Positions 1 to 35,272 of a stretch of 35,272 nucleotides of DNA are shown piece by piece. Position numbers and translations under genes: made by a program. The stretch covers positions 133,214 through 168,485 of the forward strand of contig NZ_VJXQ01000004.1 of NCBI RefSeq assembly GCF_007655485.1, in the 5' to 3' direction. Origin of the DNA: Halobellus captivus. Lineage in GTDB: Archaea; Halobacteriota; Halobacteria; Halobacteriales; Haloferacaceae. Below the pieces are notes generated by a model. The model worked only from the letters and a program-made list of their open reading frames with translations, had not been told where the DNA came from and made no database searches. Within the stretch, counting starts at the first letter, position 1, and each line of letters opens with the position of its first letter.

Positions 1-1
1 G

Positions 2-1309
2 GGGCAGTACAGCACGGAGGCGCTTGCCGCGATCAGTTTCGCGTTCCCGATGGTGTTCCTACTCATCTCGCTCGGGATGGGCCTATCAATCGCCGGAAGC
101 GTCCTCGTCGCGCAGCATATCGGTGCTGGCGAGGAGGATGAAGCGGAGTACGCGGCCTCACAGACGGTGGCGTTCTCCGTTATCGGATCGATACTCCTGG
201 GCGTACTCGGCTACTACGCGGTCGGCCCGTTCATCGGCTTTCTCGGCGCGTCACCAGACGTCCACCCCCTCGCGACGGGGTATATGCAGGTGATATCCGC
301 CGGGATGCCGTTCATGTTCGGGTTCTTCGTCTTCATCGCGCTGATGCGCGGATACGGCGACACGGTCACGCCGATGCTCGTGATGTTCGGCTCGGTCGTG
401 TTGAACATCGCGATCGACCCGATTCTGATCTTCGGATTCGACGGCAATCCGCTGTTCGAGATGATCGGTCTGGAAGGCGTCGAGGCCTCGCTACTCGCCG
501 CGACCGGGTACACGGGCTCCGGAGTCACCGGGGCGGCGATCGCGACGATCTTCTCGCGGGCGCTCGCGTTCGTGGTCGGAATTGTCGTGATGCTCCAGGG
601 AGTCCGCGGCGTGATGATTCACCCGAGTCAGATGCGACCGAACTTCAGCTACCTGCGTCAGCTCCTCGACATCGGCGTCCCGGCGTCCGTCGAGGTTACC
701 GGTCGCGCGCTCTCGGTTAACCTCCTCCTCCTCGTCGTCGGGATGTTCCCGACGACCGTCGTCGCCGCCTTCGGGATCGGTGTCCGCGTGTTCTCGGTCA
801 TTTTCCTCCCGGCGATCGCGGTGGCGCGCGGCGTCGAAACGATGACTGGGCAGAACATCGGTGCGGGAAAGCCCGACCGGGCGGGGACGGCGGCCGACTT
901 CGCCGCGAAGACGATGTTCGTGATTCTCACCGGACTCGGTCTCTTCGCGCTGGTCGCCGCGGAACCGATCGTCGCCATCTTCACAAACGATCCGGAAGTG
1001 ATCCGCGAGGGAAGCACCTTCCTCAGATGGGTCGCACCCAGCTTCGGGTTCATCGGCGTGATGCGCGCCTATTCGGGGAGTTTCCGTGGTGCCGGAAAAA
1101 CGCTCACCGCCGCGGTCATCGCCGTGATAATGTTGGGTATGATTCGGATCCCCGTCGCGTACACCGCGTCGCTGAATTTCGGTTCGGAGGGGATCTGGTT
1201 GGCCTTCCCGATCTCGAACGTCGCGGGCGCGCTTATCGCGTACACGTGGTATCGACGGGGAACCTGGCGTACGGGATCGGTCCGTCAACCCACCCCGGCC
1301 GACGACTGA
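2..1309 (+). CDS. MATE family multidrug/Na+ efflux transporter, 5' partial
   Basis: Inner-membrane exporter of the MATE family, which expels organic cations or drugs in exchange for Na+ or H+. The frame is already open at base 2, reading GQYSTEALAAISFAFPMVF, a conserved early MATE segment, so the true start lies before the window; the first ATG at 50 is internal. About 436 residues are visible, close to the family's 450-480, so only the first helix is probably missing. Seen: many hydrophobic segments, the family-like stretch GAAIATIFSRALAF in the first half, and the repeat-like second half (GVPASVEVTGRALSV, then GQNIGAGKPDRA). In MATE proteins GQN(I/L)GAG is a conserved loop that recurs in both halves (here GQNIGAG and, earlier, AQHIGAG). 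It ends convergent with the next gene. Substrate is unknown. Confidence 0.93.
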   Translation, partial: GQYSTEALAAISFAFPMVFLLISLGMGLSIAGSVLVAQHIGAGEEDEAEYAASQTVAFSVIGSILLGVLGYYAVGPFIGFLGASPDVHPLATGYMQVISAGMPFMFGFFVFIALMRGYGDTVTPMLVMFGSVVLNIAIDPILIFGFDGNPLFEMIGLEGVEASLLAATGYTGSGVTGAAIATIFSRALAFVVGIVVMLQGVRGVMIHPSQMRPNFSYLRQLLDIGVPASVEVTGRALSVNLLLLVVGMFPTTVVAAFGIGVRVFSVIFLPAIAVARGVETMTGQNIGAGKPDRAGTAADFAAKTMFVILTGLGLFALVAAEPIVAIFTNDPEVIREGSTFLRWVAPSFGFIGVMRAYSGSFRGAGKTLTAAVIAVIMLGMIRIPVAYTASLNFGSEGIWLAFPISNVAGALIAYTWYRRGTWRTGSVRQPTPADD

Positions 1310-1393
1310 AGCACATCGAATAGCGTCGACTCCCCACGCTCTCGGTTACCCGCCGGAACCGGTCGGAATCGTTGCGACTGGTCGGTGACCGAC

Positions 1394-1633
1394 CTATAGG
1401 CGGTCGTCGTCGAGCCCGCCGGGATCGGACGCCGTATCGAATAGGTTGTTCTCCGCGCCTTCCATAAAGTCGTCTCCAGGTTGGCTGTCGTCGGCGACGT
1501 CGACGTTGTAGGCGTCGATACCCATCGTGAGCAACTCTTCGACGGCCTGTTCTTCGGTAACGAACTCTTCGTCGACTAACTGTTCGAACTCGCTCAGCAG
1601 TTCATCGGGGAGCGTCACTTCAACGATTGGCAT
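1394..1633 (-). CDS. Small ribbon-helix-helix-like protein (79 aa)
   Basis: A short acidic protein whose first half, MPIVEVTLPDELLSEFEQLV, has the look of a ribbon-helix-helix (CopG/Arc-type) fold: one beta strand (VEVTLP) followed by two helices, the second carrying EEQAVEELLTMGIDAY. Haloarchaea have many such uncharacterised RHH-like small proteins, which can act as DNA-binding dimers or antitoxins. No toxin-like gene is adjacent. The C-terminal third is low-complexity and acidic. The start at 1633 is chosen over an upstream in-frame ATG at 1711 because the RHH motif begins at this Met and the extra 26 residues are basic and unlike the rest. It is convergent with the MATE gene. DNA binding is an inference from fold resemblance only. 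Confidence 0.7.
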   Translation of the reverse strand: MPIVEVTLPDELLSEFEQLVDEEFVTEEQAVEELLTMGIDAYNVDVADDSQPGDDFMEGAENNLFDTASDPGGLDDDRL

Positions 1634-1847
1634 TAGCTCCGGCTTCGTCCTCAGGGTACTTGAGTGATGGCGTTCGACAACCGATCGAATGAGAGCGCCG
1701 AACGGTCCCACACGAAGCGCGTACCAAAAGTGAACCAGACAAGTATATCAGAATAACATATATGATTGAATTTATGTAATTACGTACATAGCGCGGAGTG
1801 TGGACCACCGCCGAATACCGTTGTACCGGAAAGCCATCACTACTACA

Positions 1848-1856
1848 TTTACATTT
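1848..1856 (+). promoter_or_regulatory. TATA-like box of rdfA
   Basis: TTTACATTT is centred 26 bases before the ATG at 1878. This matches the haloarchaeal leaderless arrangement and decides that start over the upstream in-frame ATG at 1800. The preceding 100 bases (1735-1795) are unusually AT-rich. Confidence 0.55.
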
Positions 1857-1877
1857 GTTCGGCACAACCGGCGAACT

Positions 1878-2504
1878 ATGAGCGAAACACCCGATCCGAC
1901 CCGTTCGAAAGTCGGACGACTCATCGAAACGTACGAGATGAATGACGTGGGACAGGAGCTCGAAGACCGGTGGACAGGGACCGGCTACGAGAGTCAGAGT
2001 CTCCGGTCCCTCGCGGATTGGTTCAACGAGCGGCTTCTCGCGATGAAACTCGAACGGGCCGGTGAAAACCCGATCGACGGGGAAGTGGCGAACCTGTACC
2101 GACTGCTCACCGAAGACGACGTGACCGCCGGTATGCGAGTCGACGCGGAGGCGACGCTCGAACGCAACGGCATCGATCCCGACGAACTCCGGACGGAGTT
2201 CGTCTCTCATCAAGCCGTCTATACGTATCTCACCGAGTTCAGGGGTGCGTCCAAAGAACGCTCGCCCGGAGATCGGCTTCAAAGCGTTCGGACGACCGTC
2301 CAACGACTTCAGAGCCGGCTCATCGCGGTCGTCGAAAACAACCTCGATCAACTGCGAACGACCGAGCGGCTCGTGCTCGGAAGTTTCAACGTCCTCGTGG
2401 ATATACAGGTACTCTGTGAGGACTGCGGGGCGAGTTACCCGATCACGGATCTCCTCGATCGCGGCGGCTGTGACTGTCAGAGCGATTCCGATACTATCGA
2501 ATGA
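1878..2504 (+). CDS. rdfA: Rod-determining factor RdfA-like protein (208 aa)
   Basis: Resembles the haloarchaeal family named rod-determining factor RdfA, whose characterised member is needed for rod-shaped cells in Haloferax volcanii. Seen: the family-typical N-terminus SKVGRLIETYEMNDVGQELE, the block SLRSLADWFNERLLAMKLERAG, the segment GEVANLYRLLTEDDVTAGMR, then VSHQAVYTYLTEFRGASKE, a helical region rich in Gln and Arg, and a C-terminal Cys cluster (CEDCG near residue 178, then CDC near 199) that could bind zinc. Length fits the family. The start at 1878 is set by the TATA box 26 bases upstream. Haloarchaeal genomes usually hold several RdfA paralogues, so this copy need not be the shape determinant; many members are known only by homology. 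No shape genes lie beside it. Confidence 0.85.
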   Translation: MSETPDPTRSKVGRLIETYEMNDVGQELEDRWTGTGYESQSLRSLADWFNERLLAMKLERAGENPIDGEVANLYRLLTEDDVTAGMRVDAEATLERNGIDPDELRTEFVSHQAVYTYLTEFRGASKERSPGDRLQSVRTTVQRLQSRLIAVVENNLDQLRTTERLVLGSFNVLVDIQVLCEDCGASYPITDLLDRGGCDCQSDSDTIE

Positions 2505-2954
2505 TCTCGTCAACCGAAAAGGACATTTTCGTCACGAGACGGATGGGATATTCGGACGGTGATGGCGAAGGTGGTCCGCTGAGCAACGATACCAGTGGCA
2601 TCGAAGCCACTACTGAAGGTGAGACGTTCGTGAACACACGGAGAGATACGCAATGGTACGGAGATGGATCTCTACATTACAGGACTATTTTTGTAAAGGA
2701 TTCGGAATGAGTCAACACAAATACGACACTATCGGATATTATATGGTCCATTTAAGATAGCATAAAGAACCGATATTTTCAAATATATCCGCATAAAACC
2801 ACAAATTTGTTTGGATAGCTCTCCAGACACTGGTTACAAGGAAGAACTGATGGGAAGACCATTTCCGATAGATACGGATCGTATATACGGGCGAATCCTC
2901 TGCAATCCAACGGATTCGACGGACCGCCACGCGATATGTTGCTCGTAAACGTAA
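2505..2954. other. AT-rich intergenic stretch after rdfA
   Basis: No convincing gene. A 69-codon plus-strand frame (2501-2710) begins with an ATG overlapping the rdfA stop (ATGA), which would fit translational coupling, but it shows no recognisable family and lacks the acidic bias of the neighbours. From about 2690 to 2830 the DNA turns very AT-rich, with short self-complementary pieces such as GATAT-N8-ATATC near 2772-2789. This could be a transcription end or foreign DNA. Confidence 0.4.
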
Positions 2955-2956
2955 CG

Positions 2957-2962
2957 TTATAT
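2957..2962 (+). promoter_or_regulatory. TATA-like box of the Rieske gene
   Basis: TTATAT is centred about 26 bases before the ATG at 2986, favouring that start over the in-frame ATG at 2965. It overlaps the 8-base palindrome TAACGTTA (2952-2959), which could serve as an operator. Confidence 0.55.
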
Positions 2963-2985
2963 CTGTGTGTTCCTACGGTGGCGAT

Positions 2986-3309
2986 ATGACGGAGACTAGT
3001 GCGGATGAGTCCGCGCTCCAGAAGGTTGCAACCACAGACGAACTTGAACCGGGTTCTTCCTCGGTGGTCGATGTCGACGGAGAGCAGGTCGCGCTGTTCA
3101 ACATCGAGGGCGAATACTTCGCTCTCAGCAACGTCTGTCCGCATCAGGGTGGTCCGCTCGGACAGGGGCGGGTAGAGGATAACTGCGTGTACTGCCCGTG
3201 GCACGGGTGGCAGTTCGACGTCGAAACCGGCGAGCACGTTCAGGGCGAGGATGCGGTCGGAACGTACGACGTGGTCGTCGAAGACGACGAGATCCACATT
3301 CGTCTGTAA
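2986..3309 (+). CDS. Rieske [2Fe-2S] ferredoxin-type protein (107 aa)
   Basis: A stand-alone Rieske-domain electron carrier, soluble by appearance. The cluster ligands are visible as C51-P-H53 and C70-P-W-H73 (boxes CPHQGG and CPWHGW), the pattern of Rieske ferredoxins that pass electrons to ring-hydroxylating or related oxygenases. There is no signal peptide or membrane anchor, so it is not a bc-complex Rieske protein. Length of about 107 residues is typical. The start at 2986 is supported by a TATA box at 2957-2962. An amidohydrolase follows 122 bases downstream with its own TATA box. No oxygenase large subunit is in the window, so its partner is unknown. Proximity to the amidohydrolase suggests a shared catabolic role, which is inference. 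Confidence 0.92.
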   Translation: MTETSADESALQKVATTDELEPGSSSVVDVDGEQVALFNIEGEYFALSNVCPHQGGPLGQGRVEDNCVYCPWHGWQFDVETGEHVQGEDAVGTYDVVVEDDEIHIRL

Positions 3310-3400
3310 GGGCGCCGCAGGTCGAGAACGCCTTCGTGGCGACGGCGTATAGCGGTATTGCCGTCCAACGATCGAACCACCTGACACGAAAAACCAGGGA

Positions 3401-3407
3401 TATTAAG
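3401..3407 (+). promoter_or_regulatory. TATA-like box of the amidohydrolase gene
   Basis: TATTAAG is centred 28 bases before the ATG at 3432. It fixes this ATG as the start although the frame stays open back to 3198. Confidence 0.55.
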
Positions 3408-3431
3408 TTCTGTTCCGTCCACCTGCTGGGT

Positions 3432-4496
3432 ATGGATCACACGGTGATTGATGGCGAGTGGCACAGTGCGGAGTCCGGCGCTGACATCCGCGAATACATC
3501 GCTGACGACGAGATGCGCGAAAACGAGGAGCAGGGATATCTCGCCGGACCCAAAGACTGGGGGCCGGTCCAGTGGGACGGCTGGGACCGCAGCGCCGGTG
3601 GCCGCACCGAGATCAACATCCACTCGCCGGACATCAAAACGGCCGAGGACATCGATCCCGTGCGCGAACAACTCGGTATCGACACCGTCGTGTTCTCCCC
3701 GGGCCAGTTCCGCATGACGACGATTCCCGCACAGGATAAACAGGTGATGTACATGCGCGCGTTCAACGATCTCACGGTAGATCGGTTCGCACGCGGTGAC
3801 GGGACTTACTACGCGAAACTCTATATTTTCGGCAACCACCCCGAGGAGAGCGCCGAGGAAATCGAGCGCTACGGCGACGAAGACGGTGTCGTCGGTGCGA
3901 TGATCACCGACGTCGGCCCCACGTATCCGATGGGTCACAAGAGCTACGAACCGATCTACGAGGCCGCCGAAAAGCACGATCTCCCGATAATCCTGCACTC
4001 GACGACGGGCATCGTGGCCGGATTCCCCATCGCGGGGATGCAGTCGAAGAACTTCGCGGAGTTCCACACGCTCGCGCACACCATCCCGAAGATGTGGCAC
4101 GCCAACAGCCTCATCCTCAGAGGAATCGTCGAACAGTACGACGTCGACTTCGGCTTCTGGGAGGGCGGTCTTTCGTGGATCCCGGCCTTAGGCGAGCGAT
4201 TGGACCGCGAGTACCTCGAACGGTCGAGCGAGTTCGCGGAGCTGTCGAAACTCCCGAGCGAATACCTCTCGGAGTTCTACTACGGGACGCAACCGCTCCC
4301 CGAGGAGGCCACAAAGATGGTCGACGTCGTCGACCTCATCGAGCGTGCCGACCTCGAAGACCAAGTGATCTACTGTTCGGACCGACCACACCAAGACTTC
4401 GACGCGCCAGCGGCCGTCAATAATGTCGAAGGGCTGAGTGATGAGCAAAAGCAAAAGATATTCGAGGATAACGCGCGGGAGCTGTTCGGAATCTGA
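3432..4496 (+). CDS. Amidohydrolase family 2 (ACMSD-like) protein (354 aa)
   Basis: A TIM-barrel metal-dependent hydrolase or decarboxylase of the amidohydrolase-2 family, related to 2-amino-3-carboxymuconate semialdehyde decarboxylase. Seen: the first-strand motif VIDGEWH near the N-terminus; PIILHSTTG with the metal-type His near residue 180; EFHTLAH around 200; MWHANSLILRG and FWEGGLSWIPALGERLD near 235-255; and CSDRPHQDFD, matching the family's terminal catalytic Asp (family pattern TDYPH). Where many members carry a His-Gly-Gly, this one has Glu-Gly-Gly, as in a known subfamily. The start rests on the TATA box at 3401-3407. The neighbours, a Rieske protein upstream and hydantoinase genes 104 bases downstream, suggest a degradation pathway. 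A second family member sits at 34915. The substrate is unknown. Confidence 0.9.
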   Translation: MDHTVIDGEWHSAESGADIREYIADDEMRENEEQGYLAGPKDWGPVQWDGWDRSAGGRTEINIHSPDIKTAEDIDPVREQLGIDTVVFSPGQFRMTTIPAQDKQVMYMRAFNDLTVDRFARGDGTYYAKLYIFGNHPEESAEEIERYGDEDGVVGAMITDVGPTYPMGHKSYEPIYEAAEKHDLPIILHSTTGIVAGFPIAGMQSKNFAEFHTLAHTIPKMWHANSLILRGIVEQYDVDFGFWEGGLSWIPALGERLDREYLERSSEFAELSKLPSEYLSEFYYGTQPLPEEATKMVDVVDLIERADLEDQVIYCSDRPHQDFDAPAAVNNVEGLSDEQKQKIFEDNARELFGI

Positions 4497-4570
4497 CGGG
4501 GAAGTGCTCATCGAAGGAGATCCTGGGACCGGTTGCGTGAGCCGTCGCAACCGCTCCGATATCTCCCACG

Positions 4571-4578
4571 CTTATCAC
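4571..4578 (+). promoter_or_regulatory. TATA-like box of hyuA
   Basis: CTTATCAC is centred 26 bases before the hyuA ATG at 4601. The hydantoinase pair therefore probably has its own leaderless promoter and need not read through from the amidohydrolase. Confidence 0.45.
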
Positions 4579-4600
4579 GGTCCCGCGGCATACGACCGGT

Positions 4601-6610
4601 ATGCCGATCAAACTCGGGGCTGACGTCGGAGGCACGTTCACCGACGTCGTCCTCGAAACCGAAACCTCGCTCGTGACGACGAAAGTCCCGAGCACCGACG
4701 ACCAGAGTCGCGGGGTGATACGCGGAATCCGCAGAGCGTGTGATCGTGCGGGTATCGACCCCGCCGACGTCGAGGAGTTCAGCCACGCGATGACCGTTTC
4801 GGTCAACGCGCTCCTCGAACGAAACGGGGCGAAGACGGCGCTCGTGACGACCGAGGGGTTCCGAGATGTCCTCGAAATCGGCCGTCAGAACCGACGGGGC
4901 CTCTACGATCCCGAGGCGGATCGACCGGAGCCGCTCGTCCCCCGTCGCCGTCGGTTCGGGGTTCCGGAACGAACGACGCCTGACGGAGTCACAACAGTCG
5001 TCGACGAGGACGCGGTCCGCGATGTCGCAGTCCGAATCCGAGACCTCGGGGTAGAGAGCGTCGCCGTCGCGCTACTGCACGCGTACGCGGATCCGAGCAA
5101 CGAACGCCGCGTCGTCGACGTGCTCGAATCCGAACTCGACGTTCCGATCATCGCTTCGCACGAGGTCCTCTCGGCGTTCCGCGAGTACGAGCGCACGTCG
5201 ACGACGGTCGTCGACGCGTACGTGACACCCGCGATCGACAGCTATCTCGGCGGCCTGGCTGAACGGGCGGCAGACGAGGGTGTTCCAGCGCCGCTCGTAA
5301 TGCAGGCGAACGGCGGTATCGCCGATATCGATACGGTTCGAGAACGCGCCGTCACAACGACGATGTCCGGGCCAGCGGCGGGCGTCGTCGGTGCGAACGC
5401 CGCGGCCGGGGGCGCTGTCGAGACGCACGACCTTCGAGGGCTGATCACCTTCGATATGGGTGGGACGTCGAGCGACGTCAGCGTCGTTCGCGAGGGCGAG
5501 GTCGAACGCACGACGACCGGCACCATCGACGGCCTTCCCGTCCACACGCCGATGGTAGACGTGACCACCGTCGGGGCTGGAGGCGGTTCGATCGCGTGGG
5601 TCGATTCCGGCGGCGCGCTCCAAGTGGGGCCGAAATCGGCCGGTGCCGACCCCGGCCCGGCCTGTTACGGGAACGGCGGAACGGAACCGACTGTCACCGA
5701 CGCGAACCTTGTCCTCGGGTACCTCGGAGGTGAAACGACGCTCGGGGGGACGCTCTCTCTCGACGTCGACGCGGCTCACGACGTGCTATCGGCGCTTGCC
5801 GACGAAGCGGGAATGGCTGATTCGGTGGCCGCGGCCCGCGGCGTCCATCGGGTGGCGAACGCGACGATGGCTCGTGCGATCCGTTCGGCCACCGTCGAGC
5901 GCGGTCACGACCCGCGAAAATTCGGCCTCGTCGCCTTCGGTGGAGCCGGACCGATGCACGCGTCCGCACTCGCGTCCAGTCTCGGTATTGAGACGGTCGT
6001 CGTCCCACCGGCCTGTGGCGTGCTCTCGGCGTACGGGCTCCTCGCCGCGGACGAAACGCACGACGCCGTGCAGACGTATCGCACGTCGCTTGACGACACC
6101 GATCCGGTCGACGTCGACGAACGATACGAGGCGCTCACGGAATCGGTCCTCGCCGACGCCCGAGAACCTGACCGAGCGGTACCGCAGCGGCGAGCGGATC
6201 TCCGATACGCGGGGCAGAGTTTCGAGTTATCCGTCGAGGTGGACGACCCGTTCGACCCCGACCGCGTCGAGGGCCGTTTCCACGCTGTGCACGACTCGAC
6301 ATACGGGTATCGAATGGACGACCCCGTTCACGTCGTCAACCTCCGGGTATCGGCGACGATCCCGCGGACCGACCCGAGACCCGATCACGAGGCAGAGGAG
6401 TTGACTCAGAAGGACACGCGGACCGCGCGGTTCGACGACGAAACCACTCACGAGACGTCAGTGTACGATCGATCGACGCTCCCGACCGAAGCGGTCATCG
6501 AGGGACCCACAGTCGTCGAGCAATCAGAGAGCACCGTGGTGATTCCGCCCGCGTGGACGGCGGACGTTCACCGGGACGGGTCGCTCGTCCTCACGGAGGG
6601 CGACCAATGA
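4601..6610 (+). CDS. hyuA: Hydantoinase/oxoprolinase family protein, subunit A (669 aa)
   Basis: ATP-dependent subunit of the N-methylhydantoinase / 5-oxoprolinase / acetone carboxylase superfamily. The pair opens cyclic amides or carboxylates small substrates at the cost of ATP. Seen: the actin-like ATPase phosphate loop DVGGTFTDVVL at residues 8-18; SHAMTVSVNALLERNGAKTALVTTEGF (split here as SHAMTVSVNALLERNG and AKTALVTTEGF), typical of HyuA N-domains; MQANGGI and MSGPAAGVVGA; GLITFDMGGTSSDVSVV, a second phosphate-binding motif; and GPKSAGADPGPACYG, the hallmark of the hydantoinase A domain. The C-terminal domain (about 490-669) is also present. Length matches the family (650-700). The ATG of subunit B overlaps its stop codon, so they are translated together. 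Similarity in this superfamily does not fix the substrate. Confidence 0.93.
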   Translation: MPIKLGADVGGTFTDVVLETETSLVTTKVPSTDDQSRGVIRGIRRACDRAGIDPADVEEFSHAMTVSVNALLERNGAKTALVTTEGFRDVLEIGRQNRRGLYDPEADRPEPLVPRRRRFGVPERTTPDGVTTVVDEDAVRDVAVRIRDLGVESVAVALLHAYADPSNERRVVDVLESELDVPIIASHEVLSAFREYERTSTTVVDAYVTPAIDSYLGGLAERAADEGVPAPLVMQANGGIADIDTVRERAVTTTMSGPAAGVVGANAAAGGAVETHDLRGLITFDMGGTSSDVSVVREGEVERTTTGTIDGLPVHTPMVDVTTVGAGGGSIAWVDSGGALQVGPKSAGADPGPACYGNGGTEPTVTDANLVLGYLGGETTLGGTLSLDVDAAHDVLSALADEAGMADSVAAARGVHRVANATMARAIRSATVERGHDPRKFGLVAFGGAGPMHASALASSLGIETVVVPPACGVLSAYGLLAADETHDAVQTYRTSLDDTDPVDVDERYEALTESVLADAREPDRAVPQRRADLRYAGQSFELSVEVDDPFDPDRVEGRFHAVHDSTYGYRMDDPVHVVNLRVSATIPRTDPRPDHEAEELTQKDTRTARFDDETTHETSVYDRSTLPTEAVIEGPTVVEQSESTVVIPPAWTADVHRDGSLVLTEGDQ

Positions 6611-8286
6611 GTGACACGGCGAACCGGGAGGGAACGCAGTTCGATCCGGTCACACTGGAGATCCTCCGGAACCAACTGGAGGGAGTCGCCGAGGAGATGG
6701 GCCAGGTGCTCGTTCGGAGCGCCTACTCCCCCAACATCAAGGAGCGGCAGGACTGTTCGACCGCGATCTTCGACGCCGCCGGGCGAATGATCGCGCAGGC
6801 CGAACACATCCCCGTCCATCTCGGAGCGATGCCGGAGACGGTCGAGTCGATTCGAGAGCGCGATCCGGACCCCGGCGACGTGTGGATCCTGAACGATCCC
6901 TTCGCGGGCGGGACGCACCTTCCGGACGTGACGCTCGTCTCCCCCCTCGTCTCCGATTCTGGCGCGCCCACGACAACCGACACGAGAGGAGCTGCCGACG
7001 GAGTGGCGGAGATCGTGGGATACGCCGTTTCACGGGCGCACCACGCCGACGTCGGCGGATCATCGCCCGGAAGTATGCCTGCCGGGGCGCGCGAAGTTCA
7101 CGAGGAGGGAATCCGGCTACCGGGCGTTCGACTCGTCAGCGACGACGAGATCGTCGACGACGTCCTCGACATCTTCCTGGCGAACGTGCGCAACGCCTCG
7201 GAGCGTCGAGCCGATCTCCGCGCGCAACTCGCGGCGCACGAACGCGCCGAGAACAGGGTCGGAGAGTTGCTCGATCGGTGGGGAAAATCAACTGTGATCC
7301 GCGGGTTCGACGCGGTCATCGAGTACTCGCGCGAGCGAATCACCGGGGAGCTAGAAACCGTCCCGGACGGGGTCTACACCGCGCGCGACGTCCTCGAAGG
7401 CGACGGTGTCACCGAGTCGGAGATCCCGATCGAGGCGACCGTGACCGTCGACGGCGCAAATGTCGAAGTGGACTTTTCGGAGAGCGCATCGCAGGTGGCC
7501 GGGAACCTCAACGCACCGCTCGCGGTCGCGAAGAGTGCCGTCTACTTCGTCGTGCGGTGCTTGACCGATCCGGAGATTCCACCGAACCACGGTTGCTACG
7601 ACCCGGTGACCGTCATCGCGCCCGAAGGTTCGGTGTTGAATCCGACGCCGCCCGCAGCGGTCGTCGGGGGGAACGTCGAGACCAGCCAGCGCGTGACCGA
7701 TGTCGTCTTCGCGGCCTTCGCCGAGGCGGTCCCCGACCGGGTACCCGCGCAGGGGCAGGGAACGATGAACAACCTCATCATCGGCTCTCGCACCGGGGAT
7801 TTCGCGTATTACGAGACGATCGGCGGCGGCGCGGGGGCGGCGGCGGACGCCGACGGCACCGACGGAATCCAGGTCGGGATGACAAACACGCTCAACACAC
7901 CGATCGAGGTCTTGGAGAGCGAATACCCGCTTTCGGCCGTTCGATACGCCCTCCGCCCCGGGACCGGCGGTGACGGACAACACCGCGGCGGGCTCGGTAT
8001 CGAGCGGACGCTGCACGTGGAGTGCGACGCGACCGTCTCGCTACTGACCGAGCGCCGACGGACGCGGCCGAAGGGAGTCGCTGGAGGCGAGGACGGTGCC
8101 GTCGGTGAGAACCGTATCGCTGGCGAGAGAGTCGGATCGAAGCTCACAGTTGACGTCGACGCCGGGACGACGATATCGGTTCGGACGCCAGGGGGCGGCG
8201 GCCACGGTCACGCTACTGAACGTGATCCGTCCCTTCGGAGAGAGGACCTCAGAGACGGGAAAACTGCGGAGGAGATTCAAAAATAA
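6607..8286 (+). CDS. hyuB: Hydantoinase/oxoprolinase family protein, subunit B (559 aa)
   Basis: Partner of the upstream subunit A in an ATP-dependent cyclic-amide hydrolase or carboxylase. Seen: DPVTLEILRNQLEGVAEEMG at the N-terminus; HIPVHLGAMPETV; the signature NDPFAGGTHLPDVTLVSPLV near residues 96-116; HHADVGGSSPGSMP; a mid-domain NHGCYDPVTVIAPEGSVLNP; the phosphate-rich-like GGNVETSQRVTDVV; and the family-typical Gly-rich end GGGGHG. The start at 6607 gives a 4-base ATGA overlap with hyuA and matches where the family begins; an upstream in-frame ATG at 6553 lies inside hyuA and adds unrelated residues. Length is normal (510-580). The two-gene arrangement is conserved in archaea and bacteria. 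The substrate (hydantoin, 5-oxoproline, acetone or other) is open. Confidence 0.93.
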   Translation: MSDTANREGTQFDPVTLEILRNQLEGVAEEMGQVLVRSAYSPNIKERQDCSTAIFDAAGRMIAQAEHIPVHLGAMPETVESIRERDPDPGDVWILNDPFAGGTHLPDVTLVSPLVSDSGAPTTTDTRGAADGVAEIVGYAVSRAHHADVGGSSPGSMPAGAREVHEEGIRLPGVRLVSDDEIVDDVLDIFLANVRNASERRADLRAQLAAHERAENRVGELLDRWGKSTVIRGFDAVIEYSRERITGELETVPDGVYTARDVLEGDGVTESEIPIEATVTVDGANVEVDFSESASQVAGNLNAPLAVAKSAVYFVVRCLTDPEIPPNHGCYDPVTVIAPEGSVLNPTPPAAVVGGNVETSQRVTDVVFAAFAEAVPDRVPAQGQGTMNNLIIGSRTGDFAYYETIGGGAGAAADADGTDGIQVGMTNTLNTPIEVLESEYPLSAVRYALRPGTGGDGQHRGGLGIERTLHVECDATVSLLTERRRTRPKGVAGGEDGAVGENRIAGERVGSKLTVDVDAGTTISVRTPGGGGHGHATERDPSLRREDLRDGKTAEEIQK

Positions 8287-8659
8287 CACCGCCGGGGGGA
8301 TGCCCAACCGACGGGGAGAGACCGTATTCGTTCCGGCCTTCGAACGCGATCCTGTGGACCTGTTCAATACGTGAGCGAGTTTTGACGTTTCGGAGTGAAT
8401 GGACTGATACAGTCGATTGTGACTGCTTTGACCGTGATCGGGTCGTGTGTAGTTGCGCGAACGAAGGCCTGAGAACTCCCGTTGGGTGGGACCTCCCGAA
8501 GTGTTCCTCACCTCGATTTCGACGATTTTTTCCCACGGTATTCCCCCGCAGCGATCAACACGTTCATTGGCGTCCCAGACCATTGCGTGTGTCCCAGTGG
8601 GCGGACGTGCGCGATAGCAACACACAGCAGGCTTAATCGCTTTCAGTTGCAGGCACATC
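8287..8659. other. Intergenic stretch, no gene seen
   Basis: No acceptable gene. A long minus-strand open frame (8041-8658) runs across it and into the end of hyuB, but its composition is basic and Ser-rich, unlike true genes here, and it has no recognisable motif. Stretches such as the run of T at 8524-8531 are unremarkable. It may hold old transposon debris, but I could not recognise any element. Confidence 0.4.
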
Positions 8660-8668
8660 GTTTACGAC
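8660..8668 (+). promoter_or_regulatory. TATA-like box of the Cys-rich copper-binding protein gene
   Basis: GTTTACGAC is centred 30 bases before the ATG at 8694, in the usual place for a short-leader or leaderless transcript. Confidence 0.4.
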
Positions 8669-8693
8669 CTTGCTGGATGTCATCTAAGGCGGT

Positions 8694-9050
8694 ATGCCCC
8701 TTTCAGAAACCGTCTCGAAAATCGACAGTCTGAACGACGAGCAACGCGAGTGCATTGAGGTCTGTAACGAGGCCGCACAGGTCTGTGAATGGTGTGCTGA
8801 CGAGTGCCTTGGCGACGCCGATATGGAGGAGTGCGCCCGGATCTGCCGGGACGTGGCCGACCTCACGTCGCTGCACGCGCGATTTATGGCCCGAAGTTCG
8901 AACTACAGTACCCACCTCGCACAGGCCTGTGCCAGCGCGTGCGAGGAGTGCGCTGAGGAATGCGAACGCCACGACGCCACCCACTGTCAGGTCTGCGCTG
9001 ACGTTCTCCTGAAGTGCGCCGAATCCTGCCGAAGTATGGCTACTAGCTAG
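8694..9050 (+). CDS. Four-helix bundle copper-binding protein, DUF326 type (118 aa)
   Basis: A Cys-rich helical protein of the DUF326 / Csp-like group. Such proteins bind many Cu(I) ions inside a four-helix bundle, for copper storage or protection. I count 15 Cys (for example C20, C24, C31, C34, C38, C47, C51, C79, C83, C86, C90, C98, C101, C108, C112), mostly spaced CxxxC or CxxC so that they line helix faces. Sequence blocks such as ECIEVCNEAAQVCEWC and ACASACEECAEECERH fit the family, as does the length. There is no signal peptide, so it is cytosolic like Csp3. No copper ATPase or CopY-like regulator is adjacent. Copper binding is known for the family and not shown here. Confidence 0.9.
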   Translation: MPLSETVSKIDSLNDEQRECIEVCNEAAQVCEWCADECLGDADMEECARICRDVADLTSLHARFMARSSNYSTHLAQACASACEECAEECERHDATHCQVCADVLLKCAESCRSMATS

Positions 9051-9178
9051 GCCACAGCGATGGTAGGTTTACAACAGATCGCACGTCCGGTTCCACGACT
9101 GCAGGCGATCCCGTGAACGAAGGCTTGCAGATGCTGCCCTAGGGAGCCACCACGTCTTTCGCTCCTGCTCAATCGCTG

Positions 9179-9199
9179 AAAATATACCGATTATATTTT
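9179..9199. repeat. AT-rich inverted repeat (8-bp arms, 5-base loop)
   Basis: AAAATATA, five bases, then TATATTTT: a perfect hairpin ending in T residues, 130 bases past the copper-binding protein gene. It could end transcription or mark an AT-rich junction with the frameshifted fragment that follows. Confidence 0.4.
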
Positions 9200-9214
9200 A
9201 AATTTGATATTTTC

Positions 9215-9347
9215 GAAGACGTTGGGACGAACACGAGACGGGTCAAGGAACGCCTGCAGCAGCGCGGCGCGTTTCCCGTTCGTTAACGTAGCTCTTGGTG
9301 TCATCACCGTCGCATTCGTCCTCGCGGCCGTCGATCTCTTGTCTTAG
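9215..9347 (+). pseudogene. Possible frameshifted remnant of a small membrane protein
   Basis: One frame reads EDVGTNTRRVKERLQQRGAF and then stops. Shifting one base at about 9274, the next frame continues FPFVNVALGVITVAFVLAAV and ends at TAG 9345-9347. Joined, they look like a charged N-terminal segment followed by one membrane helix. No ATG starts the first part. I read this as a decayed small membrane protein, but chance is possible because the piece is short. Confidence 0.3.
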
Positions 9348-9407
9348 AATAATTATTCACCTACAGGTTATTCGTAGCGCGATTCTCCGAAAGGTTGCCG
9401 TAGTATC

Positions 9408-9611
9408 TCAGAATATGAATGTGACAATCGCTAACACAACGAAGATAATGACGAGCCACTTGGCGATGTTCATACTGATCCCAGCGACCCCGCTCGCGCC
9501 AACGACTGCCGCGATCACGGCGAGGATCAAGAACAGGATTGCGAGCCCGATGAGGTCTCCACCGAACTGTAAAGGAACAGCTGCGACTCTGTTGAGTACT
9601 GTCAGTACCAT
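9408..9611 (-). CDS. DUF1328-family small membrane protein (67 aa)
   Basis: A two-helix membrane protein of the DUF1328 (YtjA) family, whose function is unknown; bacterial members are often in stress regulons. Seen: first helix [20 protein letters not shown] at about residues 20-39, the loop [13 protein letters not shown], which matches the family's Gly-(V/I)-Ala-Gly core, then a second helix [15 protein letters not shown] to the end. Haloarchaeal homologues share the pre-helix segment PLQFGGDL. The start at 9611 is the only Met before the conserved region. It stands alone, transcribed opposite to the flanking copper-binding gene, with AT-rich DNA on both sides. Confidence 0.85.
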
Positions 9612-10368
9612 ATAAGGAACGACGAGCGCTATTCACTTAGTTATAATATCGAAATAAAATCCGCTTGCGAAGTAAGAGTATCATACGTTCAATTGATATT
9701 TCGTTCGTTGGTTCTGGAAGTCGTCCCTTCGGACCGTTGTGGAGACTTCTCGACGATGTCGTAGGGGGGACTCGTCAAGAGTGCTTTCGGTCACTGAGTT
9801 TGAGTCGAACAGCGAGGCGAATAGCACCACGACCTGCACATTCTCTGGCCACGACTCTCCGCCTGTGTATTCGTTACACGGTCTTCGAGAACGGTGATAC
9901 AGATAGATCGCTCGGTCGATTTAGGGTGTGAGTTCGGATTTCGACCTCGGGCTGAAGCGAGCGTTCTATGAACACGGTGATTTACTTTTTGAGACACGTA
10001 AATAACTAGGATATCAGACATTACTAACGGACCCATTCCATTACAATCATAGTGCTGTAATTTAATCGGCTTGCTGTCTCAGGAACCGTGGCCCCGTGTG
10101 TGTCCGACTACGGACGTGGTCCTTCCGTATTCGCCGTGACGCGGGCTGGGGAGATCGGGTATTGGCGACTGGCGAAATCCGGGCGACAGTACCGAGTGTT
10201 GACGGGAGAAAAATACGCCACGCTTACAGAGATATGAGACCTTCTAACAAATCGCTGGCGGCTCAGTTCACTGGAGACAAGATGGGACGACAGAGAGCAC
10301 CACCTGCGACAGTTGATCGTGCTTCCGTCGTCTGGGTAGCCATCCGCTATGGAGGGTCTCGATGCTTG
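9612..10368. other. Long intergenic stretch with one weak small ORF
   Basis: No convincing gene in about 750 bases. The one candidate is a 49-codon frame starting with GTG at 10088 and ending at 10237. A TAATTTAA box near 10058 lies about 30 bases upstream, in the correct place for a leaderless start. Its residues (for example RAGEIGYWRLAKSGRQYRVL) are basic and match nothing I know. A weak inverted repeat ATTACA-N10-TGTAAT lies just before that box (about 10040-10061). Confidence 0.3.
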
Positions 10369-11367
10369 CTACTTCAGCGAGAAAATCCCACCCGACGCGG
10401 TCAGTCGTGCGACGGTCGAGATCCGGAGCATATAGGCGGTTAACACGAGATAGGGCGCGATCGAAATCGTGAATGCCACGGCCATAAACGTCTGTAACGA
10501 CGGGATACCCAAGATTTGGCCGTCGGGAAGGACCCCCCCATTGATTGCCATAATCGCTGAGGCATTCAGCAGGATGGCCGGGAGCGCGACGACGAGGAGC
10601 GTCCGGGACAGCTGTGACACCTCCGTTGTATAATAGAGGGTTTTGAAATACTCCTTCCCGATAGCGAATAGTTCGAACGCTTTGATGAGTTCGTCGAAGC
10701 GTTCTGAGGAAGCATCATTGAAGGAGCCAAGCGTTCGTGAGCGTTCAATGTGCGAACCGTAGTCGAACCCGATCCCCTTCCAGAGGACGGCGAACTCCGC
10801 GCCGGAAGTTTCCTCGACTTCCCCGAGTTGTTCGGCGGCATCCGAGACCGAGGCCGCGTACTCATCGATGTCCTTGGCGAATTCCAGTTCGACACCGTCC
10901 AAATCGCTCGTGAGCGCCTGCGCACGAGCACTGATGATTCGAGACATAGCTTTGAGAAACGATGAAGGGTCGGACGGCTTCTCCCTGTCGTCAGTCAGTT
11001 CGCCGAGAGTCCGGCGGAATTTCATCGCACCCTGAATCCGGTTCTCCTGGGTTTCGACGGAGGTGATCTCGTGTGAGAGGACGATCGAGTTAATCGAGAC
11101 GACGATTGAGACCAAGAGAATCATCCCGCTCAGGAACGTATTGAGGATCGTCTGGACGGTCGAAGTGTCCGTCAGTAGCGTCTGCATCTGGAACGTCCAG
11201 AACGTCGAGATAACCATAAAAGTCGTAAAGACCACGGTGAGCAACGCCCCCGTCACGGCCAGCCGGTCCGCATCGAGGACTACCCACCGCTTCAGGTTGA
11301 ACCCAGTGGTCCAGTTCGGGACGGGAAACCAGTCTCGCCACTTGCTGAATCTCCGGAAAATACTCAT
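10369..11367 (-). CDS. Haloarchaeal four-helix-type membrane protein of unknown function (332 aa)
   Basis: Integral membrane protein without a function I can name. Two hydrophobic helices lie near residues 40-62 and 78-98. A long soluble charged domain follows (about 105-225), then two C-terminal helices (about 250-275 and 290-315). Key segment: IVLSHEITSVETQENRIQGA straight after the second helix. The same plan and matching landmarks occur in the protein at 23472-24467 (VLSQEIGSLGSQRNRMDVTM; ends with Y-x-LR-x-(A/S)T-x-A-(R/K)), so the two are paralogues. The start at 11367 has a purine-rich GAGGAAG upstream. No operon partner is adjacent here, unlike the paralogue. A channel or sensor role is conceivable, since helices flank a cytosolic domain, but nothing specific supports it. 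Confidence 0.8.
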   Translation of the reverse strand: MSIFRRFSKWRDWFPVPNWTTGFNLKRWVVLDADRLAVTGALLTVVFTTFMVISTFWTFQMQTLLTDTSTVQTILNTFLSGMILLVSIVVSINSIVLSHEITSVETQENRIQGAMKFRRTLGELTDDREKPSDPSSFLKAMSRIISARAQALTSDLDGVELEFAKDIDEYAASVSDAAEQLGEVEETSGAEFAVLWKGIGFDYGSHIERSRTLGSFNDASSERFDELIKAFELFAIGKEYFKTLYYTTEVSQLSRTLLVVALPAILLNASAIMAINGGVLPDGQILGIPSLQTFMAVAFTISIAPYLVLTAYMLRISTVARLTASGGIFSLK

Positions 11368-11524
11368 AACGCGCTTCCTCGAACAGCGGCACTGGGTAGA
11401 CCCACATGTAATTGAGGACTCATCGGTTCGAAAGACAACTCACAGTGGCAAAACCCTGTGGGTGTGCACTACCCGGTGACTCTACTCCGATGGCGGGGAT
11501 AGGGTCGCGCTCCGGAACGATAGC

Positions 11525-11828
11525 TCACGCGATGTCGTCGACGGCCGACGGTCGGTCACGGAAGAGCGCGAGATGCCGGAGTGCCATCCGATTCTCGATT
11601 CCGCCAGCTCGGCAACCCCGTCGGGAACCATCCGATCGGCGAACGATTGCGGCGGATCCACATCCCCACCAGGCGAGTGAACAATGAGAATCCCTACGTC
11701 GACCGGGGCGCGGCGGCGTCGTCACACAGATCGTCCACAGCCGGGAGATCGAACCGCGCCCCCTCACCGGGGTCAGTTACCGCACCGGCTGAGGAGTCCC
11801 GACCAACGTCGAAGGGATCGGGGTTCAT
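11525..11828 (-). pseudogene. Frameshifted gene, unknown family (about 100 aa when rejoined)
   Basis: Reading the minus strand from ATG 11828, frame one gives a typical acidic haloarchaeal sequence (MNPDPFDVGRDSSAGAV, later FDLPAVDDLCDDAAAP) and stops at 11694. A second frame, from about 11703, continues VDVGILIVHSPGGDVDPPQS and FADRMVPDGVAELAESR. A third frame then gives MALRHLALFRDRPSAVDDIA and stops at 11525. All three pieces have coding-like composition and abut without overlap, so one gene has suffered two frameshifts, or the assembly has errors. It starts 29 bases after the stop of the GNAT gene, on the same strand, suggesting a former operon partner. I do not recognise the family. Confidence 0.5.
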
Positions 11829-11857
11829 CGCCTGGCGTCTTCCACCGTCGAGTTATG

Positions 11858-12607
11858 TCAGAGGTACGCATCGTCCCACTCGTCAGCCCGGTGAACGTTG
11901 CCACAGTTTCCGCACTCGAGTCTGTCGAGTCCGTCGGCGGAGACGTCCGTACTGCCGCACTGTGAACAGAAGTACCCGTACGCTTCCTCCGCCTCTTCCG
12001 CACGGTACAGCGGAAAGAACGGGGCCTCTGTGCCGGGCACGCTATCGTCCCGATTGACGGGCCGGTCGACCCCGTCGACGGTGACGAACTCGGGAACCGG
12101 GACAGAGGGTTCGTTCGTCGTCTCCGTCCCGTCGCCTTCGATGAACAGAGTGATATCGAACTCCTCCCCGCCGACCAGTATCTGGTCGTGGCCACCCTGT
12201 TTGAGACCGAACTCTTCGAGGAACTTGCCGCCCTCGACGGCGTCATTGAGTATATGCGCCGCTATCGGTTTCTCGGCAAACTCCTCGCGAACACGATGGA
12301 CCAGGGCCGTGCCGATATCCCCGCCCCGCGCCTCCGGATCCACGTGGAGCCATCGGATCGTCGCTCGCGTTCCGAGTTCGACGGTGACGTACCCGAAGAC
12401 AGTTTCCGTGCCGTCGACCGTCTCGTCGACGACGAACACCGCCGTGTCTGCATCGTCGAGCAGATCCGTCAGTGACGTGTCGTCGAACTCCTCTTCGAGT
12501 ATCGTCTCGATCTGTTGTGGGCTGAGCGAGTACGATGATTGCAGCGAGTCCCGCGTTATCGCTCTGATCCGTTCCCGGTCGTCCGACTCCGCAGGGCGAA
12601 CTTCCAT
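11858..12607 (-). CDS. GNAT N-acetyltransferase with C-terminal zinc ribbon (249 aa)
   Basis: A Gcn5-related acetyltransferase fused to a zinc ribbon. The GNAT half (1-150) begins MEVRPAESDDRERIRAITRD and has the acetyl-CoA loop ARGGDIGTALV (residues 93-103; the R/Q-x-x-G-x-G/A pattern as R94-G95-G96-D97-I98-G99), then AHILNDAVEGGKFLEEFGLK, the usual motif B region. After a linker (160-185) comes a domain ending in YGYFCSQCG (C214, C217) and LECGNCGN (C232, C235), a four-Cys zinc ribbon. The end resembles the haloarchaeal DUF5816-type domain. The acceptor (amino acid, aminoglycoside or protein N-terminus) is unknown. The frameshifted gene at 11525-11828 follows on the same strand. A 6-3-6 inverted repeat (12671-12685) lies upstream. 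Confidence 0.88.
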   Translation of the reverse strand: MEVRPAESDDRERIRAITRDSLQSSYSLSPQQIETILEEEFDDTSLTDLLDDADTAVFVVDETVDGTETVFGYVTVELGTRATIRWLHVDPEARGGDIGTALVHRVREEFAEKPIAAHILNDAVEGGKFLEEFGLKQGGHDQILVGGEEFDITLFIEGDGTETTNEPSVPVPEFVTVDGVDRPVNRDDSVPGTEAPFFPLYRAEEAEEAYGYFCSQCGSTDVSADGLDRLECGNCGNVHRADEWDDAYL

Positions 12608-12990
12608 ACACGCTATTATCGTGCAATGAGCATAAGTCGTCGGTCGTCTTACATCGTCGCGACGAATTTACTCACTCAAAGTGAGACCCACAGGAGACGG
12701 ACCGGTCGAGCCAGACGGCCAGTAGTACCTGCTCAAGCGAATTTCACTCGCCGTGTTACAGTACGGTAACAACGGGACAACCGGTAGGACGGATGAGCAC
12801 CCTCACCGGCCATCGTTCGAGGCGGTGACAATTGACCCCGGCCGACGGTCGAGGGCCGTCTGTACCTCGTTGGGAAAACCAGGAGAACGCGACCGTACAG
12901 TAGCAGTCTCATATTCGCGGTGGTCCCGCCAGAGGGATAGTAACCGATTTATAATTAAGGGGGTGCGTCACGGAGGTGAATTCGAACCAT
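12608..12990. other. Divergent intergenic region between GNAT and dodecin genes
   Basis: No gene. It holds inverted repeats CTCACT-CAA-AGTGAG (12671-12685), close to the GNAT start, and TGTTAC-N6-GTAACA (12754-12771). On the dodecin side there is a TATA-like TTTATAATT (12948-12956) and a strong Shine-Dalgarno-like GGAGGTGA (12972-12979), 11 bases before its ATG. That ribosome site is unusual among the mostly leaderless genes here. Confidence 0.5.
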
Positions 12991-13203
12991 ATGACAGCAG
13001 TCAAGATCATCAAGGTGCTGGGTACCTCATCAGAATCGTGGGAGGATGCGGCCCACGAGGCAGTCAACGAGGCAAGCAAGACTATCGATAACATCACCGG
13101 TGTCGAGATCCAGGACCACACGGCAAAGGTCAAGGACGGCTCGATCACCGAGTACAAGTCCACCGTCGAAGTGGCGTTCCCGGTCCAGAGCAAAGAGCAA
13201 TAA
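12991..13203 (+). CDS. Dodecin-like protein lacking the flavin-stacking Trp (70 aa)
   Basis: Dodecins are small dodecameric proteins that store flavin; the Halobacterium protein sandwiches flavin pairs between Trp36 residues and contacts them with Gln55. Seen: beta-alpha-beta-beta pattern with VIGTS-like VLGTSSESWEDAAHEAVNEA (strand plus helix), VEIQD and STVEVAFPV strands, and the normal length. Aligning DNITGVEIQDH with the Halobacterium DNVVWAEVVDQ puts Gly37 where Trp36 should be, and Lys56 where Gln55 should be. It therefore belongs to the dodecin-like branch without the stacking Trp, and flavin binding is doubtful. The start at 12991 follows a GGAGGTGA ribosome site; an in-frame ATG at 12976 adds only five residues and lies before a good spacing. 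Confidence 0.88.
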   Translation: MTAVKIIKVLGTSSESWEDAAHEAVNEASKTIDNITGVEIQDHTAKVKDGSITEYKSTVEVAFPVQSKEQ

Positions 13204-13796
13204 ACCGCAACGTCAGTCCCTAGGCCACGGGATTTCTGTGGTATCCACTCGGGCGTCTCGTAACGGATCTCTGTTCAGCACTGGCCATCCGTTCGCCACC
13301 AGCGGTGGAAGGAGGCCCTCACGAATCTGTTCGTCCGGTGCAGGCGGTGGATCGCGGGTGTCTCCGAATTCTGGTCGTGTATACTGAGAGACTCTCGGGC
13401 CTCGGACGGCCGTTCAGCACGATTATGACGCGGTACGGGAGCACGTGGCGGAGTGAATGCTCCTCGAATCCATCGTCGTCAGTCGGTAGTTCCACAAAAC
13501 GGTCGCCACGACGAACTCGAACGCGACCATCGGCCCCGAGGACGCCACCAGAAACCGGTCATCACCGTGCGGTAAGCGAAGCCACACCTTCGCCGTGGGC
13601 CGGACTACGAATATCCCGAGATACAGTGTCGTTTCGGAGGACCGGCCCGGTTTACCACGGCGATACAAAAAGTAAGACCGCAGTATCCAGTCGTAGACTC
13701 CAGCTTATCGCGGGTGATTTTCTCCCCTCAGTTCCTCACCACTTGAGGCTCGCCTACGCCGGTTATACTAAAGCGTCCTCCGGACTGTGGGTGCCT
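13204..13796. other. Intergenic stretch with possible gene debris
   Basis: No intact gene. On the minus strand at about 13470-13660 one frame gives a membrane-like piece (LYLGIFVVRPTAKVWLRL, then VAFEFVVATVLWNYR), followed after a frame change by HSLRHVLPYRVIIVLNGRP. This could be a decayed membrane protein. A 7-bp inverted repeat AACGGAT/ATCCGTT (about 13262-13293) lies after the dodecin gene and could be a terminator-like hairpin. Confidence 0.3.
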
Positions 13797-14468
13797 ATGG
13801 AGACGATCGTTGACGCCACGATCCCAACTGACCAGTTTGTCCTCGAGGAAGCCATCGAGAACGTCCCAGACGTCGAATTCGAGTTCGTCCGTTTCGCCGT
13901 CCACAGTTCGGCGTGTACGATGCCGTTCCTCTGGGGATCGACGAGCCAGCCTGATCGACTGGATGCTGCCCTGCAGGACGATTCGTCCACAGAGCGAGTG
14001 AGTTGCCTTTCCAGAGGTGATGACGGTCGGTGTCTGTACTCGATTGACTGGACGGGACGTGCGGCGTCCAGTATCGCCAGCTTCGCCGAGACCGGCGGTT
14101 CAGTGCTTGACGTCCGAGGCAATTCCGACCGGTGGACATTCCAGATCCTGTTCCCCGACCGTTCGACAGCGTCTGAGACGTTCCAAGCGTGGTGTGACGA
14201 CGGCATCAACCCGTCTCTTTCGCGGGTGAGCAACCGTTCCTATCGGAACGGTGCTGTGAGTGGGCTGTCGGCGACACAACACCGCACTATCGCCAAGGCG
14301 TTCCAGAGGGGATACTACAACGTCCCACGGGACACGACGCTGGAGGAGTTGGCAACGGACCTGGAGGTGTCCCACCAAGCCCTGTCCGAGCGCCTCCGCC
14401 GAGGACACTCCCATCTCGTCGAACGGATGCTCTCGGAGTCGACAGTTGCAGTGGAACGTCGACCGTGA
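13797..14468 (+). CDS. Bat-like HTH-10 family transcriptional regulator (223 aa)
   Basis: A haloarchaeal regulator of the bacterio-opsin activator (Bat) type. The C-terminal 55 residues are the HTH-10 domain: LSATQHRTIAKAFQRGYYNV, PRDTTLEELATDLEVSHQAL and SERLRRGHSHLVERML, with the usual Tyr-Tyr-x-x-Pro and a recognition helix around SHQALSERLRR. The N-terminal 160 residues (METIVDATIPTDQFVLEEAI onward) match the common BAT-associated sensor-like domain, with no PAS or GAF domain recognisable. The start at 13797 fits the usual METIVDATIPxxxF opening; the frame is open far upstream but with non-coding composition. No target is visible; the flanking genes are a dodecin-like protein and a permease on the other strand. 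Confidence 0.9.
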   Translation: METIVDATIPTDQFVLEEAIENVPDVEFEFVRFAVHSSACTMPFLWGSTSQPDRLDAALQDDSSTERVSCLSRGDDGRCLYSIDWTGRAASSIASFAETGGSVLDVRGNSDRWTFQILFPDRSTASETFQAWCDDGINPSLSRVSNRSYRNGAVSGLSATQHRTIAKAFQRGYYNVPRDTTLEELATDLEVSHQALSERLRRGHSHLVERMLSESTVAVERRP

Positions 14469-14670
14469 GTGTCCCGTTTCCACCTCCGAAGTCCGGTGGT
14501 ACGGTGGAAGACCCGAGAACGGGGTCAGACGCAACAGTGCGTTTCTTCGAGGACCGGCCCGAGACTCTCGGGGCGGCAGAGTGGTGCCGATATCGCGTCG
14601 CGCTTGTGGATGTGCCGCCGATACCAGTTCTCACGCGTGACCACGGGACGACGGGGATCACCGGAGCGGG

Positions 14671-15885
14671 TCACCCCGTAGTGTCGGAGTCGGACTCGTC
14701 CGCGTCGGACGGGTCCTCGTACTCGCCCCGCACCACCTTTGGGTCCGTGACGGCGGCCTCGGCGGTGGTCGCCTCCGGTTGGATCGATTCTCCGCCGAGC
14801 AGTTCCGGGAGGACGATCCGGATGGCCTCGAAGACCAATACGAAGAGGATCGGCATAAGGAAGAAGCCGTACCAGCCGAACAGGATCGGCCCCAGCAGGT
14901 ACGCGAACAGGAGCAGCACCGGGTTGATCCGTCGCCCCGAGAGATACGGCTGCAGGATCGACTGCGGCAGGATGTCCAGAACGAGCACGTAGACCCCGAG
15001 CACGATCGCGACGAACGCTAGGCTTGCGTTGTTACCAGCACTGACAGCCTGAAACCCGAGAAGGGCGACAATGGGGACGTAGATGAGCTTGCCGACGACG
15101 ATCGGGATCAGGCTGGCCAGCCCCGTCAGGAAGCCAGCCACCAGCACCATCGGGACCTCCAGATCCGCTGGCGCGACCAAGTTCGTCGCCGTGTAAGTCG
15201 CCGTCGCCAGAACAGCCATCGCGGCCCCGAACAGGAGGTTGCCGAAGAACACTGATTCCAGGTCGGCGTCGACAGCGACGGCATAGGCGTACGCCGTCGA
15301 CTCCCGACCCCCGAGAAGTTCCACGAGTGTCTCGGAGACGCCAGCGTCGTTCGCAAGTAGGACGTACGCGAGCGTGGTCGCAAGCCCGAGCAGCAGCAGT
15401 CCCCCGAACACACCCTGGAGCGCGGTCAGGGCCGTGTCGATGTTCGACCAGAAAGACCCGCCCATCTCGAGGACCGACGCCGGGTTCACGAGCAGCGATA
15501 TCAACCAGTCGCGTTGGGTTTCCGGGAGCGCGTCGATGCCGATGATCCGGACAATGAGTGGGCCGATGAGTCCCCCGCCGTCGAACCGCTGCTGAACGGA
15601 CTGCAACAGGCGGAGTCCGGCGAAGACGAATATCCCCAGAGTCGGCACGAGGACGGCGAGTGCCGTGAGCACCGCCGCGAGTTGGCGCGAGTTCACGACC
15701 GACTGGAGCCGCACGCAGATCGGCCGGGTGGCGTAGTAGCCGAACAGCCCGAGGACGACGAGTCCCACGAAGGAGCTGACGACGTACGCGACCACCACAC
15801 CGAGTGCGAGGACGAACCCCCACCAGCCGACCCGGCTCCGGGACGGCAGGCGCGCGGCGAGGTCGTCGCTCAGACCGCGATCCAC
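14671..15885 (-). CDS. AI-2E family transporter (PerM-like, 404 aa)
   Basis: Polytopic membrane protein of the AI-2E exporter/PerM family. Members export small molecules, and some are Na+/H+ antiporters; autoinducer-2 transport is not expected in archaea. Seen: N-terminal helices (residues 20-55 and 70-95), a soluble loop (100-150), further helices including GGLLLLGLATTLAYVLLAND, then the conserved region VPMVLVAGFLTGLASLIPIV with the family's Gly-(L/I)-x-x-(L/I)-(I/V)-P core, and DILPQSILQPYLSGRRINPV, the C-terminal family signature (PxxxxPxxSGRxxxxxP-like). The last 45 residues are an acidic soluble tail. Length is a little above the usual 350 because of that tail. Unlinked to its neighbours. 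Confidence 0.92.
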   Translation of the reverse strand: MDRGLSDDLAARLPSRSRVGWWGFVLALGVVVAYVVSSFVGLVVLGLFGYYATRPICVRLQSVVNSRQLAAVLTALAVLVPTLGIFVFAGLRLLQSVQQRFDGGGLIGPLIVRIIGIDALPETQRDWLISLLVNPASVLEMGGSFWSNIDTALTALQGVFGGLLLLGLATTLAYVLLANDAGVSETLVELLGGRESTAYAYAVAVDADLESVFFGNLLFGAAMAVLATATYTATNLVAPADLEVPMVLVAGFLTGLASLIPIVVGKLIYVPIVALLGFQAVSAGNNASLAFVAIVLGVYVLVLDILPQSILQPYLSGRRINPVLLLFAYLLGPILFGWYGFFLMPILFVLVFEAIRIVLPELLGGESIQPEATTAEAAVTDPKVVRGEYEDPSDADESDSDTTG

Positions 15886-16095
15886 TTCACCACCCCGGCG
15901 AGTTCGACGGACACCGACGATTGACCGCCATCACGGTCCTCGCGGAAGCCGACGTGTCGGGCGACCGGGACCACGAACGCGAACGCGACGCTCATCGCGG
16001 GAGAGCAGGATCGCCGTCGTAGTGAGCGCTCGGGTATTGATTCCCGAGAACGAGCGGTTTCCCACCCCCACGACATAGGGGGCGCGCGTCCCACA

Positions 16096-16395
16096 TCAGT
16101 CCTCTTGGACCTCCGCCAGCGCCTCGCGAGGGGCGCCACAGTCCGGGCACGACTCCGGAAATCCGTCCTCTAGCTCCCCCATCGTCCCGCACTCCGAGCA
16201 GCGCCACATCAGGTAGGCCTCGCCGAAGTCTCCATCCGGGATCGATTCACCGTCGGTGTCGGCAGCGGGATCGGTCGCCTCGACCTCGAAGCCCTCCTCG
16301 CTCAGGCTGACGACCCGGCCCAGCAGCCTACCGTCGTCATCGTACACCTGTTCACCGGGACCGATAGACTCGAGCGTGACTCGATCATCCGTCAT
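16096..16395 (-). CDS. Rubredoxin-like zinc-ribbon protein (99 aa)
   Basis: A small acidic protein ending in a rubredoxin-like knuckle pair: C66-SE-C69-G and C83-PD-C86-G, separated by 13 residues. It can bind one zinc or iron. The first half (SIGPGEQVYDDDGRLLGRVV) resembles a PRC-barrel-like strand pattern. A near-identical design is common in haloarchaea as an unnamed rubredoxin-like family. The start at 16395 is preferred because the 55 upstream residues of the open frame are basic and unlike haloarchaeal coding sequence. It is divergent from the DUF5789-like gene, with 169 bases between them. Function is unknown; redox or nucleic-acid binding are both possible. Confidence 0.78.
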   Translation of the reverse strand: MTDDRVTLESIGPGEQVYDDDGRLLGRVVSLSEEGFEVEATDPAADTDGESIPDGDFGEAYLMWRCSECGTMGELEDGFPESCPDCGAPREALAEVQED

Positions 16396-16564
16396 ATGGG
16401 AGATAACAACGCCAGCGTTCTTGAACCTATCGCGAACCGAGTCGCGCCAAAGCCCGCGCTGTCTAGACCGGCTCCCCGCCTGCGCGGACCGCACCCCCAC
16501 ACCGGGTAGGTGCCTGGCAGGTGCCTGCACAGAGGGTAAGTGGTTCCGGCACGATACCACGAGT

Positions 16565-16885
16565 GTGACAACCGATCAGAACGACGAGAGCCGGGAGCAG
16601 GGCGTGGAATTCGGCCCGCTCGCAGACGAGATTGAGGATGAAACGTACCCGATAGACAAGGAGACCCTGCTGGAGCGGTACGGGGACCGAGAGTTGGATC
16701 TGGAGGGCGATACGACGACGCTTCGGGCAGTGTTGGAGCCGATGGGCGACACCACCTACGAGTCCGCCGACGATGTGCGCCAGAGCGTCATCGGAATGGT
16801 CAGCGACGAGGCGGTCGGCCGGAGGAACTACTCGGACCGCGGCGGCAGCACGGACACCGAAGAGGGCGACGAGGCATCGGTGTGA
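16565..16885 (+). CDS. DUF5789-like acidic protein (106 aa, GTG start)
   Basis: A haloarchaeal protein of unknown function matching the DUF5789 pattern: EFGPLADEIEDETYPIDKET, LLERYGDRELDLEGDTTTL, VLEPMGDTTYESADDVRQSV and a terminal GDEAVGRRNYSDRG-like block (here SDEAVGRRNYSDRG). The start is assigned to GTG 16565, since the family begins just before the DESREQGVEFG motif and there is no nearby in-frame ATG; the frame is open upstream through the divergent rubredoxin-like gene. The protein is strongly acidic and predicted helical. It may work with the divergent neighbour, but only adjacency suggests this. Confidence 0.82.
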   Translation: MTTDQNDESREQGVEFGPLADEIEDETYPIDKETLLERYGDRELDLEGDTTTLRAVLEPMGDTTYESADDVRQSVIGMVSDEAVGRRNYSDRGGSTDTEEGDEASV

Positions 16886-17184
16886 GTGGCTGGCCGCCCG
16901 CTTCGGCCCCCGTTCTCGGGAAAACTGGTATCGACGACAACCCTAGCCCCGGGCCGGGAGTGCCTGTCGACCCCGGCTCGGAACGTGATTACGAGACCGA
17001 TGTCGTCGCCTCGGGTGTTCACCGCCTGTTTCCCCCTCGGCGTCGTCCGAAAGGTTCGTTGGAGTCTGTCTCGCGACCCGATAAAGGTCCCCCGATCGTC
17101 GTATAATTCACCTCGTAGGTGCCGGGGGACACGTAGCCTCACAGGGATCCCTCCGTCGGTCGCCGGAGCACGGGGTCGACGGTT
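16886..17184. other. Intergenic stretch, nothing recognised
   Basis: No gene. Open frames on both strands have basic, Pro-rich composition unlike genes here. It leads into the palindrome and promoter of the small ORF at 17247. Confidence 0.4.
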
Positions 17185-17198
17185 GCGCAAGCTTGCGC
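17185..17198. promoter_or_regulatory. 14-bp perfect palindrome upstream of a small ORF
   Basis: GCGCAAGCTTGCGC reads the same on both strands. It ends 12 bases before the TATA-like box at 17211-17218, where a regulator could block or recruit the initiation factors of the 17247 ORF. Confidence 0.45.
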
Positions 17199-17210
17199 TT
17201 GCAGGGTGCC

Positions 17211-17218
17211 AAATTAAG
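17211..17218 (+). promoter_or_regulatory. TATA-like box of the 34-aa ORF
   Basis: AAATTAAG is centred about 32 bases before the ATG at 17247. It closely matches the box of the amidohydrolase gene at 3401 (both contain ATTAAGTTC). Confidence 0.45.
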
Positions 17219-17246
17219 TTCGTCCGGCACCTATCTCGGCTGAGTG

Positions 17247-17351
17247 ATGATCAAGCGCCTACTCAAGCTCGCGTACTACGTGTCCAGTGTCGCCACCACC
17301 CTCCGCCTTCTACGGAAGCTGTTCCGAGCGGTCCGCGGTCGTCCCAGCTAA
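17247..17351 (+). CDS. Candidate small basic peptide gene (34 aa)
   Basis: A 35-codon ORF beginning MIKRLLKLAYYVSSVATTLR. I count nine Lys/Arg and no Asp or Glu, in a genome whose proteins are acidic. Hydrophobic residues 8-19 are flanked by basic ends, and the second half (LRLLRKLFRAVR) would form an amphipathic, cationic helix. It has its own TATA-like box at the correct distance and a 14-bp palindrome before it. Possible roles are a membrane-associated peptide, a type I toxin-like peptide, or a halocin-like antimicrobial; none is shown. It could also be chance, since it sits next to gene debris (a TPP-enzyme fragment begins about 40 bases downstream). Confidence 0.4.
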   Translation: MIKRLLKLAYYVSSVATTLRLLRKLFRAVRGRPS

Positions 17352-17392
17352 GCGGCGCGCGATGTTCGAATCGAACTCTCACGCGATTCGAC

Positions 17393-17737
17393 ACCCGGAC
17401 GGGGATCGCAGCGGGTCTCGCGACCGACGCGGAGGTCGTTGCGGCGACTGGCGATGGCGGATTTCTGATGAACGATACCGAAATCGAGACCGCGACAAGA
17501 GTGGGGTGTGGCTATACGATCCTCCTCTTCGTCGACGGCTACGGGCTCATATCCCAGAAGCAGCAGGTATATCGCGGCGAATCGTTCGGAACGGAACTCA
17601 CGAATCCCGACTTCGTAACTCTCGCCGAGAGCTTCGGTATCGAGATATCGGCCCGAAGAGCGGTCCGAACTCGAGGGGTATTACGGGGTGCACTCGCGAC
17701 GGATGAGATGTCGCTCGTCGAGATGCCGCTCGAATAA
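17393..17737 (+). pseudogene. C-terminal fragment of a thiamine-diphosphate enzyme (acetolactate synthase-like)
   Basis: Only the C-terminal TPP-binding domain remains. Seen: GIAAGLATDAEVVAATGDGG then FLMNDTEIETATRVG, matching the family's Mg2+/diphosphate motif GDGGFLMN..ELETAVR, then VDGYGLISQKQ and TNPDFVTLAESFGIE, both typical of acetolactate synthase/benzoylformate-decarboxylase type proteins. The stretch 17650-17690 reads poorly (ARRAVRTRGVLRGA), and a neighbouring frame restores PKSGP, so there is probably a frameshift. It ends SLVEMPLE. The other 400 or so N-terminal residues of such enzymes are absent. It is a decayed relic; no partner gene remains. Confidence 0.75.
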
Positions 17738-17782
17738 TTCGCCTCCTCGCCTCTGGGATCGCTCGGGAAGGGCATTGCTCCG

Positions 17783-17800
17783 TTCCTCGAACTGAGCGAC
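17783..17800 (+). repeat. Left arm of an 18-bp perfect inverted repeat
   Basis: TTCCTCGAACTGAGCGAC is exactly complementary to 17890-17907, with 89 bases between. Together they bound a 125-bp segment. I found no target duplication at the outer edges (left flank GCTCCG, right flank ATTGAA). Confidence 0.6.
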
Positions 17801-17821
17801 CGACAACTGCCCGTCCGTCTC

Positions 17822-17887
17822 TTGTAAGTCGTCGCTGGCGCGCTCGGTGCTCGCGAGCGTCCCGTACACGAAGACAAACAACACCAC
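17822..17887 (-). pseudogene. N-terminal remnant of a gamma-glutamylcyclotransferase-like protein
   Basis: The minus strand from 17887 begins FVFVYGTLASTERA after a GTG codon. VFVYGTL is the characteristic opening of gamma-glutamylcyclotransferase (AIG2-like) proteins, which convert gamma-glutamyl amines to 5-oxoproline. After about 20 residues the resemblance is lost and the frame drifts into basic sequence. The remnant lies inside the segment bounded by 18-bp inverted repeats. Confidence 0.4.
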
Positions 17888-17889
17888 AC

Positions 17890-17907
17890 GTCGCTCAGTT
17901 CGAGGAA
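17890..17907 (-). repeat. Right arm of the 18-bp perfect inverted repeat
   Basis: GTCGCTCAGTTCGAGGAA is the reverse complement of 17783-17800. The arm ends 128 bases before the next gene start. Confidence 0.6.
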
Positions 17908-17995
17908 ATTGAAACTCTCAAACCGCCGAGAAGCGGCACCAACCATTTGTTGTCTGTTTCTGTGCTCCAAACTAACGACTACCGTGTACACGCGG

Positions 17996-18003
17996 GATAT
18001 ACT
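17996..18003 (+). promoter_or_regulatory. TATA-like box of the PAC2-family gene
   Basis: GATATACT is about 35 bases before the ATG at 18035. It supports that start over the in-frame ATG at 17909, which would lie upstream of the box. Confidence 0.4.
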
Positions 18004-18034
18004 GAATAGGACGTACCCCGACTGTTTCGACACG

Positions 18035-18799
18035 ATGTCACAGGAAGACAGGTCTGTCACGTTTGAGACACTGACCGAATTCGATGCGACGGCTCCAACG
18101 CTGATCGAGGGACTCCCCGGACACGGATTGGTCGCGGCGATAGCGACGGACATCATCACGAGACAGTTAGAACTCGAACACCACGGCAACGTCATCTCTC
18201 AGGAGTTCCCCCAGATCACCTCCTTCAAAGACGGTCGCGTTCGAGACCTCGTTCGGGTGTACGCGGGTGACGACCCGGCCGTGATGACGCTTCAGAGCGA
18301 CGTCTCTCTCCCGGTGCAATCGTTCAGGGCACTGAGTCGGTGCATCCTCGATGACCTCGCACGCGAGTTCGAGCGGGCGGTGTTTCTCGCCGGGGCTCCC
18401 GCAGAGACCGAGGCGCAGATCGGCGACATCGTCGGTATCGCCACGACGGATGCCGTGGAAGCACAGCTTCGGGAGGCGAACATCGACTCCGCGGACGGAA
18501 TCGGACTGCTCGGCGGAATCACCGGCGCGCTCGTTTCCGAGTGCAACCACGCCGACATCCCGGCCGCAGTGCTGGTAGTGAAGGCGGACCCCTACCTCCC
18601 GGATCCGGCCGCGGCCCGGTCCGTCATCGAAAACGCGCTCGAACCGCTCGTAAACTTCGATATCGACACGACCGAGCTGGAGGCGCAGGCAGATCAGATC
18701 AGGTCGCAGATGGAGCAGATCGCACAGCACTACCAACAGATAGCCGCCGCACAGCAGGCAGACATCGATGAACCGCGAGGGCCGACGATGTATCAGTAA
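18035..18799 (+). CDS. PAC2 family proteasome assembly chaperone-like protein (254 aa)
   Basis: Archaeal member of the PAC2 family, related to the eukaryotic proteasome assembly chaperone 2. Archaeal proteins of this kind are thought to help 20S proteasome assembly or quality control. Seen: TLIEGLPGHGLVAAIATDII at residues 22-41, the family's hallmark PGxGxVG-like loop; VISQEFPQITSF; VYAGDDPAVMTLQSDVSLPV; VFLAGAPAETE; GIGLLGGITGALVSEC; and AVLVVKADPYLPDPAAARSV (family: A-x-x-P-D-P-x-A-A). A C-terminal helical, Gln-rich coiled-coil-like tail (about 210-245) contains QADQIRSQMEQIAQHYQQIA. The start choice rests on the TATA box and on the N-terminus of the domain. It stands alone, and no proteasome gene is adjacent. 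Confidence 0.9.
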   Translation: MSQEDRSVTFETLTEFDATAPTLIEGLPGHGLVAAIATDIITRQLELEHHGNVISQEFPQITSFKDGRVRDLVRVYAGDDPAVMTLQSDVSLPVQSFRALSRCILDDLAREFERAVFLAGAPAETEAQIGDIVGIATTDAVEAQLREANIDSADGIGLLGGITGALVSECNHADIPAAVLVVKADPYLPDPAAARSVIENALEPLVNFDIDTTELEAQADQIRSQMEQIAQHYQQIAAAQQADIDEPRGPTMYQ

Positions 18800-19127
18800 G
18801 CTTCGTCTTCGCTCACGGACGCTTCGTCCCCGGAGGTCGTGGAAAACGAGTAATCGATGAGATACCGTAACAGTCGTGCCGTTGTTACCAGTATCGAGGG
18901 CGTGCGCCGAACGGTAAGTGGCTCCTATCGACGGTCATCGAGGGGTATCAGACAGACAAGGGCAAGAACAATTGAGAACGGTGCTAGTAACAGTACGACT
19001 GAAACATCGGTAACCGTCCCAGCGGACACCGGTTTTTTCGAGACGGTTCGACCGATGCACGAACACGTCGTGCGTCCAGCCCGTCACAGACGCGAATGAA
19101 TCGGAGCGGGGTCAAGCCCTAATCGAC
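18800..19127. other. Intergenic stretch, nothing recognised
   Basis: No gene seen. One minus-strand frame contains a hydrophobic run (VSVVLLLAPFSIVLALVCLI, about 18960-19010) but has no ATG start and soon stops. The stretch ends at the palindromic promoter of the Hsp20 gene. Confidence 0.35.
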
Positions 19128-19143
19128 CCGCAAATATTTGCGG
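19128..19143. promoter_or_regulatory. 16-bp perfect palindrome over the Hsp20 TATA box
   Basis: CCGCAAATATTTGCGG is fully symmetric, and its core AAATATTT (19132-19139) would be the TATA box. That predicts a transcript start near 19162 and a leader of about 16 bases. A dimeric repressor here would directly compete with TBP. Confidence 0.6.
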
Positions 19144-19148
19144 ATGGT

Positions 19149-19164
19149 CGTCGTAGGTACGACG
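19149..19164. promoter_or_regulatory. Second palindrome, at the expected Hsp20 transcription start
   Basis: CGTCGTA-GG-TACGACG has perfect 7-bp arms and a 2-base spacer. It starts five bases after the first palindrome and covers the predicted start of transcription. Confidence 0.5.
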
Positions 19165-19177
19165 GGGAACCCCAACT

Positions 19178-19630
19178 ATGAGCGCACGCAGTAACCCATT
19201 CGAGGAGCTAGAGCGACTGTTCGAGCGGATGAGTAGGCAGTTCGACGACACAGCGGGTATCTGGGAATCTGACGGGCCGTTTAGTCGGTGGGCGACGGCA
19301 CCCGAATCGATGGCCGTCGACATCGTCGAGCACGACGAGGAGTTCGTCGTGACCGTCGATCTCCCCGGATTCGAGCGGGAAGACGTCGAAGTTAACGTCA
19401 CCGATCACACGCTTCGGATCGAGGCCGAGCGCGAGATGGAATCCGAAGCTGAGGAGGAAGATTACCTCCGCCAGGAGCGCCGACAGCGGTCGATGCACCG
19501 CTCGATCCGATTGCCCGACGAAGTCGAAAAGGACAGCGTCACGGCCCGAATGAAGAACGGCGTATTGACAGTGACCCTTCCCAAAATGGAAGTCGAGGAG
19601 GCGCGGACCATCGAAATCGACTCCGAATAA
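19178..19630 (+). CDS. hsp20: Hsp20/alpha-crystallin small heat-shock protein (150 aa)
   Basis: Small heat-shock protein that holds unfolding proteins in oligomers in the cytosol. Seen: N-terminal arm NPFEELERLFERMSRQFDD (5-23); the crystallin domain beginning MAVDIVEHDEEFVVTVDLPG (about 46-65), then FEREDVEVNVTDHTLRIEAE; a charged loop EEEDYLRQERR; the family signature MKNGVLTVTLPK near 129-140; and a C-terminal I-x-I motif in TIEIDSE, used for oligomer contacts. Length is typical. Two palindromes at its promoter (19128-19143 and 19149-19164) suggest tight repression and induction by heat or other stress, which is inference. A phosphoribosyltransferase follows 66 bases downstream on the same strand and may be co-transcribed. 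Confidence 0.95.
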   Translation: MSARSNPFEELERLFERMSRQFDDTAGIWESDGPFSRWATAPESMAVDIVEHDEEFVVTVDLPGFEREDVEVNVTDHTLRIEAEREMESEAEEEDYLRQERRQRSMHRSIRLPDEVEKDSVTARMKNGVLTVTLPKMEVEEARTIEIDSE

Positions 19631-19696
19631 GCCTCGGATCGTGACGGGGTGGAGTAGATAGACCGGTTTCACACCGGGCACAGGAACCGCACATCA

Positions 19697-20335
19697 ATGT
19701 ACAAGAACCGGACTGATGCCGGAAGACGGCTCGCTCAGCTGCTAGCAGAGCGGGGTGTCGAGGGGGACGTCGTCCTCGCCGTACCGCGGGGCGGACTGCC
19801 GGTCGGCCGCGTCGTCGCGGACCGCCTCGGTCTGCCGCTCGATATCGTCGCAGCCAGGAAAATCGGGTCGCCGCGGAATCCCGAACTCGCGATCGGTGCC
19901 GTCGCGAGCGACGGGACCCGCTGGCTGAACGACGAGCTGATCGACGATCTCGACGTCGATAGTCAGTACCTGAAAGATGCAATCGAACGGGAGCGGGAGG
20001 CCGCCCTGTCGAAAGTGCAGCGCTACCGGGGAGACCGGCCGCCGATGGAACTCGACGGCAAGCGCGTCCTCATCGTCGACGACGGCGTTGCGACCGGTGC
20101 GACGACGATTGCGTGCATTCGACAAGTTGTCGCTGCGGGTGCCGAGAGGGTCGTGTTGGCGGTCCCGGTCGGTCCCCGACACACGGTCGAGCGGTTGCGA
20201 TCGGAGGCCGACGAGGTTTTCTGCGTGGAAACGCCGCGGTACTTCAGTGCGGTCGGACAGTTCTACGAATCCTTCGAGCAGGTGTCCGACGAACGAGCGA
20301 AGGCGTATCTGGGAGAGACTGAAGGGGGCGAGTGA
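19697..20335 (+). CDS. Type I phosphoribosyltransferase family protein (212 aa)
   Basis: A type I PRTase fold protein. Seen: VVLAVPRGGLPVGRVVADRL near residues 25-44 (the pyrophosphate loop PRGG), LDIVAARKIGSPRNPELAIG, LNDELIDDLDVD, and the PRPP-binding motif VLIVDDGVATGATTIACIRQ near 123-142, with two adjacent Asp as in the family. It then has VLAVPVGP and CVETPRYFSAVGQFYESFEQ, which mark the large uncharacterised group often fused or linked to dienelactone-hydrolase or stress genes in bacteria. The substrate base is unknown; no purine or pyrimidine genes are adjacent. Its position 66 bases after hsp20 suggests a stress-related role. It is convergent with the halocyanin-like gene. Confidence 0.9.
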   Translation: MYKNRTDAGRRLAQLLAERGVEGDVVLAVPRGGLPVGRVVADRLGLPLDIVAARKIGSPRNPELAIGAVASDGTRWLNDELIDDLDVDSQYLKDAIEREREAALSKVQRYRGDRPPMELDGKRVLIVDDGVATGATTIACIRQVVAAGAERVVLAVPVGPRHTVERLRSEADEVFCVETPRYFSAVGQFYESFEQVSDERAKAYLGETEGGE

Positions 20336-20411
20336 TCGCTAGCGTTTGCTCGCCGTCTACGAACCAGGTCAGCTCACCAGTACCCACTCAAGTACGCTTA
20401 CTCTCAACGGA

Positions 20412-21023
20412 TCAATTCCGCTCGTCGTCACTAATCTCGTAATCGCCCCCGTATTTCAAAAAGAAATACGCCAGAGCAACGACGGCGACCAACGCCCCGG
20501 TCGTCGCGATGAGGAGTGTCTTCGCCGTGTCAGGGACCGTCGGGACGGACACCCCACCGCCGTCGTCGGACCCACCACCGGGGGCGACCTCGACGCTGCC
20601 GAGCATCCCGACCGTTTCGTGTGGGATGCAGAAATACTCGTAGGTGCCTTCGATCTCGAACGTGTGCTCGTAGGTGCCGTCCTCGAGGATGTCACCACTC
20701 TCGACGTCACCCGGCGAGTACGCGCTTCGAGCGGCCGACTCCGAGTCGAACCCCCCGGACGCGAAGTACGCCGCGTCCGCGGGGATTTCGTCTTCGTAGG
20801 CAGTAACGGAGTGACCGATCCCCCCGACGTTCTCCCAGACGACGGTGTCGCCGGGCGCGATCGTTATCTCGTCGGGATCGAAGACCAACTCGTCAGTCAT
20901 CTCGACGGTGTGACGCTCACCCTCTTGCGCCGCTACCGTTGCGGGCGTGGCGCTCGCTGCGGTACCAACGGCCCCTGCGCGGATGAACCCGCGACGGGAC
21001 AGTCGATTCGACGGCTGAGCCAT
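20412..21023 (-). CDS. Halocyanin-like blue copper protein with Tat signal and C-terminal anchor (203 aa)
   Basis: Exported type I copper protein (plastocyanin/azurin family), an electron carrier on the outer face of the membrane. Seen: twin-arginine signal SRRGFIRAG (R10, R11) followed by an Ala-rich segment to about residue 33; a plastocyanin domain starting HTVEMTDELVFDPDEITIAP; copper ligands His71 (GIGHSV), Cys132, His135 and Met140 (FCIPHETVGM); a Gly-rich linker (147-157); and a membrane helix LLIATTGALVAVVALAYFFL (about 170-189) with a short charged tail. The start at 21023 begins exactly at the signal, and a TATA-like CTTACTATC lies about 27 bases upstream on the minus strand. Halocyanins usually lack this C-terminal helix, so anchoring may be by helix here and not by lipid. 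The partner is not visible. Confidence 0.92.
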   Translation of the reverse strand: MAQPSNRLSRRGFIRAGAVGTAASATPATVAAQEGERHTVEMTDELVFDPDEITIAPGDTVVWENVGGIGHSVTAYEDEIPADAAYFASGGFDSESAARSAYSPGDVESGDILEDGTYEHTFEIEGTYEYFCIPHETVGMLGSVEVAPGGGSDDGGGVSVPTVPDTAKTLLIATTGALVAVVALAYFFLKYGGDYEISDDERN

Positions 21024-21134
21024 ACCTACTCGAGGGGTGACCAGGTGATAGTAAGTCGGTGGTTTCTGACTCTGCCAGGAGTGATATGCACCGTCGGCGG
21101 CGCCCTCACGAGAATTCGACGGTCGACACACCAA

Positions 21135-21278
21135 TCACGGCCCCTCCTGGAGAAACCTGCCCTCTTGTTCGTAGATGGACACCAACTCTTCGACGAATTC
21201 GGCGATCGTCTCGTCGTCTTCGAGATGTCCCTCGATCCGTTCGATGAGCTCGTCACTGAGTTCGATCGTCTGTCCCAT
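21135..21278 (-). CDS. Small antitoxin-like protein (47 aa)
   Basis: A short acidic protein, MGQTIELSDELIERIEGHLE plus ETIAEFVEELVSIYEQEGRF. The design is one beta strand (QTIELSD) and two helices, as in ribbon-helix-helix antitoxins such as VapB-type proteins; a matching haloarchaeal family without a known function exists. The start at 21278 is chosen since upstream residues of the open frame are not acidic. No toxin gene is adjacent in the window, so either it acts alone as a regulator or the toxin has been lost. It sits between two minus-strand genes, separated by 111 and 179 bases. Confidence 0.72.
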   Translation of the reverse strand: MGQTIELSDELIERIEGHLEDDETIAEFVEELVSIYEQEGRFLQEGP

Positions 21279-21457
21279 CACCTGTGTGAACGTGACACAG
21301 TATGATAAATCCCTCCCCGGCATCCACAACGGTGACCTACCACCTCGATCATATCGGGAGTCGACCGCCGTACTGTCCGGATTCAAGCGGTTTCCGATTG
21401 GTCCGTACACATCAGATGAACCGCCCGGATCAGTCGTGTGGGACGCCGATCCGTCGG

Positions 21458-21916
21458 TTACTGATCATTCGGTGCGTCCTCGTCGGGATCTCCTCGCCAG
21501 TCATCGGCCGGGGATCCCGATTCGTCCCACTCGATGTACGCGTCCGCGAGTAGTTCGATCACCGTCTGACCGAGATCCTCAAGCTCAGTAACATCGACGT
21601 CAACGGACACGTCCTTCTCCCACCCCTCCGAGGTACTGGGTACCTCGTATCGGAGAGCGTCCTCGATCGGATCCCAGTAGAAATCGAAGCGCTCGAAGAC
21701 TGCGTTGTCGTCGAGTACCTCGATCTCTGCGGCAGTCAGGTCGGTGTACTCCGCCCACTCGTCGCATCCCTCCTGCCACGCGCCGTCGTGAAGCAGCCCC
21801 GCGATTTCCTCGCGACGCAGATCGCTCGGGCTGTCGAGCGTCTCCTCCGCGAGCCCCGCGGGAATCTGGCGGTTCGTCAGATCAGGAGGGTTCGGTGTAT
21901 CGACATCTACCGCCAT
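21458..21916 (-). CDS. Haloarchaeal acidic protein of unknown function (152 aa)
   Basis: Not recognised. A very acidic soluble protein starting MAVDVDTPNPPDLTNRQIPA. It has a helical middle (LRREEIAGLLHDGAWQEGCD, then LTAAEIEVLDDNAVFERFDF) and a beta-rich piece EDALRYEVPSTSEGWEKDVS. It ends with a low-complexity acidic tail. No membrane segment, Cys pair or catalytic motif is seen. Composition and GC-rich third positions show a real gene. The start at 21916 is preferred over the in-frame ATG at 22006 because the added 30 residues are hydrophobic or basic and unlike the rest. No operon partner. Confidence 0.75.
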   Translation of the reverse strand: MAVDVDTPNPPDLTNRQIPAGLAEETLDSPSDLRREEIAGLLHDGAWQEGCDEWAEYTDLTAAEIEVLDDNAVFERFDFYWDPIEDALRYEVPSTSEGWEKDVSVDVDVTELEDLGQTVIELLADAYIEWDESGSPADDWRGDPDEDAPNDQ

Positions 21917-22054
21917 ACTCCCCGTTGGACTGCTACGATCATAAATCCGCGTCGTAAACCGAGCAGACTGAGGCGTAACAACTACCAGAACGACGGTGAA
22001 AACCACTCAGCGGCGGGTCGAGGCGATGATGTCGGGCATAACGACCCAAGGAGC

Positions 22055-22062
22055 CATTATTG
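22055..22062 (+). promoter_or_regulatory. TATA-like box of the C2H2 zinc-finger gene
   Basis: CATTATTG is centred about 26 bases before the ATG at 22084, as in the other leaderless genes of the window. Confidence 0.45.
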
Positions 22063-22083
22063 CGGACGTCGTATCGGAATTCG

Positions 22084-22239
22084 ATGTCGAAGCGTCATCA
22101 CCGGTGTAACCTCTGTGGCAAAGAATTCGAGACGGGTGCGAACCTCCGGGAGCACGTCGAGCGCCGACATCCAAAATCGGACGTCCACTGGTGGGTCGTC
22201 GCCGAGGAACCGGAACAAGAGCTCAAATTCGAGCGGTAG
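22084..22239 (+). CDS. Single C2H2 zinc-finger microprotein (51 aa)
   Basis: A 51-residue protein with a eukaryote-like C2H2 finger near its N-terminus: C8-x2-C11-x12-H24-x4-H29, within HRCNLCGKEFETGANLREH. The hydrophobic Phe15 and Leu21 are at the standard finger positions, so a normal beta-beta-alpha fold is likely. The rest is a short acidic tail containing HWWVVAEEPEQELKFER. A TATA box at the leaderless distance and haloarchaeal codon use support expression. Small single-finger proteins are known in haloarchaea, and some affect biofilm or lipid phenotypes, but this one's target is unknown. DNA, RNA or protein binding are all possible. Confidence 0.8.
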   Translation: MSKRHHRCNLCGKEFETGANLREHVERRHPKSDVHWWVVAEEPEQELKFER

Positions 22240-22516
22240 TGAGACGGTCAGTGTCGTTGAGACTGGTGGTCGTACTGGAGACACCACACCACCCGTGACT
22301 TCAGCCGATCACGTCGTTCGCGGCGGCGTCCGACACGAGCACCGCGTGTTCTTCGCGCACCGTTTGTCGGACTGTGAGATTCCGTTCATCTGCGGACTGG
22401 CGAATATCGACGACGTGGTCTGTCGTTCCGATCGTCGGAGTTGGGACACCCCGCCGGTCCCGTCTGAGTGTGTTGTGGTGGGAGTGGTCTGATCGTCAGG
22501 CGCTGGATTTCTATTG

Positions 22517-23245
22517 TCAGCCACTGTCGTTCTCATCCTCTTTCCACGCCTCTGGATCGCCCTCGCGAAACTCCCCTTTCGCATGCCGTTCACGGGGCCA
22601 GAGTGCGATTCCGAGAACCGCAACGAAGAACGTAGTGACGACTCCGACAACGACCACACCGGGGACGGCGGCGATCGCGGCGCTCGTGAGCCAGTCCTGT
22701 CGCGGGGTGAACGCCGAGATACGGAAGAGCCAGGCGGCGAGCAATACCCCTAGCAAGGCGAGATAGATGCGTCGAAGGCGGTTGGCGAGTGCCTCCCCGA
22801 AGGTGACTTTCAGCGTCGGCATCCGATAGTCGTTACTGAGCTCCACTCGCCAGTCCGGGTGTTCGACGCCCCTTGATGGGTCGAGCGCGTTCGCGAAGAG
22901 GTTCTGCTGGAGCATTCGAATGCGAGACCGGTAGACGTCGTAATCCCGGTATCGACGCGCTTCGATCCCGAGGAAGATAGTGACGACCACGACGCCCACC
23001 AGCAGAATATAATGCGGGTTGTCCCCGCTGGAAAACGCCCACGTCAGAATCGCTGCGATGACAGTTACCGCCCAGGTAGTCGCCTGATCGAGACGCTGCC
23101 GCCACGTCGTCGCCTGGTCCAATTCGCCGCGGTAGGCGTGTGCCATCACCGATCCCAGACCCGTGCTCTGCTCGACCATTTTCCGCCCGATCTCCCGCTG
23201 GTCACGTTCTGTCGGGTCGATATCGTCTGAGTTCGACTCAGTCAT
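22517..23245 (-). CDS. DUF2270 membrane protein (242 aa)
   Basis: Matches the DUF2270 family of unknown function. Seen: MAHAYRGELDQATTWRQRLD near residues 34-53, WAVTVIAAILTWAFSS (first helix), HYILLVGVVVVTIFLGIEAR (second helix), then the conserved RRYRDYDVYRSRIRMLQQNL, all family hallmarks. Two more C-terminal helices (about 160-180 and 195-220) follow. The acidic N-terminal 30 residues are variable. The start at 23245 fits the acidic MTESNSDDIDPTE opening; an upstream in-frame ATG at 23272 remains possible. The next upstream gene on the same strand is a membrane protein with its own helper (23472-24657), so the three may be a membrane unit, though 226 bases separate them. Confidence 0.9.
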   Translation of the reverse strand: MTESNSDDIDPTERDQREIGRKMVEQSTGLGSVMAHAYRGELDQATTWRQRLDQATTWAVTVIAAILTWAFSSGDNPHYILLVGVVVVTIFLGIEARRYRDYDVYRSRIRMLQQNLFANALDPSRGVEHPDWRVELSNDYRMPTLKVTFGEALANRLRRIYLALLGVLLAAWLFRISAFTPRQDWLTSAAIAAVPGVVVVGVVTTFFVAVLGIALWPRERHAKGEFREGDPEAWKEDENDSG

Positions 23246-23471
23246 ACGAGTGACTACGGCTTCCGGTCCCATAACCAGTGCGTGCTGGGCCCACAACTGC
23301 GAAGGGACGACTGCGGGCGGTGGCGACCGACCGAACCGGAGATCGCGAGATGATGCTGCTGGCACGGTGATGGACTCACAGGGACCGAACGCCTCCATAG
23401 GAGCTCTGGAAACACTCTTTCACGGGCTCTGTGGGCGAGCGGCGTAGCACGCGTTTGAATCCGGTAGTCGG

Positions 23472-24467
23472 TTAGCTCAGAATGAGCGGCCCCATCGAGA
23501 GAGTCTGTTTGGCGAGCGTTGCGAGCCGTAGGATATAGGATGTGAACAAGAGAAATGGCAGCGCCGAGATGGCAAACGCGGCGCTAACAACCCAGAGAAT
23601 GCTCTCGATGCCGAGGAACGTGCCGGTGAACGTCGTCGGATCGGCGAAGACGACCATCCCCCCAGCGACGGTGAGTGCGACGACTGCGGCGTACAGGATG
23701 GCTCGTGAGAGTTTCACCAGCGCCCACTGGATGTAGAGGTCTTTGACGTACTCGCGGACCACCCCGTACATCGTAAGCGCTTCGAGCAAATTTCTGAACG
23801 CGCTCCGTTCCTCCTCAGTGAGAGAGTCTTCGTACTCCATCCCGAGCCAGCGGGCGTCGTGAATCTTCCGATCGTAGTTGTAGTCGAGTGCGGGCGATAC
23901 GACGTCGAAGGTGCCGAAATCCGTGCCTTCGAGGTGGTTGCGTGCGTGGTCGGCGTTCTCCAACAAGTCGCTGACGTACTCGTCCACCTTCTTGGAGGCC
24001 TCCCGGTTTTCGGTCCGAGAGAGTGTGTCTCGCAGTGTCTTTGCCCGCTGTTCGGTCGTTTCGAGAAGCGCATCGATGTAGGCCACTGGATCGGTGGGCG
24101 TCGTCATCCCGAGAAGGCTGTCGGTGTTCTGGCGGAAATCCATCGTCACGTCCATCCGATTGCGTTGACTCCCGAGTGAACCGATTTCCTGGGAAAGGAC
24201 GAGCTGATTGATCGTGACGACGAGCGTCGTTCCAGTGATGATCGCGCCGACGAGACCGGCGAACACCGTCTCGACCATATCGCTCGACTGCATCGTCGAG
24301 TGCAACGATACGGGCTTCATTACGCCCCAGAACATAAACACGAGGAAGATTAGGAAGGCAAGACCGCCAGCGACGACCCACCGGTTCGCACCGAGTAGCA
24401 ACCAGAACAAGTACTTGTTGGCGTCTGTCCGCTCGCGTAGCGTGGTGTCCGTCGAGAGGTCACTCAT
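23472..24467 (-). CDS. Haloarchaeal membrane protein, paralogue of the 10.4-kb gene (331 aa)
   Basis: Integral membrane protein of unknown function, with the same plan as the protein at 10369-11367. Two N-terminal helices come first (VVAGGLAFLIFLVFMFWGVM at about 32-51 and FAGLVGAIITGTTLVVTINQ). The landmark VLSQEIGSLGSQRNRMDVTM follows directly, then a charged soluble domain (about 110-230), and two C-terminal helices with the tail TSYILRLATLAKQTLSMGPL. The start at 24467 is fixed by an 8-base overlap with the upstream DUF4177-like gene (stop at 24460) and by where the paralogue begins; an earlier in-frame ATG at 24581 would run through that gene. The overlap implies coupled translation. Identity between paralogues looks modest, so the duplication is old. 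Confidence 0.82.
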   Translation of the reverse strand: MSDLSTDTTLRERTDANKYLFWLLLGANRWVVAGGLAFLIFLVFMFWGVMKPVSLHSTMQSSDMVETVFAGLVGAIITGTTLVVTINQLVLSQEIGSLGSQRNRMDVTMDFRQNTDSLLGMTTPTDPVAYIDALLETTEQRAKTLRDTLSRTENREASKKVDEYVSDLLENADHARNHLEGTDFGTFDVVSPALDYNYDRKIHDARWLGMEYEDSLTEEERSAFRNLLEALTMYGVVREYVKDLYIQWALVKLSRAILYAAVVALTVAGGMVVFADPTTFTGTFLGIESILWVVSAAFAISALPFLLFTSYILRLATLAKQTLSMGPLILS

Positions 24468-24657
24468 ACGAAACTGGCCGTTTGAACAGCAGTAGTTTCG
24501 TGCCGCCACGGTCGTAGCTGATCGTCCCCGCGAGTTCCCATCCCTCTGCACCAAGGCGATTGAGCTCGTCCGTCGGATCAATCGTCTCTCGCATAGTCAA
24601 CCCCTTCGGCGGTTCGAGTGTCTTGTATTCCCATTGCTGGTACATCTCGGATCCCAT
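24460..24657 (-). CDS. DUF4177-like small protein (65 aa)
   Basis: A small soluble protein with the pattern of the DUF4177 family: YQQWEYKTLEPPKGL at the N-terminus, then LNRLGAEGWELAGTISYDRG and LLLFKRPV. The W-E-Y-K, G-A-E-G-W-E-L and F-K-R blocks are diagnostic. Members are short alpha-beta proteins without known function. It overlaps the downstream membrane protein gene by 8 bases, so the two are translated together and may interact. The alternative Met at residue 5 would shorten it by four residues. Confidence 0.82.
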   Translation of the reverse strand: MGSEMYQQWEYKTLEPPKGLTMRETIDPTDELNRLGAEGWELAGTISYDRGGTKLLLFKRPVSYE

Positions 24658-24995
24658 ACGTTGATTTCGGCCCTCACGGTGATGACTCTGCTGACCGGCT
24701 ACTCCTGTATGTATGATCGAAACGGAACAGTGTGCCCGTGCATCGTCGTATCTGGGCTAGAAACCCGAGTGTTTATGCTCGGATCTACCTCATAACATAA
24801 AAGCGGTCTCTCGAATATTACATATAGGGGTCCAACAAGGCCGGTCTGTCAATATCCGTCCTCCGTCTTTGCACCGTCTCTGAATTAGATCCATATCGCG
24901 ATATGTAGTTTATTTATGGCAGTAGGCGCACCATACCGTACAAAATCGACTACCGAAAATCGGCCGACGTGAAGCCACTCCAAGCAAACGAGCGG
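24658..24995. other. AT-rich intergenic stretch with a 14-bp palindrome
   Basis: No gene. AT-rich runs near 24790-24830 and 24880-24920. A perfect palindrome CATATCGCGATATG lies at 24892-24905, followed by a T-rich stretch TTTATTTAT. It separates the recombinase unit from the membrane-protein unit; an attachment-site or terminator role is possible but unsupported. Confidence 0.4.
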
Positions 24996-25544
24996 TCACC
25001 GATCCAAGAGTCCATCAAACTCTGCGGAGGACGCCTCCGCATCGGCGGGTGCTGCGTCCGAATCTCGGCCTTCAGGGTGGGCAGACGAATCCGATTCATC
25101 GTTGATCTCCGCCTCCGGAGTCCCCACGTGACATCGCACGGAGACGGAATCACCGTTCTGGACCGTTTCCACGGCCCACATCTGTCCGCACCCCAGAATC
25201 GTCCGCCAGTCTTCGTCCCGACGTTGGGAGACGGAAACGAGAATCTCGTTCGTTTCGGAATCGCGACCGGCGTACTCGACGCGGAGGAGTTCGCCGTAGA
25301 CTTTGAGTCCCGAGGGTTTATCGAGTCGGGCAGCAGTGGTATCTGTTCGGCCGTCCGGGCCCTCAACGACCACGTCAACGACCGGAATATCCACATCCGG
25401 GACGGTAAACGTCACTTCCAGGGCGTTTTCGTCGATAGCGACCTCGGAGATTTCGAGAAACGATGCCGCGTTGCCTGTCGCTTCCGCAACCTGTTTCCGC
25501 AGCGATTCGAGCGGGAGTCGAACGGTATCACGTTCACCGGGCAT
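24996..25544 (-). CDS. Companion protein of the tyrosine recombinase, unknown family (182 aa)
   Basis: Not recognised. It starts MPGERDTVRLPLESLRKQVA, with a helical N-terminus, then beta-rich segments (ALEVTFTVPDVDIPVVDVVV; YGELLRVEYAGRDSETNEIL; QMWAVETVQNGDSVSVRCHV) and an acidic, Ala- and Ser-rich tail of about 40 residues. The composition is haloarchaeal. It lies 82 bases downstream of the recombinase gene on the same strand, so both may be transcribed together. Its tail has no known motif, and no DNA-binding motif is visible. The role is unknown. Confidence 0.75.
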   Translation of the reverse strand: MPGERDTVRLPLESLRKQVAEATGNAASFLEISEVAIDENALEVTFTVPDVDIPVVDVVVEGPDGRTDTTAARLDKPSGLKVYGELLRVEYAGRDSETNEILVSVSQRRDEDWRTILGCGQMWAVETVQNGDSVSVRCHVGTPEAEINDESDSSAHPEGRDSDAAPADAEASSAEFDGLLDR

Positions 25545-25626
25545 TCTTTCGAGGGCCTACAACCGGGAGACGTATGACTTCTCCGGCGAATCCGAACCGA
25601 AAATCGCGAACTCGGTGACGGTTCGG

Positions 25627-26895
25627 TCAGAGACGGGGCTCGAAGACGGAGGCGAGTTCCTGACGTACGAGATCGCGCATCGCCTCCGCGCGGGCCTCTC
25701 GCCGGGTCCGTTCGTCGAGATAGTTTCGTTCGGAAACCGCGGCGTCGCTACTTCCCTGTGCTGCCGCGACAGCAGCGGTCCCCGCTTCTATCGAGGGTCG
25801 CTGTCGCCGGTATAGCCGGTACCACGTTCGTCGTCCCATCTTCGGTAACGGGTGGGAGCCGTCGATCTGGATGTTCGCCCGTCGACCGAGATCACGAAGC
25901 CACCGACGGGCAGTGGCCGTCGACATCGGGCGATCGACGGTCTGGCCCGGGAGGAGATAGCCGGTCCACCCCTCCCGTTCGGTGAGGTCACCGATGCGCC
26001 GTCGAGTGGCGTCGACACCGACCAAGATTTCCACCGTGTTACGCGTTCGTCGGGCGTTCTTCCGCTCGCCAGCCGCGAATTCGACGTACGGAACCGTACC
26101 GTCGTCAGGGTCGGGCGCTAACGTGAGCTGGTCGACGTGGAGCTCACAGGCCTCCACCGGTCGGAGCCCCCATCCGGCGAGTGCGAGCAGCAGAAACCGT
26201 TCGTCGGCGTCGGCTACGTCGAGTAGACCTTCGAGATCGGACTGAGACAGTGCCGGATGGTCGTACTTCGGATCCTCGTCCCAGCCGAACCGATTCAGCA
26301 GGTTCTCCGCGGGGTTGTAAATCCCTCGTCCCATCTCCACGACGAAGGTGTACCAGTTTCGCACCGCCGAGACGTACTTCTTTTTCGAGGCGAGTGTGCC
26401 GAGTTCGTCGTCGAGAACGCGAAAGGTGTCGCGAACGCGCGCGATCTCGTCCGGTCGCGTCGTCTCGTCGAGAAGTGGAGACAGCAAATCACTCGTTTCG
26501 TTGACGTCGCGATAGGTGGTTGCGTACGTCTTCAACCGTGATTTGCGGGGGTTGATCGTGGTCGCAGCGCGTCCGCGATCGCGTTCGAGTTCTTCCAGGT
26601 AGTCTTCGAGGGCACGAATCGTCGGCTCGTGGGAGATTCCCCATTCTCCTTCGCCATCGGTATCCGCGAGTGAGAGGTCGGCGACCTCGTAAAATTGGCT
26701 GGGCGACAGATCGTGATCTCGCCGCAGTCGTTCGACAAATCCCGAGTAATTCGACTTGAGCCACGCGTATGTGGGGGTTTCGATCGACGGATCGATATTC
26801 TGAGACGGGTCCTCACGGAGCCTCGGGACAATTTCGTCACGGTAAAACCGCGCAAAATCGGTCAAATCTTCGAATTGTGCGTATGAGTGCGTCAT
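25627..26895 (-). CDS. Tyrosine-type site-specific recombinase/integrase (422 aa)
   Basis: A lambda-integrase/XerC-like recombinase that cuts and rejoins DNA at specific sites. An N-terminal arm and core-binding domain (about 1-200, with ALEDYLEELERDRGRAATTI and KKKYVSAVRNWYTFVVEMGR) precedes the catalytic domain: Arg245 in GWGLRPVEACEL (catalytic Arg I), ERKNARRTRNTVEI with Lys279 as the likely hairpin Lys, LPKMGRRTWYRLY as the box II region, and Tyr392 in SERNYLDERT as the nucleophile. Box II is odd: the usual His-x-x-Arg reads Lys352-M-G-Arg355. Such variants are seen in haloarchaea but may lower activity. The long acidic N-terminus is archaeal. The gene has no adjacent tRNA or att repeat that I can find. 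It is divergent from the E1 alpha operon. Confidence 0.88.
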   Translation of the reverse strand: MTHSYAQFEDLTDFARFYRDEIVPRLREDPSQNIDPSIETPTYAWLKSNYSGFVERLRRDHDLSPSQFYEVADLSLADTDGEGEWGISHEPTIRALEDYLEELERDRGRAATTINPRKSRLKTYATTYRDVNETSDLLSPLLDETTRPDEIARVRDTFRVLDDELGTLASKKKYVSAVRNWYTFVVEMGRGIYNPAENLLNRFGWDEDPKYDHPALSQSDLEGLLDVADADERFLLLALAGWGLRPVEACELHVDQLTLAPDPDDGTVPYVEFAAGERKNARRTRNTVEILVGVDATRRRIGDLTEREGWTGYLLPGQTVDRPMSTATARRWLRDLGRRANIQIDGSHPLPKMGRRTWYRLYRRQRPSIEAGTAAVAAAQGSSDAAVSERNYLDERTRREARAEAMRDLVRQELASVFEPRL

Positions 26896-26989
26896 AGGGG
26901 TGAACGGAGGTCGCGTTGTGTGGGGCGAATTCGAAGGGCAGTGATTTCGGGTGATAGCGCATTAGTGTATGTTTACTTAGTATTTGTGG

Positions 26990-27020
26990 TGTGTGGTTGT
27001 CCCGGGCAGACAACTACACA
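26990..27020. promoter_or_regulatory. 12-bp-arm inverted repeat in the divergent promoter region
   Basis: TGTGTGGTTGTC, seven bases (CCGGGCA), then GACAACTACACA. All pairs match apart from one G-T. It lies between the recombinase start (26895) and E1 alpha (27207). It cannot be a terminator of either gene, since both point away from it, so an operator or recombinase-binding site is the better reading. Confidence 0.55.
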
Positions 27021-27134
27021 ACATACGTACACTGGCAGATTGTGTACTGTGATAGTATATTGTATTTCGCTATACCAAATTCCCTCCGTCGTCGACGAAC
27101 TCTCAGTCGGACCAAAGCGGGTAGTAGAATGCAC

Positions 27135-27163
27135 CTACTGTACGGTAGCACCGTCGTACGGTG
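27135..27163. promoter_or_regulatory. Two abutting palindromes upstream of E1 alpha
   Basis: CTACTGTACGGTAG (27135-27148) is a palindrome except for one position pair. CACCGT-CGT-ACGGTG (27149-27163) follows at once, with perfect 6-bp arms. They end about 20 bases before a TATA-like TACATAAC (27183-27190), where a regulator could control the operon. Confidence 0.5.
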
Positions 27164-27206
27164 GTATGAGACGCGTATCTGGTACATAACTACATTCCGT
27201 GTCAGT

Positions 27207-28268
27207 ATGTTGTCTGCAACGATGCCACACGCCAGCGAAAATACTCTCACGCGGTTGTACGAGAATATGGTGACGGCACGGTACTACGAAGAGCGGCTGC
27301 AGGAGGAGTATCTGGAGGGAAAGCAGCCCGCGTTCGACATTTCGGCGGGGCCGATTCCCGGTGAACTACATCTCGCTGCTGGTCACGAGGCCGCCGGTGC
27401 GGGCGTCTGCGACCACCTTCGCGACGACGACATCGTGACCGCGACGCATCGACCGCATCATATCGCAATCGCGAAAGGCGTCGATCTCAAGCGTATGACC
27501 GCCGAAATTTTCGGGCGCGAAACGGGCCTCGGAAAGGGAAAAGGCGGTCATATGCACCTCTTCGATCCGGATGTGAATTTCGCGTGTAGTGGCATCATCG
27601 CGGAGGGATGCCCACCGGCGGTCGGTGGTGCACTCGCCGCGCAGAAGCGGAATACGGACAGCGTAGCCGTCTCCTACCTCGGGGAGGGTGCGATCGACCA
27701 GGGCGCGTTTCTGGAATCGCTGAACTTCGCGTCAGTTTTCGATCTGCCTGTCGTCTTCGTCATCGAAGACAACGACTGGGCGATCAGTATGCCGAAAGAG
27801 CGCGTGACGGACGTCGAGAACGGAGCGAAACGAGCGGACGGGTTCGAGATGCCAGGGGTGCGGGTCGACAGCGACGACGTACTCGACGTGTACGACGCCG
27901 CCGGAGAAGCAATCGGACGCGCTCGCGATCGAAATGGGCCGACAGTCATCGAAGTACAGGTTCACCGGCGGATGGGACATTTTATGGGAGATCCCGAAAC
28001 GTACCGTCCCGAAGCGGATCAGGAGGCGGCCGCCGAGCGAGATTCCATCGTCCGACTGGAGTCGGACCTCCGCGAGGCGGGCGTCGAAGACGATCGGATC
28101 GACGAGATACGCGACGACGCCCATAGCCGCGTCGATGAAGCAATCGAGTGGGCGAAAGATCAGCCGCTCCCGGAACCGGGAGCCGCCCACGAAGATCTGT
28201 TCGTCAGTCCGGCGAGCGGCGTCACGGACAGCGAACCAGACTTCGAGGCCGTCGGGGGTGAAGAGTGA
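27207..28268 (+). CDS. 2-oxoacid dehydrogenase E1 component, alpha subunit (353 aa)
   Basis: Thiamine-diphosphate-dependent alpha subunit of an E1 decarboxylase (pyruvate, branched-chain or acetoin type) that hands the acyl group to a lipoyl arm. Seen: LYENMVTARYYEERLQEEYL, the opening helix of the family; HLAAGHEAAGAGVCDHL; THRPHHIAIAKGVDLKRM; GLGKGKGGHMHLFDPDVNF, the conserved loop; the TPP motif as YLGEGAIDQGAFLESLNFAS ending in VIEDNDWAIS (GEGA in place of GDGA); and HRRMGHFMGDPETYR. It resembles acetoin-type AcoA as much as pyruvate E1. The start is uncertain between ATG 27207 and ATG 27222, both close behind the TATA-like box. Its stop overlaps the E1 beta ATG. Confidence 0.93.
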   Translation: MLSATMPHASENTLTRLYENMVTARYYEERLQEEYLEGKQPAFDISAGPIPGELHLAAGHEAAGAGVCDHLRDDDIVTATHRPHHIAIAKGVDLKRMTAEIFGRETGLGKGKGGHMHLFDPDVNFACSGIIAEGCPPAVGGALAAQKRNTDSVAVSYLGEGAIDQGAFLESLNFASVFDLPVVFVIEDNDWAISMPKERVTDVENGAKRADGFEMPGVRVDSDDVLDVYDAAGEAIGRARDRNGPTVIEVQVHRRMGHFMGDPETYRPEADQEAAAERDSIVRLESDLREAGVEDDRIDEIRDDAHSRVDEAIEWAKDQPLPEPGAAHEDLFVSPASGVTDSEPDFEAVGGEE

Positions 28269-29281
28269 TGTCCGGAGCGGAATCGACTCGCGAACTGACG
28301 ATGAGCAGAGCGATGGTGTCGGCCATCGCCCACGAGATGCGCGAAAACGACGACGTGTTCTATATGGGTGAGGACGTCGCCGACTACGGCGGGATCTTCG
28401 ATTCGACGCAGGGCCTCCGCGAAGAGTTCGGCTACGACCGCATCATGGACGTACCCATCAGCGAAACAGCGTACATCGGTGCGGCAGTCGGGGCCGCACA
28501 GGCGGGAATGCGTCCGATCGCTGAGCTGATGTTTGTCGATTTCTTCGGCGTCGCGATGGATCAGATCTACAACCAGATGGCGAAGAACACCTACATGAGC
28601 GGGGGTAACGTCTCCGTTCCGATGGTTCTCACTGCAGCCGTCGGCGGAACGTACAACGACGCCGCCCAGCACTCGCAGACGCTGTACGGGACGTTCGCAC
28701 ACATCCCAGGGTTGAAGATAGTCGTCCCCTCGACAGCGTACGAGGCGAAGGGACTGATGCACAACGCGATTCGTGACGACGATCCCGTGTTGTACATGTT
28801 CCACAAACGGTTGATGGGAATCGGCTGGATGCCCGCTCCGGACGGACCGAAAACGCCTGTTCCGGAGACTGACTATACGATTCCGTTCGGACGGGCCGAC
28901 GTGAAACGCGACGGCGAGGACGTGACGATCGTCACGCTCGGCCTGCACGTCCATCGAGCACTGGAAGCCGCCGAAACGCTCGCTTCCGACGGGATCAGCG
29001 CCGAGGTAATCGATCTCAGGTCGCTCGTGCCACTCGACACCGAGACGATCGTCGAATCTGTCGAAAAAACGGGGAACCTCGTCGTCGTCGACGAGGATTA
29101 CCGCTCTTACGGCGTGACCGGAGAAGTTACCGCACGTGTCGCCGAGGAGGCGCTCGACGCGCTCGAACGCGTCGAGCGCGTCGCCGTGCCAGACGTGCCG
29201 ATCCCGTACTCGCGGCCGCTGGAGAAGGAGGTTATCCCCGGCACAGAAGACATCGTAAACGCTGCCACGCGGACACAGTGA
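28268..29281 (+). CDS. 2-oxoacid dehydrogenase E1 component, beta subunit (337 aa)
   Basis: Beta subunit that completes the E1 heterotetramer active site. Seen: LTMSRAMVSAIAHEMRENDD, VFYMGEDVADYGGIFDSTQG, then VPISETAYIGAAVGAAQAGM, all classic for AcoB/PdhB; the active-site Glu of this family falls in ISETAYIG. PGLKIVVPSTAYEAKGLMHN marks the middle, and the C-terminal transketolase domain contains DVTIVTLGLHVHRALEAAET and SAEVIDLRSLVPLDTETIVE. Length is normal. Its ATG at 28268 overlaps the alpha stop (TGATG); the preceding GTG at 28265 is a possible but less likely start. The lipoyl protein gene follows after four bases. Confidence 0.95.
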   Translation: MSGAESTRELTMSRAMVSAIAHEMRENDDVFYMGEDVADYGGIFDSTQGLREEFGYDRIMDVPISETAYIGAAVGAAQAGMRPIAELMFVDFFGVAMDQIYNQMAKNTYMSGGNVSVPMVLTAAVGGTYNDAAQHSQTLYGTFAHIPGLKIVVPSTAYEAKGLMHNAIRDDDPVLYMFHKRLMGIGWMPAPDGPKTPVPETDYTIPFGRADVKRDGEDVTIVTLGLHVHRALEAAETLASDGISAEVIDLRSLVPLDTETIVESVEKTGNLVVVDEDYRSYGVTGEVTARVAEEALDALERVERVAVPDVPIPYSRPLEKEVIPGTEDIVNAATRTQ

Positions 29282-29285
29282 GGAT

Positions 29286-29558
29286 ATGACCGAACACAAC
29301 GAACGCGTGGCGGTACAACTGGACGAGTGGCCAGACGACGTCGAGAGTGACGAGGGCGTCGTCGTCAATTGGTTCGTAAGCGAGGGAGCGACAATCACCG
29401 AATCTGAGAGCCTCTGTGAGGTACAGATCGAGAAAGTCAGTCTGGACGTGTACGCCCCCGCCAGCGGGACGCTAACCGAGATCCGCTGCGGAGAGGACGA
29501 CGAGTTCGAGCGCGGAGAGACGCTCGCGTGGGTCACGCCGACTCCGAGCGAGGACTGA
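29286..29558 (+). CDS. Stand-alone lipoyl-domain protein (90 aa)
   Basis: A free biotinyl/lipoyl-type domain that should carry the acyl group between E1 and E2. Seen: EGVVVNWFVSEGATITESES then LCEVQIEKVSLDVYAPASGT, the beta-sandwich of lipoyl domains with the modified Lys as K50 at the hairpin tip (IEKV; the usual form is DKA), then the return Gly-rich turn. The first 20 residues are an acidic leader. In most organisms this domain is the N-terminal part of E2; here it is its own protein, with the E2 catalytic domain encoded 11 bases downstream. No subunit-binding domain is present. Lipoate attachment is inferred from the family. Confidence 0.9.
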   Translation: MTEHNERVAVQLDEWPDDVESDEGVVVNWFVSEGATITESESLCEVQIEKVSLDVYAPASGTLTEIRCGEDDEFERGETLAWVTPTPSED

Positions 29559-29569
29559 ATATCATAGAG

Positions 29570-30277
29570 ATGAGTGAAGAATCCGCAGCGGAGAGAACCG
29601 TTCTGGAGGAGCGGACCTTGACGCCGATGCGAAAGACGATCGCGCGTCGTCTCGGAGAGAGCTACCGGGAAGCGGTCCACGTGACCGTGAACAGGACCGT
29701 AGACGCCGAACCACTACGTGCCGCAACGGACGCGGCAGCAGCGGACGAAACCGGGAGCACTCCGTCGGTGACAGACGTGATACTGTGCGCGCTATCGGAG
29801 ACGTTAGCATCGCATCCGTCGTTCAACGCGACGTACGAAGACGAGACGCACAGACTCTACGACGAGCAGAACGTAGGGATCGCAGTTTCGATCGATGACG
29901 GGCTGGTGACGCCTGTACTCTCGGATCTGGCGTCGAAATCGCTGATAGAAGTCACAACCGCGCGCAGAAGACTGACCGAACGGGTCCAGTCCGGGGACTA
30001 CACGATGGGTCTGTTCCGAAACGGGACGTTCACGCTGTCGAATCTCGGGCCGCTCGGCGTGGACTCGTTCGACCCGATCATCAATCCGCCGGAGGTCGCG
30101 ATCCTCGGTCTCGGACGGATGACCGGTCGAGCCGTCGAATCCGAGGGGGCTGTCGAGGTCCGCCAACACCTGACGCTGAGTCTGAGTATCGATCACCGAA
30201 TTCTCGACGGGGCCGACGCCGCGCGGTTTCTGGAAACCCTCGCAAACAACGTTGAAACCGCAGAGAAGTACGGGTGA
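29570..30277 (+). CDS. 2-oxoacid dehydrogenase E2 catalytic (acyltransferase) domain, stand-alone (235 aa)
   Basis: Chloramphenicol-acetyltransferase-like catalytic domain of E2, which moves the acyl group from lipoamide to CoA. Seen: LTPMRKTIARRLGESYREAV, HVTVNRTVDAEPLRAATDAA, LPSFNA-like HPSFNATYED, VGIAVSIDDGLVTPVLSDLA, FTLSNLGPLGVDSFDPIINP, PPEVAILGLGR, and the active site SIDHRILDGADAA with His209 and Asp213. It lacks the N-terminal lipoyl and peripheral-subunit-binding domains usually joined to it: the frame starts at the catalytic domain's own first motif. The lipoyl part is the preceding gene. Core assembly and E3 docking must therefore differ, or use other subunits. No E3 gene is in the window. 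Confidence 0.93.
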   Translation: MSEESAAERTVLEERTLTPMRKTIARRLGESYREAVHVTVNRTVDAEPLRAATDAAAADETGSTPSVTDVILCALSETLASHPSFNATYEDETHRLYDEQNVGIAVSIDDGLVTPVLSDLASKSLIEVTTARRRLTERVQSGDYTMGLFRNGTFTLSNLGPLGVDSFDPIINPPEVAILGLGRMTGRAVESEGAVEVRQHLTLSLSIDHRILDGADAARFLETLANNVETAEKYG

Positions 30278-30345
30278 GGTAAAATCGACTAATCCGCTAC
30301 ACGGGTTATTGAACGGCCGTACGTGACTGATCTAATGAATGCGAA

Positions 30346-30353
30346 AAATTATC
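30346..30353 (+). promoter_or_regulatory. Possible TATA-like box of the acyl-CoA synthetase gene
   Basis: AAATTATC is about 35 bases before the ATG at 30385. With 107 bases after E2, the synthetase may have its own promoter besides read-through. Confidence 0.35.
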
Positions 30354-30384
30354 ACAATATCCGCAGAGACACCTATTAAGAAAG

Positions 30385-32409
30385 ATGACAGATCGACCAA
30401 CCGCTCCGTATCCGGTCGTTCACGAACCGAGTCGAAAGTGGATCGAATCGACCAACGTCTGGGAGTTTATGCAGACGTATGATATCGGCGACCACGAAGA
30501 GCTGATCGCGCGAACGACCGGAGACGGCGGAAACGAGGGACCGGCGGGCCTCGAATGGTTCTGGGACGAACTCGTCGAGTATTTGGATATCGAATTTTTC
30601 ACGCCGTACGACCAGGTGTGCGACGACACCGACGGCCCGCAGTTCACGGACTGGTATCCCGGTGGACGGCTCAACATCGCGCACAACGTCCTTGACAGGC
30701 ACGCGACCGTCGACAGTACTCACCGCGAGGAGAGCGCGGTGATCTGGGAGGGTGAACCAGGCGACGTCCGGGAGGTATCCTTCGGTGACCTCCACGCGCA
30801 GGCGAACCGGGTCGCCAACTACCTCGAATCGACCGGGGTCGACGTCGGCGACACCGTCGGACTGTATATGCCGATGGTCCCGGAAGTCGCCGCCATCCTC
30901 TACGGCTGTTTCAAGGTGGGCGCAATCGCCGTCCCGATCTTCTCCGGGTTCGGGGTCGACGCGACGGCGACGCGGATCGACGACAGCGAGTGTACCGTGC
31001 TGTTCACCGGCGACGGGTTCTACCGACGGGGGAGCGAGATCGAACTCAAAGGGACCGCCGACAGCGCGATCGAGGCGGCGGGCCACGTCGAGCACGTCGT
31101 CGTCTACGATCGACTCGGATCGCGTGACGGAGGCGGAGGCGCAGACATCCCGTGGCAGGGCGACCGCGACGCCTGGTGGGACGACGCCATCGGCACGGCG
31201 GACGATAGCTACGAGTCGGCGTCGTTGCCGTCGAACCAGGAATCAATGCTGCTGTACTCCTCGGGGACGACCGGGGAGCCGAAGGGGATCGTGCACACGC
31301 ACGCTGGCGGCCTGCTCCAGCCAGCCAAGGAGATCCACTTCGGGTTCGATCAGCGGCCCGGCGATCGCTTCTTCTGGGTGAGCGATATCGGCTGGATGAT
31401 GGGTCCGTGGACGCTCATCGGCAATCACGCGTTCGGGGGGACGGTGTTTATGTACGAGGGCGCACCGGACCACCCCGAACCGGATCGCCTCTGGGAGATG
31501 ATCGACCGTCACGACCTCACGCAGTTCGGAATCTCCCCCACCGCGATCAGAGCGCTGCGCGGGCACGGTGACGACTGGGTCGAGTCGCACGACCTCTCGA
31601 GTCTCCGCCTGCTCGGTTCGACCGGAGAACCCTGGGATCGAGAGTCGTGGGAGTGGTTCTACGAGAAAGTCGGCGGCGGTGAGCGCCCTATTATGAATAT
31701 CTCCGGAGGCACGGAGATCATCGGCTGCTTCCTGATGCCGACGCCCATCCAACCACTGAAGCCCTGTTCGCTGGGCGGCCCCGGTCTCGGGATGGACATC
31801 GATATCATCGACGCAGAGGGGAACAGCGTCGCCGAATCAAACGAGCGCGGATTCCTCGTGGCCCGTCGGTCCTGCCCCTCGATGACGAAGAGCCTCTGGA
31901 GCGGTGACGAACGATATCTCGCGGAGTACTGGTCGACGTGGGACGATCTCTGGGACCACGGCGACTGGGCGCAACAGGACGAAGAGGGGTTCTGGTTCCT
32001 CCACGGACGTGCGGACGACGCCCTCAACGTGGCCGGTCGGAAGGTCGGCCCGGCCGAGATAGAGGGCGTTCTCGCGGAGCACGAGGCGGTCACGCAGGCG
32101 GCGGTCGTCGGCGTTCCCGACGACACGACCGGGACGGCCGTGATCGCGTTCGTGATCCCCGACTCGGAGTACGAACCGACAGACGCGCTCGCGGAGAGGC
32201 TACGGACTCTCGTCGGTCGACAACAGGGGAAGCCGTTCCGTCCCCGGGAGATCTATTTTGTCGATGACCTCCCGCGGACGCAGTCGGGGAAGATCATCCG
32301 ACGCGCCGTCAGAGCGGTGGCACAGCGCGATGAGCCAGGCGATCTCTCCTCGATGGAGAACCCGGCGGCACTCCGGGACCTCCGCGAGCGACTCGCCGAA
32401 GACGTGTAG
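30385..32409 (+). CDS. AMP-forming acyl-CoA synthetase, acetyl-CoA synthetase-like (674 aa)
   Basis: Activates an organic acid to its CoA ester via an acyl-AMP. Seen: an ACAS-type N-terminal part with WYPGGRLNIAHNVLDRHA; the ATP-binding P-loop-like YSSGTTGEPKGIVHTH near residues 289-304; GSTGEPWDRESWEWFY; NISGGTEIIG near 438-447; the hinge region WFLHGRADDALNVAGRKVGP; and the C-terminal catalytic Lys in RTQSGKIIRR near 635. Acetate-specific Acs enzymes carry a Trp where this protein has GGTE (DTWWQTE versus NISGGTE), so the acyl pocket is probably larger and the substrate a bigger acid. It lies 107 bases after E2 and probably supports the same pathway. It is convergent with the second E1 pair. 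Confidence 0.93.
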   Translation: MTDRPTAPYPVVHEPSRKWIESTNVWEFMQTYDIGDHEELIARTTGDGGNEGPAGLEWFWDELVEYLDIEFFTPYDQVCDDTDGPQFTDWYPGGRLNIAHNVLDRHATVDSTHREESAVIWEGEPGDVREVSFGDLHAQANRVANYLESTGVDVGDTVGLYMPMVPEVAAILYGCFKVGAIAVPIFSGFGVDATATRIDDSECTVLFTGDGFYRRGSEIELKGTADSAIEAAGHVEHVVVYDRLGSRDGGGGADIPWQGDRDAWWDDAIGTADDSYESASLPSNQESMLLYSSGTTGEPKGIVHTHAGGLLQPAKEIHFGFDQRPGDRFFWVSDIGWMMGPWTLIGNHAFGGTVFMYEGAPDHPEPDRLWEMIDRHDLTQFGISPTAIRALRGHGDDWVESHDLSSLRLLGSTGEPWDRESWEWFYEKVGGGERPIMNISGGTEIIGCFLMPTPIQPLKPCSLGGPGLGMDIDIIDAEGNSVAESNERGFLVARRSCPSMTKSLWSGDERYLAEYWSTWDDLWDHGDWAQQDEEGFWFLHGRADDALNVAGRKVGPAEIEGVLAEHEAVTQAAVVGVPDDTTGTAVIAFVIPDSEYEPTDALAERLRTLVGRQQGKPFRPREIYFVDDLPRTQSGKIIRRAVRAVAQRDEPGDLSSMENPAALRDLRERLAEDV

Positions 32410-32439
32410 TCGTTTTGGACCCGCCGTTGATATAGACTC

Positions 32440-32478
32440 GATCAGATCAGATCAGATCAGATCAGATCAGATCAGATC
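32440..32478. repeat. Pentanucleotide tandem repeat (GATCA), about 7.8 copies
   Basis: Seven perfect GATCA units plus GATC, eight GATC sites in 39 bases, in the gap between two convergent genes (stops at 32409 and 32519). The flanks have no repeat. It may be slippage-prone, and GATC is a known methylation target. A terminator role is not evident, as it has no T-run. Confidence 0.85.
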
Positions 32479-32518
32479 CAAATCGATATTTGAGAGAGTG
32501 GAAAATTCCGATCGGAGA

Positions 32519-33481
32519 TTATTCGACGACGTGCTCGATCGCTTCGGCGATCCGCGGCGGGTGTGGGATGTAGTAATCCTCCATCGACAGGAGCGGCACC
32601 GGAATGTCGAACCCGGTGACGCGCTCGATCGGAGCCTCGAGGTACATCAGCACCTCGTCGTTGATCGTCGCGATGATCTCGCTCGCCCAGCCACCGGAGC
32701 GAGGCGCTTCGTGGACGACGACCGCCCGGCCGGTCTTTTTCACCGACTGGACGATCGTGTCGCGGTCCATCGGCGAGATCGTCCGGAGATCGATCACCTC
32801 GGCGTCGACGTCGACCTTCGAGACCGCCTCGAGCGTCTGCTGCATCATCGCACCCCACGAGATCACGGTGACATCTTCTCCCTCCCGGCGGATCGCGGCT
32901 TCGCCGATCGGAACCTCGTAATCGTCTTCGGGGACGTCCTCGCGGATCGACCGGTAGACGTGTTTGGGTTCCATAAACAGGACCGGATCGGGGTCACGAA
33001 TCGACGCTTTGAGCAGCCCCTTCGTGTCGTATGGGGTACTCGGGATCACCACTTTGAGGCCGGGAATGTGCGCGTACGCGCCCTCCAGACTCTCGGAGTG
33101 GTGTTCGAGAGCACGAATCCCAGCCCCGTACGGCGTCCGAACCACGAGCGGGGCGCTCCACTCCCCGCGCGTTCGCCACCGCATCCGACTGGCGTGGGTC
33201 ACGAGCTGGTCGAACGCCGGGGGGAGGAAGCCGGAGAACTGAATCTCCGCGACCGGACGCAGTCCGAACACCGCTAACCCGACGGCCCCGCCCGCGATGG
33301 CGATCTCCGAAAGTGGGGTGTCGACCACGCGAGTCCCACCGAACCGATCTTTCAATCCCTCAGTCGCCCTGAAGACGCCACCGGTCTCGGCGACGTCCTC
33401 GCCGAAGACGACGACCCGTTCGTCTCGCTCCATCTCCTCAGCCAGCGCCATATTGATGGCGTTGATGATAGTTTCAGGCAT
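32519..33481 (-). CDS. Second 2-oxoacid dehydrogenase E1 beta subunit (320 aa)
   Basis: Beta subunit of a separate E1. Seen: INAINMALAEEMERDERVVV and FGEDVAETGGVFRATEGLKD, a textbook PdhB/BkdB opening; VDTPLSEIAIAGGAVGLAVF, with the active-site Glu; RALEHHSESLEGAYAHIPGL; VVIPSTPYDTKGLLKASIRD; AEVIDLRTISPMDRDTIVQS; and HEAPRSGGWASEIIA. This set is closer to the common branched-chain/pyruvate type than is the plus-strand copy: compare PLSEIAIAG here with PISETAYIG there. The start at 33481 lies 6 bases after the alpha stop at 33488, so they are co-translated. No E2, lipoyl or E3 gene follows: the operon ends here against the synthetase. Confidence 0.95.
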   Translation of the reverse strand: MPETIINAINMALAEEMERDERVVVFGEDVAETGGVFRATEGLKDRFGGTRVVDTPLSEIAIAGGAVGLAVFGLRPVAEIQFSGFLPPAFDQLVTHASRMRWRTRGEWSAPLVVRTPYGAGIRALEHHSESLEGAYAHIPGLKVVIPSTPYDTKGLLKASIRDPDPVLFMEPKHVYRSIREDVPEDDYEVPIGEAAIRREGEDVTVISWGAMMQQTLEAVSKVDVDAEVIDLRTISPMDRDTIVQSVKKTGRAVVVHEAPRSGGWASEIIATINDEVLMYLEAPIERVTGFDIPVPLLSMEDYYIPHPPRIAEAIEHVVE

Positions 33482-33487
33482 AGATAC

Positions 33488-34636
33488 TCACCCCTTTGGT
33501 CGCCGCACAATATACTCCTCTAACTCGTCCAGTTCGCGGAGACTGCGTTCGAGTTCGGCCAGTTGCTCTTCGAGGGCGGGCGGCATCTCCTCGTAGAGGT
33601 ATTTGAACATCTCGTCGATGTCTCGCGGGCCGTAGTCGTTCGCCGCCTCGATCGCCGCGTCGAACTCCTCGTCCACCTCGGCGACCATCGCCTCTTTGTC
33701 GACTTCATCCCACAGACCCTCGGATTTGAGGAACGTCTCGTAGCGCTCGATCGGGTCTCTGTCCAGCCACGGCTCGACCTCGTCGCGGTCGCGGTACTGC
33801 GTTGGGTCGTCGCTGGTTGAATGCCCCTCCCGGCGATAGGTGAGCCCCTCGAAGACAACCGGATTCCCCTGCCGAGCGAGTTCTCGCGCCTCGCTCATCG
33901 CGTGGTACGTCGCGAGAACGTCGTTGCCGTCGACGCGAATGCCGTGCACGCCGTAGCCGACTGCGCGCTGAGCGATCGAGTTCGCGTTCGTCTGTTTCTC
34001 GAACGGCGTCGAGATCGCCCACTGGTTGTTCTGACAGTAGAAGATGGTGGGCGCGTCGAGGACACCGGCGAAGTTAACCGCCTCGTGGAACGCACCGGTA
34101 CTCGTCGCGCCGTCACCGAAGTGGGCGGTAACGACGGCGTCGGTGTCGGTGATGTTCATTCCCCAGCCGATGCCGGTGACCACCGGCAAGTAGCCGCCGA
34201 CGGAGATGCCGATCATACAGTTACGCTGGGCGAGATATTTCTGTGCGTCGTCGATGCCGCGCCAGAAGAGCAGAATATCGCGCAGCGAGACGCCTTTCAT
34301 CAGCATCGCGCTCGTCTCACGGCCCATCGCGAGCAGGTAGTCCTCGTCCTTGAGCGCGTACCCGCTGCCGACGATACTCGCCTCGTGCCCGCGACTCGAT
34401 CCGACGGTTCCCATCTCGCCCCGTCGCTGGAGGTTGATCATCCGCTCTGCGTATCGCTTCTCGACGAGCATCCACCGGTAGAGGTCCACGAACTCCCTCG
34501 TATCGAGATCGGGGACGTCTTCGGAGTCATATTCGCCATTCTCATCTATTATCTGATATTTCGTGACAGGAAGATCGTCCTGTGTTATCCACGGGGCGTC
34601 CAGTTCGTCAGCCCCCTCTGAAGTGTTTTTAGTCAT
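33488..34636 (-). CDS. Second 2-oxoacid dehydrogenase E1 alpha subunit (382 aa)
   Basis: Alpha subunit of the second E1. Seen: FVDLYRWMLVEKRYAERMIN, LQRRGEMGTVGSSRGHEASI, ILLFWRGIDDAQKYLAQRNC, the TPP motif HFGDGATSTGAFHEAVNFAG ending QNNQWAISTPFEKQ, and YRREGHSTSDDPTQYR with phosphorylation-loop-like Ser/Thr in the place found in pyruvate and branched-chain E1 alpha. Its longer N-terminus (WITQDDLPVTKYQIIDENGE) is typical of branched-chain-type E1 alpha. The start at 34636 is preferred because the open frame above it is not acidic. TATA-like DNA (TTTATTAT on the minus strand, 34673-34681) is about 41 bases upstream. Divergent from the second amidohydrolase gene. Confidence 0.95.
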   Translation of the reverse strand: MTKNTSEGADELDAPWITQDDLPVTKYQIIDENGEYDSEDVPDLDTREFVDLYRWMLVEKRYAERMINLQRRGEMGTVGSSRGHEASIVGSGYALKDEDYLLAMGRETSAMLMKGVSLRDILLFWRGIDDAQKYLAQRNCMIGISVGGYLPVVTGIGWGMNITDTDAVVTAHFGDGATSTGAFHEAVNFAGVLDAPTIFYCQNNQWAISTPFEKQTNANSIAQRAVGYGVHGIRVDGNDVLATYHAMSEARELARQGNPVVFEGLTYRREGHSTSDDPTQYRDRDEVEPWLDRDPIERYETFLKSEGLWDEVDKEAMVAEVDEEFDAAIEAANDYGPRDIDEMFKYLYEEMPPALEEQLAELERSLRELDELEEYIVRRPKG

Positions 34637-34672
34637 ACGTCGTTCGGTCCGTATCGGTTGACTTATCGGGCT

Positions 34673-34681
34673 GATAATAAA
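34673..34681 (-). promoter_or_regulatory. TATA-like box of the second E1 operon
   Basis: On the minus strand the AT-rich run ATTTATTAT lies about 41 bases before the E1 alpha ATG at 34636, implying a short leader. The 280-base divergent region also serves the amidohydrolase gene at 34915. Confidence 0.35.
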
Positions 34682-34897
34682 TATACCGAAGGACTGAACC
34701 CGCCGCTGTCGAGCGAGAACTGAGTCACGCACCTATTTGGGGCATCGTGCGAAGCCGTGTTGGGAGAGAGGTAAAACGCTATATGGATTCGTCAACGAAC
34801 GGTAACGTATATGTGGAGACCTCACACCCAACACGAAATCGTATCAATCTATTCACAGGAGTTGGCATCACCAAATACACCGCGTTTACTCGGCTCA

Positions 34898-34912
34898 GTC
34901 ACGGAGCGTGAC
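34898..34912. promoter_or_regulatory. Inverted repeat just before the second amidohydrolase start
   Basis: GTCACG-GAG-CGTGAC has perfect 6-bp arms and ends two bases before the ATG at 34915. On a leaderless message this would lie at the transcription start, a good place for a repressor. Confidence 0.4.
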
Positions 34913-34914
34913 CG

Positions 34915-35272
34915 ATGATCGACGTATCCGAGGAGCGAGTCATCGACTGCGACTGGCACTATCAGGACTCGTTCAAGGAAGTCGCCGAGTATATGCCCGA
35001 ACCGTGGCGCACGAAGTACAAAAACAGCTTCTGGGAGGACAGCGGGGTGACGCAGGCGCTCAGTTCGTTTTTCCCGACATCGACGGGCGACAGACAGAAC
35101 TACGGGAAGGTTCTGCGCGAGCACTCGAATTACCCGGACGCGCCCGAGGAACCCGAGCGCGTCGGCGAGGGAATGGAATTCCTCGATATCGACGTCTCCC
35201 TGCAGATTTCGCATCTCATCCTCGCAATGGGCGGCATCACCGCCGACGACGAGCGCGTGCAGGCCTTCACCA
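34915..35272 (+). CDS. Amidohydrolase family 2 protein, 3' partial
   Basis: The first 119 residues of a second amidohydrolase-2 protein; the frame runs off the end of the window. It starts MIDVSEERVIDCDWHYQDSF, with the family's D-x-x-H-like opening (DCDWH) that supplies metal ligands. It continues KEVAEYMPEPWRTKYKNSFW and a variable region, and contains EFLDIDVSLQISHLILAMGG, which fits the usual LDxxGVDxxVLxP segment. It is only distantly like the 3432 protein. It is divergent from the second E1 pair, with 278 bases between starts, suggesting shared regulation. The catalytic His residues of the later strands lie outside the window. Confidence 0.88.
   Translation, partial: MIDVSEERVIDCDWHYQDSFKEVAEYMPEPWRTKYKNSFWEDSGVTQALSSFFPTSTGDRQNYGKVLREHSNYPDAPEEPERVGEGMEFLDIDVSLQISHLILAMGGITADDERVQAFT

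Follow-up and report, generated by a model that had tools for sequence, protein, structure and literature searches.

The textbook explanation of substrate channelling in the pyruvate and branched-chain 2-oxoacid dehydrogenase complexes, which are built from E1 (α2β2), E2 and E3, is a swinging lipoyl arm tethered to E2. Published descriptions place the lipoyl domains in covalent linkage with E2 (PMC10415282), as the original prediction for the DNA analysed here had stated for the known complexes. In the actinobacterial OdhA/KGD enzymes with AceF, the E2 catalytic domain has no lipoyl domain of its own and relies on a lipoyl group provided in trans, but it is fused to E1, the lipoyl domain resides on the AceF E2, and the E2s are trimeric (PMC10415282). 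Single-domain lipoyl carriers exist as the glycine cleavage H protein and as LbpA of Hdr-like sulfur oxidation (PMC6067878), whose partners are glycine decarboxylase or Hdr rather than an E1α/E1β pair. Haloarchaeal E1 pairs related to acetoin-type E1 are represented by oadhAB2 (HVO_2595/2596) and oadhAB3 (HVO_0669/0668) of Haloferax volcanii, operons for which pyruvate and 2-oxoglutarate have been excluded as substrates (PMC8305020). Its published identity to AcoA (40-41%) makes oadhAB2 a possible orthologue of the E1 described below. A free lipoyl gene at oadhAB2 and oadhAB3 may already have been noted, at least in part, in the Haloferax papers of 2002 and 2007; in the literature surveyed, which lay outside those primary papers, we found no description of a free-lipoyl-carrier architecture or of a cross-domain family.

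We analysed a window of 35,272 nucleotides (the whole stretch of DNA examined) from Halobellus captivus, which carries a real, conserved and cross-domain variant of this enzyme class. Open reading frames and Pfam matches bore out the predicted gene list and order of E1α, E1β, lipoyl protein, E2 catalytic protein and acyl-CoA synthetase (Table 1), with E1 of the E1_dh/transketolase type, as in 2-oxoacid dehydrogenase complexes. The E1β ATG overlaps the stop codon of E1α, successive gaps from E1α through E1β and the lipoyl gene to E2 are -1, 4 and 11 bases, and 107 bases separate E2 from the acyl-CoA synthetase. Each gene has its own start and stop codons (for E2 the ATG at 29570 was taken, and not the upstream GTG at 29528), and hence the lipoyl domain is not covalently part of E2. 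A frameshift joining the two E2 pieces, a possibility raised in the original prediction, was not borne out, and sequencing error is likewise ruled out, as the two genes are kept separate across 33 genomes; conservation of the cassette across dozens of genomes also excludes chance. E1α is 71-84% identical to haloarchaeal cassette E1α proteins and 50-52% to those of bacterial cassettes, and E1β is ~74-92% identical to its counterparts in haloarchaeal cassettes. Membership of the acyl-CoA synthetase in the operon, as originally proposed, did not hold: the gene is not retained beside the cassette in other genomes, where homologues of only ~26% identity occur in the neighbourhood of some cassettes and the closest relatives have none adjacent. 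Its product scores under the NCBIfam cut-offs, and the gene, though adjacent, is probably outside the conserved unit.

Table 1. Genes of the free-lipoyl-carrier cassette and adjoining genes, in positions of the window.
Feature	Position	Strand	Length (aa)	Remarks
E1α	27207..28268	+	353	Free-lipoyl-carrier subfamily; Pfam E1_dh 5e-67
E1β	28268..29281	+	337	Pfam Transket_pyr 2.7e-38, Transketolase_C 1.3e-37
Free lipoyl carrier protein	29286..29558	+	90	Predicted lipoylated Lys50; Biotin_lipoyl 1.6e-13
Free E2 acyltransferase catalytic domain	29570..30277	+	235	DHRxxDG motif; 2-oxoacid_dh 6.9e-62
AMP-forming acyl-CoA synthetase, acetate-CoA-ligase-like	30385..32409	+		Pfam AMP-binding 1.9e-66
Second E1β/E1α pair in the window	32519-34636	minus		Not mentioned in the original prediction

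The cassette shares with the canonical complexes the E1 families, the lipoyl fold and lysine position, and the E2 catalytic fold, active-site motif and expected chemistry, but it places the lipoyl and catalytic domains on separate proteins. Biotin_lipoyl is the sole Pfam match in the 90-residue protein, which the GCV_H profile did not match at E 0.001. Lys50, located where the original prediction had placed it, is invariant in the alignment of free lipoyl homologues (87/87), and in an AlphaFold2 model (pLDDT 87) it lies on the β-hairpin turn of a lipoyl-type barrel, for which a fold search returned E2 lipoyl domains among the top matches. The sole Pfam match in the 235-residue protein is 2-oxoacid_dh, and its AlphaFold2 model (pLDDT 84) matches solved E2 cores with TM ~0.8-0.87. 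His209 is likewise located as predicted, and both it and Asp213 are invariant columns of the E2 alignment. Absence of the subunit-binding domain from both pieces was upheld in Pfam, where neither matched E3_binding, whereas fused haloarchaeal E2s do; only ~16 residues precede the core of the free E2. At the other end, the C-terminal Pro-x-hydrophobic-pair knob of trimer-trimer contacts, a sequence pattern that we defined after inspecting the tails, is present in 19 of 21 fused E2s and in one of 42 split E2s, from both domains of life. Disturbing the same C-terminal end in actinobacterial AceF/OdhA prevents trimer-trimer contact and yields trimers (PMC10415282). Given the missing knob and this actinobacterial precedent, a trimeric E2 fed by a mobile carrier would be expected, and the split E2 is, judging from its sequence, probably a simple trimer, in contrast to the multimeric E2 cores of 24 or 60 chains in the canonical complexes.

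Synteny in other haloarchaea, a comparison that the original prediction had suggested, showed the cassette order to be conserved. Among 392 genomes of the order, the E1α-E1β-free-lipoyl arrangement occurs in about 124, with free lipoyl proteins called at E <= 1e-16, where a score gap sets ordinary E2 lipoyl domains apart. A catalytic-only E2 is also found in 33 of these 124 lipoyl-positive genomes and adjoins the lipoyl gene in the loci read. The full cassette is present in Halobellus rufus, Haloarcula pellucida, Halomicroarcula rubra, Saliphagus infecundisoli, Natrinema gelatinilyticum and Halobaculum magnesiiphilum. Of 40 loci that lack an intact split E2, all but two keep the E1α-E1β-lipoyl order; of these two exceptions, one has disrupted E1 genes and the other runs off the end of its contig. 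A frameshifted E2 is present in one locus of this set, and the remaining 39 have no trace of a split E2. Of the two pieces, the free lipoyl protein is the more constant element of the cassette. No further conserved neighbour gene was found beside the cassette in 75 haloarchaeal loci, and conserved neighbours as a clue to the substrate therefore gave nothing beyond the cassette itself.

The closest relatives of the split E2 are haloarchaeal fused E2s that we term type Y (~55-61% identity), but these belong to a different complex: they have a fused lipoyl domain and usually E3-binding domains, at least one has a C-terminal OsmC domain, and they sit with E1s of a lineage other than that of the cassette. 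Of the 91 carrier genomes without a split E2 at the thresholds used, 49 have a close fused E2, compared to 34 of 268 carrier-less genomes (odds ratio 7.5, p 4e-12, stratified by family and hence corrected for kinship at that level only), as expected if a fused E2 can be borrowed. The other 42 carrier-only genomes have no close fused E2, so a recognisable cognate partner does not provide the E2 step in every case.

The split design is not confined to haloarchaea, and bacteria carry the same four-gene cassette. The nearest bacterial E1s found (~50% identity) are on plasmids of Rhodococcus opacus and of six alphaproteobacteria (Mameliella, Paracoccus seriniphilus, Phaeobacter inhibens, Sphingomonas paeninsulae, Roseibium and Gemmobacter), and in all seven the order is, as in haloarchaea, E1α, E1β, lipoyl protein (~77 aa) and E2 catalytic domain. 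A lipoate-ligase-like gene directly follows E2 in five of the seven, and lipoyl synthase (lipA) is in or near the cluster in two; a single-domain lipoate ligase adjoining the lipoyl gene in bacterial cassettes is a trait in common with LbpA. Four other alphaproteobacterial genomes have E1α-E1β-lipoyl-ligase without E2. The cassette is patchy in bacteria, given that only 4 of 385 genomes of the Alphaproteobacteria (the class of G393) have it at the strict threshold. No split was found in the actinobacterial phylum (the GTDB phylum of MAG G392), where all 11 lipoyl matches fall in long open frames. A lipoyl match on Streptomyces clavuligerus pSCL4 was discarded as a cassette, both E1 and E2 being absent nearby. 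A free lipoyl protein and a free E2 also occur in a Shinella sugar operon, whose E1 lies outside the cassette clade.

In a tree of E1α plus E1β, all sampled cassette E1s of both domains of life group in a single clade (SH-aLRT 100), whether or not an E2 is present, and are separate from the E1s beside fused E2; the E1β tree agrees (cassette clade 99/99). The E2 tree differs: the split E2s of haloarchaea group together (98) inside the fused haloarchaeal E2s, while those of alphaproteobacteria and that of R. opacus branch at two other places. The free E2s of bacteria and of haloarchaea are not orthologous. A single origin of all catalytic-only E2s was rejected (AU p 1.7e-6), from which it follows that such an E2 was placed beside a cassette E1 more than once, probably by an older E1-plus-free-carrier unit that, as these trees suggest, recruited it repeatedly. 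One clade of all fused haloarchaeal E2s, a grouping that would count against fission, was not rejected (AU p 0.20), and fission of a fused gene to give the haloarchaeal split E2 is therefore favoured but not proven. At slightly under even odds, the cassette would represent an old cross-domain class with a diffusible lipoyl carrier, its own lipoate ligase in bacteria and a modular E2 step that may be absent, borrowed, or supplied by catalytic-only trimers recruited independently at least two times.

A search of the genome for E3, lipoate ligase and other E2 genes, again suggested in the original prediction, found all three kinds. There are three E1α genes, in this cassette, in the minus-strand pair of the window and in a canonical E1α-E1β-E2-E3 operon on contig C1 (C1:19910-25190), whose E2 has a lipoyl and two binding domains. 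The predicted lack of E3 stands for the cassette operon and its vicinity, where a search found none, but not for the genome, since the canonical operon encodes a true lipoamide dehydrogenase (C1:23808-25190; 529 bits versus a 409-bit cut-off), and E3 is hence available in trans. Two genes are of the lipoate-attachment type, one like the large subunit of lipoate-protein ligase and the other resembling octanoyl/lipoyl-GcvH transferases; LplA-, LipB- and LipM-type lipoylation systems have been described in a survey of archaeal genomes (PMC3904984).

We consider it fairly likely (probability about 0.65) that the cassette encodes a four-protein system of the 2-oxoacid dehydrogenase type operating on a discrete, diffusible lipoyl carrier, with a probably trimeric E2 and an E3 shared from the canonical operon. 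With thiamine diphosphate as cofactor, E1 (α2β2) would decarboxylate or cleave a keto substrate and reductively acylate the lipoyl group on Lys50 of the carrier; attachment of that group in trans would fall to one of the two lipoyl ligase/octanoyltransferase-like proteins. The acylated carrier would then diffuse to the free E2 for transfer of the acyl group to CoA, and the resulting dihydrolipoyl carrier would be reoxidised by the dihydrolipoyl dehydrogenase of the canonical operon. That a separate carrier constitutes a different architecture, as originally suggested, remains the best reading of a conserved split, while its operation by diffusion is what we infer. The absence of an E3 genetically linked to the cassette is an observation against the carrier model. 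The textbook one-piece lipoyl arm would accordingly not be the sole way to build an enzyme of this type, and an untethered lineage in archaea and bacteria, if confirmed, would provide a natural test of the importance of the tether. It would also be a compact soluble system whose steps could each be measured separately.

Other readings of the split account for part of these data. Direct contacts might hold the pieces together in a complex that is otherwise ordinary, with E1 and the lipoyl protein docked non-covalently on an E2 core in place of linkers and a subunit-binding domain: the genes are tightly packed and co-linear, consistent with a fixed stoichiometry, and in OdhA no subunit-binding domain is needed to keep the E1 and E2 catalytic domains together (PMC10415282). 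We find this unlikely, as the short segment ahead of the E2 core leaves little space for docking, and the cassettes that keep E1 and the lipoyl protein without an adjacent E2 (39 of the 40 haloarchaeal loci and the four bacterial ones) indicate no obligate link between the lipoyl protein and a cognate core. In another reading, E1 and the carrier are the functional unit, with E2 and E3 borrowed, the carrier mainly serving the E2 cores of other complexes in the same cell and the adjacent E2 being dispensable. The enrichment of close fused E2s in carrier-only genomes speaks for it, as do a split E2 interrupted by a stop in locus L084 and another frameshifted in L135. It is nevertheless rather doubtful, given the adjacent E2 catalytic gene in this window and in 32 other genomes, intact in nearly all, the 42 carrier-only genomes without a close fused E2, and an association corrected to family level only; it is also partly compatible with the diffusible-carrier explanation. 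A decaying or recently broken operon, with the split E2 as the nonworking remnant of an ordinary fused E2, would fit the nesting of haloarchaeal split E2s within fused ones, which is consistent with gene fission, but is very improbable: the catalytic residues of the haloarchaeal split E2s are all conserved and both frames are intact in ~30 genomes at 55-76% identity, and the split-cassette E1 lineage differs from the E1 beside fused E2, which argues against an origin of the split genes from one disrupted operon.

The substrate is a question independent of the architecture. That the diffusible-carrier system is an acetoin (α-hydroxyketone) dehydrogenase instead of a 2-oxoacid dehydrogenase is a tentative possibility, to which Haloferax oadhAB2 and oadhAB3 point, being 40-54% identical to Bacillus subtilis AcoAB and having yielded no 2-oxoacid substrate (PMC8305020). 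An NCBIfam acetoin E2 model is also the second best for the lipoyl protein, but its score comes from the lipoyl domain alone and is far under the model cut-off. A sigma-54-interacting regulator near one bacterial cassette also favours the acetoin reading. Neighbouring genes, however, vary widely, with no acetoin genes beside the cassettes read. Both pieces of the split E2 are already annotated generically in RefSeq plasmid records, and in Halobaculum magnesiiphilum their RefSeq names are 'lipoyl domain-containing protein' and '2-oxo acid dehydrogenase subunit E2'.

The split between a free lipoyl protein and a free E2 catalytic protein on the Shinella plasmid is probably a separate instance; the sugar operon in which it lies also encodes an ABC transporter, GlpD and a class II aldolase. 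The lipoyl domain on dihydrolipoyl dehydrogenase in the Clostridioides difficile plasmid locus, where none was found on E2, is another route by which the arm has come to lie off E2. In the two haloarchaeal loci with a broken split E2 gene (L084 and L135), the E1 and lipoyl genes are intact despite the damage to E2.

Features of the window and of the comparison loci (L-numbers, own coordinates).
Feature	Location	Strand	Remarks
Tyrosine-recombinase/integrase-like gene	window 25627-26895	minus	Pfam Phage_integrase match, below cut-off
Second E1beta/E1alpha pair	window 32519-34636	minus	
Split E2 gene	L084 6856-7758		interrupted by stop
Split E2 gene	L135 7331-8252		frameshifts
Fused E2	L090 6550-8427	minus	lipoyl, two E3-binding stretches, catalytic domain, C-terminal OsmC domain
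Canonical E2, H. captivus	L097 7029-8714		two stretches resembling subunit-binding domains
Sugar operon, Shinella plasmid	L205 1-9621		lipoyl protein and E2 catalytic domain each encoded by a gene of its own
Dihydrolipoyl dehydrogenase/E2 locus, C. difficile plasmid	L206 4108-7060		lipoyl domain at N-terminus of dihydrolipoyl dehydrogenase

Since lipoyl groups can supply reducing power to OsmC/Ohr proteins, the OsmC fusion in the haloarchaeal fused E2 of L090 may couple E2 to peroxide reduction; other fused haloarchaeal E2 genes are similar to this one.

The second E1 pair adjoins neither an E2 nor an E3 gene within the window, and its E1beta is 76% identical to that of the canonical E1alpha-E1beta-E2-E3 operon in the same genome. 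Directly upstream of the split-E2 cassette lies the integrase-like gene, to which the patchy distribution of the cassette may be related.
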